Origin: Verrucomicrobiota bacterium
GTDB taxonomy: Bacteria; Verrucomicrobiota; Verrucomicrobiia; Verrucomicrobiales; DEV007
DNA: 54,818 bases
NCBI GenBank assembly: GCA_030625775.1
Contig: DAOUQC010000024.1
Location: 1-54,818, forward strand
Reading direction: 5' to 3'
Shown here: positions 1 to 54,818 of the stretch, one piece after another
Layout of the letters: each line of letters begins with the position of its first letter
How positions within the stretch are numbered: position 1 is the stretch's first letter
The notes under the pieces: generated by a model
The model's input: only the letters and a program-made list of their open reading frames with translations
Told to the model about the DNA's origin: nothing
Database searches by the model: none
Translations under genes and position numbers: made by a program

Positions 1-2198
1 GCGACCAGATACTGGGCGATTTCCAGCATCGCTGCGGTTCCGGATGCGTTGTCGTCGGCACCATAGTGAATGGCATTTTTTTCGTCATCGTGGGCGAGTG
101 ATCCCTGGCTTTCTCCATGACCGAGATGATCGACGTGAGCGCCAAGAATGATGGCAGGTTGTTTGCTGGCTTCAGGATCTTTGCTGGTCAGTCGACTGAT
201 TACATTGCGTCCGACCCGCTTTTCCTGTTTGATGTCGATGGTCGCTGACAGAGAACTGCCCTTGATTTGAAATCCCGGAGCCATTTCTCCCTTGTCGAGT
301 TCATCTTGCAGCGCCTTGAGATTTTTTCCACTGCCTTTCAACAAGCTGGTGGCCACTTCGCGGGTGATCGAGATCGCAGCGATGCCTGAATCGGCCATCG
401 AGGCATCAAAAGTGAGCCGGGTCAGTTCACTGTTTGTTTTTGTATTGGGGCCAGTGACAAAAATGATGCCGCGTGCTCCTTTCTGCCTGGCGGTGAGAGC
501 TTTGAAACGCAAAGCGGCCCCCCGTGCGAAACGATGCTGTTCTTCCTTGCTGACATCCTCCGGTGAGTAGCGAAAAACCATCACCCATTTGTCCGCCACG
601 TCGAGATGAAAGTAGGACGAGTAGGCTTCGGATTTATTGCCCTCGCCATCGGTGCTTTCCTTGAGTTCGATGCCGTATCCGGCAAAGACGATTCCCGATT
701 TTTCGATCTTACCGGTTTTGGAAAAAGATAGTGGTCGCCAGTCTTTGTCGGCGGTGATTTTTCCATCGATTTTTCCTGCGGAAGTCTGGATGTTTAGTTG
801 GTTGTTCGGACCGAGGTCAACACCGGCAGTGAAGTCAAAAGGCTGGAAATAAGAGTCATTTGTACCGGCGGGCGAGAGTCCCAGGTCTTTAAAAATATCC
901 GCCACATAGGCGGTCGCGAGTTTGGCTCCCTCGGTACCGGTCAGGCGTCCGGCCAGCTCCTCCGAAGCGAGGTAGGCAATGTGCTGGTGCAGATCATCTT
1001 CGGTGATGTCAGCTGCCGTTGTTTCGATCGTCGGGGCTTTTGTAGCGGGAGATGAGGGCTTGGGTTTTTGTCCGCTTAATCCAAGCAGGGTTCGTGCCGA
1101 TGCATGATTCCATTCAGCGCGAAAAATTTGTGACTTTTTGTTCGAAGTCCGGTTGCTCGTCCATGACAGCATTTTGCCATCCGGTGAAAAAGCGGCCAGG
1201 CCGTCAAAGCCGTCGGTGTGGGTGACTCGAACCGGCTCGTGTTTGCCTTCGGCATCAACCAGATAGAGTTCGAAGTTGGCAAAGCCCTGCAGGTTGGTGG
1301 CAAAGATCAGGTATTCGCCAGAGGGATGGAAGTAGGGCGCCCACGACATGGCTTTGAGATGGGTGAGCTGTTTTTCATCCGTGCCATCAGTGTTCATGGT
1401 GAACACTTCCGCGGTGTCGCCTTCGCGAGAAAAACGTCGCCAGCAGATTTTGCTGCCATCGGCATTGAAGAAAGGGCCACCGTCATAACCGGGTGTTTTG
1501 GTGAGGCGGCGGACATTCTTGCCATCGGCATCCATGAGGTAGATGTCCATCATGAAGGAGGGGTTTTTCTCAAACCATTCCTGATCCTCGGTGTTCAGCT
1601 TTTCGGTATAACCGGCCCGATTGGAAGCAAAGACGATCTGTTTCCCATCGGGAGAATAACAACCCTCGGCGTCGTATCCTCGGGTGTTGCTCAGGTTGCG
1701 GTATTTTTTGCTGGTGAAATCGTATTCCTGGATTTCGTAGGTTTCATCATAATCCCAGGAATAACGCTTTTGTTTGCCGCTTTTGCGAAGCTCGATTTCC
1801 TCCTGTTGTTTTTTCTTCGCATCCGGGTCGTCCTGGGTTGATGCGTAAATGGCTTTTCCTCCCAGGGGATGAAGCCAGGCACAGGTGGTTTTACCATGAC
1901 CGGGTGAGACTCGTTCGGTATCACCAGTCTCCAGATCCAGGGTGTAGATCTGGAAAAAAGGGTTGTCGGCGACCCGTTCGCTTTGAAAAATCATGCTCTT
2001 GCCATCAGCACCGTAATAGCCTTCGCCGGAGCGTTTTCCCTCGAAGGTGAGTTGGCGGACATTGCTCAACAGGGCCGATTCGAGCTGTTCTGATTTGGGC
2101 GGAGCTTTTTTTTCATCGGCCGCTTGGGTAGCGATTGCGAGAATTGCAGTCAGGGCGATCAGGGGCATCCAAGTTGGTGCTTGCTGGTAGTGGTTCAT
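1..2198 (-). CDS. M28-family metallopeptidase with N-terminal TolB-like beta-propeller (C-terminus cut by window edge)
   Basis: The start is the ATG at 2198, followed by a hydrophobic signal-like segment (about residues 10-26), so the protein is probably exported. Residues about 45-370 hold WD40/TolB-type blades with repeated 'SPDGK', 'NADGS' and 'HPSGE' turns. A peptidase part follows from about residue 385 with a PA-like insertion. Near the window edge are 'GAHVDHLGHG' and 'GADDNASGT', which carry the first zinc His and the bridging Asp of M28 aminopeptidases. About 732 residues are visible. The remaining catalytic Glu and zinc ligands lie off the left edge. The family cleaves amino-terminal residues from peptides; the propeller may help select substrates (inference). 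The gene runs leftward, 113 bases downstream of the TldD/TldE genes. Confidence 0.87.
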   Translation of the reverse strand, partial: MNHYQQAPTWMPLIALTAILAIATQAADEKKAPPKSEQLESALLSNVRQLTFEGKRSGEGYYGADGKSMIFQSERVADNPFFQIYTLDLETGDTERVSPGHGKTTCAWLHPLGGKAIYASTQDDPDAKKKQQEEIELRKSGKQKRYSWDYDETYEIQEYDFTSKKYRNLSNTRGYDAEGCYSPDGKQIVFASNRAGYTEKLNTEDQEWFEKNPSFMMDIYLMDADGKNVRRLTKTPGYDGGPFFNADGSKICWRRFSREGDTAEVFTMNTDGTDEKQLTHLKAMSWAPYFHPSGEYLIFATNLQGFANFELYLVDAEGKHEPVRVTHTDGFDGLAAFSPDGKMLSWTSNRTSNKKSQIFRAEWNHASARTLLGLSGQKPKPSSPATKAPTIETTAADITEDDLHQHIAYLASEELAGRLTGTEGAKLATAYVADIFKDLGLSPAGTNDSYFQPFDFTAGVDLGPNNQLNIQTSAGKIDGKITADKDWRPLSFSKTGKIEKSGIVFAGYGIELKESTDGEGNKSEAYSSYFHLDVADKWVMVFRYSPEDVSKEEQHRFARGAALRFKALTARQKGARGIIFVTGPNTKTNSELTRLTFDASMADSGIAAISITREVATSLLKGSGKNLKALQDELDKGEMAPGFQIKGSSLSATIDIKQEKRVGRNVISRLTSKDPEASKQPAIILGAHVDHLGHGESQGSLAHDDEKNAIHYGADDNASGTAAMLEIAQYLV

Positions 2199-2311
2199 AG
2201 GAATTGATGAAGGGGCAGGTAAGGGGGCAGACATACTTAATCGGATACCCGTTCGGGCTTCAGGTCAACCGCAGCGAGGAATTCCCCGGGTAAAGGGTTT
2301 GGGTGATGAGT

Positions 2312-3643
2312 TTATACCGCATCGGATACGGATGAAAAATGGAAATCGTCAACCAGCAGGGGAGGAATGTGCATCGGCGTCGAACCTTCACTGCCGAGAA
2401 CCCGTTCAGGTGAGCCGGAGGCGATAATGCGGTTGAGCAGGGAGGCCGGGCTTTCGTTGAAACGGAAGTTGTTGATTGGCTTGCTGATCTTGCCGTTTTT
2501 GATCAAAAATGTGCCGTCGCGGGTGAGTCCGGTGTAGAGCAGGCTTTGTGGTTGCACCATGCGCAGATACCAGAGACGGGTGATCAAGACACCTCGATCT
2601 ACCTTTTTGATCAAGTGTTCGAGGGAATGCCCTTCGCCCGGCATGATCACGTTACTCGCATAAGGCATCGGCTGGATGTTTTGTTTTTTTGCCCAGTAAC
2701 GATTGCAGAACAGATTCTTGAGGGTGCCGTCCTTGATCCAATTGGTTGCTCGGTTGGCCTGGCCGTCGTGTGAAAAAATGGGTCCCGGTGCTGCTTTATA
2801 AGTGGGGTCGGAATACAGTGTCGCTTTGTCACCGAAGAGATTTTGTCCGATCGGATTTTCTTTAGTCAGGCTAGAGAGGAAACTGCGCTTTTCATCCGAG
2901 CTACGCTGGTTGAGTGCCCACATCAAGAGGCTAATCAAATTGCGTGCGGCACTGGCTTCGAGCACCACAGGATACTTTCCAGGATCCATGGCAGCAGGCC
3001 CTCTGGAATCCAGTGCTTTTTTGATGGCTGTATTGGCGGTTGATTTTAGAGACAAATCCTGACTGTCGGTGAACTGGCAACTGGACCAACCTGAGCCGTT
3101 GCCTTTTGAACTTCTGGCCGTGATTGAAAAATCGACGGTGGTGCTTGCTTGGTAAGCAAATAACCCAGCCGTGTTGGCGATGGCGTTCGCGGAAATTTTA
3201 CGATTCAAAAAACCTGCACCGGAAATTTTTGCCGTGCGAGTGGCATCAATCGCCGGTTGAAGCCAGGCCGCCAATTCTGGTGGTCCGCTAGCGGCGGTGT
3301 TCGCTGAAAATGTAGCGGCTTCTTCGTAACTTTGTTTTCCCAAAGGTGGCATAAACTCGGGGTTTTCAGGAGCCAGTTTCGCCATCTGTTCAGAGCGGGC
3401 GACAGCATCTTTTAAAGAGGTGTCGTCGGTCTGGTTCCATTCCACACTGGCGGAGCGGGTGCCAAAATTTGAAGTCACCGACAGGCTGAGAAGTTTCCGT
3501 GCAGCATTGCTGGTGATGTCATTGTTGGCGAACCTCAAATTGGCATCGTCGGCATTCGAAATGTGAACGACAGCTGAGTCCGCTTTGGATAGTTTGAGGA
3601 TTTTTTCTGCGAGCTCGCGGGTTTGAGATTCGCTCGGAATCAT
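2312..3643 (-). CDS. TldE/PmbA-like protein (partner of the TldD peptidase)
   Basis: This 443-residue protein resembles the TldE/PmbA subunit of the TldD/TldE protease. In Escherichia coli this pair makes a heterodimer that degrades unfolded peptides and helps mature microcin B17. It lacks the HExxxH motif present in its upstream neighbour, as expected for the non-catalytic partner. The start ATG overlaps the stop of the TldD gene by four bases (3640-3643), which points to coupled translation. I see no signal peptide: the N-terminus 'MIPSESQTRELAEKIL' is hydrophilic. That is odd beside a Tat-signal TldD; either the partner is carried along during export or the two act in different compartments. 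Confidence 0.85.
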   Translation of the reverse strand: MIPSESQTRELAEKILKLSKADSAVVHISNADDANLRFANNDITSNAARKLLSLSVTSNFGTRSASVEWNQTDDTSLKDAVARSEQMAKLAPENPEFMPPLGKQSYEEAATFSANTAASGPPELAAWLQPAIDATRTAKISGAGFLNRKISANAIANTAGLFAYQASTTVDFSITARSSKGNGSGWSSCQFTDSQDLSLKSTANTAIKKALDSRGPAAMDPGKYPVVLEASAARNLISLLMWALNQRSSDEKRSFLSSLTKENPIGQNLFGDKATLYSDPTYKAAPGPIFSHDGQANRATNWIKDGTLKNLFCNRYWAKKQNIQPMPYASNVIMPGEGHSLEHLIKKVDRGVLITRLWYLRMVQPQSLLYTGLTRDGTFLIKNGKISKPINNFRFNESPASLLNRIIASGSPERVLGSEGSTPMHIPPLLVDDFHFSSVSDAV

Positions 3644-5232
3644 GCTTTTGACCCTCCTTCTTCCTGGGTATTCAAAACTTGAACTTGGCGGAAGCGCGAA
3701 GGCACTGCACCGTGGGATACTGGGGCTGATTGCGTCGGCCGCCCTTTACCGCAATTGAAGGCGCCGCCGAGTTCGTATGTCGAAGGGCCTCCGAGTCCAT
3801 CACAGGAATTCCAGAACTCGACCGAGTTACCCTGGTAAGCGACATCCTTATACATGCCGTCGAGTTTGCCGTTTTTGATTTTGTGAAAAGTCTGACCGGT
3901 GAATTGAAAATTGTAACGCTGTTGATCAATGCTCCAGCTCCCCGAGCCGACGATGTAAATGCCGTCTTCGACATCGGAAATCAGCTTCTCTGTAGTTACG
4001 CCGTCGTCCTCACCGGGTTGCAGGGAGATGTTGGGCATGCGCTGGAGAGGGAAGGTGGAGAAGCTGTCGGCGTAGGCACAGCCGTTGGATTGCTCTCTGC
4101 CGATCATGGCGGCTTGTCCGATCGCCATTTGATAATTGGTGAACAGGCCCTTGTCGATGATGTTGAACTCCTTGCCTGCCGTCTTCACTCCGTCGTCGTC
4201 ATAGGCGATGGTCGACAGGCCGTTGGCCTGGGTGCGGTCAGCGCGAATGGTCACCAGATCGCTGGCGTATTTCAGTTTACCCAAGAGCTCGGGTTTCACA
4301 AAAGAGGTTCCGGCAAAGTTGGCTTCGAAGCCCATCGCACGATCCAGCTCAGTAGGGTGCCCAATGGATTCATGGATCGTCAACCACAGATTGCTTGGGT
4401 GAATAACAAGATCCTTGGGGCCGGATTTAACTCCGGGTGCTGCCATTTTTTCTTTGGCTTCTTCAACGGCCTGAGCCACTTCTCCTTCAAAGTCGTAATC
4501 GCGAACATATTCGTAACCGGAGCCGCGCGGTGCGGCCAGTGAGTCGCGGTTGGAGAATCCACCTTTTTTCGAGTCCACCACAGTGACCGAGAAATAAGGA
4601 CGGATGCGAACCCGGGACTGTTCGATGCAGCTGCCGATTGAATTGGCCAGCCACTTTTCCTCTTTCACCTGCATCAGTCCGGAGCGGCAGAAATTGGCTC
4701 CGGCGTTTAAAGCACGCTGATTGATGTCCAGCAGAAGCGCTGCCTTGTCGTCCAGAGAGATGGAAAACGGATCGATCTCCATCGGCATCTGCCATTGGTC
4801 TTTCCACGCTGGAAGTTTTTCCAAAGATACCGCTTCGAGGCGTTTTCCTTTTTGTTCTTTGGCAATGGCTATCGCGGTGTGGGTCAGGCGCAGAACTTCT
4901 TCTTCGCTGATCTCATGGCTGGCGGCGAAACCCCAGGCGCCGTCGACCAGAGCTCTCACACAACAACCGCTGTCTTCAGAATAGTTGACAGCACGCACAG
5001 CCGATTCGCGGGCGTGCAGACTTTCTGAAGAGGTTTTTCCAATCCGAAATTCTGAAAATTCCGCACCCAGCTGATTGGCCTGATTCAGGACAGCGTCAGC
5101 AAGTGAGGGGAAGGCCAGAGAGAGAGGGGAGGAAGTGGCCGCCGCACGGCTCTCCTGCAAAAGGGACCTATTGGTTGTCAGCGCCACGGTTCCAGTGATC
5201 GCGGCTTGGTGTAAAAATTTTCTCCTTTTCAT
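3640..5232 (-). CDS. tldD: TldD-family metallopeptidase with Tat signal
   Basis: The 530-residue protein opens with a twin-arginine motif (RRKFL at residues 3-7) and a short hydrophobic stretch, so export in folded form is predicted. The catalytic motif HESIGH is at 287-292, with the HExxxH spacing of TldD. A cysteine in 'NCGKG' (C494) sits where TldD has its third metal ligand. It is longer than E. coli TldD (about 480 residues), mainly because of the leader. The gene overlaps the upstream cytochrome c gene and the downstream TldE-like gene by four bases each, so the three form one leftward operon. Family knowledge says peptide cleavage; the substrate here is unknown. The Tat leader is the unusual part. 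Confidence 0.9.
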   Translation of the reverse strand: MKRRKFLHQAAITGTVALTTNRSLLQESRAAATSSPLSLAFPSLADAVLNQANQLGAEFSEFRIGKTSSESLHARESAVRAVNYSEDSGCCVRALVDGAWGFAASHEISEEEVLRLTHTAIAIAKEQKGKRLEAVSLEKLPAWKDQWQMPMEIDPFSISLDDKAALLLDINQRALNAGANFCRSGLMQVKEEKWLANSIGSCIEQSRVRIRPYFSVTVVDSKKGGFSNRDSLAAPRGSGYEYVRDYDFEGEVAQAVEEAKEKMAAPGVKSGPKDLVIHPSNLWLTIHESIGHPTELDRAMGFEANFAGTSFVKPELLGKLKYASDLVTIRADRTQANGLSTIAYDDDGVKTAGKEFNIIDKGLFTNYQMAIGQAAMIGREQSNGCAYADSFSTFPLQRMPNISLQPGEDDGVTTEKLISDVEDGIYIVGSGSWSIDQQRYNFQFTGQTFHKIKNGKLDGMYKDVAYQGNSVEFWNSCDGLGGPSTYELGGAFNCGKGRPTQSAPVSHGAVPSRFRQVQVLNTQEEGGSKA

Positions 5233-6017
5233 TTACGCAATTCTTCTGGCAGAGCGTTTTGTCGGGCTGCTTTTTGTTTCTCTTTTTTGCGCATCTCGTC
5301 AAATTCCCGTTCTCTGCGGGATTTGGTGTTGGCATATTTTTTTGCCAGCAAGGCGATGTAGGCTGTTACATCGGCCGCTTGTTCATCCGAAAGGTATTGG
5401 GTCATCTCATGCATTTTGTGGCCCTTTTCATCAGCAGGGTTTCCGCCCCGGATGCCTTTGCGGAATTTGTATAATTGTGAGCGGATATACCAATCCTGAA
5501 GCCCGATCAGGGGGGCGCTGCCGAAAACCACTTCACCCTTGCCGTTGAAACGGTGGCATTTGGCACATATTTCCATGAAAACCTCGTTGCCTTTTTGTGC
5601 ATCGCCACCCAGAACATTTTGAGTGGGGTGCATGGGCATGGCCGCGATTATTTTGGCAAGCCCGGTAATCTGGGAGGCATCGATGGCGGTGATAATGTTA
5701 TGCATGATCTGCCCGGCAGGATCCTCTGGGTTGGTGCCACGCAGGTCGCTGCGGAATTTGTCAATCTGGGTTTCCACATACCAGGAGGGCAGTCCGGCTA
5801 TCGAAGGAGCTTTGAGTGCTTCGGATCCTTCTCCTTTTTTGCCGTGGCAATTTGCGCAGACTTGGGCAAAAAGATTTGCCTCCGAGATGTTTTGGGGGAG
5901 ATCCGCTTGAGCGGTGGGTGAGGTGATGACAGTGGGGGGGGCTGTTTTTTTCTCTGCTGCGGACAGACCCAGGACGAAACTCGAAACAGACAGCAAAACC
6001 AGACAGACAAATTTCAT
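5229..6017 (-). CDS. Secreted diheme cytochrome c (c4/c553-like)
   Basis: I place the start at the ATG at 6017 because it gives a clean signal peptide (MKFVCLVLLS..., cleavage near 20). The alternative ATG at 6044 would put ten charged residues in front and overlaps a likely operator. Two heme-binding motifs are visible: CANCH at 54-58 and CAKCH at 151-155. Each is followed by a similar block ending in a possible axial Met (MHN, MHE), so this is a tandem duplicated cytochrome domain as in cytochrome c4. The tail after about residue 225 is highly charged. A periplasmic electron carrier is likely. It is the first gene of the cytochrome-TldD-TldE operon and is divergent from an NsrR-like regulator. 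Confidence 0.88.
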   Translation of the reverse strand: MKFVCLVLLSVSSFVLGLSAAEKKTAPPTVITSPTAQADLPQNISEANLFAQVCANCHGKKGEGSEALKAPSIAGLPSWYVETQIDKFRSDLRGTNPEDPAGQIMHNIITAIDASQITGLAKIIAAMPMHPTQNVLGGDAQKGNEVFMEICAKCHRFNGKGEVVFGSAPLIGLQDWYIRSQLYKFRKGIRGGNPADEKGHKMHEMTQYLSDEQAADVTAYIALLAKKYANTKSRREREFDEMRKKEKQKAARQNALPEELRK

Positions 6018-6027
6018 CTTGCTATTG

Positions 6028-6047
6028 TTGTATTCTAAGTACATCTT
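6028..6047. promoter_or_regulatory. Candidate NsrR-type operator between divergent genes
   Basis: Read leftward, this 20-base stretch is AAGATGTACTTAGAATACAA. It resembles the NsrR operator, built from an AAGATGYA-like half and an inverted ATACATCTT-like half around an A/T-rich centre; the left half matches well and the right half only partly. It sits in the 50-base gap between the cytochrome c start (6017) and the NsrR-like gene start (6068), where it could control both. The match is by eye only. Confidence 0.45.
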
Positions 6048-6052
6048 TCAAG

Positions 6053-6058
6053 TATAAT
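6053..6058 (+). promoter_or_regulatory. Candidate -10 box (TATAAT) for the Rrf2/NsrR-like gene
   Basis: A perfect TATAAT lies nine bases before the ATG at 6068. A weak -35 (TTGTAT at 6028-6033) would have a long 19-base spacer and would lie inside the candidate operator. If this -10 is used, transcription would start within a few bases of the ATG, giving an almost leaderless mRNA. No Shine-Dalgarno sequence is visible before the ATG, which fits. Confidence 0.4.
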
Positions 6059-6067
6059 TATTCAACG

Positions 6068-6517
6068 ATGCAGTTGAGCAAATTTACAGACTATTCTCTC
6101 CGCGTGCTTATTTACACTGCCGCCAGGTGTCCTGACAAGGTTTCAATCACGGAATTGGCAGAGACTTATGATATTTCGCGCAATCATCTGGTGAAGGTGG
6201 TGAACCAATTGGCCAATCTGGGCTATTTGGAAACCACGAGAGGGCGGGGCGGTGGGATTTTGCTGGGGCAGGTGGCAGAAGAAATAGTGATTGGCGATGT
6301 GATAGAGGCGGTGGAGCCGGGTTTTGATATGGCGGAATGTTTTGGCATTGGCACCAACCACTGTCGCCTGACTCCTGTTTGTCGTTTGAAAGGAATCATG
6401 AATGATGCCAAAACTGCCTTTTTGAGGGAGTTGAGTCTCCATACTCTGGCCGATGTAGTCGGGCAGCCGCAGGCTATCATCGAGGCCTTGGCACTTGAAT
6501 CTGCAAACACTAGATGA
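6068..6517 (+). CDS. Rrf2-family transcriptional regulator, NsrR-like
   Basis: The 149-residue protein has the Rrf2 winged helix: 'MQLSKFTDYSLRVL' at the N-terminus, a recognition region with 'ISRNHLVKVVNQL', and the wing 'TTRGRGGGI'. Three cysteines (C91, C99, C105) followed by 'RLKG' match the iron-sulfur cluster region of NsrR, although the C-x7-C spacing is wider than the C-x4-C or C-x5-C of characterised NsrR proteins. NsrR senses nitric oxide through its cluster and releases DNA. Here it is divergent from the cytochrome-TldD-TldE operon and lies 44 bases upstream of a monoheme protein gene, so it probably controls both. Whether the signal is nitric oxide, iron or redox state cannot be told from sequence. 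Confidence 0.88.
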   Translation: MQLSKFTDYSLRVLIYTAARCPDKVSITELAETYDISRNHLVKVVNQLANLGYLETTRGRGGGILLGQVAEEIVIGDVIEAVEPGFDMAECFGIGTNHCRLTPVCRLKGIMNDAKTAFLRELSLHTLADVVGQPQAIIEALALESANTR

Positions 6518-6561
6518 TTTTGAATGTTTCCCCTGAATAACCCCCCAAAATAATACGAGAG

Positions 6562-7929
6562 ATGAAACCTGCTACTATTCGATTCAGCCAATTCAAAGCA
6601 ACAGCGCTTGCGATTACTTTTTTTGCTCTTGCTATCATGCAGGGAGTTCAGGCTATTGATGATTTTGAATTTCCACCAATCAGCTATTCGGATACCAAGC
6701 CGAATGACCGGATCACCCAACTGCAAACTGATACCGAATCAGGTAAGCTGAAATTCACCCAGAAAACAGAGAGGGATTTTGTTGGGGCACTGCTGAAGGA
6801 ACTTGATATTCCAGCATCTTCCCAGGCCTTGGTATTTTCGAAAACCAGTTTGCAGACATCGGCGATCAATCCGGGGCAACCGCGGGCGATTTATTTCAAT
6901 GAAGAAGTTTATTTTGGTTGGACCCGTAATCGCGATCTTGAATTGATGGCGGCTGAACCCAAGTTGGGAGTGACCTTTTATCTGATTCATCGCGACCCGA
7001 AAAACTCCAAGCTTTCCTACGAACAACACACCGATGAATGTTTTTCCTGTCATGCCGCCGGGCGAACCGGAGGGCGGCCAGGCATGGTGGTACGCTCGGT
7101 GCTGGCGGATGCCAAGGGATTCCCGATTTTTTCTGCCGGCAGTTACACGACTGATCAGAGCAGCCCGATCGCCGAGCGCTGGGGTGGGTGGTATGTGACC
7201 GGACAGCACGGTGAGCTCCGTCACATGGGCAATGCAATCGCCATCGAGGTGGATAAGGGGAATGGAGCGGAGATTGATCGCGAAGCGGGTGCCAATAAGG
7301 ACATGGAGGAATTAGAGGAGTTTATCGATCCGACCGATTATCTGGTTCCCAGCAGTGATATTATCGCCTTGATGGTTTTGGAGCACCAGGTGGGGATGCA
7401 TAACCGCCTGATAGAGGGGAATTACGTGGTGAGGAAAGCGATCTATCGCGACCAGGAAATCAGTCGTGAATTGGGGGAAAAACGCAAGGGCTTCAGCGAT
7501 ACCACCAAGCGGATCATTGATCACCAGGCAGAGCGGATTCTGAATTATTTGCTCTTTGCCAACGAGGTCAAATTGACCGGGGGAGGGCTGGATTCCAAAT
7601 CTTCTTTTGTCGAGGACTTCCAGCATAATGCCCGGGTTTCCAAGGATGGACGGTCGTTGAAGGATTTTCAATTGTTGAGTCGGATTTTCAAATACCGTTG
7701 CAGCTACATGATTTATTCGAGCTCCTTCGAGAGCCTTCCAAAACCCTTGAAAGCGAAAATTTACCAACGTCTTGGTTCTATCCTGACGGGTAAAGATACC
7801 AGCAACCAGTATGCCTACCTCAAGGAAAGCGAACGCAGACGCATTCTGAATATTCTGATCGAGACCCTGCCGGATGCGCCTGCGAGCTGGAAGAGCGACG
7901 GGAAGGTGAAGAAGGTGGCTGCGAAGTGA
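6562..7929 (+). CDS. Secreted monoheme cytochrome c-like protein of unknown function
   Basis: The 455-residue protein has an N-terminal signal segment (about residues 12-31, ending GVQA). It carries one heme-binding motif, CFSCH (160-164), followed by an 'AAGRTGG' glycine-rich loop. Downstream is 'SPIAERWGGWYVTG', then a long helical part rich in His, Met and Glu ('LEHQVGMHNRLIEG'). I do not recognise a characterised enzyme family. It follows the NsrR-like gene on the same strand by 44 bases and is probably in its operon. A periplasmic redox enzyme or electron carrier is a reasonable guess, perhaps tied to nitrosative or oxidative stress because of the regulator next door. It stops six bases before the end of a convergent rhodanese gene. 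Confidence 0.72.
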   Translation: MKPATIRFSQFKATALAITFFALAIMQGVQAIDDFEFPPISYSDTKPNDRITQLQTDTESGKLKFTQKTERDFVGALLKELDIPASSQALVFSKTSLQTSAINPGQPRAIYFNEEVYFGWTRNRDLELMAAEPKLGVTFYLIHRDPKNSKLSYEQHTDECFSCHAAGRTGGRPGMVVRSVLADAKGFPIFSAGSYTTDQSSPIAERWGGWYVTGQHGELRHMGNAIAIEVDKGNGAEIDREAGANKDMEELEEFIDPTDYLVPSSDIIALMVLEHQVGMHNRLIEGNYVVRKAIYRDQEISRELGEKRKGFSDTTKRIIDHQAERILNYLLFANEVKLTGGGLDSKSSFVEDFQHNARVSKDGRSLKDFQLLSRIFKYRCSYMIYSSSFESLPKPLKAKIYQRLGSILTGKDTSNQYAYLKESERRRILNILIETLPDAPASWKSDGKVKKVAAK

Positions 7930-7935
7930 CTCTGT

Positions 7936-8424
7936 TTACTTTTCCACCGGGAGCTGCTCTTTACCCCAGTCCATCATGCCTCCATCGAGATGCAGGATGT
8001 GCTTGAAATTGAGTTTTTTGAAAGTGTCCAGTGAAGAGGTGCTGCGGCCACCGCTGCGGCAATGGACCAGATAACTTTTGCTGGGATCCAGCTTTTGCAA
8101 ATCATCGGTGAAGGTAGCAGCTTTAAAATCAATGTTGATAGCACCTTTGATGTGACCGCTGGCAAACTCACTGGGGGTGCGGACATCGAGGATGACGGTG
8201 TCTGGATTCTTTATGATGAATTCTGCCGCTTGAATTGCAGTGACATGCTCGATCTTGGTCTCAGCCGGTGCTTTTTCATCAGCTTTTGCAGGGGCCACCT
8301 TTGCTGTCTGTGCAGACGGGGCGCTGCCTTTTTTTGGAGCAGGGGCCTGGTCATTTTTCTGACAGCCTCCACTGAGAATGGCAGCAGAGATGACGAGGGA
8401 GGGAAAGACGTAGATAGTTTTCAT
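7936..8424 (-). CDS. Rhodanese-like sulfurtransferase lipoprotein
   Basis: The 162-residue protein begins with a lipoprotein signal peptide and lipobox LSGGC (Cys21), then an Ala/Pro/Lys-rich linker to about residue 58. One rhodanese domain follows, with 'VILDVRTPSEFASGHIKGA' and the active-site loop HCRSGGRS (catalytic Cys122). Single-domain rhodaneses carry persulfide sulfur from thiosulfate or other donors. The lipobox places it on a membrane facing the periplasm. The gene is convergent with the monoheme gene, with only six bases between their ends. Its donor and acceptor are not evident from the neighbours. Confidence 0.9.
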   Translation of the reverse strand: MKTIYVFPSLVISAAILSGGCQKNDQAPAPKKGSAPSAQTAKVAPAKADEKAPAETKIEHVTAIQAAEFIIKNPDTVILDVRTPSEFASGHIKGAINIDFKAATFTDDLQKLDPSKSYLVHCRSGGRSTSSLDTFKKLNFKHILHLDGGMMDWGKEQLPVEK

Positions 8425-8491
8425 GAAGACGAGGAGTAAAAAATATTCGACCGGACTTGAACAATGACAAGTAATGGTGAGAAGTAGAGCA

Positions 8492-9262
8492 ATGAATGTA
8501 TTGCTTTGTCAAACCAATATCGTCTGGGAGGATCGGGAGGCCAACTTTGAGTGCATCGGGGAACTGCTTGCTGGTGAAGAGCTTCCTGCCGGTAGTCTGG
8601 TAGTATTGCCCGAAATGTTTTCGACCGGATTTTCCATGCATGTGGATAAAGTCGCCGAGGGGGAGCCCTCGCAAGTTGAGGCTTTTCTGAATGGACTGGC
8701 CAAAAAGTATAGTTCGGCGATCATCGGGGGACTGGTGACCCGCGTTGAGGGTGAGGATAAAGGACGCAATGAGTTACTGGCTCTGGGGGCTGGGGGGGAG
8801 CAACTGGCCCGTTATCAGAAAATCCGCACCTTTCGTTACACCAAGGAATATGAGCATTATCAGCGGGGCACGGAGGTGACTACTTTCGAGTGGGGTGGTT
8901 TTAAAATTTGTCCCCTGATTTGTTACGATCTGCGGTTTCCGGAATTATTCCGCCGCGGGGCTGCGATGGGAGCTCAAGTATTTGTGGTCATCGCGAGTTG
9001 GCCTGCTGTAAGGGTGGATCACTGGCTGACCTTGTTGTGCGCCCGGGCAATCGAAAACCAGGCTTATGTAATTGGGGTGAACCGCTGTGGAGAAGATCCG
9101 AATTGGGATTACCCGGGGGCGAGTGTGGTGATCGACCCCCATGGCAAAGTGATCGCCGACGCTGGAAATGAGGAAGCGGTGGTCTCGGCTGAGCTGTCAC
9201 TCGGCGTGGTGGAAGAGTGGCGGAAAGAATTCCCCGCCTTGGTGGATTTGGAGATTGTTTGA
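8492..9262 (+). CDS. Carbon-nitrogen hydrolase, omega-amidase (YafV)-like
   Basis: I chose the ATG at 8492 (257 residues) over the one at 8474 because the family starts directly with the first beta strand (MNVLLCQTNIVWED). The nitrilase catalytic triad is visible: Glu41 (LPEMF), Lys110 (YQKIRTF) and Cys144 (LICYDLRFPE). 'FSTGFSM' after the Glu and 'RFPELFR' after the Cys are typical of the YafV/Nit2 omega-amidases, which hydrolyse alpha-ketoglutaramate and similar compounds left by glutamine transaminases or methionine salvage. No signal peptide is present, so it is cytosolic. It stands alone, divergent from the rhodanese gene. Confidence 0.88.
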   Translation: MNVLLCQTNIVWEDREANFECIGELLAGEELPAGSLVVLPEMFSTGFSMHVDKVAEGEPSQVEAFLNGLAKKYSSAIIGGLVTRVEGEDKGRNELLALGAGGEQLARYQKIRTFRYTKEYEHYQRGTEVTTFEWGGFKICPLICYDLRFPELFRRGAAMGAQVFVVIASWPAVRVDHWLTLLCARAIENQAYVIGVNRCGEDPNWDYPGASVVIDPHGKVIADAGNEEAVVSAELSLGVVEEWRKEFPALVDLEIV

Positions 9263-9355
9263 GGAGAGGTGTCTCCCTCACGCAAATGCGCCGATGTTTT
9301 TCAAGACAGGGGCAGCTACTCGATGTAGCCGTTTTGTTTGATTTTCCGACAGCTT

Positions 9356-12300
9356 ATGAAATCCTCATTCTTAACTCGCCGTTGTGTTGCCCTGCTCTCG
9401 ACTATTCTTCTGCTGGGGCTTGCGGGTTCCCTGATCGCTCAGAAAAAAAGGAAAAAACCTGACCCCTTACGTCCGACGCCGATGCCGGAGGTCGAGGATG
9501 CAAAAAACTCCAAGACAGGAAAAGCGGCCCCTGCCGAGGATCCCAAGCTGGCGGCTTTCGGTATTTATGAAAAAACCACAGCCCTGCCGAAAAAGGTCGC
9601 AGCGGTCGATACGATTTTACCTCTCAAATTAAAGACTGGGGATCGCATCGCTTTCATCGGCAACACACTTTTTGATCGTGCTGCCGATTACGCTTATTTC
9701 GAATCACAGCTGCAAGTGGCTAATCCCGATCATAAACTGGTAATCCGCACTCTGGCTTGGTCGGCTGATGAGACGGACATCCAACCTCGACCGGATAACT
9801 TTGCCAGTATCAAACAGCATCTGGCTTACGAAAAGATCGATGTCATTTTTGCCGCTTTTGGTTTTAACGAATCTTTCGGGGGAGTGGAACGCATCCCAGA
9901 ATTCAAATCAAAGCTGACCACTTATCTCATCGACCTCAAAACCAGCGCTTTTAATGGCAAGAGCGGTCCCCGGATCGTCCTGGTATCGCCGATTGCCAAT
10001 GAAAATATCAAGCAGGCTTATTCAAAACAGGAGGCTCTCGCTGGTGCAGCGACGCTGGATATTCCCGCAGCTGACATGAACAACAACCGCCTGGCGGCAT
10101 ACGCCAAGGCGATGGCTGAAGTGGCGGCTGAGCAGAAGGTCGGTTTTGCCGATGTGTTTGTTTCGACCAGGGCGGCGATGGCTAATGCCGATAGTGATCT
10201 CACCATTAATGGCGCGCATTTGAATGATGAGGGTTACAAGGTTTTTGCAGATCAACTGTTCCGCCAGACTTTCAGTGAATCTCCGCCGGCTGAAAACGAA
10301 GAACTGCGTAAGGTGGTGGTTGACAAAAACCAGCAGTATTTCCATCGTTATCGTCCGCTCAATACGTTTTATTACACTGGCGGTCGCAGCAAGACTTACG
10401 GTTATCTCGACTTCCTGCCCGCAATGCGAAATTTTGAGTTGATGGCGGACAACCGTGATCAACGGACCTGGCAGATTACCAAAGGTAAATCCTTCGACGG
10501 ACAACCTGTCGATGATTCCAATCTGCCTCCTCTGGGGCCGGTGATCGAATCACGTGGAGCCAATGAATGGCTCTCGCCTGCAGACGAGTTTGCCGCTTTT
10601 GATGTGGATCCGAGGTTCGAGGTCAATCTCTTCGCCTCGGAAGAAGAGTTTCCGGAAATCGCCTGTCCGATCCAGATGCGCTGGGATGCACGGGGTCGTT
10701 TGTGGGTCGCTTGTTCCACCACTTATCCGCATTTGTATCCAGGGAAAAAGCCCAATGACAAGATCGTTATTCTTGAAGATACGGATCAGGATGGCAAAGC
10801 GGACAAGTCGACGATCTTTGCCGATGATCTGGAAATTCCACTGGCTTTTGAACTGACTAGGAACGGTATTTACGTTTCAGAAGAGCCACACCTTGCGCTT
10901 ATTCTTGACACCGACGGCGATGACAAGGCGGACTACCGTGAGAAAATCCTCACCGGCTTTGGCACGGAGGATTCCCATCACGCGCTGCATGATTTTTTGT
11001 GGACACCTGATGGAGATTTGATGTTTCGCGAATCGGTTTTTCATCACTCACAGGTGGAGACACCCTATGGCCCGATCCGCGCGGACAATTCAGCCTGGTT
11101 CCGCTTTCGTCCTTCGACCCAGAAGCTGATCACTTTTGGCAATTACCCGAATACCAATCCCTGGGGTGCGACCTACTCTGACTGGGGACATCATGTGGCC
11201 AGTCATCCGATTTTTGCCACGGCTTTTCACGCCACCAATCCGCCTTATCCCAAACAACATCCCAAAACTGCAGGCATTCCTGCTTACTCGGGAGTCGCCG
11301 GGCATGAGTTTGTCGATTTCCCCATGTGGCCGAAGGAGTTGCAGGGTGGATTTATCAAGAACCGCTACAAACCCACCAATCGGGTGGAGATGCATCAGTG
11401 GGTGGAAAAGGACGACCACTTTGAGGAGCAATACCTTGGTGATCTGTTGTTCTCAAAAAATCTCAGCTTCATTCCTGTCGATCTGCGTTACGGACCACGG
11501 GGCGCGATGTATATCTGCGACTGGTATAATCCTGTTAAAGGCCACATGCAGTATTCCCTGCGTGACCCGCGTCGCGACCGCAAGTCTGGTCGTATTTGGC
11601 GCATTGTTCCCAAGGGTGCCAAATTGCAGGATCCCCCCCGAATCGCCGAAGCGAGTATTGAAAAATTGCTCGATAATCTGAAACGCCGCGAATACCGCTA
11701 TCGCTACTGGAGCAAACGTGAGTTGCGTGATCAACACGATCCGTCGGCAGTCGCTAAAGCTCTCGATTCCTGGGTGAAAAATCTGGATCCATCCGATCCG
11801 CGTTTTCGTCATCACCAGATTGAAGCTGTCTGGGCTTATCGATATATCGATGCGGACGAACGTTGGGATTTACTGAAAGAATTACTGAATTGTGATGAGC
11901 GACACGCCCGTGCAGCAGCGACACGTCAACTGCGTTACTGGAACAGTGATCTGTCGGCTGCAATTGCAGAGCTCGCGGCCCGGGCCAAGGACGACAATGG
12001 CATCGTGCGCATGGAAGCGGCCAATGCGGCGACTTACATTGGAACGCGGGAAGCGCTTGATGCCATTCTGCCGGTTCTCGATTTGCCGATGGATGAGCAT
12101 TTGAAATACACCATGCAATGTGCCATCGGGGCCGAATCACTCAGTCGATACTGGGAAGGGGACGAGGCGTATCTCAAGGTGCATCCCAAACTCGCGGCTT
12201 TCAGCAAAACCCTGACCGCAAAAAAGCAGGTATTTGAAATAGTCAATCCCAAGAAAACCCAGGAAGACAAAGAGTTCGATAAACAGAAGAACATCAAAAC

Positions 12301-12667
12301 CGTGCATATTTCCTGCATCCCCGAACGCATTTTTTTTACTCTGACGAAGTTTGATGTCAAAGCGGGCGAACCGGTCAAACTGATCTTCACTAATCCGGAT
12401 GTGACCCAGCATAATCTCTGCATCGTCGAACCCGGTGCGCTGGAAGAAATTGGCATGGCCGGCAACGAAATGGCAAAGGATCCCAAGGGAATAGAAAAAG
12501 GTTTCATTCCCGATTCCCCTAAAATCCTGCATCACACGCCGCTCTTGAGTGAAAACACTCGTTTCATCCTGCGATTCAAAGCGCCGGAAAAACCAGGCGT
12601 TTATCCCTACCTCTGCACCTTCCCCGGTCATTGGGTGATCATGAAGGGGGAGATGGTTGTGAAGTGA
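9356..12667 (+). CDS. Secreted PVC-type dehydrogenase: SGNH-like domain, beta-propeller, HEAT repeats and blue-copper domain
   Basis: The ATG at 9356 gives 1103 residues with a signal peptide; a TTG at 9338 is less likely. Residues about 90-320 resemble an SGNH hydrolase fold, but block I reads 'FIGNTLF' instead of GDS and block V 'NGAHLND' lacks the usual Asp, so it is probably not catalytic. Residues about 425-800 match the PVC membrane-bound dehydrogenase propeller (Asp-rich turns such as 'DTDQDGKAD' and 'DTDGDDKAD', and 'YICDWYNP'). HEAT-like helices follow to about 950. The C-terminal domain is a cupredoxin with all type 1 copper ligands: His1019 (TQHNL), Cys1087, His1092 and Met1096 (LCTFPGHWVIM). 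No CxxCH is present, so copper may replace the cytochrome often found at the end of this family. The substrate is unknown. Confidence 0.85.
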   Translation: MKSSFLTRRCVALLSTILLLGLAGSLIAQKKRKKPDPLRPTPMPEVEDAKNSKTGKAAPAEDPKLAAFGIYEKTTALPKKVAAVDTILPLKLKTGDRIAFIGNTLFDRAADYAYFESQLQVANPDHKLVIRTLAWSADETDIQPRPDNFASIKQHLAYEKIDVIFAAFGFNESFGGVERIPEFKSKLTTYLIDLKTSAFNGKSGPRIVLVSPIANENIKQAYSKQEALAGAATLDIPAADMNNNRLAAYAKAMAEVAAEQKVGFADVFVSTRAAMANADSDLTINGAHLNDEGYKVFADQLFRQTFSESPPAENEELRKVVVDKNQQYFHRYRPLNTFYYTGGRSKTYGYLDFLPAMRNFELMADNRDQRTWQITKGKSFDGQPVDDSNLPPLGPVIESRGANEWLSPADEFAAFDVDPRFEVNLFASEEEFPEIACPIQMRWDARGRLWVACSTTYPHLYPGKKPNDKIVILEDTDQDGKADKSTIFADDLEIPLAFELTRNGIYVSEEPHLALILDTDGDDKADYREKILTGFGTEDSHHALHDFLWTPDGDLMFRESVFHHSQVETPYGPIRADNSAWFRFRPSTQKLITFGNYPNTNPWGATYSDWGHHVASHPIFATAFHATNPPYPKQHPKTAGIPAYSGVAGHEFVDFPMWPKELQGGFIKNRYKPTNRVEMHQWVEKDDHFEEQYLGDLLFSKNLSFIPVDLRYGPRGAMYICDWYNPVKGHMQYSLRDPRRDRKSGRIWRIVPKGAKLQDPPRIAEASIEKLLDNLKRREYRYRYWSKRELRDQHDPSAVAKALDSWVKNLDPSDPRFRHHQIEAVWAYRYIDADERWDLLKELLNCDERHARAAATRQLRYWNSDLSAAIAELAARAKDDNGIVRMEAANAATYIGTREALDAILPVLDLPMDEHLKYTMQCAIGAESLSRYWEGDEAYLKVHPKLAAFSKTLTAKKQVFEIVNPKKTQEDKEFDKQKNIKTVHISCIPERIFFTLTKFDVKAGEPVKLIFTNPDVTQHNLCIVEPGALEEIGMAGNEMAKDPKGIEKGFIPDSPKILHHTPLLSENTRFILRFKAPEKPGVYPYLCTFPGHWVIMKGEMVVK

Positions 12668-12819
12668 ATGTGTATTGGCTTTTCAGTGGAAAAATTCAAG
12701 CTTGCCATAAGAAAGGAGGATGTCGTTTTTCTACTATTTTTGAACTGAGCTATCCAAGACAGAAGGGGGGATCTACTGCAAATTGTTCTGATGCCTATCA
12801 ATTCGATCTTTTTGTTCAG

Positions 12820-14349
12820 ATGAAACGATTTTTTTTATCACTATTTTCTTTTCTTTTTTTGGCCTTTGGTGTGGAGCCTTTGCACGCTGAATTGGGAAAG
12901 CCGAACATCCTTCTCATTCTGGTTGATGATCTCAAACCGGCACTGGGTTGTTATGGCGATACGGTCGCAAAAACACCGAATATCGACGCACTTGCTGCTC
13001 GCGGGATGCGTTTCGATCTGGCCTATTGCAATCAGGCCGTGTGTGCTCCTTCGCGATTTACTCTGATGCTGGGTTCGCATTCAACTTCTACGGGGCTTTA
13101 TGGTCTTGGTAGCCAGTTGCGTGATCTGGTGCCTGATGCAGTGACCATGCCGCAATATTTTGCCATGCACGGCTACCGCACGGAATCGCTTGGCAAAGTT
13201 TTTCATATTGGTCATGGCAACGAGGGGGATCCGCAGTCGTTTTCTATTCCGCATTTTAAGGACAAGGTGATTGAGTACCTCGATCCGGCCAGCACTGATG
13301 GGGGTAAACTGACTCGCGAGGAGGCTTTGTTCAGTAATCAGAAACTGGGTCAGATCAAATCGCTGCCACGTGGGGCGGCTTTCGAAGCACCCGTTGTCGA
13401 TGACGAAGGTTATGCTGATGGCCGTGTCGCCGAGGAGACTATAAAACGCCTTCGTGCAGCCAGGGAGCGCCGGGAAAAACAAGGTTCATCCTTTTTTATA
13501 GCGGTGGGATTTGTTCGTCCGCATCTGCCATTCTCTGCGCCAAAGAAATACTGGGATCTCTATGCTCCTGCGAAACTTCCGATGCCTGTAAATGAAAAGC
13601 CGCCCTCTGGTGCTCCAATGGTTGCGGGCAAACGGGGTGGGGAAATTACTGCTTACAAACCCGTTCCAGAAAATGGTGAAATAAACGATGATCTCAAACG
13701 TCAACTCATCCACGGGTATTATGCCAGCATGAGTTTTGTCGATGCCCAGATTGGCAAAGTGATGGATGAACTTGATCGCCTTGGACTTAGTGACAACACT
13801 ATTGTTGTGTTATGGGGTGACCATGGTTTCCATTTGGGGGATCTCGGTGTCTGGACCAAGCACACCAATTATGAGCAAGCCAATCGTATCCCTTTAATCA
13901 TATCGGCACCTGGTATCACGAAGCCTAACACGGTTACCCGTCAGCTTGCAGAAAGTGTAGATATCTTTCCGACTCTCGCAGAAGCTGCTGATCTTCCGGC
14001 ACCTGCAGGGCCGCAAGCGATCAATGGGCTCAGTCTGGTTCCGGTATTGAGGGATCCCAAGGCGAGGGTACGTGATCATGCTTTTCATGCTTATCCCAGG
14101 AAGAAACTTGGTCGTGCCATTCGCACTGAGCATTATCGCATGGTGGAGTGGAAAAAACCGGGGGCTCCAGCGAATACTGCTGAATACGAACTCTACGATT
14201 ATCAGTCCGATCCGCATGAAGAGGAAAACATTGCAACAAAACAAGTTCAAGTGTTGGCAGATTTGAAGGCGATTCTGGAAAAATATCCGTCGCCGAAGGG
14301 TGAAAGAAAAAGGGCTTCCCCAAAAAAGAATAAAGTGCTTGCTCCGTGA
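12820..14349 (+). CDS. Secreted sulfatase, iduronate-2-sulfatase-like
   Basis: The ATG at 12820 gives 509 residues with a clear signal peptide (MKRFFLSLFSFLFLAFG, cleavage near 23); the reading frame is open further upstream but codes for nothing recognisable. The first metal site is 'LVDDLKP' (Asp36, Asp37). The modified residue lies in CAPSR (Cys75-Arg79), the C-x-P-S-R signature whose Cys becomes formylglycine. A later metal site is 'LWGDHGFHLGDLGVWTKHT'. The overall pattern fits the iduronate-2-sulfatase-type branch of family S1. It removes sulfate esters from sugars, probably in the periplasm. No formylglycine-generating enzyme is in this window. A related sulfatase lies at 49881-51365. 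Confidence 0.9.
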   Translation: MKRFFLSLFSFLFLAFGVEPLHAELGKPNILLILVDDLKPALGCYGDTVAKTPNIDALAARGMRFDLAYCNQAVCAPSRFTLMLGSHSTSTGLYGLGSQLRDLVPDAVTMPQYFAMHGYRTESLGKVFHIGHGNEGDPQSFSIPHFKDKVIEYLDPASTDGGKLTREEALFSNQKLGQIKSLPRGAAFEAPVVDDEGYADGRVAEETIKRLRAARERREKQGSSFFIAVGFVRPHLPFSAPKKYWDLYAPAKLPMPVNEKPPSGAPMVAGKRGGEITAYKPVPENGEINDDLKRQLIHGYYASMSFVDAQIGKVMDELDRLGLSDNTIVVLWGDHGFHLGDLGVWTKHTNYEQANRIPLIISAPGITKPNTVTRQLAESVDIFPTLAEAADLPAPAGPQAINGLSLVPVLRDPKARVRDHAFHAYPRKKLGRAIRTEHYRMVEWKKPGAPANTAEYELYDYQSDPHEEENIATKQVQVLADLKAILEKYPSPKGERKRASPKKNKVLAP

Positions 14350-14398
14350 TTCCCTCATACGGGCGAATCAGACAAATTAGCTAATTGCTGAAAGTCCT

Positions 14399-16102
14399 TT
14401 ACCCGTTCATCGGCAGGACGATGGAGAGGATGAGGGTGGTGATCAGGGTGGTGATACCAAGAACAAGCAGCAGGGGCGTCCAGGATTTCAGGGACTCGAT
14501 TTCGGTAAGGCCGCTCATTTTTGAGAAAATCCAGAAACCACTGTCGTTCATCCATGAGCCCATCAGTGATCCACCGCCGACGGCGGTCGCAAGATAAACC
14601 GGGTGGAAGCTGAGGGTCGAGGGATCAATCATCGCGGCCAGCATGGCTGAGGCAGTGATCATGGCAACGGTGCTGGAACCTTGCGCAACTTTGAGTAGAG
14701 CGGCGATTCCGAATCCGAGGAAGAGGAGGATCAAACCTGCGCCGGATGAGCCTTGGAAAAGATCTTCGATGGCGGGACCGAGTTCGGCAAATTGCAACAT
14801 GGCACCGAAGGCGCCACCCGCCGAGGTGATTAAAATGATCAGGCCACCGCTCATCAGAGCTTCTTCTATTGAGGCAGTGAAATGTTCCTTGGATGGTTTG
14901 CGCTGCCTTACGTAGACGAGAACGGCGATGGTTGCCGATAACAGCAGGGCAAAATTGGGATTGCCAAAAAGCAGTCCGATGTTGGCAGTTTTGCGTTTTT
15001 CGGTTTCCCACACATGGCGCTTCAGGGTGGCTTCTGGAATTTCTCTTTCGAGAACCAGGCGATTGGCGTGTTCGACTTTTGCCAGGCTGGCCCGGGCGAG
15101 GTTTCCTGCTTCCGGGAGAAGTTTTTTGCTGCCGATGGCAGTGTTCAATCCAGCAATGAGAGTGGTCTGTTCGCTATCACTCAAGTTACCGGATTTTTTT
15201 AGCAGGGCTTGAGCATCTTCAGGCAGCGCATCCACAGCAAGGACATCGCCGGAAGCGAGGGATGAACGCAGTGCAGGCCAGTCGTTTACTTGTCCGGCGG
15301 TGAATTGGGCAGCGTGCTCCGCATCAGCGCGATAGCCAACCGCGGTATTGGAGGCAATCAAGATAATGGGCAGGATGATCGGCAGCAGGGATACCAGTAG
15401 TCCTGGCAGTTCTTTCTCGGATTCAGCCACGGCTTCATCGGCTTCGGCATCCGGTTCGTGGGTTACGGTCAGGGGGCGCATCTCAATGGGCATGCGCTTG
15501 TCCAGCCACGATCCGTAAAGCAAGCCGACTGCGGTGGCAGGCAGGGCAACAAGGGCACCAATCATGATCATGACACCAACATCGACTCCCAGATTTTCAG
15601 CCATCAACAGCGGGCCGGGAGTGGGCGGGACGAGGGTGTGGGTGACTGCGGCACCGGCAGCGATGGCCATCACGTATTTGAGATAGTGTTTTTCGGTTCG
15701 GCGAAAGAGGGAGCGGGCGAGTGGGACCAGTAGATAGAAGACGGTGTCAAAAAATACCGGGATCGAGAGCACAAAACCACTGGCAGCCAATGCGGTACCG
15801 CTTCTTTTTTCACCGAGCACTTTCAGGAAGGCACGCACAATGCGGTCGGCGGCACCACTGTCCATCAGGCATTTTCCGATGACGGCCGCCATGGCGATCA
15901 CGATGCCGATGCCACCTGCGGTTTTGCCAAAAGCCGCAGCGACACGAGCTATTTTTTCAGCAGTTTCACCGGGTGCCAGAAAGCTAACGATGATGGCAGC
16001 TGTGATCAGGGCGATGAAGGCGTTGATACGCAGGCCGATGATCATTCCGATCACCGTAGCCATACCAATGATCAAAATCACGAAGGGGTAATAGTCGGAC
16101 AT
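14399..16102 (-). CDS. GntP-family gluconate:proton symporter with large internal insertion
   Basis: The 567-residue protein has many membrane segments and GntP hallmarks: 'SGAADRIV' after the third segment, '[17 protein letters not shown]', '[11 protein letters not shown]' and C-terminal 'SMLAAMIDP'-like and '[14 protein letters not shown]' regions. The family imports gluconate or related sugar acids with protons and usually has about 440-450 residues. The extra length is a hydrophilic, Ala/Leu/Glu-rich helical block at about residues 255-372, between two membrane segments. It has no motif I recognise. The gene is convergent with the sulfatase at 12820-14349 and stands alone, so its substrate cannot be read from context. 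Confidence 0.87.
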
Positions 16103-16177
16103 AGGCGGGAAGCTGACAGATTTGAGGCTTTATTGCAAGGATTGAGGAGAAAGAAGTCAGCAGGCAGGGGGGGCAGC

Positions 16178-16215
16178 ATAAAAAACCCGCACCGATTCAA
16201 AAACCGATGCGGGTT
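16178..16215 (-). terminator. Intrinsic terminator downstream of the LamG/DUF1080-like gene
   Basis: Read leftward, a GC-rich hairpin pairs AACCCGCATCGG with CCG/TGCGGGTT (one mismatch) around a T-rich loop and is followed directly by TTTTTTAT. It lies 33 bases beyond the stop of the gene at 16248-16874 and fits a rho-independent terminator for that gene. Confidence 0.75.
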
Positions 16216-16247
16216 ATTATGTCCTTGGGGGGCTCTCGGGAGGTAAA

Positions 16248-16874
16248 TTATTTTGCTTCGGCCTGCCAGGCTTTTACATTATCGAGTAACACGGATTCAC
16301 CGCGAACGATGAAGCGGATGTTGGGTTTATCGCTATCGAAGGCGGGATTACTTGCTTTCAGAGTGACCTTGTCATCGATGCGGGCTACGATTTGAGCTCC
16401 AACGATCTCGACGATGACGCTGTGTCGTTCGCCGGCTTTGGAGATGAAGCTGGTTTTTGCAGTCACTTCAGCTTTTGAGTTGGGATCTTTTTTATCCTTA
16501 TCCTTCTGCAAACGGATTTCCTTATCACTGATCATCAAACGCCAGAGGTGACCTTTGGCGTGATTGAAGCTCAAATGCAAAAATTTGGCGCCCTGTAATT
16601 CGTAATCAAACTGCACGATGAGGTTATGGTTCTTTTTATTGTAGTGCAGAACCGCCGCATGTTTGTCGGCTTTGATTTCCGAGGCCCACAAGGCTCCGTC
16701 TTTGGCTTCCCATTTCCCTTTGGGTAGCGTCCAGGGAGCTTTCAGTGGCCCGGCAGTTGAAAAGTCCTCGCTCATCAGGGGCTCACCTTTTTTAGAGATG
16801 AGCAAATCGTCGGCGAATATGGAGCTGGCTATACTGAGAGTTAGCGTAAAAATGATGGTCGCAATTGATTTCAT
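16248..16874 (-). CDS. Small secreted LamG/DUF1080-like protein
   Basis: I chose the ATG at 16874 because it gives 208 residues with a signal peptide (MKSIATIIFTLTLSIASSIFA). The mature part looks like a concanavalin A/LamG-type beta-sandwich: 'EDFSTAGPLKAPW', 'GKWEAKDGALWASE', 'IVQFDYELQGAKFLHLSFN', 'SVIVEIVGAQIVARIDDKV' and 'IRFIVRGESVLLDNVKAW'. These resemble the DUF1080 (3-keto-disaccharide hydrolase-like) proteins that are abundant in Planctomycetes and Verrucomicrobia. Sugar binding or hydrolysis is possible, but I cannot point to catalytic residues. It is divergent from the small cytochrome gene at 17015. Confidence 0.7.
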   Translation of the reverse strand: MKSIATIIFTLTLSIASSIFADDLLISKKGEPLMSEDFSTAGPLKAPWTLPKGKWEAKDGALWASEIKADKHAAVLHYNKKNHNLIVQFDYELQGAKFLHLSFNHAKGHLWRLMISDKEIRLQKDKDKKDPNSKAEVTAKTSFISKAGERHSVIVEIVGAQIVARIDDKVTLKASNPAFDSDKPNIRFIVRGESVLLDNVKAWQAEAK

Positions 16875-17014
16875 TAAAAGTAGCGTAGTTGCAATTATGA
16901 GGCTGTCAGCTGCGAATGAATGGCGCAATCGCGTGAGGGGGACTTTAAAAAATTGTTGATTGATCTTTTTCGGGGGCGACTTAAGTTCGAAGGACTGTTT
17001 ACACAGAAAGAACC

Positions 17015-17452
17015 ATGCAAAAAACCATCTCATTATTTAGTGTTGTCGGAATGGCCTTGGCAATGACTGCGGGAAGCGCAGTTGCCGAGGACAAAATTGA
17101 TTTTGAAAAACAGATCTGGCCGTTTGTGAAAAACAGCTGTGTGAAGTGTCACAAGCCTCCTTATACGGACGAGCGTGGGCGCAAACGCAAACCGAAATCG
17201 GGTATGGTGGTTACCAACAAGAAAGATTTCATGAAGGGCGGGGAAAATGGAGAAGTGATCATTCCTGGCAAGCCTGACGAAAGTGAATTTTTGCAGCGCA
17301 CTTTGCTGCCTTTGGATCACGATGATCACCAACCGCCCGAAGGCAAGGCTGATGAGTGGACCGCCGAGCAGAAAAAACTTTTTGCCCAGTGGATCACAGA
17401 AGGTGCCGATTTCGGTGCCTGGGAAAGCGATCCCGAAGTGGATAAAAAATAA
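17015..17452 (+). CDS. Small secreted cytochrome c (PSCyt1-like)
   Basis: The 145-residue protein has a signal peptide ending near residue 24 (SAVAED). It carries one heme motif, CVKCH (42-46), preceded by 'DFEKQIWPFVKNS'. Further on are 'GKPDESEFLQRTLLP', 'HQPPEGKADEW' and 'QKKLFAQWITEGADF', the pattern of the PSCyt1 (planctomycete cytochrome C) domain. A periplasmic electron carrier is likely. It is clearly related to the N-terminal half of the next gene (17592-18584), so the two arose by duplication. A strong terminator follows, so the two genes are probably transcribed separately. Confidence 0.85.
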   Translation: MQKTISLFSVVGMALAMTAGSAVAEDKIDFEKQIWPFVKNSCVKCHKPPYTDERGRKRKPKSGMVVTNKKDFMKGGENGEVIIPGKPDESEFLQRTLLPLDHDDHQPPEGKADEWTAEQKKLFAQWITEGADFGAWESDPEVDKK

Positions 17453-17481
17453 TTGAGTTTATTTATATCAAACTGATTTTA

Positions 17482-17518
17482 AAAGACCGGTGCGGCTCAG
17501 GCTGCTCCGGTCTTTTTT
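17482..17518 (+). terminator. Intrinsic terminator after the small cytochrome gene
   Basis: AAAGACCGG (17482-17490) pairs perfectly with CCGGTCTTT (17507-17515) across a 16-base loop and runs into TTTTTT. It is 29 bases beyond the stop at 17452 and separates the two related cytochrome genes. Confidence 0.85.
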
Positions 17519-17591
17519 ATTGAAAATAACTCGTCTCCCTATGGCGGGATCACGTCATTGCGAAGGGAGGTCCTTTGATTACAGTGAGACT

Positions 17592-18584
17592 ATGATCAGG
17601 CCATTTTGTCATACCATCAGTTTCTCGCTCGCTTTACTGGGATGTTTGTTATTCCAGGGGGCCGCGGCTCAGGGGCAGGGGCGGAAAGTGAATTTTGAAA
17701 AGCAGGTCTGGCCGTTTTTAAAGGCCAGTTGTGTGGACTGTCATCGTGCGCCCTATGAAAAAGAAGGCAAGCTGAAAAAACCGAAAGCGGGTCTGCGTAT
17801 GGATGCAGCCTGGGCAATTTCTTTGGGAAGCGAAGACGGTGAGGTGGTCGATGCGGGCAAGGCAGATGAGAGTTCACTTTACACTGCGGTGATGTTGCCG
17901 GCGGATGACGATGATGTGATGCCGCCGGACGGCAAAGCAGATCCTCTCACCAAGGAACAGAAGGTTTTGCTGAAACAGTGGATTGACGAAGGGGCTGATT
18001 TCGGAGGATGGGTGGGTAGTCTTGTAGGCAAGCCGAAAGAGCTCACTAATTCCGGCGGCCAGATTCCGGTGTCGGAGATTCAAGAGGTTTACAAGAACCT
18101 GGCCAAGGATTTAAAACCCTTGGCTGAGGAGCAATGGAAGGCGATCATTGGGAAGGGAGGGAGAGTAGTTCCCCTGGCTGATGGGAGCCCGCTGCTGTCA
18201 GTGGACTTCAGGCATTCGGACCAGGCTGTGAATGACGAATCCCTGGTGGGACTGCAAGATTTAGGAAATAATGTGGCCCAGGTGGATTTATCGAAAACAG
18301 GAGTCACAGATGCGGCTTTGAAATCAGTAGCGAAGCTGGAGCATTTGGTGAGGCTGGACCTGCATGAAACGCAGGTGGGTGATGCCGGGGTGAAAAGCTT
18401 ATCAGCTTTGAAGAATCTTCGTTACCTGAATCTTTATGGGACGCAAGTGAGCGATGCTGGCTTGCAAAGCATTGGCACACTGAAGGGCTTGAAAGATGTT
18501 TATTTGTGGCACTCCAAAGTTACCGCCAAAGGAGTGAAGGGTTTGCAGAAGAAACTTCCGGATACAAAGATCAGCTGGAAGTAA
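17592..18584 (+). CDS. Secreted cytochrome c (PSCyt1-like) fused to leucine-rich repeats
   Basis: I chose the ATG at 17592 because it precedes the signal peptide (SFSLALLGCLLFQGAAA). The 330-residue protein carries CVDCH at 47-51 within 'VNFEKQVWPFLKASC', close in sequence to the neighbouring gene, plus 'DDDVMPPDGKAD' and 'LLKQWIDEGADFGGW'. From about residue 215 there are four or five leucine-rich repeats of about 24 residues ('LVRLDLHETQVGDAGVKSL', 'LRYLNLYGTQVSDAGLQSI'). The design suggests a periplasmic redox protein whose repeats bind a partner. The stop codon lies inside a 20-base tandem duplication. Confidence 0.85.
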   Translation: MIRPFCHTISFSLALLGCLLFQGAAAQGQGRKVNFEKQVWPFLKASCVDCHRAPYEKEGKLKKPKAGLRMDAAWAISLGSEDGEVVDAGKADESSLYTAVMLPADDDDVMPPDGKADPLTKEQKVLLKQWIDEGADFGGWVGSLVGKPKELTNSGGQIPVSEIQEVYKNLAKDLKPLAEEQWKAIIGKGGRVVPLADGSPLLSVDFRHSDQAVNDESLVGLQDLGNNVAQVDLSKTGVTDAALKSVAKLEHLVRLDLHETQVGDAGVKSLSALKNLRYLNLYGTQVSDAGLQSIGTLKGLKDVYLWHSKVTAKGVKGLQKKLPDTKISWK

Positions 18585-18609
18585 GGAGTATCAGCTGGAA
18601 GTAAGGAGT
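18571..18609. repeat. 20-base tandem duplication across a stop codon
   Basis: The 19-base string TCAGCTGGAAGTAAGGAGT occurs at 18571-18589 and again at 18591-18609 with one base between, so the period is 20. The first copy encodes the last residues (ISWK) and stop of the cytochrome-LRR protein; the second lies just after it. It looks like a recent slippage event that left the protein intact. Confidence 0.9.
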
Positions 18610-18627
18610 GGAGGTAGGCGTTGGAAG

Positions 18628-19116
18628 TTAGGAGCCAGAATTCTTCAACTCATCAAAAACGTGGATCATGGCGACAGCGGCTTGGGCGGATTCGATGCCG
18701 CGATTGATTTGTGATCCAAGCGCTCGTTCTTCGGCCTGGCTTTCGTTGTCGAGCAGCAGGACTTCGTGGATCACCGGGATGAGGTGGTCGAGGGCGCTGC
18801 GTTGAAGTGAGTCGGTGATAGTTGCTGCAATGAGATCGGCATGGGCGGTAGAGCCACGGATGATGACTCCCAGAGCGATGACGGCATCGGCTTGGTCCGA
18901 TGACTGGCACACGCTTTCGACCACGACCGGGATTTCAAAGGCGCCCGGTACGCGATGTACTTTGATCGCGGCATTGGGAAGGATTTTTTTGAGTTCACTT
19001 TGTGCGGAGCTGACAAGGCCGTCGGTGAAACGAGGGTTGTACTGGCTGGCAACAATGACAATACAGCGTGGCTCGGTATCGATTTTGGATGCTGTAGGGA
19101 AAGGCTGATCGCTCAT
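18628..19116 (-). CDS. ribH: 6,7-dimethyl-8-ribityllumazine synthase
   Basis: The 162-residue length is typical of the family. It has the substrate loop 'GVIIRGSTAHADLI' and the 'PGAFEIPVVVES' motif of lumazine synthases, plus a C-terminal helix 'NRGIESAQAAVAMI'. The enzyme joins 5-amino-6-ribitylamino-uracil with 3,4-dihydroxy-2-butanone 4-phosphate, the penultimate step of riboflavin synthesis. The gene lies 53 bases downstream of ribBA on the same strand, which supplies the butanone phosphate, so the pair form a riboflavin operon. Other rib genes are not in this window. Confidence 0.93.
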   Translation of the reverse strand: MSDQPFPTASKIDTEPRCIVIVASQYNPRFTDGLVSSAQSELKKILPNAAIKVHRVPGAFEIPVVVESVCQSSDQADAVIALGVIIRGSTAHADLIAATITDSLQRSALDHLIPVIHEVLLLDNESQAEERALGSQINRGIESAQAAVAMIHVFDELKNSGS

Positions 19117-19169
19117 TGGGGAAGGAAGGCTGAAGCGGTTTAGGCTGTGGGTAGGTAGGGAAGAGGGAT

Positions 19170-20384
19170 TTAGAGCAGGTGACCCATTTTCTCTTTTTTG
19201 GTCTGCAGATATTTTTTGTTGTGTTCGTTGGGGTCGACGACGACCGGAACTTGCTCGACAATGGTGAGATGGTGTCCTTCCAGTCCAATAATTTTTCTCG
19301 GGTTGTTGGTCATCAGGCGCATCTTGCGCACACCGAGGTCATAGAGAATCTGCGCACCCAGTCCGTAGTCCCTCAGGTCCATGGGGAACCCTAGCTTTTC
19401 GTTGGCTTCGACGGTGTCCAATCCTTCTTCCTGAAGTTTGTATGCGTGGATTTTGTTGGCCAGGCCAATGCCTCGACCTTCCTGTTTGAGATAGACGAGT
19501 ACCCCGGCACCAGCTTTTTCAATGGCCCGCATGGCAGAGTGCAATTGGCTTCCACAATCGCAGCGGCGTGAGCCAAAAACATCACCGGTCAGGCATTCGC
19601 TGTGGACACGGACGAGGAGCGGGGTGTCAGCATCGATATCACCTTTCACCAGTGCCAGATGATTTTCGTTTTTATCAAAAACTGATCGGTAGAGATTGAG
19701 TTTGAAGTCACCGTAGTCGGTCGGCATGTCGATGACTTCAAGACGTTCGACGAGTTTTTCCCGGGTGCGACGGTAGTCAATCAGGGCTTCGATCGAACAA
19801 ATTTTAAGCGTGTGTTTTTTGGCAAACTTAATCAGGTCTGGTAATCGAGCCATGGTGCCGCTGTCATTGAGGATCTCACAGATAACACCAGCGGGTTGAC
19901 AAGCGGCCAGCCGGGCTAGATCGACCGCGGCTTCGGTGTGGCCTGCACGTTGAAGAACTCCTCCAGGGCGTGCCTGCAGCGGCAGGATGTGACCGGGCTG
20001 AACGAGGTCGTTGGGAGTGGAGTCGGGGTCAGCGAGTATCTGGATTGTCCGCGCACGATCGGGGGCGCTGATACCGGTAGTGATATTTTCCGCCGCATCC
20101 ACGGCGACAGTGAAAGCTGTACCGTATTTTTCGGTATTGCGGCGAGCCATGGGAGGCAGTTCCAGTCGCTCAACGGCGTCGGGCATGAGGGGAGCACAGA
20201 TCAGTCCCCGGCCGTGGGTGATCATGAAATTGATCATCTCCGGGGTGATTTTTTCGGCGGCGGCAATCAGATCACCTTCGTTTTCCCGGTCGGCATCATC
20301 AGTGACCACTACCATGCGGCCAGCGGCGATGTCGGCGATGATCTCTTCTATGGGACTGAATGGAGTGCTTGGCTTTTCGCTCAT
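19170..20384 (-). CDS. ribBA: Bifunctional 3,4-dihydroxy-2-butanone-4-phosphate synthase / GTP cyclohydrolase II
   Basis: The 404-residue protein has two domains. The N-terminal RibB part (about 1-205) shows '[12 protein letters not shown]' with its acidic metal site, and '[15 protein letters not shown]'. The C-terminal RibA part (about 210-404) shows the zinc site '[18 protein letters not shown]', '[17 protein letters not shown]' and 'LTNNPRKI'. Together they feed both branches of riboflavin synthesis, from ribulose 5-phosphate and from GTP. All key motifs look intact, so both activities are expected. ribH follows in the same operon. I see no FMN riboswitch upstream. Confidence 0.95.
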
Positions 20385-20481
20385 TGTGATTGCGTGTTAC
20401 AAACGAAGGGCAATATCGTTTCGTCTATGGGAAAAGGCAATGATGGGATTAAAAATTAGGGGGTCAAGTTCCGCAGCTTTG

Positions 20482-20513
20482 GGAGGAGACCTCCGAAACC
20501 TGCTGAATGCAGG
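20482..20513. other. Two small adjacent hairpins between ribBA and the FG-GAP gene
   Basis: GGAGG/CCTCC (20482-20494, 3-base loop) and CCTGC/GCAGG (20499-20513, 5-base loop) are perfect 5-bp stems separated by four bases. They lie in the gap between divergent ribBA and the FG-GAP gene. Neither is followed by a T-run, so they are not obvious terminators. A role in the leader of ribBA is possible but unproven. Confidence 0.3.
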
Positions 20514-20555
20514 CAATTAGTTGGAATGAAAGACGAGCTGTGCTCTAGTGTTTTC

Positions 20556-21758
20556 ATGAATATGAAAAAAATGCTCCCTTTGTTATCGATTGCGCTATTA
20601 GCCGGAGGTGGATTGGAAGCAGCGCCTAAAGGCAAAAAGCCAGCGGGATTGAAGTTTAAAGTGCAGCAATTGCGTGTGGATAACAATGAGGGTGTTGCAG
20701 TGGGGGATATCAATGGGGATGGCAAGTTGGATGTGGTAGCGGGTGAATACTGGTACGCCGCACCGGATTTCAAGGGGCAGAAAGTGCGTAGTCTCGAGAC
20801 TTTTGGCAAAGACTACATGATGAACAATTCAGACCATCTGAAGGATGTGGATGGTGATGGAGATCTCGATGTGGTAGCTGGAGGGTTTACTGTAAGCGAA
20901 GTTTTCTGGTATGAAAATCCAGGCAAGGGGAAATACGATTCTCCGGATGGCTGGAAAGCACATCTCCTGGTTGATACCGGGAAAGCCCACAACGAAATCA
21001 GCTATATGCATGACATCGATGGTGATGGAGTTCGTGAGTATTTTGAAAACAGCTGGAAAGACGACAACCCGATGCTCGTGTGGCGTTGGGGGAAGGGGGA
21101 TGACGGCAAGCCTATTCTGTTGAAGCATGTCATCGCTGAGAGCGGTAACGGTCACGGAATGGGTTTTGGTGACATCAACGGTGATGGTAAGGAAGATGTG
21201 CTTTTTAAAGACGGATGGTATGAGCAGCCGGCTGCGGGCCCGTATTCAGCAGCATGGAAATATCACAATGATTTCACTATGCCGCATGGCAGCTGTCCCT
21301 CTATTGTCGTTGATCTTAACAAGGACGGCAAAAATGATATCATCTGGGCTGACGGCCATAATTACGGTGTCTATTGGATGGAGCAGCAAGAGCCGCAGAA
21401 GGATGGCTCAACGACTTGGAGAACACACGAGATCGATAAGAAGTTTTCACAGGGGCACGCAGTTGCCTGGGAAGATATCGATAATGATGGCCAACCTGAG
21501 CTGATTACTGGTAAGCGTTATTTCGCCCACTCAGGCAGCGATCCTGGGTCGGGAGATAAAGGAACCGTTCACTATTACGACTGGGACGCGGATACGCTGA
21601 CTTGGTCCAAGCCAAAAAATATCGCCCAAGGTGAGTCAGGCAAAGCGCCGGGGATTGGATTGCAGATTCGTGTGGTCGACATGGATGGCGATGGTTGGAA
21701 AGACGTCGTCGTACCGGGCAAGTCCGGCACACACATCATCTGGAATAAGGGGAAGTAG
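20556..21758 (+). CDS. Secreted FG-GAP/VCBS repeat protein
   Basis: I chose the ATG at 20556 (20562 is equally possible); either gives a short signal peptide (KKMLPLLSIALLAGG). The protein has about seven calcium-binding FG-GAP type blades: DINGDGKLD, DVDGDGDLD, DIDGDGVRE, DINGDGKED, DLNKDGKND, DIDNDGQPE and DMDGDGWKD. These are spread over the whole length and fit a seven-bladed propeller. Such proteins are common in PVC bacteria and usually bind or process sugars or other ligands; no catalytic site is visible. It is convergent with thiC, with only three bases between their ends. Confidence 0.85.
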   Translation: MNMKKMLPLLSIALLAGGGLEAAPKGKKPAGLKFKVQQLRVDNNEGVAVGDINGDGKLDVVAGEYWYAAPDFKGQKVRSLETFGKDYMMNNSDHLKDVDGDGDLDVVAGGFTVSEVFWYENPGKGKYDSPDGWKAHLLVDTGKAHNEISYMHDIDGDGVREYFENSWKDDNPMLVWRWGKGDDGKPILLKHVIAESGNGHGMGFGDINGDGKEDVLFKDGWYEQPAAGPYSAAWKYHNDFTMPHGSCPSIVVDLNKDGKNDIIWADGHNYGVYWMEQQEPQKDGSTTWRTHEIDKKFSQGHAVAWEDIDNDGQPELITGKRYFAHSGSDPGSGDKGTVHYYDWDADTLTWSKPKNIAQGESGKAPGIGLQIRVVDMDGDGWKDVVVPGKSGTHIIWNKGK

Positions 21759-21761
21759 TAG

Positions 21762-23735
<1,974 letters not shown>

Positions 23736-23906
23736 TCAAGGCGGGGCGATTTGGTTCTTCGCCAGCAGTGTAGATTCTTCGCCCGACAAGTCAATATGGA
23801 GGGCCTGATAGTTTGGGCTTTAGAGCAGTTTTTTGTGAATCCGGGTCAGTTTTTTGGATTAGGCATTGCGTGAGGGCTCCGCAGGGCTTTATTCCGGATT
23901 ATCAGA

Positions 23907-25031
23907 ATGAATATTATTGATCGCTACATCGGGCGGCAAGTGTTGCTTGCCACGTTTTTTGCGGTTCTGGTGTTGAGCGTAGTTCTGGTTCTAGGCAACA
24001 TCTTCAAGGAGTTGCTATCCCAGTTGGTGGAGCGGCCAGATATCAGCATCGGCTTTGTGATTAAATTCATGCTCTATATTCTGCCATTTTCCTTGAGCCT
24101 GACAATACCCTGGGGTTTTTTGACTGCTATTTTGCTGATTTTTGGACGGCTTTCTGCCGACAATGAACTGGTATCGCTGAGGATGGCCGGGCTGAGTATG
24201 GCTCGTATCTGCGCATCCATTGCCGTGGTGGCGGTGGGGCTCACCGTGCTTTGTTTTTGGTTGAATATGAGTGTTTCGCCGCTGATGAAGCAGAAGCTGA
24301 AGGTGATGCTACCCAATATGATTTTTAATTTGGCGAAGGACAATCCAGAAGGTTTGTTTACGGACCAGCAAGTGATGACAGATATTCCGGGGCATATGGT
24401 TTATGCGGAGAAAACGGAAGAAGGGCTGGTGAATTTCCAAATGATCAAACTGGACGAGCGCGAGCGCCCCGAGGTTTTTGTAATTGCCAAAAAAGTGAAG
24501 CTGGCCAGCGAGATGGTTGACGGGAATCCGGCAATGGTGCTTGAAATGGAGGATGCTTATTTTGAGTTGAAATCGGACCCCGATCCCAGGAGTTTTACCG
24601 AAGTGCAACCCTATTTTGCAGAGTACGCGCCCATGTCGATCAGTTTGGATCGTCTGAAAAAAAAGGATAACAAAGCGAAGCCCGAGACTCTGAAATATAG
24701 TGATTTGATAGAGGAGCTCAATACGGAGGGAATTGAGCGGGGAAGGCGTTCTTCGTTGAGAACCGAGGTTAGTTTCAGGTTTTCATTCTCGCTTGCTTGC
24801 ATGACCCTGGCTTTGATTGGTGTTCCACTCGGAATTACCGCTCAGCGGAGGGAGACATCCATTGGTTTCGCTTTGAGTCTACTGGTTGGAATCACTTATT
24901 TCCTGCTGATGACGATTGCAGAGATGATGCGGCTCAAGGAGCATCTCTACCCCCACCTCTTGGTGTGGGTGCCGAACCTTGTTTTTCTAGGTCTGGGTTT
25001 TTACCTTTTCCGTCGCATGAGCGCGAAGTAA
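23907..25031 (+). CDS. LptF/LptG-family lipopolysaccharide export permease
   Basis: The 374-residue protein has the YjgP/YjgQ layout: membrane segments at about 12-35, 55-80 and 100-122, a periplasmic beta-jellyroll of about 145 residues, then three C-terminal membrane segments. It starts 'MNIIDRYIGRQVLLATFFAVL', as LptF/LptG do, and has 'ELVSLRMAGLS' in the coupling-helix region. LptF and LptG with the LptB ATPase move lipopolysaccharide from the inner membrane to the Lpt bridge, so the organism probably has an LPS-type outer membrane. A second permease and LptB are not in this window, so I cannot say which of the two this is. One base separates its end from the convergent DAHP synthase gene. 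Confidence 0.88.
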   Translation: MNIIDRYIGRQVLLATFFAVLVLSVVLVLGNIFKELLSQLVERPDISIGFVIKFMLYILPFSLSLTIPWGFLTAILLIFGRLSADNELVSLRMAGLSMARICASIAVVAVGLTVLCFWLNMSVSPLMKQKLKVMLPNMIFNLAKDNPEGLFTDQQVMTDIPGHMVYAEKTEEGLVNFQMIKLDERERPEVFVIAKKVKLASEMVDGNPAMVLEMEDAYFELKSDPDPRSFTEVQPYFAEYAPMSISLDRLKKKDNKAKPETLKYSDLIEELNTEGIERGRRSSLRTEVSFRFSFSLACMTLALIGVPLGITAQRRETSIGFALSLLVGITYFLLMTIAEMMRLKEHLYPHLLVWVPNLVFLGLGFYLFRRMSAK

Positions 25032-25032
25032 T

Positions 25033-26100
<1,068 letters not shown>

Positions 26101-26197
26101 AGGACCCAAATAAGCGGTGAATTCGAACATCACCAAAGAAAAACTTCTCACATTTTCACAAAAGGTTTAATCTGTCTTTTTTGTAGGCATTCAAATT

Positions 26198-27295
26198 ATG
26201 AGCAAAGCGACATCTCCACAGAATCAACGGGACTTCACCGGAGGAGGGATTTTTTCGCTGTCATCTAAACGTGGCAGCACGGGCAAGGAGGAGTTTGATC
26301 GTCGGGTGGAGCAATTGGTTGCCGATTGGGATGGTGGCGAGAACCACGAAATGATCGAGGAATTGATTATCACGGCTTTGAGGATTGGCAGTGATGATGT
26401 GTGTGAGGCTGATTTGAAGCTATTTAATCGCACCTTGAAGGAATTGCGCGCTTCATCGCGGGTGTTTGCGCCGTATGACCGTGAACGGAAAGTTGCAATT
26501 TATGGCTCAGCCAGGTCCCAGCCCGGACAGCCTGAGTATGAGGTGGCCAAAGGGTTTGCCGATAAAATGAGGGAGCATGGTTTCATGACAATCACAGGGG
26601 CGGGTGAGGGGATCATGGGAGCTGCGCAGGAGGGAGCCGGGCGAGAAAATAGTTTCGGCCTCAATATCAAGCTGCCCTTTGAGCAAACCGCCAACGATAC
26701 GATTATAGGTGATCACAAGCTGTTGACTTTTAATTATTTTTTCACTCGCAAGCTGGCTTTTGTCAAAGAGTCAGATGCCACGGTGTTGTTTCCCGGAGGT
26801 TTTGGTACGATGGACGAATGCTTCGAGGTATTGACCCTGATGCAGACAGGGAAGGCATCGGTTTTTCCGGTGGTTATGGTCGACGCTCCCGGAGGCAGCT
26901 ACTGGAAGACTTTCGAGCAATTCATCCGGGAACACCTGTTTCGCTTGAAATTGATTTCCGAGGAGGATTTCAATTTATTCAAGATTACGGATTCGGTGGA
27001 TGAGGCGGTGGCGGAGGTACTCCATTTTTATCGGGTATTTCATTCCTATCGTTATGTTCGGGACAAGATTGTGATTCGCCTGAACCGCAATATTCATTCG
27101 CAGGCAGTTGATAAGCTTAATCTTGATTTTGCAGACCTGATTGTCAGTGGGAAAATCAAGCAGCGGGCAGCGCTGAAAGAAGAATCCAATGAGAGGGCGA
27201 TTATTGACCTGCCCAGGCTGGTTTTTCGAGTAAAGAGAAGCCGCCCCGGGCGGATTCGCGAGTTGCTGGATGCGATTAATAACTGTAATCCGTAA
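26198..27295 (+). CDS. LOG-family (PpnN-like) nucleotide phosphoribohydrolase
   Basis: The 365-residue protein has the lysine decarboxylase-like LOG fold: 'YGSARSQPGQPEYEVAKGFA', 'TGAGEGIMGAAQEGAG' and PGGFGTMDE (199-207), the PGGxGTxxE signature whose Glu and Arg cut the N-glycosidic bond of nucleotide 5'-monophosphates. It carries extra N- and C-terminal segments, so it is longer than plant LOG (about 215 residues). That suggests a regulated form such as PpnN. The gene stands alone, with an AT-rich 98-base gap before tlyA in which I see no clear signal. Substrate is inferred from family only. Confidence 0.85.
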   Translation: MSKATSPQNQRDFTGGGIFSLSSKRGSTGKEEFDRRVEQLVADWDGGENHEMIEELIITALRIGSDDVCEADLKLFNRTLKELRASSRVFAPYDRERKVAIYGSARSQPGQPEYEVAKGFADKMREHGFMTITGAGEGIMGAAQEGAGRENSFGLNIKLPFEQTANDTIIGDHKLLTFNYFFTRKLAFVKESDATVLFPGGFGTMDECFEVLTLMQTGKASVFPVVMVDAPGGSYWKTFEQFIREHLFRLKLISEEDFNLFKITDSVDEAVAEVLHFYRVFHSYRYVRDKIVIRLNRNIHSQAVDKLNLDFADLIVSGKIKQRAALKEESNERAIIDLPRLVFRVKRSRPGRIRELLDAINNCNP

Positions 27296-27393
27296 AATGG
27301 CACTCAGTTTTATTGTTTGCTTATATTAAATGAGTTAAGTTGATATTTACTTTTTTAATCAATCTAGTTCAGCTGAATTTAGAATAGTTATTT

Positions 27394-28146
27394 ATGAGTT
27401 TGCCGGTATCCAAGCAGCGTATTGATCAATTGTTAGTGGAGCGCGGTCTCTGCGATTCCAGAGAGCAGGGCAAGCGTTTGATCATGTCAGGCAATGTGTT
27501 GGTGGAAGGACTTGAATCGCTCAAGCCGGGGCAGAAAGTCGCTGGAGACTGCATTATTCGGATCAAGGAGCGGCCGAAATATGTTGGCCGGGGGGGATTG
27601 AAAATGGAGGGGGCTCTGGATGCCTTTGCATTGGATCCGGCGGGTAAGGTGGGGCTGGATATTGGTGCTTCAACAGGCGGCTTCACCGATTGCCTTTTGC
27701 AACGTGGGGCTTCGCGTGTCTATACACTGGATGTGGGGACCAATCAGTTGGCCTGGAAAATACGTTCTGATCCGAGGGTGGTGGCACGGGAAAATTTTAA
27801 CGCCCGCCATCTGGTGCCGGACGATTTACCGGAGAAAGTTGATATCATTGTCATCGATGTATCGTTCATTTCCCTGACCCTGATTCTAGGGCCGGCCTTT
27901 TCTGTCTTGCATGAGCACGGGGATCTGATTTGTTTGATCAAACCTCAATTTGAACTGGCTCGGGAAGACGTGGGCAAAGGGGGGATTGTCCGAGATGAGG
28001 CTTTGAGAGAAAAGGCGGTGGAAAAAATTCACCAATTTGTGGTCAAGGATCAGGCAAAACATTGGCACAAAATTGTTCCATCATCTATAAGTGGCACCGA
28101 CGGTAACCAGGAATTTTTGGCATGGCTAAAACACAAATTGGACTAA
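27394..28146 (+). CDS. TlyA-family rRNA (cytidine-2'-O)-methyltransferase
   Basis: The 250-residue protein has an N-terminal S4 RNA-binding domain ('QRIDQLLVERGLCDSREQGKRLIMSG') and a FtsJ-like methyltransferase domain with the SAM motif 'VGLDIGASTGGFTDCLL'. Catalytic lysines and acidic residues of TlyA are present ('LICLIKPQFE'). TlyA methylates 16S and 23S rRNA, and some family members act as hemolysin-related proteins. It overlaps nadK by 25 bases, so the two are translationally linked, as often seen in bacteria. Confidence 0.9.
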   Translation: MSLPVSKQRIDQLLVERGLCDSREQGKRLIMSGNVLVEGLESLKPGQKVAGDCIIRIKERPKYVGRGGLKMEGALDAFALDPAGKVGLDIGASTGGFTDCLLQRGASRVYTLDVGTNQLAWKIRSDPRVVARENFNARHLVPDDLPEKVDIIVIDVSFISLTLILGPAFSVLHEHGDLICLIKPQFELAREDVGKGGIVRDEALREKAVEKIHQFVVKDQAKHWHKIVPSSISGTDGNQEFLAWLKHKLD

Positions 28147-29045
28147 TTGCAAACCCGCACAAGGAAGGGGCGGCTGGCTTGCTGCGGAAATTGATCGCCG
28201 CTTTTGCTTTGGTCGGGGTCACCACTCATCTTGAAAAAATTTCCGCGGAGCTCATCGGAATTGAGGGTGGGCTCGAATTGGAGGACCTCGGCAAGTCTTC
28301 CGATTTGCTGGTTGTGCTGGGGGGGGATGGCTCCTTGCTTTGGGTTCTCAGCCAGTTGAAGGAGAATGTCAAACCTCTGGCGGGGATCAATATTGGCACC
28401 CTGGGTTTCCTGAGTTGTGCGACCGGGGACGAATATCAGCACCTGGTTGATGCGATTGCCAGCAATGAGTTTTCGATCAGAGAGCGGTCCATTGTCAGTG
28501 AGCGGTCTATTGTAAAAGCATCGCTCATCATTCGGGAAGAAGGCAGGGTTAGCGAGGCCAGGGAATTTTATGGTTTGAATGAGATCACCATCAGTCGGGC
28601 CTCCAGTTCCCGTACGATTCAAATCGAAGCAAGAGTGGATGATCAATTCGTAAATCATTATTCGGGCGATGGTGTGATCATAGCCACGCCAACGGGTTCC
28701 ACGGCCTACTCCTTGTCAGCGGGCGGGCCAATTATCGATCCGGCGGCAGGGGTGTTTGTTTTGACGCCTATTTGTCCTCACGCTTTGGCTAACCGGGCTA
28801 TTGTGATGAGTGATTCCAGTAAGATCGAATTGTTGATGCCGGAACCGCGTGACCCTTTGTTGCTTTCGATTGATGGTCGTGCTGTGGCCGAGATTCATAC
28901 GGATGCGGATGTAATGATTGAGCGGGCTGGATTTGATTTACCTTTGCTGGCATTGCCAAATGCTTCATTCTACGAGGTATTGCACCAGAAGCTGGGCTGG
29001 TTCGGCAGCACTGTGGTGAAGCCTGTGTCCCGGGTTTCCAAATGA
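28122..29045 (+). CDS. nadK: NAD kinase
   Basis: The 307-residue protein has the diphosphate-binding GGDGS motif (67-71, in 'LVVLGGDGSLLWV') and the 'TPTGSTAYSLSAGGP' motif. A conserved 'NEITISRASSSRTIQIEARVDDQFV' region also fits the family. It phosphorylates NAD to NADP in the cytosol. It starts inside tlyA and ends in a 4-base overlap (ATGA) with the next gene, so tlyA, nadK and the dehydrogenase are probably one operon. Confidence 0.95.
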   Translation: MAKTQIGLIANPHKEGAAGLLRKLIAAFALVGVTTHLEKISAELIGIEGGLELEDLGKSSDLLVVLGGDGSLLWVLSQLKENVKPLAGINIGTLGFLSCATGDEYQHLVDAIASNEFSIRERSIVSERSIVKASLIIREEGRVSEAREFYGLNEITISRASSSRTIQIEARVDDQFVNHYSGDGVIIATPTGSTAYSLSAGGPIIDPAAGVFVLTPICPHALANRAIVMSDSSKIELLMPEPRDPLLLSIDGRAVAEIHTDADVMIERAGFDLPLLALPNASFYEVLHQKLGWFGSTVVKPVSRVSK

Positions 29046-29944
29046 GTGAAGAGCTGCAAAAAAGACGTATAGGCTTTATTGGTCTTGGACTGATGGGGCG
29101 GGCTATGGCGGAACATTTGAAAGCTGCGGGTGCGCAGTTGGTAATCCACAATCGGAGTCAGCAAGTGGTGGACGAGCTGCTTGCACAAGGAGGAATGGAA
29201 GCTGCCGACAGTGCTGCCGAGGTGGCGGAAAAAGTGGCGGGAGGAATGATCGTATTGTGTTTGACGCGAACGGCTTCGGTGGAAGAGGTGGTGGCTGGGG
29301 ATGAGGGCTTGTTGGCCGGAAACACGGATGGCTCTCTGGTGATCGACATGGGAACGACGGCGGTGAGTGCGACGCGGCGTTTCAACCAGGCTTTGCAAAA
29401 ACGTGGGGCATCGCTGGTAGATGCACCGGTATCAGGCGGGCAGGGGGGAGCCCGGGCCGCGACTTTGTCAGTCATGGCAGGCGGAAGCGTGGAAGATTAT
29501 CAAAGAGCTTTGCCACTGTTTCGTGTCCTGGGTAAGCGAATTACCCACATGGGCGAATCGGGGGCTGGTCAGGTCACTAAAATGGCGAATCAAATGATCG
29601 TGGCCCAAACGATCGATGCGGTGGCGCAGGCGTTGACTCTAGCCAGAGCTAATGGAGTGGATCCGGGATTGGTGAGGGAGGCCTTGATGGGTGGATTTGC
29701 CGACAGCCGGATACTTTCCGAGCATGGGAAACGAATGGTGAATGGGGATTTTGAGCCGGGTGGCAGGGCTGAGTGCCAGTTGAAAGACGTGCGTGAGGGC
29801 TGCGAATTGATGGAGCAGAGCGGGTTGGATTTTCAGATTTTACGCACGAATCTTGATAATTGGGAACGCCTGGTCGCTCGTGGGGACGGGGGATTGGATC
29901 ACAGTGCATTGATCCGCTTGTATGAAAAGGGTGATGAGAGTTGA
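29042..29944 (+). CDS. Beta-hydroxyacid dehydrogenase (3-hydroxyisobutyrate dehydrogenase family)
   Basis: The 300-residue protein has a Rossmann motif 'IGFIGLGLMGRAMAEHL', the substrate motif 'DAPVSGGQGGARAATLSVMAGG' and the catalytic Lys in 'GAGQVTKMANQMIVAQTIDAV'. The family includes 3-hydroxyisobutyrate, tartronate semialdehyde and related reductases; the exact substrate cannot be read from sequence. Asn rather than Asp or Arg at the end of the second strand ('VIHNRSQQ') suggests NADP use, which would fit its coupling to nadK (inference). Confidence 0.86.
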   Translation: MSEELQKRRIGFIGLGLMGRAMAEHLKAAGAQLVIHNRSQQVVDELLAQGGMEAADSAAEVAEKVAGGMIVLCLTRTASVEEVVAGDEGLLAGNTDGSLVIDMGTTAVSATRRFNQALQKRGASLVDAPVSGGQGGARAATLSVMAGGSVEDYQRALPLFRVLGKRITHMGESGAGQVTKMANQMIVAQTIDAVAQALTLARANGVDPGLVREALMGGFADSRILSEHGKRMVNGDFEPGGRAECQLKDVREGCELMEQSGLDFQILRTNLDNWERLVARGDGGLDHSALIRLYEKGDES

Positions 29945-29959
29945 TGGCTGGTGGAGCTT

Positions 29960-29981
29960 GTTACGATTTTGAAATTGTAAC
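29960..29981. promoter_or_regulatory. 22-base dyad before sixA
   Basis: GTTACGATTT (29960-29969) is an inverted repeat of AAATTGTAAC (29972-29981) with one G-T wobble and a two-base centre. It lies in the 78-base gap between the dehydrogenase and sixA genes, 41 bases before the sixA start. It has no T-run, so it looks more like a dimer-binding site than a terminator. The regulator is unknown. Confidence 0.4.
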
Positions 29982-30022
29982 ATTGCGGAATGCGCTTCTA
30001 TGGGCAAGCATAGCAGCAGAAA

Positions 30023-30517
30023 ATGAAAGATTTGATTTTAATACGCCATGCGAAATCGAGTTGGGAAGAAGCCGGGGTCAGTGACCGGGAGAGGCCGCTC
30101 AATAAACGTGGATTGAAGGATGCTTCAATAATTGGAGCTGCTTTGCGCGAACGTGGCGTGCAGCCAGAGGTGATGATTGTCAGTTTGGCGGTTCGCGCCT
30201 GGACGACTGCTGAATTGATTGCCGATGAACTGGAGTATCCGCGTGGGGAATTGATTCAGGAATCTTCGATTTATGCAGCAGGGTTGGGAGCACTGATGGA
30301 TGTGATACAGAACATTGACGAGGAAGTGGAAACCGCTTGCATGATTGGGCACAACCCGGGTTTCGAGGACCTGGCCAATAGTTTGATTCCAGGAATGCTA
30401 GTGGAGCGCATGCCTACTTGCGGAGTGGTTCGTTTGCGATTAAAAAGTGATACATGGGGTGCTGCCGGTGTGGGTGATGGTGAGCTAGTGGAATTTTTTA
30501 GTCCAAAAACACTTTAG
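30023..30517 (+). CDS. sixA: SixA-like phosphohistidine phosphatase
   Basis: The 164-residue protein has the histidine-phosphatase catalytic start 'LILIRHAKSSW' (Arg8, His9), as in SixA, and the 'GHNPGFEDLANSL' motif that carries the second catalytic His. SixA removes phosphate from histidine of HPt domains, such as those of the phosphotransferase NPr or ArcB. No phosphorelay gene is in this window. It has its own 78-base upstream gap, so it may have its own promoter. Confidence 0.85.
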   Translation: MKDLILIRHAKSSWEEAGVSDRERPLNKRGLKDASIIGAALRERGVQPEVMIVSLAVRAWTTAELIADELEYPRGELIQESSIYAAGLGALMDVIQNIDEEVETACMIGHNPGFEDLANSLIPGMLVERMPTCGVVRLRLKSDTWGAAGVGDGELVEFFSPKTL

Positions 30518-30615
30518 TCGTCAAGGGGCAGTGGGAGCTGATGGGAGGTAATCCGGCGGCTTCTGAGTGCGGCCTTCTGAATCTTGTTTGCTGATTTCAA
30601 AATACCTATACGACT

Positions 30616-31827
30616 GTGAAAACTTTATTAATGAGCAATGAGTTCCCGCCGAATGTTTACGGCGGGGCAGGTATTCACGTTCAGTATTTAGCCAGAGAAC
30701 TGGCTAAACTCTGTGACGTGGAGGTGCGTTGTTTTGGCGAGCAGTTGGAGGAAGGGGGAAATCCTGTGGTTCGTGGTGCGGGTTGGGATCGCTCGGGTTA
30801 CACGGCTCCTGAGCACTTGCATTCAGTTTTCGGCGCTTTACAGCGGTCCCTGGAATTTAATACACGCGGTATTGATGCGGATGTTGTGCATTTACACACC
30901 TGGTATACCCACTTTGCTGGGATAGTTGCCAAGCAGGCGTATGGGTTGCCAATGGTATTGACGGCTCATTCGCTTGAACCTTTGCGCCCCTGGAAACGTG
31001 AACAATTGGCGGGAGGTTACGATTTTACGGTCTGGTTGGAGAAAACAGCTGTCGAGATGGCAGATCGGGTGATTGCCGTTTCTAAGGAAACCAAGGCGGA
31101 TATCCTCAGATGTTTTGATGTGCCGGAGGAGAAGGTGCCGGTGATTTACAATGGCATCGATCCCGATGAATACCGTCCGCTGCAGGCCCCGGAAAAATTG
31201 AGGGCGCACGGGGTAGATCCTGATCGTCCCTATGTGTTGTTTGTTGGCCGGATCACCCGCCAAAAGGGAATCGTTCATCTGGTGAATGCGATTACTTATC
31301 TCGATCCGGAAACGCAGGTGGTGTTGTGTGCAGGTGCCCCGGATACGCCGGAGATTAAAGCGGAAATGGTCGCTGCGGTGGAAAAAGCAAAGGTTGCAAA
31401 TCCTCATATCGTCTGGATTGAAGAAATGGTGAATGATAAGACCAAAATTGCGCTTTATTCCCACGCAACAGTGTTCTGTTGTCCTTCGATTTATGAGCCT
31501 TTCGGGATCATCAATCTTGAGGCGATGGCTTGCGAAACGCCTGTCGTTGCGTCAAAGGTAGGTGGAATGAAAGAGGTGATCGTTGAAGGGGAAACCGGAT
31601 CTTTCGTGGAATTGGAACAACAGAGCGAAAGTCCTTTTGAAGCAGTCGATCCTGATACTTTTGCCAGGGATTTGGCCGAAGCGATTAACCGGCTTATGGG
31701 TGACCCTCAACGGTGTGATAGAATGGGTAAGGCCGGGCGACGGCGGGTGATTGAGAAATTCAGCTGGTCGGCAATCGCACAGCAGACACTCGACTTGTAT
31801 GAGGAAGTGTGTTCCGAGAAAGGGTAG
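30616..31827 (+). CDS. GlgM-type glycogen synthase (GT4 family)
   Basis: The start is the GTG at 30616 (403 residues), just before the family's opening 'LLMSNEFPPNVYGGAGIHVQYLARELA'. This opening and 'VHLHTWYTHFAGIVAKQAYGLPMVLTAHSLEPLRPWK' match the actinobacterial ADP-glucose-type synthase (TIGR02149), a GT4 enzyme unlike E. coli GlgA. The GT4 sugar-binding motif 'PSIYEPFGIINLEAMACETPVVAS' is complete. In Mycobacterium, GlgM forms maltose 1-phosphate for the GlgE pathway, so the product here may be maltose 1-phosphate or glycogen (inference). A GlgE partner is not in view. Confidence 0.87.
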   Translation: MKTLLMSNEFPPNVYGGAGIHVQYLARELAKLCDVEVRCFGEQLEEGGNPVVRGAGWDRSGYTAPEHLHSVFGALQRSLEFNTRGIDADVVHLHTWYTHFAGIVAKQAYGLPMVLTAHSLEPLRPWKREQLAGGYDFTVWLEKTAVEMADRVIAVSKETKADILRCFDVPEEKVPVIYNGIDPDEYRPLQAPEKLRAHGVDPDRPYVLFVGRITRQKGIVHLVNAITYLDPETQVVLCAGAPDTPEIKAEMVAAVEKAKVANPHIVWIEEMVNDKTKIALYSHATVFCCPSIYEPFGIINLEAMACETPVVASKVGGMKEVIVEGETGSFVELEQQSESPFEAVDPDTFARDLAEAINRLMGDPQRCDRMGKAGRRRVIEKFSWSAIAQQTLDLYEEVCSEKG

Positions 31828-31849
31828 AGCTTGTTAATAGTATAAAGGA

Positions 31850-31865
31850 ATTTCAAATTTGAAAT
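31850..31865. promoter_or_regulatory. 16-base perfect palindrome before obgE
   Basis: ATTTCAAATTTGAAAT reads the same on both strands and lies eight bases before the obgE ATG (31874), in the 46-base gap after the glycogen synthase gene. Its position over the ribosome-binding region suggests it could be a repressor site or an mRNA fold. A palindrome in A/T-rich DNA can also occur by chance. Confidence 0.35.
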
Positions 31866-31873
31866 AATTTAAA

Positions 31874-32992
31874 ATGTTTGTAGACCATATTAAAATTCAA
31901 GTTAAGGCGGGGAACGGCGGTAATGGCAGCGCCAGTTTTCGTCGGGAAAAACGTGAAGCGAAAGGCGGCCCGGATGGTGGTGACGGAGGAAGGGGGGGAG
32001 ACGTTATTTTTCAAGTGGATCTCAACACCGACCATTTAAAAACTTTTTTCTTTCAAACTCTGCATAAGGCTGAGCATGGTAAGAATGGATCGAGTAACAG
32101 GAAAACTGGTAAATCAGGGAAGAACCTGCTTTTGAAGGTTCCTCCGGGGACTCTGGTCTATCGAGGCAGTCGACCGGTAGAAATAGTGCCCCAGGATGCG
32201 CCGGATTGGGGAGGGGAAGGGCCAGACGAGAGGAAGGTGAAAATGACTGCCGGGTTTGAACCCTTGCTTGAAGAGGATGCACTGGCAGCTGAACCCCTTG
32301 TAGATTTGACGGAAGTCGGTCAGAAGTTTGTTTTGTGCAAAGGGGGCTCGGCGGGTAAGGGGAATGTTAATTTTAAATCAGCTACCAACCAGGCTCCTAC
32401 TGAAACCGTGCCGGGAGGGATTGGTGAGGAAGCGGTTTTTTATCTGGAGTTGCGGAAGATCGCTGATGCCGGTCTGGTGGGATTCCCCAACGCGGGCAAA
32501 TCGACTTTGCTGTGCGCTTTATCCGCAGCCAAACCCAAAGTGGCGGCTTACCCTTTTACTACACTTAAACCAATGGTTGGAGTGGTGGAGTTCAAGGGAT
32601 TCAGTCGGTCCACGATTGCTGATATTCCCGGTTTGATCGAGGGGGCTCATAAAAATGTCGGTTTGGGGCATGAATTTTTGCGTCATATCATGCGCTGTCG
32701 CTTGTTGATGTTTGTGGTTGATATGGCGGGCACGGATGGTGACGAACGGCATCCGATTTCCGATATCGAGATGCTGCGGACGGAGATCAAGCTTTACAAC
32801 GAGGAATTGGCATCGAGGCCCTGGGTGATTATCGCCAATAAAATGGACCTGCCGGAAAGCCAGGCCAATCTCGAGGCGCTGAGGCAGAGATTTCCCAAGA
32901 TAGAGGTGATTGCGATATCGAGCAGTGAGGAAACAGGGCTTGCTGTTTTGAAGGAGCGGCTTCAGGTTTTGATAGGTCATCGCCCGGAGTAG
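31874..32992 (+). CDS. obgE: Obg/CgtA GTPase
   Basis: The 372-residue protein has the glycine-rich Obg fold at the N-terminus ('VKAGNGGNGSASFRREK', 'GGPDGGDGGRGGD') and a GTPase domain with G1 GFPNAGKST (203-211), G3 DIPGL and G4 NKMD. It binds the large ribosomal subunit and links growth to nucleotide levels. Between 'GTLVYRGSRPVEI' and 'DLTEVGQKF' there are about 38 extra residues (about 104-141, Pro/Asp/Glu-rich), where typical Obg proteins have only a few. The C-terminal OCT domain is absent. It lies in the run of rightward housekeeping genes. Confidence 0.94.
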   Translation: MFVDHIKIQVKAGNGGNGSASFRREKREAKGGPDGGDGGRGGDVIFQVDLNTDHLKTFFFQTLHKAEHGKNGSSNRKTGKSGKNLLLKVPPGTLVYRGSRPVEIVPQDAPDWGGEGPDERKVKMTAGFEPLLEEDALAAEPLVDLTEVGQKFVLCKGGSAGKGNVNFKSATNQAPTETVPGGIGEEAVFYLELRKIADAGLVGFPNAGKSTLLCALSAAKPKVAAYPFTTLKPMVGVVEFKGFSRSTIADIPGLIEGAHKNVGLGHEFLRHIMRCRLLMFVVDMAGTDGDERHPISDIEMLRTEIKLYNEELASRPWVIIANKMDLPESQANLEALRQRFPKIEVIAISSSEETGLAVLKERLQVLIGHRPE

Positions 32993-33046
32993 TGGAGAGA
33001 AAGCTGGAGGAGGATAGACTGTAGGCTATAGGAAAGATAGAAGGAG

Positions 33047-34198
33047 ATGTTGAGGACTAGGAAGGATCTGGAGGCAGCGGAGAGTGCGGGGCTTTGTTCT
33101 TATGCGCAGCGGGTGGTCGATAGTTTTGGGCGCGAAGTTCCGGAGCCGGAACATCGTTTGCGGACGGCCTACCAGCGTGATCGTGCCCGGGTGATTCACT
33201 CGATGGCTTTTCGCCGTCTGGAATACAAAACCCAGGTGTTTCTGAATGGCACGGGGGACCACCTGCGCACCCGCTTGACGCATACCATGGAAGTGGCCTC
33301 GATCAGCCGAGTGATGGCGCGGGCTTTGGGTTTGAATGAGGATCTTGCTGAAACGATTGCCCTGGCTCACGACCTGGGGCACTCGCCCTTTGGGCACACC
33401 GGTGAAAAGCGGTTGAACGAATTGATGAAGGGGGCAGGTGGATTTGATCACAACCAGCAGAGTCTGCGTGTGGTTGAATTTTTAGAATCGAAGTGCCCGG
33501 GGATGCCGGGCTTGAACCTGACCAGTGAGGTGAGGGAGGGTTTACGCAAGCACCAGCATGAATTTGTGAGGACCGATCCACAAAGCGGCAGTGAGATCAG
33601 GTATCCGTCTCCGTCATTGGAGGCGCAGCTTGCCAATGTGGCTGACGAGATTGCCTATTACAGTCATGATCTGGATGATGGTTTGGATTATGGTTTGTTG
33701 AAAGAAGCAGATTTGGAAGGCATCGAGCTCTGGAGCCGCTGCGCAGACCGGGTGAGGCAGGATTATCCTGGTTTTGAAGGAGGGAGTTTTCGTCGTCAGG
33801 TGATACGTAATCTGATTGATCTGGAGGTTGAAAACGTGGTGGAGGCTACTGCAGCTCGAATTGAGGAGGCGGCAGTTCAATCGGCAGAAGAGGTGAGGGC
33901 CTGTGAGCGGAATTTGGTGGCTTACAGTGATGAACTGCGTGCTGCTAATGCGCAGCTACGCAAATATCTGTATCAGAACCTGTATTACCATCCGATAGTC
34001 GCTGAGCCGAATAGTCAGGGAGGGGAGTTGATTGAGAAAGTATTCCATTTCCTGGTCCAGCACCCTGAAAAAATGGGCAAAACCAGTGTTGCCAGGATTG
34101 AAAGCGAGGGGCTGGAGCGAAGTGTTTGTGATTATGTGTCCGGTATGACCGACCGTTTTCTTTTTATCGAGGCCGAACGTTGTGAGAAGGAGGGTTGA
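33047..34198 (+). CDS. dGTPase-like HD-domain triphosphohydrolase
   Basis: The 383-residue protein has the HD metal site: 'RTRLTHTMEVASISR' (His79) and 'ALAHDLGHSPFGHTGE' (His108, Asp109), plus 'FDHNQQSLRVVEFLE' and a later 'AYYSHDLDDGLD'. The N-terminal 'YQRDRARVIHSMAFRRLEYKTQVF' is typical of the deoxyguanosinetriphosphate triphosphohydrolase-like family, which splits dNTPs into nucleoside and triphosphate. It starts at the ATG at 33047, directly after a purine-rich stretch. Substrate preference within dNTPs is unknown. Confidence 0.92.
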   Translation: MLRTRKDLEAAESAGLCSYAQRVVDSFGREVPEPEHRLRTAYQRDRARVIHSMAFRRLEYKTQVFLNGTGDHLRTRLTHTMEVASISRVMARALGLNEDLAETIALAHDLGHSPFGHTGEKRLNELMKGAGGFDHNQQSLRVVEFLESKCPGMPGLNLTSEVREGLRKHQHEFVRTDPQSGSEIRYPSPSLEAQLANVADEIAYYSHDLDDGLDYGLLKEADLEGIELWSRCADRVRQDYPGFEGGSFRRQVIRNLIDLEVENVVEATAARIEEAAVQSAEEVRACERNLVAYSDELRAANAQLRKYLYQNLYYHPIVAEPNSQGGELIEKVFHFLVQHPEKMGKTSVARIESEGLERSVCDYVSGMTDRFLFIEAERCEKEG

Positions 34199-34372
34199 GG
34201 CTTGTATTTTGCAATATTGGCTTCTCTCATCTGCTGGTTTTTCCGGCTGTGACATTTTTTCTCTTTCAGGTGATGTTTTCGTTGCAAAGTTTGATTTTTG
34301 TGATTTTGTGGCCGCGACGAAACTGAATTAAAAACCATTGATAGCATCAGGGTGATGCTGGAAAAAAAAGTA

Positions 34373-34630
34373 ATGAGCGAAGTAGCGACAGATCTGAAGG
34401 AGTTCCAACTGCATGAAACCGACACCGGAAGTGCGGATGTGCAAGTGGCTCGTCTTACCCAGAGAATCAATCATCTCACCGGGCATCTCGGCGATCACAA
34501 AAAAGACGTGTCTTCACGTCGTGGTTTGCTAATGCTGGTAGCACGTCGGCGTAAACTTCTGGATTATCTTGCCAGAACCGACAATGAGCGTTACCAGAAA
34601 ATGCTGAAAGGTCTTGGATTGCGTCGGTAA
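34373..34630 (+). CDS. rpsO: Ribosomal protein S15
   Basis: I chose the ATG at 34373 (85 residues, [12 protein letters not shown]); upstream GTG 34352 and ATG 34355 would add seven or six residues. The conserved S15 signature is complete: '[20 protein letters not shown]', '[12 protein letters not shown]', '[11 protein letters not shown]' and the C-terminal 'GLGLRR'. It binds 16S rRNA in the platform of the small subunit. It is followed by pnp, an order kept in many bacteria. Its stop codon lies in the loop of a terminator-like hairpin. Confidence 0.96.
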
Positions 34631-34645
34631 CCCCGACGCTTTTTG
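34621..34645 (+). terminator. Intrinsic terminator with the rpsO stop codon in its loop
   Basis: GCGTCGG (34621-34627) pairs perfectly with CCGACGC (34633-34639) around a five-base loop that contains the TAA stop (34628-34630), and is followed by TTTTT. A second small dyad TGCGTTTTAAACGCA follows at 34644-34658. This would end or weaken transcription from rpsO into pnp. Confidence 0.75.
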
Positions 34646-34680
34646 CGTTTTAAACGCAGTGATCTTTTCTTTGTGGCGGG

Positions 34681-34838
34681 CCGGTCTATTGTGACCGGGA
34701 TATCAATTGAAAGCTTGATTGAGTAGCCGGGACGGAAATCGCACCGCTGAAAAAGCGAGCGCATGAAACAAACGAATGCCTGTCATCAGGGTGAAAATAC
34801 ACGCATGATCATGTGGGTTCATCGAAGCCAGGGCATTC
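34681..34838 (+). ncRNA. Structured leader before pnp
   Basis: Several hairpins can be drawn by eye. CCGGTC/GACCGG (34681-34698) has a six-base loop. ATCAA/TTGAT lies at 34702-34719. A longer arm pairs GAATGCCTG (34774-34782) with CAGGGCATTC (34829-34838), one base bulged, and encloses the palindrome CATGATCATG. In E. coli the rpsO-pnp spacer forms a hairpin cut by RNase III, through which PNPase controls its own synthesis; this leader could act alike. The pnp ribosome site AGGAAGGA (34911-34918) follows 8 bases before the ATG. Confidence 0.4.
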
Positions 34839-34926
34839 CCAGGTAACAACAGAGGCAAGCTTCACCGCTTCATTATCCAGAAGAAAAGGGAATCGTCAAT
34901 TTAAGTAAACAGGAAGGAATAAAAAA

Positions 34927-37074
34927 ATGAGTATAGAATCAGTAACGTGCCAGGTTGGCGCACATGAAATAAAAATTGAAACGGGTAAAATGGGCAAACT
35001 TGCCGATGGAGCCGTAACCGTAACTTGTGGAGACACCCTTATTCTGGTGACCGCAGTTTCGCAGACCAAGGTGAGAGACGGCCAGAGCTGGTTTCCCCTG
35101 TCAGTTGAATACAAAGAAAAAGCCGCTGCTGTGGGACGTATCCCCGGGGGGTATTTCAAACGTGAAGGTCGTCCGACCGAGAAAGAAATTTTGACCTGCC
35201 GGATGACGGACCGCCCTTTGCGCCCGCTGTTTCCTAAAGGTTATTATTACGATACCCAGGTGGTGTCTTTGGTATTGAGTGCAGACGGGGAGAACGATCC
35301 CGACATCCTTACCATGAACGGCGCTTCTGCTGCTCTTTGTGTGTCAGACATACCTTTTGCAGGGCCAATCGCCGCTGTGCGTGTGGGACGTGTGAATGGT
35401 GAATTGATCGCTAATCCGACTCACAGTCAACGTCTTGAGAGTGATCTTGATCTTATCTATGCTGGCCGCCGCGAAGGGGTGAACATGATTGAAGGGGGAG
35501 CTTTGGAAGTTTCGGAAGAAGACTTCAAAAAAGCCTTGGAATTTGCTCAAGCAGCTATCGAGCCGCTTTTGACTGCACAGGAAGAACTGGCTGCCAAGGC
35601 AGGTAAAACCAAACGTGAAGTTGAGTTGAACGTAGTTCCCCAGGAGCTGATGGACATCGCTTTTGAAGTGGCTGGAGAGCGCATCGCAGATGCTATCTAC
35701 AAACCAAGCAAACTTGAGCGAGGAAAAGCGGTCGGTGCTTTGCAAAAGGAAGTGGAAGAGAAGGTCAAAGAAAAGTATCCCGATGCGACACCTTTCGATA
35801 TCGAGCGTGCTTTTGATTACCTTCAGAAGAAAGCTTTCCGTATCGGCATCATGAATACGCAGAAGCGTGCTGATGGACGTGGTGTCGATCAGATTCGTGA
35901 ACTCAGTGGTGAAACCAGCCTGATGCCTCGCGCTCATGGTTCGGCCCTGTTTGCCCGTGGTGAAACCCAGGCTTTGGCCTTGGCGACTCTCGCTCCTGCT
36001 GACGAAGCTCAGTTCCTCGACGGATACACCGGCGGAGAAGACAGCAAACGTTTCATCCTGCATTACCATTTTCCTCCATTCAGCGTGGGTGAAACAGGTC
36101 GTATGGGTGGCATCAACCGTCGTGAGATTGGTCACGGTGATTTGGCTGAGCGTTCGTTAAAAGCCGTCATTCCTGATGTGGAAGAGTTTCCTTACGCAGT
36201 TCGTGTGACCAGTGAAGTGATGGAGTCCAATGGCTCGACTTCAATGGCTTCGGTTTGTAGTGGCAGCATGGCTCTTTACGATGCGGGTGTTCCCTTGAAA
36301 CGTCCGGTCGCTGGTATCTCAGTCGGATTGGTTTCCGAGGACAACGATTCAGAAGAAATTGGTGAATATTACACCTTGCTCGACATCATTGGATCCGAGG
36401 ATTTCTTCGGTGACATGGACTTCAAACTTTGCGGAACCAGTAAAGGGATTACTGGTTTTCAGTTGGATTTGAAACTTACCTACATACCACTGTCATTGTT
36501 TTTCGAAGCGATCGATAAAGCGAAGGTGGGACGTGGAACGGTTCTGGAAGCGATGGAAGGATTCATTGCTGGACCAGAAGCTCTGAGCGAACACGCGCCG
36601 CGAATTGAGTCCTTGAAGATTGATCCGAATCGTATCGGTGAGTTGATCGGACCTGGTGGTAAAGTGATCAAAGGCATTCAGGCTGAAACCGGTGCTGACC
36701 TCAACATCGAAGATGATGGCACCGTTCACATCTACGCAGCCAAAAAAGAAGGCCTGGATCGCGCAGTCGATCTTGTGAAGCGCATGATGGCTGAAGTCGA
36801 AGTCGGTGAAACTTATCACGGCAAGGTGGTCTCAACGACCAACTTTGGAGCCTTCGTTGAAGTGTTGCCAGGCAAGGACGGAATGATTCACATCTCCGAA
36901 TTGGCTGACTTCCGCGTCGACAAAGTCGAAGATGTCGTAAAAGTTGGTGACATGGTCTGGGCCAAGTGTATTGGCGTTGACGATCGTGGACGCGTGAAAA
37001 TGAGCCGTAAAGCGGCTATGGCAGAACGCGGCGAAGAAGCCGATAAAGAACTGGCTGGAGAAGGCCAGGACTGA
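34927..37074 (+). CDS. pnp: Polynucleotide phosphorylase
   Basis: The 715-residue protein has two RNase PH-like domains ('PGGYFKREGRPTEKEILTCRMTDRPLRPLF' region; 'ESNGSTSMASVCSGSMALYDAGVP' region), a KH domain near 555-615 ('RIGELIGPGGKVIKGIQAETGA') and an S1 domain near 625-700 ('GKVVSTTNFGAFVEV'). It degrades RNA phosphorolytically from the 3' end. It has a good ribosome site (AGGAAGGA) and follows rpsO after a structured spacer. An intrinsic terminator follows. Confidence 0.97.
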   Translation: MSIESVTCQVGAHEIKIETGKMGKLADGAVTVTCGDTLILVTAVSQTKVRDGQSWFPLSVEYKEKAAAVGRIPGGYFKREGRPTEKEILTCRMTDRPLRPLFPKGYYYDTQVVSLVLSADGENDPDILTMNGASAALCVSDIPFAGPIAAVRVGRVNGELIANPTHSQRLESDLDLIYAGRREGVNMIEGGALEVSEEDFKKALEFAQAAIEPLLTAQEELAAKAGKTKREVELNVVPQELMDIAFEVAGERIADAIYKPSKLERGKAVGALQKEVEEKVKEKYPDATPFDIERAFDYLQKKAFRIGIMNTQKRADGRGVDQIRELSGETSLMPRAHGSALFARGETQALALATLAPADEAQFLDGYTGGEDSKRFILHYHFPPFSVGETGRMGGINRREIGHGDLAERSLKAVIPDVEEFPYAVRVTSEVMESNGSTSMASVCSGSMALYDAGVPLKRPVAGISVGLVSEDNDSEEIGEYYTLLDIIGSEDFFGDMDFKLCGTSKGITGFQLDLKLTYIPLSLFFEAIDKAKVGRGTVLEAMEGFIAGPEALSEHAPRIESLKIDPNRIGELIGPGGKVIKGIQAETGADLNIEDDGTVHIYAAKKEGLDRAVDLVKRMMAEVEVGETYHGKVVSTTNFGAFVEVLPGKDGMIHISELADFRVDKVEDVVKVGDMVWAKCIGVDDRGRVKMSRKAAMAERGEEADKELAGEGQD

Positions 37075-37132
37075 TGATTGATCTTATAAAGCTCCCCGGA
37101 TGATTCTGGGGATGCTTCGTTAAGTAACTTTT

Positions 37133-37170
37133 AAAAGCCTTTCCTGCTACATAGCGGGGAAGGCTTTTTT
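37133..37170 (+). terminator. Intrinsic terminator after pnp
   Basis: AAAAGCCTT (37133-37141) pairs with AAGGCTTTT (37160-37168) across an 18-base loop and runs into further T residues. It lies 58 bases beyond the pnp stop and before the convergent MOSC gene. Confidence 0.8.
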
Positions 37171-37256
37171 ATTGGTATATTCCCACCAAACTGTACCTAT
37201 GAACATATGTGTGGAAGGTTAGGAGCACAGGATTGCCGATGTCCCCGTCGGCGCTC

Positions 37257-37889
37257 TTAGCTGAAATCGTCCCGCCAGCTTTGAGTGAGTGCGGGCAAGG
37301 CGATAGCCTTTCGCCGGTCTTCGTGATGATCGGTGTCGAAGTATCTAAGGCGGGTGATGTCGGCAACTGAGAGGGAGTTTTCTGCTCGGTGGATTTGGTG
37401 GATTTTATCTCTTGTTTGAATCACTCCGGTTTTGATTACGCGCAGGTAAAATCCGGTCTTCAGGCTTTTCAGGAAGGGGCGGAGGAGCTGGGGGGCTTGC
37501 ATGATAATTCCCAGTTTGAAACAGGGCACACGCGGCTGGGAAACTTCGAATTCTGCGCTGTCGCCAATGCGAAAATGATCCCCGATCATGACCTCGGTTT
37601 CGAGCAGGCCCTCGGTGCTCAGGTTTTCCCCGAATTGCCCGTAGGGGAAATCGGCAGCATCGCGTCCGAGTAAATCGGCGAAGTGCTGGTAGTGCTCGTG
37701 AGGGAAGGCATAGACAGCTTTGTCGATGCCGCCATGAACAGAAAGATCGGCCTGGCCATCACCGTCCAGTCCATGGGCGTCAACTGGTACGGGTGCGCTG
37801 ACTGGTATCTTAAAGATACCAGTGGTGATGGTCTTGTTTTGCCATTCGATGTTTAGGGGAAGAGATCGATTTACGGAAAGTAGACGCAT
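37257..37889 (-). CDS. MOSC-domain protein (YiiM-like)
   Basis: The 210-residue protein has a MOSC core: 'DAHGLDGDGQADLSVHGGIDKAVYAFPHEHY', 'FGENLSTEGLLETEVMIGDHFRIGD' and the conserved Cys in 'SQPRVPCFKLG'. MOSC proteins carry molybdenum-cofactor or sulfur chemistry; E. coli YiiM reduces N-hydroxylated compounds. No partner reductase is adjacent. It is convergent with pnp and stands alone. Confidence 0.85.
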   Translation of the reverse strand: MRLLSVNRSLPLNIEWQNKTITTGIFKIPVSAPVPVDAHGLDGDGQADLSVHGGIDKAVYAFPHEHYQHFADLLGRDAADFPYGQFGENLSTEGLLETEVMIGDHFRIGDSAEFEVSQPRVPCFKLGIIMQAPQLLRPFLKSLKTGFYLRVIKTGVIQTRDKIHQIHRAENSLSVADITRLRYFDTDHHEDRRKAIALPALTQSWRDDFS

Positions 37890-37934
37890 GTGGGGGGAAG
37901 GGGGAGTATCAAATGATGAACAAAAAGTAGAAAT

Positions 37935-37968
37935 AAAAAGGGCCGGGTGAAATTCATCACACCGGCCC
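37935..37968 (-). terminator. Intrinsic terminator downstream of the sialidase gene
   Basis: GGGCCGG pairs with CCGGCCC with further GTG/CAC pairing, and read leftward the hairpin is followed by TTTTTATTT. It lies just beyond the sialidase stop (37990). Confidence 0.82.
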
Positions 37969-37989
37969 GATTGTTAAGATTTACTGGTC

Positions 37990-39168
37990 TTACTCTTTCA
38001 ACCAGCCGGTGGTGAAGCTCCGGAAAGTGATCGCTTCCGGTTCAGACTCGGACATGTTCGCTCCGCGCTCGTAGAGGATGTGGACATTGTCACCTTCGCC
38101 AGCGGCGAGTGATGAATACCCGGCGACACCATTGTCGATGACTTTCGATGCCGGGTAAGTTGCCCCGTTGTCCGAGCTGAGGCGGGCGGTGAGGCTTTTA
38201 CGCATGATCATGTTGGCTGGATTGGTGAAAACTATTCCCGCCTTGGTTGCTACGATGCTGCCCTGGCACATGGGCTCAAGCAGCCCTTTCACGAAAGTGG
38301 CTTCGCTCCATCCGCTTGCACCGTCTTTACTGGTGGCCTGGGCACGCATTCCCTTGAGGGCCTTGTTGCGGATGTTGATGACAACACTGCCATCAGCGGC
38401 TTGCACAACAGCAGCCTCCAGAGGTTTCTCCAGTTTGGTGCCGGTTTTAGCCGTGGTGATGTCGAGGTCAAAAGCAACGATTTCACCGCGTTTCCAGGTT
38501 TTGCCACTGTCATCACTGTAGATCGTAGCTGTGGCAGCCGGTTGGAAACCGATGCCGACTTTACCCAGTGATAGCCAGACGGGAACCACCAGGCGTCCAC
38601 TGGCGAGTTGGGTGCCGGCGCCCGGTCCGGGGGCAATCAGTTTCCAGTCTACTTCAGGTTTGAATTCTTCGAAAACCTTGGTGATTTCGACGGGCTTGCT
38701 GAGGCTGTCACCGTTGTCGTCAGCGGTCATGTGAAAAACGCGATTGTACTCAACTCCATAGAGAATGTGAATGCCGCCATTTTTTTGATCAGCGATCACA
38801 GTAGGATTGTGAGTAGCGATCGCTCCAGCCGTAGCTGGCTTTTTCAGTGCGAGGGAAACGGGGTTGTCTTTGGCGTCGGCAGGAGCATTGGTGATTTTTG
38901 TGGAATCACTCCAGGTTTTGCCAGCGTCTTTGGACGTGCGAAGAAAGATATCCACTTCATCCCAGCCGGAAGCTTTGTTTTTGCGGCCTTCTGCTACGGC
39001 AATCAGGGTGCCTGTTTTGCTGCGGACAAGACCTGGGTAACGGTAAAGAGCACGATCCGAGTCCCCTTGTTTGAAAAGGTCAGTGCTTTCTGTGGGTTCG
39101 GCTTTCAAGGCTGAACTTGAGGCAGCAGCCAATAAGAAGGCGAGAAGAGTTTTCGAAAATACTTTCAT
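37990..39168 (-). CDS. Secreted sialidase (exo-alpha-sialidase-like, GH33 type)
   Basis: The 392-residue protein has a signal peptide (MKVFSKTLLAFLLAAASSSALKA). The Arg-containing start of the propeller reads 'YRYPGLV' (42-48, the RIP-like motif). Asp-box repeats include 'SKDAGKTW' (79-86), 'YSDDSGKTW' and 'SSDNGATY'. These are sialidase hallmarks; GH33 enzymes remove terminal sialic acids from glycans. The catalytic Tyr/Glu are not assigned by eye. It may be exported to the periplasm. It lies alone, divergent from the symporter gene at 39391 and ended by a strong terminator. Confidence 0.85.
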   Translation of the reverse strand: MKVFSKTLLAFLLAAASSSALKAEPTESTDLFKQGDSDRALYRYPGLVRSKTGTLIAVAEGRKNKASGWDEVDIFLRTSKDAGKTWSDSTKITNAPADAKDNPVSLALKKPATAGAIATHNPTVIADQKNGGIHILYGVEYNRVFHMTADDNGDSLSKPVEITKVFEEFKPEVDWKLIAPGPGAGTQLASGRLVVPVWLSLGKVGIGFQPAATATIYSDDSGKTWKRGEIVAFDLDITTAKTGTKLEKPLEAAVVQAADGSVVINIRNKALKGMRAQATSKDGASGWSEATFVKGLLEPMCQGSIVATKAGIVFTNPANMIMRKSLTARLSSDNGATYPASKVIDNGVAGYSSLAAGEGDNVHILYERGANMSESEPEAITFRSFTTGWLKE

Positions 39169-39390
39169 GTGAATAGGTTGTTTTTCTAGTGCGTTGGAGT
39201 GCCTACAAAAGACGCCATAGCACTGCCTTGCAAGTGGGGATTTTTATTTATAGAGCAGGCGCTGGGGTGTCGTAAAGACCGTTAAAATTATTTACCGCAA
39301 GAGAGGAAAAAGCCCAGAGGAAATTATTATCCAAAGGCAATTAGCCATTGGACAATGACTGAATCTCTATAAGGTTCTGCTAGCGCGGGG

Positions 39391-40785
39391 ATGCCGGGCT
39401 TTAATCCTTCATTCTCCACTCAGATGCGCTTTTTCAAACTCAAACCTCACTGGCAGATCCTGATTGCATTGTTGTGCGCCTCTGTGGCAGGGGTTGCCCT
39501 CGGTAATGAAAGCATCGGGCAAAGCGGGATCGGGCGTTTTTTCATGGAGAGTTGCCGGTTTTTAGGAACGGTGTTCATGAATGCTCTCAAGATGGTCATT
39601 GTCCCCTTGATCGTATCTTCGATTGTGACGGGGATTGCGGGTCTTGGAAAAATGGAGGGTTTTGGTCGGATGGGGCTGAAAACTCTGAGCTACTATGCCT
39701 TGACCAGTCTGATTGCTATTCTCATTGGTCTGGCGGTGGTCAATGTGGTGAAGCCTGGTCTGAAAGACGGACAGCCCAACCCTGATATTAAAAGAATGTT
39801 CGACAGCAAGGCCGTTGAGCTGGGAGAGAATCCTAACGAGAAAGTGTCTTCGGCAGAGGAGAAGGCGAGCAGTGGTTCCAAGACGGTGCTCGATGTGTTT
39901 AAGAATATGGTGCCAGCAAACGTTATTAAGGCCGCGGCGGAGGGGCAGATGCTGGGCTTGATATTTTTCAGTATCGTTTTCGGGGCAGCCATGATTCACA
40001 TGACAGGTGAAAGCGCCGATGTGATGCGTCATTTTTTCCAGGCGCTGAACGATCTGATGATAACGATCACCCGGGGGGTGATGCTGTTTGCCCCCCTGGG
40101 GGTGTTTGCTCTTATTGTTCCGGTGATGGCGGAAACAGGTCTGTCGACTTTGTTCGGTACTTTGATGAAGTATTTTGTGGTCGTATTGCTGGCCCTCGGC
40201 ATTCACCTGTTTGTGGTGTTACCAATTATGCTGAAAACACTGGGACGGGTGAGCCCGTGGCGGCACTTCAAGGCGATGAAAGAAGCAATGTTGACCGCTT
40301 TTTCGACCTCGTCATCATCGGCAACCCTGCCGGTGACGATGCGGTGTGTGATTGACAACTCAGGAGTCTCACGCCGCACCACAAGTTTTGTGCTGCCACT
40401 GGGGGCCACCGTGAATATGGATGGCACGGCACTTTATGAATGTGTGGCGGTGATTTTTACCGCTCAAGTGCTGGGCTATGAAATGCCCCTGACGCAACAA
40501 TTTGCCGTAGTGTTCATGGCGCTGCTCACCAGCATTGGAGTGGCGGGGGTTCCTTCGGCCAGTTTGGTGGCGATTCTGATTATTTTTAAAAGTGCCCATA
40601 TACCCGGGCTCGACCCGGCGGCGGCCATGGCAGTGTTGTTGGCAGTGGATCGCCTGCTCGATATGTCCCGGACGGTGGTGAATATTTTCAGTGACTCATG
40701 TGGTGCCGTTATTATCGGTCGCTCTGAAGGTGAAAAGGGCATTCTGCAGGGGAACAGGGGAGATGTTTTTGAGCAGTCTTTTTGA
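39391..40785 (+). CDS. Dicarboxylate/amino acid:cation symporter (DAACS family)
   Basis: The start may be the ATG at 39391 (464 residues) or 39424 (453 residues, 'MRFFKLKPHWQILIALLCAS'); the latter matches the family start better. The serine-rich reentrant loop 'STSSSSATLPVTMRC' and the NMDGT motif ('GATVNMDGTALYECVAVIF') are complete. These line the substrate and sodium sites of GltP/DctA carriers for glutamate, aspartate or C4-dicarboxylates. A hydrophilic stretch at about residues 125-170 is longer than usual. The 222-base upstream gap holds no clear promoter that I could fix by eye. Confidence 0.92.
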   Translation: MPGFNPSFSTQMRFFKLKPHWQILIALLCASVAGVALGNESIGQSGIGRFFMESCRFLGTVFMNALKMVIVPLIVSSIVTGIAGLGKMEGFGRMGLKTLSYYALTSLIAILIGLAVVNVVKPGLKDGQPNPDIKRMFDSKAVELGENPNEKVSSAEEKASSGSKTVLDVFKNMVPANVIKAAAEGQMLGLIFFSIVFGAAMIHMTGESADVMRHFFQALNDLMITITRGVMLFAPLGVFALIVPVMAETGLSTLFGTLMKYFVVVLLALGIHLFVVLPIMLKTLGRVSPWRHFKAMKEAMLTAFSTSSSSATLPVTMRCVIDNSGVSRRTTSFVLPLGATVNMDGTALYECVAVIFTAQVLGYEMPLTQQFAVVFMALLTSIGVAGVPSASLVAILIIFKSAHIPGLDPAAAMAVLLAVDRLLDMSRTVVNIFSDSCGAVIIGRSEGEKGILQGNRGDVFEQSF

Positions 40786-40921
40786 TAATTATTGGAATTC
40801 CAGTCTTTTTAAAGAATAAAATTAGAGAAAAGTATAGACGACAGAATCCAAAATGAGTAATCTCTGGATGTCTTGAGGGCGTCAGGCACAATATTAAATA
40901 GATACATAGATACCCTGAATT

Positions 40922-41353
40922 GTGGAAACACTAATTGAACCGGAAAGTTTTGATTCCAAGGAAGCAGAGCCAGTCGAAAAAGATAACCGTAGTGGTTTTA
41001 CCGAGCCGATAACGCCGGGAGAGTCATCAGTAACGGTGCTCAACGAGGCGCTCGCTAACGAGACGCCGCGGCTGTTTGGCGTCTCGGCCCATGGGATCAG
41101 AGGGCGCACCGGACCGGAGGAGGAAGCGGCTATCGCACGCGATTTGAATGCCATGAAAGAAGGTAGCGAGGCGATTGGCGAAGAGTTGGGGATGGAGACT
41201 ATTGGCTATGTGGTGATGTATGATGGGGATTCGGCTATTGCTTACCGCTATGATTCTTCATCAAATCCGAGAGACCCGCATTTGATCGGGGCCATGGTGA
41301 ACCGGCGTATGCCTATGCGGCAATTACTGAAAATTATGGGTGATGCTGTTTGA
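40922..41353 (+). CDS. Hypothetical acidic protein
   Basis: The start is a GTG at 40922; 143 residues. I do not recognise a family. The first 45 residues are acidic and likely disordered, followed by a Gly-rich 'FGVSAHGIRGRTGPEEEAAIARDLN', a helix and two strands ('TIGYVVMYDGDSAIAYRYDSS'). No signal peptide or membrane segment is seen. It lies 20 bases before a roadblock-like gene and probably shares its operon. The start is weak because I see no ribosome site. Confidence 0.5.
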   Translation: METLIEPESFDSKEAEPVEKDNRSGFTEPITPGESSVTVLNEALANETPRLFGVSAHGIRGRTGPEEEAAIARDLNAMKEGSEAIGEELGMETIGYVVMYDGDSAIAYRYDSSSNPRDPHLIGAMVNRRMPMRQLLKIMGDAV

Positions 41354-41373
41354 TTTGAACGAAAATTTGTATA

Positions 41374-41958
41374 ATGGTCGATAGTTGTGTTAGTTTTGAA
41401 CCGCTGGAAGTGTTGATCGCTTCTGGAACTGTGCGGGGCACTTGCTTGCTAAAAAACGGGGAAGTTATATACGAGAAGTTTCCCTATTCAGCAGCCCGTC
41501 TGGTGAAAGTTTGCCGGGTGGTGGAGGGGCTGACCAAAGAATTCAAAGCCCAGGGGCGCTCGGTGGATCAAATGGCTTTCGGTTACGACGGAGGCAATTT
41601 ACTGGCCGTTTCGGTAAAAAATTACCGATTGATTTTCATGCACCTGATGAGTGATGAGATCGATTTTCTGGCAAAAGCTGCCCGCACTCATTTGGAAGAT
41701 CTCATTGCCGCAGAATTACCTGAACAAGAACCGGTTAATGACCCCGTTTCACTTGATACGGTTCCCATTTCCCTTGCCAACAAAGATAGGGATATCATTG
41801 GAGCGAAAGTTGAAGAAACAGCGAGGGTTGAAATATTGACGACCACACCAGTGTCTGTGGGTGACTCCGGAGGAAATGGGCTGGAGGCTTTATCTCCCGA
41901 AGGTATGTCGGTGGAGGATTTGGTGGGATACTACTCTGCGCAAGACGATAAGGAGTGA
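41374..41958 (+). CDS. Hypothetical protein with roadblock/LC7-like N-terminal half
   Basis: The 194-residue protein has an N-terminal half with the strand-helix order of roadblock/LC7 domains: 'IASGTVRGTCLLKNGEVIYEKFPYS', a helix 'AARLVKVCRVVEGLTKEF' and strands 'QMAFGYDGGNLLAVSVKNYRLIFMHLM'. Roadblock proteins regulate small GTPases or cell polarity in bacteria. The C-terminal third (from about 105) is acidic, low in structure, and has no match. The fold call is by eye. It follows the preceding hypothetical gene closely and is convergent with the ACT-domain gene. Confidence 0.55.
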   Translation: MVDSCVSFEPLEVLIASGTVRGTCLLKNGEVIYEKFPYSAARLVKVCRVVEGLTKEFKAQGRSVDQMAFGYDGGNLLAVSVKNYRLIFMHLMSDEIDFLAKAARTHLEDLIAAELPEQEPVNDPVSLDTVPISLANKDRDIIGAKVEETARVEILTTTPVSVGDSGGNGLEALSPEGMSVEDLVGYYSAQDDKE

Positions 41959-42001
41959 TTCCTTTTTATACCGCTGCATCCGGGCGGCTTCACAACTGCC
42001 T

Positions 42002-42538
42002 TCACTTGACTTGTTGAACGAGTGACAAGTCGACCATGAGATCTTGGGTGATGGCTTCGAGATCAGCACGGAAATCATCCAGGGATTTTTCATTGGGCAT
42101 GCGCAGGATGGCATTGGCCTGGAACAAGGTTTCTCCAGACCAGGGGGCACTGGTGAGCTTGGTATTGAGTTCTTCGACATTCCCGGCGTGAGCAGAAATG
42201 ACGGCAGATATTTGGCGGACGATGCCAGGTTGATCCTGCCCGACCACTTCGAGATGTAGTAAGGGCCCGCTTGCTGCAGGTGCTTTAGTCTTGGTATTTT
42301 GACCCGTGGCAACTGAGACGGAGAGCCCATCCTGTTCGAGTGCTTCAAGAGCTAAGGTGAGACCGGAGGATTTTTCCCTGGAAACCTCGATCTGGAGAAT
42401 TCCGGCAAATTGTCCTGCCAGGTGAGCCATCTGGCTTTGCAGCCAGTTACCACCATTTTCAGTAACGGTTTGGGAAATAGATTCGACAAGCCCGGGGCGA
42501 TCAGGGCCGATGATGGTGACGACAAGTGAAGTTTGCAT
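42002..42538 (-). CDS. Tandem ACT-domain protein, GcvR-like
   Basis: I chose the ATG at 42538 (178 residues, 'MQTSLVVTIIGPDRPGLVES') since this is where ACT domains begin. Two ACT domains are visible: the first opens 'VTIIGPDRPGLVESISQTVTENGGN', the second 'LEVVGQDQPGIVRQISAVISAHAGNVEEL'. This layout matches GcvR, the glycine cleavage repressor accessory protein, and related regulatory ACT proteins. It probably binds an amino acid and controls another protein. GcvA and the glycine cleavage genes are not in this window. Confidence 0.82.
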   Translation of the reverse strand: MQTSLVVTIIGPDRPGLVESISQTVTENGGNWLQSQMAHLAGQFAGILQIEVSREKSSGLTLALEALEQDGLSVSVATGQNTKTKAPAASGPLLHLEVVGQDQPGIVRQISAVISAHAGNVEELNTKLTSAPWSGETLFQANAILRMPNEKSLDDFRADLEAITQDLMVDLSLVQQVK

Positions 42539-42701
42539 TGGCGTAAGATTTGGAAAGGTGACAGGACATAGGAGTTGGTGCAAGTTTTGCTATTACAATT
42601 CCGTTGCACAGGACTTTCATTTCGCCACCTTAAGAACCGGTTTTAAAAACCTGAAACGAAAAACCTTGATAGTGATGAGTAGGGAAATGACCAGCTAGTG
42701 T

Positions 42702-43370
42702 ATGATGAGCAAGGCAAATAGTTCGGCAAAGAGTGAGGGGATGTTGTGTTGGGTGACCGCATTGATGCCGGAGGCAAGACCTTTGATAGATCATTTCCAC
42801 CTGCTTAAAGTTGAAAATAGATCTTCGTTCCCGGTTTTCCGTAGTAAGGACGAGCGCATGTGTCTGGTTGTTTCGGGGATGGGGAAAACATTGAGTGCGG
42901 CGGCTGTGGCCAGTCTCTATCAACTTGTAGGAGAGAGAAGTGACATGGCCTGGTTGAATTTTGGGATTGCCGGGCATCGGGAGCGCGATCTGGGGGAATT
43001 AAGGTGGGTGAACAAAATAGTGGATGTTTCATCGGGGCAAAAATGGTATCCGCCGCAAATCCTCAAAACTGGAAAGAGCCAGGGAAGTGCCTTATTGACC
43101 GTTGATCAAGCGGGGGATTATCCCGAGGGGGATGCTTTGGTCGACATGGAGGCGAGCGGATTCTACTCGATCGCAAGCCGTTTTTCGACGAGAGAGTTGG
43201 TGCAGTGTGTAAAAATTGTATCAGACAATTCTGGAAGCTCCTGGCGTGATTTGAAAAAGGGGCAGGTGGGGGCTTGGATTAGAGCGCATATGGATGACAT
43301 CATAGCGGCTTCAGAAGAGTTGCTGGTTTTGTCGGCGGATGAGATACAGGGCGTTGTGCGCAAGCGTTGA
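42702..43370 (+). CDS. Nucleoside phosphorylase/nucleosidase-like protein
   Basis: The 222-residue protein has the purine nucleoside phosphorylase superfamily layout: an opening 'WVTALMPEARPLIDHF', a central 'AWLNFGIAGHRERDLGEL' and the nucleoside-binding 'LVDMEASGFYSIASRF', with Glu in the DMEA position as in MTA/SAH nucleosidase. Later 'VKIVSDNSGS' sits where the family has the catalytic Asp. The phosphate-binding Arg is not clear. It could be a nucleosidase for adenosyl compounds. It is divergent from the GcvR-like gene. Confidence 0.72.
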   Translation: MMSKANSSAKSEGMLCWVTALMPEARPLIDHFHLLKVENRSSFPVFRSKDERMCLVVSGMGKTLSAAAVASLYQLVGERSDMAWLNFGIAGHRERDLGELRWVNKIVDVSSGQKWYPPQILKTGKSQGSALLTVDQAGDYPEGDALVDMEASGFYSIASRFSTRELVQCVKIVSDNSGSSWRDLKKGQVGAWIRAHMDDIIAASEELLVLSADEIQGVVRKR

Positions 43371-43462
43371 ACTACGAGGGCATGCAGGAAGCCTGGTATT
43401 TCACCGAGGGCAGAGAAGTATCTTTTGTTTAAGCTTCTCCACAGTCGTCAGCTTGTTGTGGA

Positions 43463-44647
43463 TCAGTAGGATGCGGGGGCGTCATCGGCTACCTGGACGA
43501 TGATCGTTTTAGGCAGTGCTTTTTGCAAGGTTTTGATATCACTTGCACTTGCTGCTGTATCGGCGAGCTGGATCAATTGCACTTGTTTGAGTGTGCTGAG
43601 TGGGATTAGGTCTTTCAGCATTTTGCAGTGGGCAAAATCGACGAGTTGAAGTTGTTTTAATTCAGCAATTTCAGCGATGTCAGTAAGTTGGTTGCAGGCG
43701 GTCAGGGTCAGTTGTTCGAGATGGGAAGCCCTTGAAATGCCGTTTAGGGATTTTAAGTTCGAGCAGTAGGAGAATCCCGCGTAAGTGAGCTGGTTGGTAG
43801 GGGGGAGGCCAGTGAGTATTACCAGATTTTCACAGGCCTCGACATGAATTTCCCGCAGGTTTTTCAGCTTTGAAAGTGGGGAGAGATCCTGAAAATTTTC
43901 CAATCCACCCAGGCGGAGAATCTCGATACTGGGCAGGGATTCAAGAAAGTCGATGGATTCCAGGGATACGCAGTTTCTCAGATCAAACATGAGAAGTTTT
44001 TTGAGGGATTCGATTCCGTCGAGCTGCTTCAACTGATGGCAGGTCGAGATGTCGAGATCAGTTAATTCCTGTAGATCCGCCAAGCCATGAATAGCTGTCA
44101 GTTGGATGTCGCCACCGAGAAACAATTGTTTTAATACCGGAGCTTCAGCGAAAGACAGCACCTGCACTTTGGGGCAATTTTCAATATAGAGGCCTTTTAA
44201 GGTAAGGGAGGGCGGGATGGTAATTTTCCCATTGAGCTGGGGACATTCGTTGATCGTCAGGGTGTGGAGCTTGTTGAGAAAACCTATGTCTTCGATTGAA
44301 ATGAGCTTAGCACAGCCAACGATAGAAAAATCTTCAATTTGAGGTAAGAGTTCCAGTCCCTTTAGATTTTCCAGTGCAGGGCATTGGGAGATAACGAGAG
44401 ATGAAACGGTGCCCAGTTTGCTAAGCAAAATAGATGCTCCGGATAAATCTTTAATTTCAGGTGAGCTGAGATTAACCTCGATATGCCCATCATATTGTTC
44501 GATTTGAGCGCCGTAATCGGAGATGAGGGTTTCACGAGGATCACCTTGACGGAAAAATTTAATGGTGAACAAAATTGCGCCGATCAAAATCAATGCCGTG
44601 GCGATGATGGCAATGCGACGCGAACGGTTTTGGGGTGCTGCCGACAT
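43463..44647 (-). CDS. Membrane-anchored leucine-rich-repeat protein
   Basis: The 394-residue protein has one membrane segment near the N-terminus (about residues 11-30, 'RRIAIIATALILIGAILFTI'). The rest is made of about 13 leucine-rich repeats of about 21-24 residues with a conserved 'L..L.I..C..L' pattern, for example 'LHTLTINECPQL' and 'LTDLDISTCHQLKQLDGI'. It probably faces the periplasm and binds a partner. It is directly downstream (29 bases) of a MoxR ATPase gene, where other organisms often have a DUF58 or von Willebrand factor protein. No enzymatic motif is visible. Confidence 0.8.
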   Translation of the reverse strand: MSAAPQNRSRRIAIIATALILIGAILFTIKFFRQGDPRETLISDYGAQIEQYDGHIEVNLSSPEIKDLSGASILLSKLGTVSSLVISQCPALENLKGLELLPQIEDFSIVGCAKLISIEDIGFLNKLHTLTINECPQLNGKITIPPSLTLKGLYIENCPKVQVLSFAEAPVLKQLFLGGDIQLTAIHGLADLQELTDLDISTCHQLKQLDGIESLKKLLMFDLRNCVSLESIDFLESLPSIEILRLGGLENFQDLSPLSKLKNLREIHVEACENLVILTGLPPTNQLTYAGFSYCSNLKSLNGISRASHLEQLTLTACNQLTDIAEIAELKQLQLVDFAHCKMLKDLIPLSTLKQVQLIQLADTAASASDIKTLQKALPKTIIVQVADDAPASY

Positions 44648-44676
44648 AGGTCAGGGAAGTTGAGCTATTCAGATTC

Positions 44677-45681
44677 TCAGGGAACCGGAACCCGTTCGAG
44701 AATTTTAGAGATGATGTCCTCACTGGTGATTTCTTCGGCTTCGGCTTCGTATGTCAGTAGAATACGGTGGCGTAAAACATCGAAAGCCAAATCCTTGATG
44801 TCCTGGGGAATGACATACCCTCTGCCGTTTAGAAAGGCGTGTGCCTTTGCTGCCAGAGTGAGGTTGATGGTTCCACGCGGAGAAGCTCCGGCTCGAATGA
44901 GATTGCTGAGAGACGGGTCGATTTGTCCGGCATTACGGGTCGCATGGACGAGTGAGACAATGTAGTTTTTCACCCCGTCATCAACATAAATTTGATTTAC
45001 CAACTCACGGCTGGAGATAACGGTGTTGGCATCGGCGATGGCGTTGGTTTTAGTCACCGGGGAAGACGTTGCCATCAGATCAAGTACGTAACGCTCTTCT
45101 TCAAAGCTAGGGTAATCGACCACCACTTTGAGCAGAAAGCGGTCGAGTTGTGCTTCGGGTAATTGATAGGTTCCTTCCTGGTCGATAGGGTTTTGGGTAG
45201 CTAGGACGAGAAAAGGATTGGGTAGCGGGTAGGTGGTATCACCAATCGTGACCTGTCGCTCCTGCATGGCTTCAAGCAGTGCACTTTGCACTTTGGCCGG
45301 CGCGCGGTTGATCTCATCAGCGAGAATGAGGTTGGAAAAAATCGGGCCAAGCTTGGGGGTGAATTCATTGCTCTGCTGGTTGAAAATCAAAGTGCCGATC
45401 AAATCTGCCGGCAGCAAATCAGGAGTGAACTGGAGGCGCTGGAAATCGACATGCAGCGCTCCTGCCAGAGCATTGACCGTCAAGGTTTTGGCTAAACCGG
45501 GAACACCTTCAAGCAGGATGTGGCCGTTCACCAGCAGGCCGATGAGCAGCCGGTCAACGAGAACCTGTTGCCCGACGATGACGCGGCTCATTTCCTGTCT
45601 GACGGCAGGCACCCATGTGCCTTGTTGTTGGATTTGTTCCGAGAGTTGAGTGGTATCGATGGCAGTGTTGGTGTCGTTCAT
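44677..45681 (-). CDS. MoxR-family AAA ATPase
   Basis: The 334-residue protein has Walker A 'EGVPGLAKT' (about 58-66), Walker B with DEINRAP ('LILADEINRAPAKVQSALLEAMQE'), sensor 'LVLATQNPIDQEGTYQLPEAQLDRF' and the C-terminal lid. MoxR proteins are chaperone-like ATPases that help assemble or activate partner proteins, often with von Willebrand factor domains. Here the downstream neighbour is a leucine-rich-repeat membrane protein, so the usual DUF58/VWA partners are missing from the immediate context. The upstream AI-2E-type gene is 89 bases away. Confidence 0.93.
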   Translation of the reverse strand: MNDTNTAIDTTQLSEQIQQQGTWVPAVRQEMSRVIVGQQVLVDRLLIGLLVNGHILLEGVPGLAKTLTVNALAGALHVDFQRLQFTPDLLPADLIGTLIFNQQSNEFTPKLGPIFSNLILADEINRAPAKVQSALLEAMQERQVTIGDTTYPLPNPFLVLATQNPIDQEGTYQLPEAQLDRFLLKVVVDYPSFEEERYVLDLMATSSPVTKTNAIADANTVISSRELVNQIYVDDGVKNYIVSLVHATRNAGQIDPSLSNLIRAGASPRGTINLTLAAKAHAFLNGRGYVIPQDIKDLAFDVLRHRILLTYEAEAEEITSEDIISKILERVPVP

Positions 45682-45770
45682 TGGAAAATTAGCTATAGGG
45701 ACTTATCTATGTCTGAATAGCGTCGCAAGATGCAGTCAGTGCCTAAAGAATGGCCGATATATCGGGCAGT

Positions 45771-47006
45771 TCAAGTGGCTTCCGCAACTGGAGAGGATTT
45801 GTTTTTGCCATCAATGGCAGCAGGACTGAGGCGTCGCTCCCAGATGTAACGTTGGAATAACACCTTGATTGACGCTGTCATCGGAACTGCGAGCAAAGCG
45901 CCGAGCAGGCCGCCCATCAATAAGCTCCAGAACAGGATGGAAAAAATGATCGTCAATGGGTGGAGTCCCACGGAGTCACCGACAATTTTGGGGGCAGTGT
46001 AAAGGCTGTTGATTTGCTGCACTCCAGTAAATAATACCAGCACGATCAGGGGGTAGGCCCAGGTGTGGTGAAGCCAGCCCCATTGGGCATCGGGATTGGA
46101 AAATTGGATTACAGAGATGAGCAGTGCTGGAATCAGGCAGAGAAGGTTGCCAATATAAGGGATCAGGCCAAGCAGGGCCACAAACACGCCTATCAGCAAA
46201 GCGTAGTCCAAACCCATCGCGAACAGGGCAATGCCAACCAGTGCCCCATCGATCATGCTGACGAGCATTTGTCCGCGAAAAAAAGCGATCAGGTATTTGT
46301 TGATTTCGCTGAGTGTGGCAACCACTTCATCTTTGAAATTTGAGGCCTTTAGCGGGAGGTAGTCACTCCATTTTTTACTGATGCTCTGGCTTTCCATCAG
46401 GAAATAGAAGAGGTAGACGGGTACCAGAAAAAGGCCGATGACATAACCAAGGAATCCGAAAACACCGCTGATGTGGTCCCAGAACCAGAGTCCTGCTGCC
46501 TGTGCCATCTCCGGCCCTTCTTCCGACAACCATTCGATACCTTGATCATAATATTGTTGAACTTTTTCCGAACCAAAACGCTGCTCGGTTTTGTCGAGCG
46601 CTGCCTTGACTCCTTCGGTTACGCTTTTTTGAATTTCAGCTCGTTTTTCAATTAGTTCGTCCGTTTTCTGAATAGTAGGAATGATCACCAAAGCAGTCAG
46701 AACCAGGATCATCAGCAGGAACCCGACGTAGACCGTCAGTACGGCTTTTTTGTGCTCAAAATCCCGTTTTTCTTGCAACCAGCGGATCACAGGTTCGAGC
46801 AGATAGGCGAGGATACCCGCTACGGCAATGGGAACCAGAACTGGTTGCAGATAGCCTAACACGGTGCTGGAGAGTAAAATCAGGCCAATGAAAATACTAC
46901 CTGTCACCACTAGCGAGAGGGCGGTGATTCCCGTCCACAGGGATTTGCGCTGAAAGGGGGTGGGGTGTTCGCTTTGCTTGGGTGACTTCGGCATTGCGAG
47001 GATCAT
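45771..47006 (-). CDS. AI-2E-family (PerM-like) membrane transporter
   Basis: I chose the ATG at 47006 (411 residues); those at 47051 and 46994 are also possible and the start is uncertain. The protein has about eight membrane segments, a large soluble loop of about residues 100-190 rich in Glu/Lys, and the conserved C-terminal block 'LPLKASNFKDEVVATLSEIN', 'FFRGQMLVSMIDGAL', 'LLGLIPYIGNLLCLIPALL' and 'VGDSVGLHPLTIIFSILFW'. The family includes transporters of autoinducer-2 and sodium/proton antiporters; the substrate is unknown. Confidence 0.9.
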   Translation of the reverse strand: MILAMPKSPKQSEHPTPFQRKSLWTGITALSLVVTGSIFIGLILLSSTVLGYLQPVLVPIAVAGILAYLLEPVIRWLQEKRDFEHKKAVLTVYVGFLLMILVLTALVIIPTIQKTDELIEKRAEIQKSVTEGVKAALDKTEQRFGSEKVQQYYDQGIEWLSEEGPEMAQAAGLWFWDHISGVFGFLGYVIGLFLVPVYLFYFLMESQSISKKWSDYLPLKASNFKDEVVATLSEINKYLIAFFRGQMLVSMIDGALVGIALFAMGLDYALLIGVFVALLGLIPYIGNLLCLIPALLISVIQFSNPDAQWGWLHHTWAYPLIVLVLFTGVQQINSLYTAPKIVGDSVGLHPLTIIFSILFWSLLMGGLLGALLAVPMTASIKVLFQRYIWERRLSPAAIDGKNKSSPVAEAT

Positions 47007-47021
47007 AGGGGAAGGGGGGGC

Positions 47022-47057
47022 AATTGACAATGGTGAATTGACAACGGACAATGGGGG
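47022..47057. repeat. Short tandem near-repeat carrying two TTGACA boxes
   Basis: AATTGACAATGGTG (47022) is followed directly by AATTGACAACGG (47036) and ACAATGGGGG, so a near 14-base unit repeats. TTGACA occurs at 47024-47029 and 47038-47043. The first is 17 bases before GACAAT (47047-47052, 4 of 6 matches to TATAAT), so it may be a promoter for the gene at 47132. The string also resembles short tandem repeats found between genes in other bacteria. Confidence 0.5.
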
Positions 47058-47131
47058 AGAATAGGGCCGCAGCCCTTCTCGTTGACGGGGGCGTTTAGGT
47101 TGTGCAAAAGTATGTTTGGGAGAGAAAGGAA

Positions 47132-48466
47132 ATGAAACAATTTGTGTTTAATACAATGAGGTTGTGCCTGTTAGGCAGCGCGACCTTCGGAAGCATTAAC
47201 GCCGAAGAGCTTCAAATATCACAAAAATCTGAATATAACTTCATGGTGGGTGCGGCCAAAGTAGACATCACACCGAAGGAAGAAATCACGCTGGCGGGCT
47301 CGCCTTCACCGAAAAAGACTTCATCCACGGACACCCCGTTGTTTGCGAAGGCAATGGTGATTTCTACAGGGGAACAGAAATTGGCTATTGTCACATTGGA
47401 TACCTTGAAATATCCCACCGAACTCGCTGTAAAAGTGCGGAAACAAATAGCGGAGGAAACAGGCATACCTGCCGTCAACATCATTATATGCGCTTCACAC
47501 ACTCATAGGGGGCCGTTGTGGGTGTACTACAAGGATCGGCTGATCAAGCCTATCACTCAGGCGGTTGCACTGGCTGTTGATCGTCTTGAACCATGCAAGA
47601 TTGGAACTGCAAAGGGAAGCGCAAAAGGTGTGAGCGTGAATCGAAGGTTGTTAAAGGATGGAGAAGTCTGGAACCGATGGTTTTTACCGACTTCGGAAAG
47701 AGATCAATATCCAACGGAAGGTCCCGCTGATCCCGAGGTAGGCGTAATGGCTGCTGTAGGCCGGGATGGAAAGTATAAGGCTATATTATACAATTTTGCG
47801 AGTCACCCTGTGAGCACTCGGGGTAACCTGATTTCTGCGGATTACCCGGGCCACGTTCAGCGGTATGTTGAAGAACACTTGGGGTATGAAGTGCCCACCT
47901 TGTTCCTGCTGGGTTCGAGCGGGGATGTCACGACCAGTACAAGTGGTGCTATCGTTGGCAGCAAGGTTGGCAAAGGGGTTCTGGAAAGCCTGGGAAAAAT
48001 CGAATTTATTGATCAGTCGACCCTTCGCATTGTAAATAGAGAAGAGGAAATACCAGTGCGTGAGCATCCCGAATTTCAGGAAAAGGAAGTTGCCCGCAAG
48101 TGGCCGAATAATCTGGAGCATTACCGGAAAGCATTTGAAGCGATGAAGCAAAGGCAGGAACCGACTTACAAATGTTTGTTTACCGGGTTCAGAATAGGTG
48201 ACGACTTTGCCATTGTGACCAATCCTTTCGAACTGTTTTGTGGAATCGGGATCAATATTAAGAATAGCTCCCCTTTTAAAAATACAATGGTCGCCACCCT
48301 TACGAACGGGGCCCGCGGTTATGTGCCCACCCGAAAGGCTTTTGAGGGAAGGGGAAGAGGTTATGAAACGTGGTATGGAGAACATTCTTTTCTTACTAAA
48401 CGGGCTGGGGATGTGACTGGGAAAGTATCACAAAATCTGCTCAAGCAATTGCAAAATGAAGAGTGA
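47132..48466 (+). CDS. Secreted neutral/alkaline ceramidase-like protein (first copy)
   Basis: I chose the ATG at 47132 because it follows AAGGA and begins a signal peptide (MKQFVFNTMRLCLLG...). The 444-residue protein matches the N-terminal domain of neutral/alkaline non-lysosomal ceramidases: 'VGAAKVDITPKEEITLAG', 'IIICASHTHRGPLW' (zinc His), 'LYNFASHPVST' (second His) and 'LLGSSGDVTTS' in place of the GDVSPN nucleophile region. It lacks the C-terminal domain of classic ceramidases (about 650 residues or more). Lipid amidase activity is possible, but many PVC members of this family have unknown substrates. A second, more distant copy follows. Confidence 0.83.
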   Translation: MKQFVFNTMRLCLLGSATFGSINAEELQISQKSEYNFMVGAAKVDITPKEEITLAGSPSPKKTSSTDTPLFAKAMVISTGEQKLAIVTLDTLKYPTELAVKVRKQIAEETGIPAVNIIICASHTHRGPLWVYYKDRLIKPITQAVALAVDRLEPCKIGTAKGSAKGVSVNRRLLKDGEVWNRWFLPTSERDQYPTEGPADPEVGVMAAVGRDGKYKAILYNFASHPVSTRGNLISADYPGHVQRYVEEHLGYEVPTLFLLGSSGDVTTSTSGAIVGSKVGKGVLESLGKIEFIDQSTLRIVNREEEIPVREHPEFQEKEVARKWPNNLEHYRKAFEAMKQRQEPTYKCLFTGFRIGDDFAIVTNPFELFCGIGINIKNSSPFKNTMVATLTNGARGYVPTRKAFEGRGRGYETWYGEHSFLTKRAGDVTGKVSQNLLKQLQNEE

Positions 48467-48482
48467 AAATACGGAAATAGCG

Positions 48483-49838
48483 ATGAGAAACGTATTGGCT
48501 TTAGGGGTGGTATTGGTTCTGTCTTCTGCTCCCGCATTTGCTGGGAATGCCGAGGGTCTGCCGGGAGAGTTGCGGGTTGGATTCAGCCAGGTGGAAATTA
48601 CGCCCCCTGTCGGAGCAATCATGACCGGCCCGGCCCTCCCCCGTAGCGTGGGCAAGGAGGACCCCTTGATGGCGAGAGCTATGGTTGTTCAGAGCGGCGA
48701 GCGAACCTTGGCCATTGTAGGGGTGGACCTCATTGCGATACGGCGCGATCTGGCCGATGCGACCATCGCCCAGGTTTCTAAACGGACGGGGATCGACCGT
48801 GACGCGGTGATGATTTGTCCCTCTCATAATCACAGTTCGCCCTTCATTCCCATGGGCGGGCCGAATAACAAGGACTACCTAACAACTTTGCCGGGGCTCA
48901 TTGCCGATAGCATTGAGCAGGCGTACAAGGTGCTGCAGCCAGCCCGCATGATGCTGGGGCGCTCTCTGGTTTACGGTGGTCTTCATAATCGACGGGTGGT
49001 GTCCAAGGCCGACGGGTTGGTGCTGAATACCTGGCTGAAAAAACTAGATGATATTAAGCAGACGCCGCAGGTCTTGGGCACGGAGGGGCCGATTGATCCT
49101 GAGTTGTGGGTGGCCCGCTTCGATGCGCTGGATGGACGAGTAATGGGAACGTTGGTGAATTTTGCCTGTCACCCCAACCTGCGTGATCGCAAACGCCTTA
49201 AGACGTGGTCAGCGGATTTCCCCGGCGTAATTGCGGAGCAGATGGCACAGACCTATGGGAAGCAGTCGGTGTGCGTATTTACTCAAGGCTGCTCCGGCAA
49301 CATCAACGACGCCAGTGGACAGACTAACAACTGGCGGGAGAAAGCTGAAGTCTTTGCGAGTGCGGCGGTGGATGCGGCCAAGCTAGCGATTCCTGTCGAG
49401 GGTCCGGTCGCAGTGGGTTATGCTCGGCGCGATGTGACGGTGCCCGGCCGAGACCCCACGGATCAGAGGGAGGGGGCCATTGCTCGTCTGGGTTGGCGAC
49501 CGGAAATGTTCAAGCTTTCCGAAAGCCAGATCGCCAATATGCCCAAGACCCGCAACGTCCCGGTGAGTGCCGCGCGAATCGGCCCCCTGGGAATTGCGAC
49601 CAATGCCGGGGAACTCTTTGTGGAGTGGGGGATCTCCGTGAAAAAGCGTTCACCCTTTCCTCATACCATAGTGAGCGAGTTGACCAACGATAAGATTGGC
49701 TACGAGCCCACGGCGCAAGGTTTCCAACATGAGGGTTACGAGACCCTGGTGGGGGTAAACTTTGTGCCACTCGAGGGGATCCAGATGCTGGTGGATACGG
49801 CGGTGGAGTTGCTGCAGGAGTTGTGGAAAGAGGAATAA
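48483..49838 (+). CDS. Secreted neutral/alkaline ceramidase-like protein (second copy)
   Basis: I chose the ATG at 48483 because it starts a clean signal peptide (MRNVLALGVVLVLSSAPAFA); a frame start at 48456 overlaps the previous stop. The 451-residue protein has 'VGFSQVEITPPVGAIMTG', 'MICPSHNHSSPF' (zinc His), 'LVNFACHPNLRD' and 'FTQGCSGNINDAS' (nucleophile region). It is clearly related to the previous gene but differs at the metal loop (SHNH versus SHTH). The two genes lie 16 bases apart on one strand and probably form an operon with the sulfatase that follows. Confidence 0.83.
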   Translation: MRNVLALGVVLVLSSAPAFAGNAEGLPGELRVGFSQVEITPPVGAIMTGPALPRSVGKEDPLMARAMVVQSGERTLAIVGVDLIAIRRDLADATIAQVSKRTGIDRDAVMICPSHNHSSPFIPMGGPNNKDYLTTLPGLIADSIEQAYKVLQPARMMLGRSLVYGGLHNRRVVSKADGLVLNTWLKKLDDIKQTPQVLGTEGPIDPELWVARFDALDGRVMGTLVNFACHPNLRDRKRLKTWSADFPGVIAEQMAQTYGKQSVCVFTQGCSGNINDASGQTNNWREKAEVFASAAVDAAKLAIPVEGPVAVGYARRDVTVPGRDPTDQREGAIARLGWRPEMFKLSESQIANMPKTRNVPVSAARIGPLGIATNAGELFVEWGISVKKRSPFPHTIVSELTNDKIGYEPTAQGFQHEGYETLVGVNFVPLEGIQMLVDTAVELLQELWKEE

Positions 49839-49880
49839 AGTTAGGTGTGTGATTGAAATGTTAGAGGTTGAGAGCAAGTC

Positions 49881-51365
49881 ATGAACTATGCCGTCCAACG
49901 ATGGGTTATATGTGTGCGGCCCGCCATGCCTATGGTCACCTTCGTTGCGGTGTTTGTCTGGGTTTCTGCTGCTTTTTCGGCTCAGGGAGGGAAATACAAT
50001 GTGCTGTTCATTGTGGTTGATGACTTGAGGCCTGAGTTGGGGTGTTATGGCACTCCGATCATCAAATCACCCCATATTGATGCATTGGCGCAGACCGGGA
50101 CGATATTCAATCGCGCATATTGTCAGCAGGCGGTTTGCGGTCCGTCGCGGGCATCGCTGCTGACCGGTTGTCGACCGGATACGACAAAAATCTATGACCT
50201 TCAGACACATTTCCGGCTCAATTTGCCCGACGTCGTTACCTTGCCACAGTATTTTAAAAAACAGGGGTACCATACGCAGTCGCTCGGAAAAATTTACCAC
50301 GATCTCTTGGATGATCCGCCATCCTGGAGCTCTCGATCCTGGGCTCCTCAGGACAAAATGTATGGCAAGCCTGAAAATCAAGCGGCTCTTAAGCTGAGAA
50401 AGCAGCAAGCAAAAAATGGTGCACCTGCTTTTGGGCTGTCCTGGGAAGACCCCAACGTAGCCGATAATGAGTTACGGGACGGGATGCTCGCCGACAAGGC
50501 TATCAAAACCCTGGGCCAAGTGAAAGACAAGCCCTTCTTCCTGGCTGTGGGGTTTTACAGGCCACACTTGCCCTTCGTTGCCCCGAAGAAGTATTTTGAT
50601 ATGTATCGTCCGAAGGAGCTACAACTGGCAAGCAATTCGTACCCGCCTGAGGATGTGCCGCCGATTGCTTTGACGGATTCTTTTGAGCTGCGATTCTATA
50701 GTGATATTCCGAATCAGGGAGCCATTTCCAACAAAAAAGCGCGCGAATTGATTCACGGCTATTATGCAACCGTCAGTTACGTCGACGCCCAGATTGGTCG
50801 GGTTCTGGCAGAGCTTGACCGCCTTGGTCTGCGTGAACGCACAGTGGTTGTGCTTTTGGGCGATCATGGCTGGCAGATTGGTGAGCACGACCTTTGGTGC
50901 AAGCACACCAATTTTGAGGTGGCAACCCGTGCGCCGTTGATTTTCAGCATGCCCGGGCAGGCTAACCGTGGAGCGGCGACTGATGCTTTGGTGGAGTTGG
51001 TGGATATCTATCCGACCCTTGTTGGTCTGTGCGGCTTGCCGATGCCGAAAGGGCTTGAAGGTACCAGTCTGGTGCCAGTGATGAATGCCCCCGATCAGCC
51101 GTGGAAAAGAGCTGCTTTCAGCCAATACCCACGCGGCAAGGTGATGGGGTATTCAATGAGAACGGATCGCTATCGCTACACGGAGTGGACCAAGCCTGGC
51201 CAAGCCCCGATCGGTGTCGAACTGTACGATCACGAAGAAGATCCGGACGAGAACGTGAATCTTGCCGGTCAAAGCAATTACAAAAATCTGATCTCACAGT
51301 TAAGCAATCAACTACGCGCGGGTTGGCGTGAGGCCATGCCTCCAGACGCGAAGCGTGGGAGATGA
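49881..51365 (+). CDS. Secreted sulfatase, iduronate-2-sulfatase-like
   Basis: The 494-residue protein has a signal-like hydrophobic segment near residues 16-34. 'FIVVDDLRPELGCYG' gives the first metal Asp pair (47, 48). The formylglycine site is CGPSR (Cys86-Arg90). Later it has 'LLGDHGWQIGEHDLWCKHTNFE' with the metal-binding Asp/His. It resembles the first sulfatase in the window (12820-14349). It follows the ceramidase-like pair by 42 bases, so a joint task is plausible, such as stripping sulfate from sulfated lipid or glycan substrates. Confidence 0.9.
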   Translation: MNYAVQRWVICVRPAMPMVTFVAVFVWVSAAFSAQGGKYNVLFIVVDDLRPELGCYGTPIIKSPHIDALAQTGTIFNRAYCQQAVCGPSRASLLTGCRPDTTKIYDLQTHFRLNLPDVVTLPQYFKKQGYHTQSLGKIYHDLLDDPPSWSSRSWAPQDKMYGKPENQAALKLRKQQAKNGAPAFGLSWEDPNVADNELRDGMLADKAIKTLGQVKDKPFFLAVGFYRPHLPFVAPKKYFDMYRPKELQLASNSYPPEDVPPIALTDSFELRFYSDIPNQGAISNKKARELIHGYYATVSYVDAQIGRVLAELDRLGLRERTVVVLLGDHGWQIGEHDLWCKHTNFEVATRAPLIFSMPGQANRGAATDALVELVDIYPTLVGLCGLPMPKGLEGTSLVPVMNAPDQPWKRAAFSQYPRGKVMGYSMRTDRYRYTEWTKPGQAPIGVELYDHEEDPDENVNLAGQSNYKNLISQLSNQLRAGWREAMPPDAKRGR

Positions 51366-51404
51366 GCTCCACAGTCAATATCGTCAGGATATCATCGACA
51401 AAAA

Positions 51405-52097
51405 CTACTGCCCGTAATAAGCGTCGGTACCGTGTTTGCGTTGGTGATGCTTTTCGAGAATAAACGAGGGGATGTGGCTGACTTGGGGATCGAGCTGCAA
51501 AGTGCCGATGGCCATTTCGGCACACACTTCGAGGGCGATGCTGTTTTTCACCGAATCCATGGCGTTTTTGCCCCAGGTAAAAGGAGCGTGATGCCTTTGT
51601 AAAACGGCGGGCATGGTATTTGGATCAAGACCGTTTTGCTCAAAGTGTTGAACGATGGCTAATCCGGTATTGCCTTCATAATCTTTCGCAACTTCTTCCG
51701 GATCGAGGGCACGGCAGATGGGAACTTCTCCGTAAAAGTGATCGGCATGGGTGGTGCCAAAACAAGGGAGCGGGCGTCCTGCCTGGGCGAAAGTGGTGGC
51801 ATGAACACTGTGTGTGTGGGTGATGCCGCCAATCGAGTCCCAGGCTTGATAAAGTCTCAGATGGGTCTTGGTATCCGATGAAGGCCTGAGATCACCTTCG
51901 ACGATTTCGCCTTCCAGATCGATCAAGACGATTTGCCCGGGTGTCAGGTCGGCATAGGACACGCCGCTCGGCTTGATACCGAAAATGCCTTTATTACGAT
52001 CGATACCGCTTACATTGCCAAAGGTCAGTTTGACCAATCCAGAAGTTTCCAGATCCTGGTTGGCTTTACAAATTTCCTGTCGCAGTTCGTCCAACAT
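51405..52097 (-). CDS. araD: L-ribulose-5-phosphate 4-epimerase
   Basis: I chose the ATG at 52097, which gives 231 residues as in E. coli AraD and follows the araB stop by two bases. 'LVKLTFGNVSGIDR' holds the phosphate site, and 'GGITHTHSVHATTFAQAG' with the later 'LQRHHAPFTWGK' carries the zinc-binding histidines of class II aldolase-like epimerases. The enzyme converts L-ribulose 5-phosphate to D-xylulose 5-phosphate, the last step of L-arabinose breakdown. It is the last gene of a leftward operon. Confidence 0.95.
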   Translation of the reverse strand: MLDELRQEICKANQDLETSGLVKLTFGNVSGIDRNKGIFGIKPSGVSYADLTPGQIVLIDLEGEIVEGDLRPSSDTKTHLRLYQAWDSIGGITHTHSVHATTFAQAGRPLPCFGTTHADHFYGEVPICRALDPEEVAKDYEGNTGLAIVQHFEQNGLDPNTMPAVLQRHHAPFTWGKNAMDSVKNSIALEVCAEMAIGTLQLDPQVSHIPSFILEKHHQRKHGTDAYYGQ

Positions 52098-52099
52098 AT

Positions 52100-53788
52100 C
52101 TATTTCCCCGTGCGTGCCTCCTGACGCAAATCGATCAAGTCTTTCATCACGTGATTGATTTTTCCCTGCCATTGCGCTGTGCCGAAGGCGTCATGGAGTT
52201 CGCGATAAAGTTTGTAGATTTGTTTGTAGGTTTCCTGATTTTCGGGATTTGGGGTGTAAATCCGATCCTGTATTTTGCAGCTTGCTTGCTGGGCTTCTTC
52301 CAAAGTGGTGCTTCCACTGGCGACAGCTCCAAACAGGGCGGATCCCATCGCGCAGGTCTGTTCGCTGGCAGCTACCTTCATGGGCAGGCCAATCACATCG
52401 GCATAAATTTGCATCAAGGTTTCGTTTTTCAATGACAGGCCGCCGGTGTTTACCACCTCGCGGACTTCTACGCCGTGTTCTTCCATGCGCTTGATAATGG
52501 TGAGCGCTCCGAATGCGGTGGCCTCGATCAGCGCCCGGTAAATTTCGTGGGCTTTGGTGTGCAGGGTTTGGCCGATCAGGAGTCCGGTCAGTCGCACATC
52601 GACGAGGATGGTGCGATTGCCGTTATTCCAATCCAAGGCGAGCAGTCCGGTTTCGCCGGGTTTCTGCTTTGCCAGCTCAGTCTCCATGTTCTCAAATTTT
52701 TCTCCCATGCTTTTGCCGTAGCTGTCCGGAACCAGATTGTTAACGAACCAGAGGAAGATGTCGCCAACTGCCGATTGTCCGGCTTCGATGCCGTAGTGGT
52801 CCGGCAGCACGGATTCGTTGGCCACGCCACACAAGCCCGGGATATCGGCGAGCGCCTTGTTATTGGGGGCAACGGTGATGTCACAAGTGCTGGTTCCTAG
52901 GATTTTTACCAGCGTTCCTTCTTTTACGCCAGCGCCAACGGCTCCCATGTGCGCGTCAAAGGCGCCAACAGCAACAGCAGTGCCTTCCGGCAAACCGAGC
53001 TTGTCCGCCCATTCTGCGGTGAGGCCGCCTGCTTTGTTGTTGGAACTCAATGCTTTGTCGTAAAGGCGGTCACGCAGGTTGGCTAGTGCCGGATCCAGTT
53101 GCGATAGGAACTCCTTATCCGGTAAGCCATCCCACTCATCGTTGAACATGGCTTTGTGTCCGGCGGCACAAACGCTACGGGAAATTTGATCAGGTTGGGT
53201 AGTGCCGGTGAGAACCGCCGGAATCCAGTCACAGTGTTCGACCCAGGAATGGGCGGCAGCGAAAACTTCGGGATCGACATTCAAGCAGCGCCAGATTTTG
53301 CTCCACCACCATTCGGAAGAATATATGCCTCCGCACTTGGCAAGATAAGCGGGGCGCATTTCTTCAGCGCTGGCTGTGATCTTGGCGGCTTCTTCATGGC
53401 TGGTGTGATCTTTCCACAACCAGACCATGGCGTTGAGGTTGTCCTTGAACTCGGGTTTCAGTCCAAGCGGGGTACCTTCCTCATCGACGGGCAGGGGAGT
53501 GCTGCCGGTGGTATCGACTCCGATGCCGACTACCTTGAAGGGATCAAAGTCAGCATCTTTTTCTTTCGCCTGTTCAATCGCACCACAAACGATCACTTCC
53601 AGGCCGTCCAGATAATCCTGAGGATTCTGACGCGCAATATTTGGGTCTGCGGGATCAGTCAGGATGCCCAGTTCTCCGGACGGGTAATTAAAGACCACCG
53701 AACCGAGTTCGTCCCCATTGTCCAAATTGATCAACAGTGACCGACAGGAATTGGTCCCGTAGTCGAGTCCGATGGCGTATTTGCTCAT
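52100..53788 (-). CDS. araB: Ribulokinase
   Basis: The 562-residue protein belongs to the FGGY kinases: 'AIGLDYGTNSCRSLLIN' at the N-terminus, 'VGIGVDTTGSTPLPVDEEG', 'GAFDAHMGAVGAGV' with the catalytic Asp, and 'VNTGGLSLKNETLMQIYADVIG' near the C-terminus. The size and the araD partner identify it as the AraB-type ribulokinase that phosphorylates L-ribulose. L-arabinose isomerase (araA) is not in view and may lie beyond the right edge. Confidence 0.95.
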   Translation of the reverse strand: MSKYAIGLDYGTNSCRSLLINLDNGDELGSVVFNYPSGELGILTDPADPNIARQNPQDYLDGLEVIVCGAIEQAKEKDADFDPFKVVGIGVDTTGSTPLPVDEEGTPLGLKPEFKDNLNAMVWLWKDHTSHEEAAKITASAEEMRPAYLAKCGGIYSSEWWWSKIWRCLNVDPEVFAAAHSWVEHCDWIPAVLTGTTQPDQISRSVCAAGHKAMFNDEWDGLPDKEFLSQLDPALANLRDRLYDKALSSNNKAGGLTAEWADKLGLPEGTAVAVGAFDAHMGAVGAGVKEGTLVKILGTSTCDITVAPNNKALADIPGLCGVANESVLPDHYGIEAGQSAVGDIFLWFVNNLVPDSYGKSMGEKFENMETELAKQKPGETGLLALDWNNGNRTILVDVRLTGLLIGQTLHTKAHEIYRALIEATAFGALTIIKRMEEHGVEVREVVNTGGLSLKNETLMQIYADVIGLPMKVAASEQTCAMGSALFGAVASGSTTLEEAQQASCKIQDRIYTPNPENQETYKQIYKLYRELHDAFGTAQWQGKINHVMKDLIDLRQEARTGK

Positions 53789-53820
53789 GTGTAATTACTG
53801 GTGGTTGGCAATCCGTTCTA

Positions 53821-54753
53821 CTAATGCATATCAACCTCACAAGATCCGATGCCGGGACGGTAGTAATTGAACTGTACGTTCGGGTGGTCAGCGAGCAGGG
53901 ACATTGGCACTGAAGAATCGGCAATGCCTTTTGAAATCATCATGGCGGTCAACCTTTGACCGAGTGGATTGTCATGGGTGCCCGCGTGCCAGATACTGAC
54001 TTTCTCCGCTTTCCAAGTTTCCTGTGGACCGACGGTGACCGCTTTGGCTGGTACGAGAGTGACGTTGCCGCCACCAGAGGTGCGTGCGTTTTGAGCCAGA
54101 GTGACAGGATGAAGTTCGACGATGCGGGTGCCGAGTGCACGGTATTCTTCAGGAGTTGGCGGTTCGTCAGCGTATTGTCCTTCGCGTTTGAGAGGATCGT
54201 TGAAAGCCCAGTGTTTGATGTCTCCTTGGCCACCCTGCATCACGGTGCAACGAACTCCATCCCAGGTGCCGATGTATTCAGAAACGTCTTCGGTGGGAAA
54301 GTGGAGGTTCTCATCAGCCATGACCAGGTCGGGGTTAATGCGGTTGAACAACATGCCGCGGTCGGTTCTTTCGAATGACAGGGGATGTTCGGTGGAAACT
54401 GCTTTACCGTCTTTACCAATCCATTCGTCCATGCCCCAGAAGTGGGCGCTCTTGAGATCGATGCCGAGTTCGTTCACCAGTCGGGCAACCAGCGGCATTT
54501 GTTCGGTGGGGCCAACAGGCCCGCAAATCCCAACCGGATTGTCAGCGGTGGATTGTTTCCACGCATCGATGTATTCGAGTGCTTCTGCGAGATAGAAATC
54601 TTCCAGCGTGTCGTAAAAAACGACATTGAATCCGGGGCGGGAGAGTTGGAGTAAATCGTCAGCCGTCATGTTGGCGGCATCGTTGATGAGCTCGTCGTCG
54701 AGGGTGGTGTAATCCCACCATTCGGGGGCGATGTGGCTGAGTTTTCTGGACAT
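53821..54753 (-). CDS. NagB-like glucosamine-6-phosphate isomerase/deaminase family protein
   Basis: The 310-residue protein has NagB-like blocks: '[10 protein letters not shown]' (the metal/ring-opening Asp region), '[14 protein letters not shown]' in place of GGIGxDGHIAFNEP, with the catalytic His kept, and '[19 protein letters not shown]'. It has extra N-terminal residues compared with E. coli NagB (266). The family deaminates glucosamine 6-phosphate or isomerises related sugar phosphates. It is the first gene of the leftward operon with araB and araD, 32 bases before araB. A role in pentose metabolism rather than amino sugar breakdown is possible, because of the operon partners. Confidence 0.78.
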
Positions 54754-54818
54754 GGTTTTGCGTTATTATTTAGAGGCTGGAAATTTACGTGGGATCGGAA
54801 TATTCACAAGCGAAAGCC

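Follow-up and report, generated by a model that had tools for sequence, protein, structure and literature searches.

The window, the whole stretch of 54,818 nucleotides analysed here, carries five genes in two divergent operons that we consider somewhat likely, on sequence evidence, to form a nitric oxide (NO)-response switch, with an NsrR-type repressor and an NO-handling monoheme protein. The main novelty of the locus is the monoheme protein, the gene that an earlier sequence-only reading had left unexplained, and not TldD/TldE. It belongs to a large family of at least 528 confirmed relatives (sequence scan) that has no Pfam or NCBIfam name and could, as a testable proposition, supply a missing NO sink or NO-binding protein. 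This proposal rests on recurrent linkage to NO-type regulators and, at some loci, to NO-defence genes. Planctomycetes and Verrucomicrobia are common members of aquatic, soil and wastewater communities, settings in which NO and N2O arise and are lost.

Gene layout

All five genes were found where the sequence-only reading had placed them (Table 1), but its span of 5229-7929 takes in the diheme, regulator and monoheme genes and leaves TldD and TldE outside. The overlaps that it described between diheme and TldD and between TldD and TldE are exactly 4 bases each (in the relative locus L073, diheme and TldD share 1 base), the TldD does carry a Tat leader together with an intact HExxxH, and the regulator has a fourth cysteine, C21, besides the three claimed. 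The monoheme protein, said to be unrecognised, has one CxxCH and fits no Pfam or NCBIfam model. The diheme cytochrome was listed as an open reading frame from 6044, but its signal peptide MKFVCLVLLSVSSFVLG begins at 6017.

Table 1. Features of the divergent locus (positions in the window)
Feature	Position	Strand	Description
TldE-like	2312..3643	(-)	PmbA/TldD domains 2 and 3 above cut-off; signal peptide: none seen
TldD-like	3640..5232	(-)	twin-arginine (Tat) leader MKRRKFL; HExxxH = HESIGH
Diheme cytochrome c	5229..6017	(-)	PF00034, two CxxCH, Sec signal peptide
Divergent intergenic region	6018..6067		50 bases
Promoter-like TTGAAA-N16-AACAAT, diheme-tldD-tldE side	6024..6051	(-)	consensus match only; operator overlies it
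NsrR-type candidate operator GTTGTATTCTAAGTACATC	6027..6045		core dyad 6029-6043, TGTAT-N5-GTACA
TATAAT, possible -10 for regulator-monoheme side	6053..6058	(+)	by eye; promoter scan did not list it
NsrR-type Rrf2 regulator	6068..6517	(+)	C91/C99/C105, Asp8, Arg12, Asn97
Monoheme c-type protein, unnamed family	6562..7929	(+)	signal peptide; single CxxCH = CFSCH, C160-H164

The regulator and its candidate operator

The regulator scored 110 bits against the Rrf2 domain (PF02082, cut-off 30). Among NCBIfam models, NsrR was best at 143.4 bits, with RirA at 109 and IscR at about 50; because the NsrR equivalog cut-off of 182 bits was missed, we name the protein NsrR-type and not an NsrR equivalog. 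The closest PDB match was 5n07, an NsrR, which we take to be that of S. coelicolor. According to PMC5411485, the cluster of S. coelicolor NsrR is held by three cysteines and Asp8, with Arg12 and Asn97 also named, and the window regulator carries all of these (C91, C99, C105, D8, R12 and Asn97). The first two cysteines are 7 residues apart in the window regulator and 5 in S. coelicolor NsrR. Across 36 distinct co-directional regulators, Asp8 and Arg12 were each kept in 35, the three cysteines in 34 and the asparagine in 26.

A regulator sensing iron, cluster status or oxidants, with the monoheme protein a redox or peroxide-type stress enzyme and any NO-defence neighbours part of a general haem and redox stress theme, would also suit the RirA score and the missed NsrR cut-off, as would the Planctomycete regulators, which are mostly of another Rrf2 type. 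We judge this reading rather unlikely: Asp8, Arg12 and the three cysteines persist in 34 to 35 of the 36 regulators, and the operator described below argues against it. The regulators at divergent loci are mostly of another Rrf2 type (CPLG...CPLH, no Asp8, another dyad), so NO sensing is less sure there.

An NsrR-operator-like sequence had been claimed for the 50-base gap and proposed to control both sides; the palindrome at 6027-6045, near to consensus and conserved, supports that proposal. It has 2 mismatches of 14 to the NsrR operator consensus gATGyAT-N5-ATrCATc, as given in PMC1274295, with spacing exact, and is the only 2-mismatch site within the window. The host genome (4.88 Mb) held 49 consensus-type sites at ≤2 mismatches (reversed-pattern control, 7) so that, by proportion, about 1 in 2000 gaps of 50 bases would hold one. 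A wider form, TTGYAYN5RTRCAWCTTTCAA, was exact in the genome only at the window site, the next best match having 2 mismatches. At ≤3 mismatches it gave 8 matches versus 12 in the reversed control; further NsrR targets in the genome were rejected, as these totals were no higher than the control.

Among relatives, TGYAY-N5-RTRCA, a pattern set after their upstream regions had been inspected, was exact upstream of 24 of the 35 co-directional rrf2-monoheme loci (shuffle mean 0.08, maximum 1 in 100 runs), regions that include close relatives and are thus non-independent. It was exact in none of 18 divergent upstream regions, and the dyad was missing upstream of all 58 family genes that had no regulator at a distance of up to 2.2 kb. 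By hand count, the published consensus occurred at ≤3 mismatches in 13/35 co-directional and 1/18 divergent regions, and six gaps between nsrR and hmp lacked the dyad (best, 2 to 3 mismatches). Seven loci of the window's own clade have TTGC.ATTGTTG.AT.....GTACA.CTTTCAA in common (alignment). Both promoter hexamer areas of the diheme side were largely unchanged across 7 loci; promoter-like consensus matches numbered 4 in 5950-8450 versus 2.2 expected. On the other side, the TATAAT hexamer recurred only in L072 among six aligned relatives.

Because the conserved dyad is exact in 24/35 loci against 0.08 in shuffles, a single NsrR-type repressor probably serves both divergent gene sets through the gap palindrome. 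Such an [Fe-S] repressor would bind 6027-6045 and, once bound, shut off both the regulator-monoheme and the diheme-tldD-tldE operons; NO would damage its cluster, the repressor would leave, and both sides would be expressed. A chance origin of order and palindrome, in a divergent pair of the usual kind whose two sides are not regulated jointly, would accord with a complete five-gene order common to only 3 genomes and with the absence of enrichment of the consensus in the window at ≤3 mismatches (5 found versus 7.0 expected). Sequence comparison already makes this unlikely, given the dyad frequency and the nearness of an Rrf2 gene (36/80 loci, p 6e-15), and we assign it almost no probability. 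The conserved putative operators make ready-made binding assays and regulon prediction possible.

Set beside the NsrR regulons in PMC1274295, the window shares the Rrf2 regulator with three cysteines and Asp8, a 19-base dyad of gATGyAT-N5-ATrCATc type and a local target. Those regulons include hmp, norB, hcp, dnrN/ytfE and nnrS, whereas the predicted window target is the unnamed monoheme family with the diheme cytochrome and TldD/TldE, not hmp, norB or hcp; a further likeness is the order of nsrR opposite hmp-monoheme in one genus.

The monoheme family

The window protein has 455 residues, a signal peptide and its CxxCH mid-chain. No Pfam or NCBIfam model, those for Hmp, NorB and globins included, matched it or 68 family members, and searching PDB sequences with the profile of the family gave stray matches only (best E, 0.097) and no relative. 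In the 68-row alignment, no methionine was invariant, whereas H164 and H275 were; candidates for the haem ligand are H275 and H221. In the same alignment, 42 polar, aromatic or cysteine positions were conserved in ≥90% of rows, a pattern that looks enzymatic.

Family neighbourhoods were counted over 80 named loci, with some contigs ending close by. An Rrf2 gene lay within 2.3 kb at 37/80 loci, in two orientations, and within 2.2 kb at 36/80 (37 genes near versus 3 far; binomial p 6e-15), 19 co-directional and 17 divergent. The pairing of regulator and monoheme gene recurs across the tree, and fewest changes for the Rrf2 association came to 16. At 43/80 loci, some of them near contig ends, the 2.3-kb neighbourhood lacked an Rrf2 gene, so other roles are possible for much of the family. 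Tll0287-like genes were also common near the family (10 near, 4 far) and are not NO-specific; as frequent haem-gene neighbours, they would favour the iron or oxidant reading.

Classic NO genes include those for Hmp, NorB and globins. At 8/80 loci an Hmp, NorB, protoglobin or truncated globin gene lay within 2.3 kb, with none farther off in those loci, and all 8 also carried an Rrf2 gene (37/80 overall; Fisher p 0.0013), the NO-related families having been picked after the neighbours had been inspected. This 8/8 association argues against a regulator of iron or oxidants. Within the order, 12 of 14 Hmp genomes and 3 of 5 NorB genomes were surveyed: the monoheme gene adjoins hmp in 3/12 Hmp loci, all in one Verrucomicrobium-like genus whose three genomes have nsrR opposite hmp-monoheme, and adjoins NorB in 0/3. 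The idea that it stands beside every Hmp or NorB gene of the order was therefore discarded, and its presence at only 3/12 Hmp loci is a further point for the iron or oxidant reading. Relatives of the regulator lie opposite hmp at 6/12 Hmp loci (L203-L205, L208, L210 and L215). A search of the host genome for Hmp, NorB and Hcp gave no matches.

Hmp is cytoplasmic and NorB is a membrane protein. The monoheme family, as exported c-type haem proteins, differs from both, and no sequence relation to either was found; genomic place and regulator are shared at some loci. Hmp and norB are themselves NsrR targets (PMC1274295). A literature search, which reached only the opening lines of abstracts, found nothing joining the monoheme family, NsrR and these phyla.

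Structural comparison was made for the whole monoheme model and for the haem domain alone. With the whole model, Foldseek gave a best E of 0.16 and nothing at 0.001, which does not by itself show a new fold, and VIA gave a best Z of 6.2 over 116/455 residues to an unrelated protein, below the tool's noise level. With the haem domain, Foldseek again gave nothing at E 0.001, and the VIA top row was 2je2, a P460 (Z 3.2, 110 aligned, rmsd 4.9), likewise below noise level. PF16694 matched 0/68 family members at E 0.01 and nothing in the host genome. In profile comparison, 4, 3 and 4 of 60 shuffles were as good as the match to three overlapping P460 sets, weakly above shuffles, against 11/60 for Tll0287-like proteins and 22/60 for an ordinary diheme cytochrome. 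The P460/c'-beta superfamily, as described in PMC11928373, has in common with the family a monoheme c-type make-up and, as the structural model suggests, a beta-rich domain with CxxCH after the sheet, and possibly N-cycle gas chemistry. The window protein differs in its 455 residues with CxxCH mid-chain; 2je2 has 157 residues.

In our best reading, NO induces the monoheme gene, and its product is an exported haem protein with a role in handling NO. After export and attachment of its c-type haem, the protein would bind NO and consume it, either reductively or oxidatively, at a haem whose polar surroundings are strongly conserved and for which no methionine ligand is invariant. We propose tentatively, short of thinking it probable, that the family forms a new exported c-type haem enzyme class destroying periplasmic NO, widespread in Verrucomicrobiota and Planctomycetota and, in genomes like the present one, replacing Hmp, NorB, NorVW and globins under an NsrR-type switch of its own; if true, this would be an NO-destroying haem class separate from all of these. 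The gene context would equally suit a non-catalytic NO trap or sensor (cf. the gas-binding role proposed for cytochrome c'-beta) that buffers or signals periplasmic NO, to which the weak structural hint of cytochrome P460 and the many rrf2-monoheme loci without an obvious adjoining redox partner also point. The 42 conserved positions and the dedicated diheme cytochrome conserved in the window's own clade speak against a trap or sensor, which we regard as unlikely, if a serious contender.

The diheme cytochrome and TldD/TldE

The conserved synteny proposed as a check on the sequence-only reading was borne out in part: it holds across the tree for regulator and monoheme gene and in one clade for the diheme cytochrome, but for TldD/TldE in three close genomes only. 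The diheme gene lies opposite regulator and monoheme gene in 7/7 judgeable loci, all of one clade. Like other diheme class I cytochromes c (c4/c553 type), its product has two CxxCH domains of PF00034, each with an invariant methionine in a 7-row alignment; it differs from them in its place opposite an NsrR-type gene in one clade. In this clade it is the likely partner of the monoheme protein, to which it would feed electrons.

TldD/E reportedly acts as a leader-peptide protease (PMC5810440), and the sequence-only reading had suggested that the pairing of cytochrome and TldD/TldE may reflect a peptide-modifying or redox-controlled periplasmic pathway, weighed here as peptide modification or processing in the periplasm under redox control. 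The 4-base overlaps in the window, the same order in three close genomes, the Tat leader with intact HExxxH and a TldD-TldE pair 0.6 kb from a monoheme paralog (L169) would fit it. The complete five-gene order is confined to those three genomes, however; 0/18 other TldD loci had the diheme or regulator gene (L184 is cut off upstream and L183 gives only 0.8 kb), in L033, L034, L035/L075 and L109 the diheme gene faces the regulator with no TldD alongside, and a reading of the open reading frames around the locus turned up no gene for a precursor peptide or for peptide modification. With the link thus limited to three close genomes and 0/18 elsewhere, the pathway is not supported and was rejected as a candidate; we think it very improbable. 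Under the NO-switch reading, TldD/TldE would have joined the regulated operon late and might serve to clear damaged proteins from the periplasm.

The pair itself resembles known TldD/TldE (PmbA) metalloproteases: TldD has all three Pfam domains and HExxxH, and its TldE partner lacks HExxxH and falls below cut-off for domain 1 (14.6 versus 20.9 bits). What sets it apart is the Tat leader of TldD and the cytochrome operon, the latter in the three close genomes only. TldE adjoins TldD in 16/18 relatives' loci, and an RR leader with HExxxH was present in all 16 copies inspected out of 20 other TldD copies, the remaining 4 being cut or split matches that were excluded.

Gene layout and the regulator

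The sequence-only reading had placed an NsrR-like regulator and a monoheme protein opposite a diheme cytochrome c-TldD-TldE operon, and the gene order, strands, and overlaps it claimed were all borne out by the window's open reading frames, with 4-base overlaps at both the diheme cytochrome c/TldD and the TldD/TldE junctions. A rhodanese-like lipoprotein gene (7936-8424), convergent with the monoheme gene, was not found beside the monoheme gene in the relatives' loci searched.

Genes of the divergent locus (window positions)
Gene product	Position	Strand	Pfam/NCBIfam family
Diheme cytochrome c	5229-6017	minus	assigned
TldD with Tat leader	3640-5232	minus	assigned
TldE	2312-3643	minus	assigned
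NsrR-like regulator	6068-6517	plus	assigned
Monoheme protein	6562-7929	plus	none

The best NCBIfam model for the regulator was NsrR (143 bits), below the 182-bit cutoff, so we label it NsrR-type. According to PMC5411485, the cluster of S. coelicolor NsrR is bound by three cysteines and Asp8; the window regulator likewise has three cluster cysteines and Asp8, plus Arg12. Out of 36 distinct regulators encoded co-directionally with a monoheme gene, 35 had Asp8, 35 had Arg12, 34 had the three cysteines, and 26 had Asn two residues before the second cysteine. Two further Rrf2 genes lie elsewhere in the same genome.

A probable operator in the divergent gap

The operator-like site claimed for the 50-base gap held up as a palindrome, GTTGTATTCTAAGTACATC (6027-6045), with two mismatches to the NsrR consensus gATGyAT-N5-ATrCATc and the published spacing kept (PMC1274295), and a block (TTGC.ATTGTTG.AT.....GTACA.CTTTCAA) is invariant in seven own-clade loci while the remaining gap sequence drifts. 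At ≤2 mismatches, the genome held 49 consensus sites (reversed-pattern control, 7); at ≤3 mismatches, the window showed no enrichment (5 observed, 7.0 expected). A promoter-like match on the minus strand (6051-6024) spans the operator and is weak alone (4 found, 2.2 in shuffles).

Upstream regions of co-directional rrf2-monoheme pairs were compared (35 distinct, close relatives among them; L079 was omitted as too short). The published consensus (≤3 mismatches, hand count) occurred in 13/35 of these versus 1/18 divergent regions. The core TGYAY-N5-RTRCA, picked after inspection of the upstream regions and controlled with 100 dinucleotide shuffles, matched exactly in 24/35 (shuffles: mean, 0.08; maximum, 1) and with ≤1 mismatch in 31/35 (mean, 1.87; maximum, 6); exact matches were found in 0/18 divergent regions, and the core was missing upstream of all 58 family genes lacking a regulator within 2.2 kb. 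In Planctomycetes, the divergent regulator beside the monoheme gene is another Rrf2 type; a dyad, TCTACANNTCAANNTGTAGA, was found at ≤3 mismatches in 8 of the 17 divergent regions from which it was itself defined (shuffle mean, 0.02) and also precedes hmp-monoheme-norB in one relative's locus (L137). The window's regulator and operator are a new member of an already known kind. A different palindrome, TAGGTA...TACCTA, lies in the nsrR / hmp-monoheme gaps (L203-L205) and upstream of the rrf2-monoheme pair in L080, which may hint that one type of regulator uses more than one form of operator.

The monoheme family and its possible nitric oxide context

Monoheme family members were present in 109/141 genomes of the order, many with two or more copies; the window's own genome, with three matches, has further copies, one of which (L051, G000:C121:35000-50000) was very divergent (branch, 2.27), with no Rrf2 neighbor seen. 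A named-genome scan confirmed at least 528 relatives, the best 80 of which (L072-L151) were from Verrucomicrobiota, Planctomycetota, Acidobacteriota, and Hydrogenedentota (three without phylum). Two loci titled Candidatus Kuenenia (L112, L117), yet grouping on the family tree with Fuerstiella/Schlesneria-like Planctomycetes, are possibly mislabeled MAGs.

Alignment of the window protein with 67 of the 80 (nine incomplete or odd-length and four near-duplicate sequences omitted) showed a single, invariant CxxCH, no invariant methionine, and invariant H164, H275, and many polar residues. As claimed, the protein was unrecognized: it had no PDB relative by sequence, none of the 68 members had an NCBIfam family, and the sole Pfam hits were four single matches (E, 0.002 to 0.009). 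Neither the confident AlphaFold2 model of the whole protein (pLDDT, 91.8; pTM, 0.90) nor a model of the heme domain alone (pLDDT, 90.3) had a significant match among PDB structures. The top VIA row for the heme domain was cytochrome P460 (N. europaea, 2je2), with a Z of 3.2 over 110 residues (rmsd, 4.9), a score below the noise threshold given by the tool, and the family profile scored only slightly above shuffled controls against 18 P460 sequences (4/60 shuffles as good). A P460 kinship is taken here as a lead, not as a result. PF16694 (cytochrome P460) matched in 19/141 genomes of the order (17 over the cutoff; L219-L240), including short divergent proteins with GMxKRExGYDPExGDWEYF, and gave no match in the window's own genome.

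Among the best 80 of the at least 528 relatives, an Rrf2 gene lay within 2.2 kb at 36/80 loci (19 co-directional, 17 divergent) and within 2.3 kb at 37/80, the extra locus (L139) having hmp between; Rrf2 genes near versus far numbered 37 versus 3 (binomial P = 6e-15). On a quick 114-row tree, this neighborhood required at least 16 changes. A Pfam tally of 271/278 genes within two positions at 78/80 loci (seven genes of ≥900 residues omitted), run in two halves, gave, among the top 25 families listed per half, Rrf2 21 times and Tll0287-like 7 times, with NorB, protoglobin, and flavohemoglobin domains 3 times each in the second half. Among the 25 families listed for 140 control genes drawn from those at least four positions away, Rrf2 occurred twice and the other four were absent (≤2 each). 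Tll0287-like (PF11845) heme genes recur beside the family, sometimes as tandem pairs (L086, L106, L112, L115, L117, L118, L123, L137).

Hmp, NorB, protoglobin, or truncated globin, families chosen after the neighbors had been seen, lay within 2.3 kb at 8/80 of these best loci, and each of the eight carries the regulator as well (Fisher P = 0.0013). Three genomes of one Verrucomicrobium-like genus have the order nsrR / hmp-monoheme, divergent at the slash. Inspection of 12 Hmp loci from the order showed an NsrR-like gene opposite hmp in six and the monoheme gene in three, all of that genus; the monoheme gene was at none of three NorB loci inspected there. We found no description of the monoheme family, which has a repeated regulator link and a partial NO-defense context; its member in the window is likely controlled by the NsrR-type regulator and its operator.

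We infer the signal (NO), the heme chemistry, and the electron path: NO would release the NsrR-type repressor from 6027-6045, both divergent operons would then be transcribed, and the exported monoheme protein would bind and remove NO, with the diheme cytochrome as its likely electron donor. Judged from sequence, the locus is probably such an NO-response switch; that the family forms a new class of exported c-type heme enzymes destroying periplasmic NO is a more tentative suggestion. Confidence in both is slightly reduced because only three of the 12 Hmp loci carry the monoheme gene. A main role for the family would fit the window's genome (96% complete), since no Hmp, NorB, or Hcp was seen there.

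Linkage to the diheme cytochrome and TldD/TldE

Conserved synteny of the whole region stood in part. The regulator recurs with the monoheme gene in the 36 loci counted, and the diheme gene lies opposite the regulator in seven loci of the window's eight-row clade (L074, the remaining member, lies on a truncated contig). The TldD/TldE portion did not extend as far: these genes follow the diheme gene in three loci alone, those of the window, its congener L072, and L073 (monoheme protein 86% identical). A close TldD occurred in 20/141 genomes of the order; at TldD loci outside the window's genus, 0/18 had the diheme or regulator gene (L184 is cut off upstream). The Tat leader and HExxxH were intact in all 16 TldD copies inspected out of the 20. 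At one of the 18 loci (L169:5982-9386, genome G051), a monoheme paralog (37% identity) precedes TldD-TldE by 0.6 kb on the same strand, in a 14-kb stretch in which no Rrf2 gene was found; this placement may reflect either chance or a second TldD/E link.
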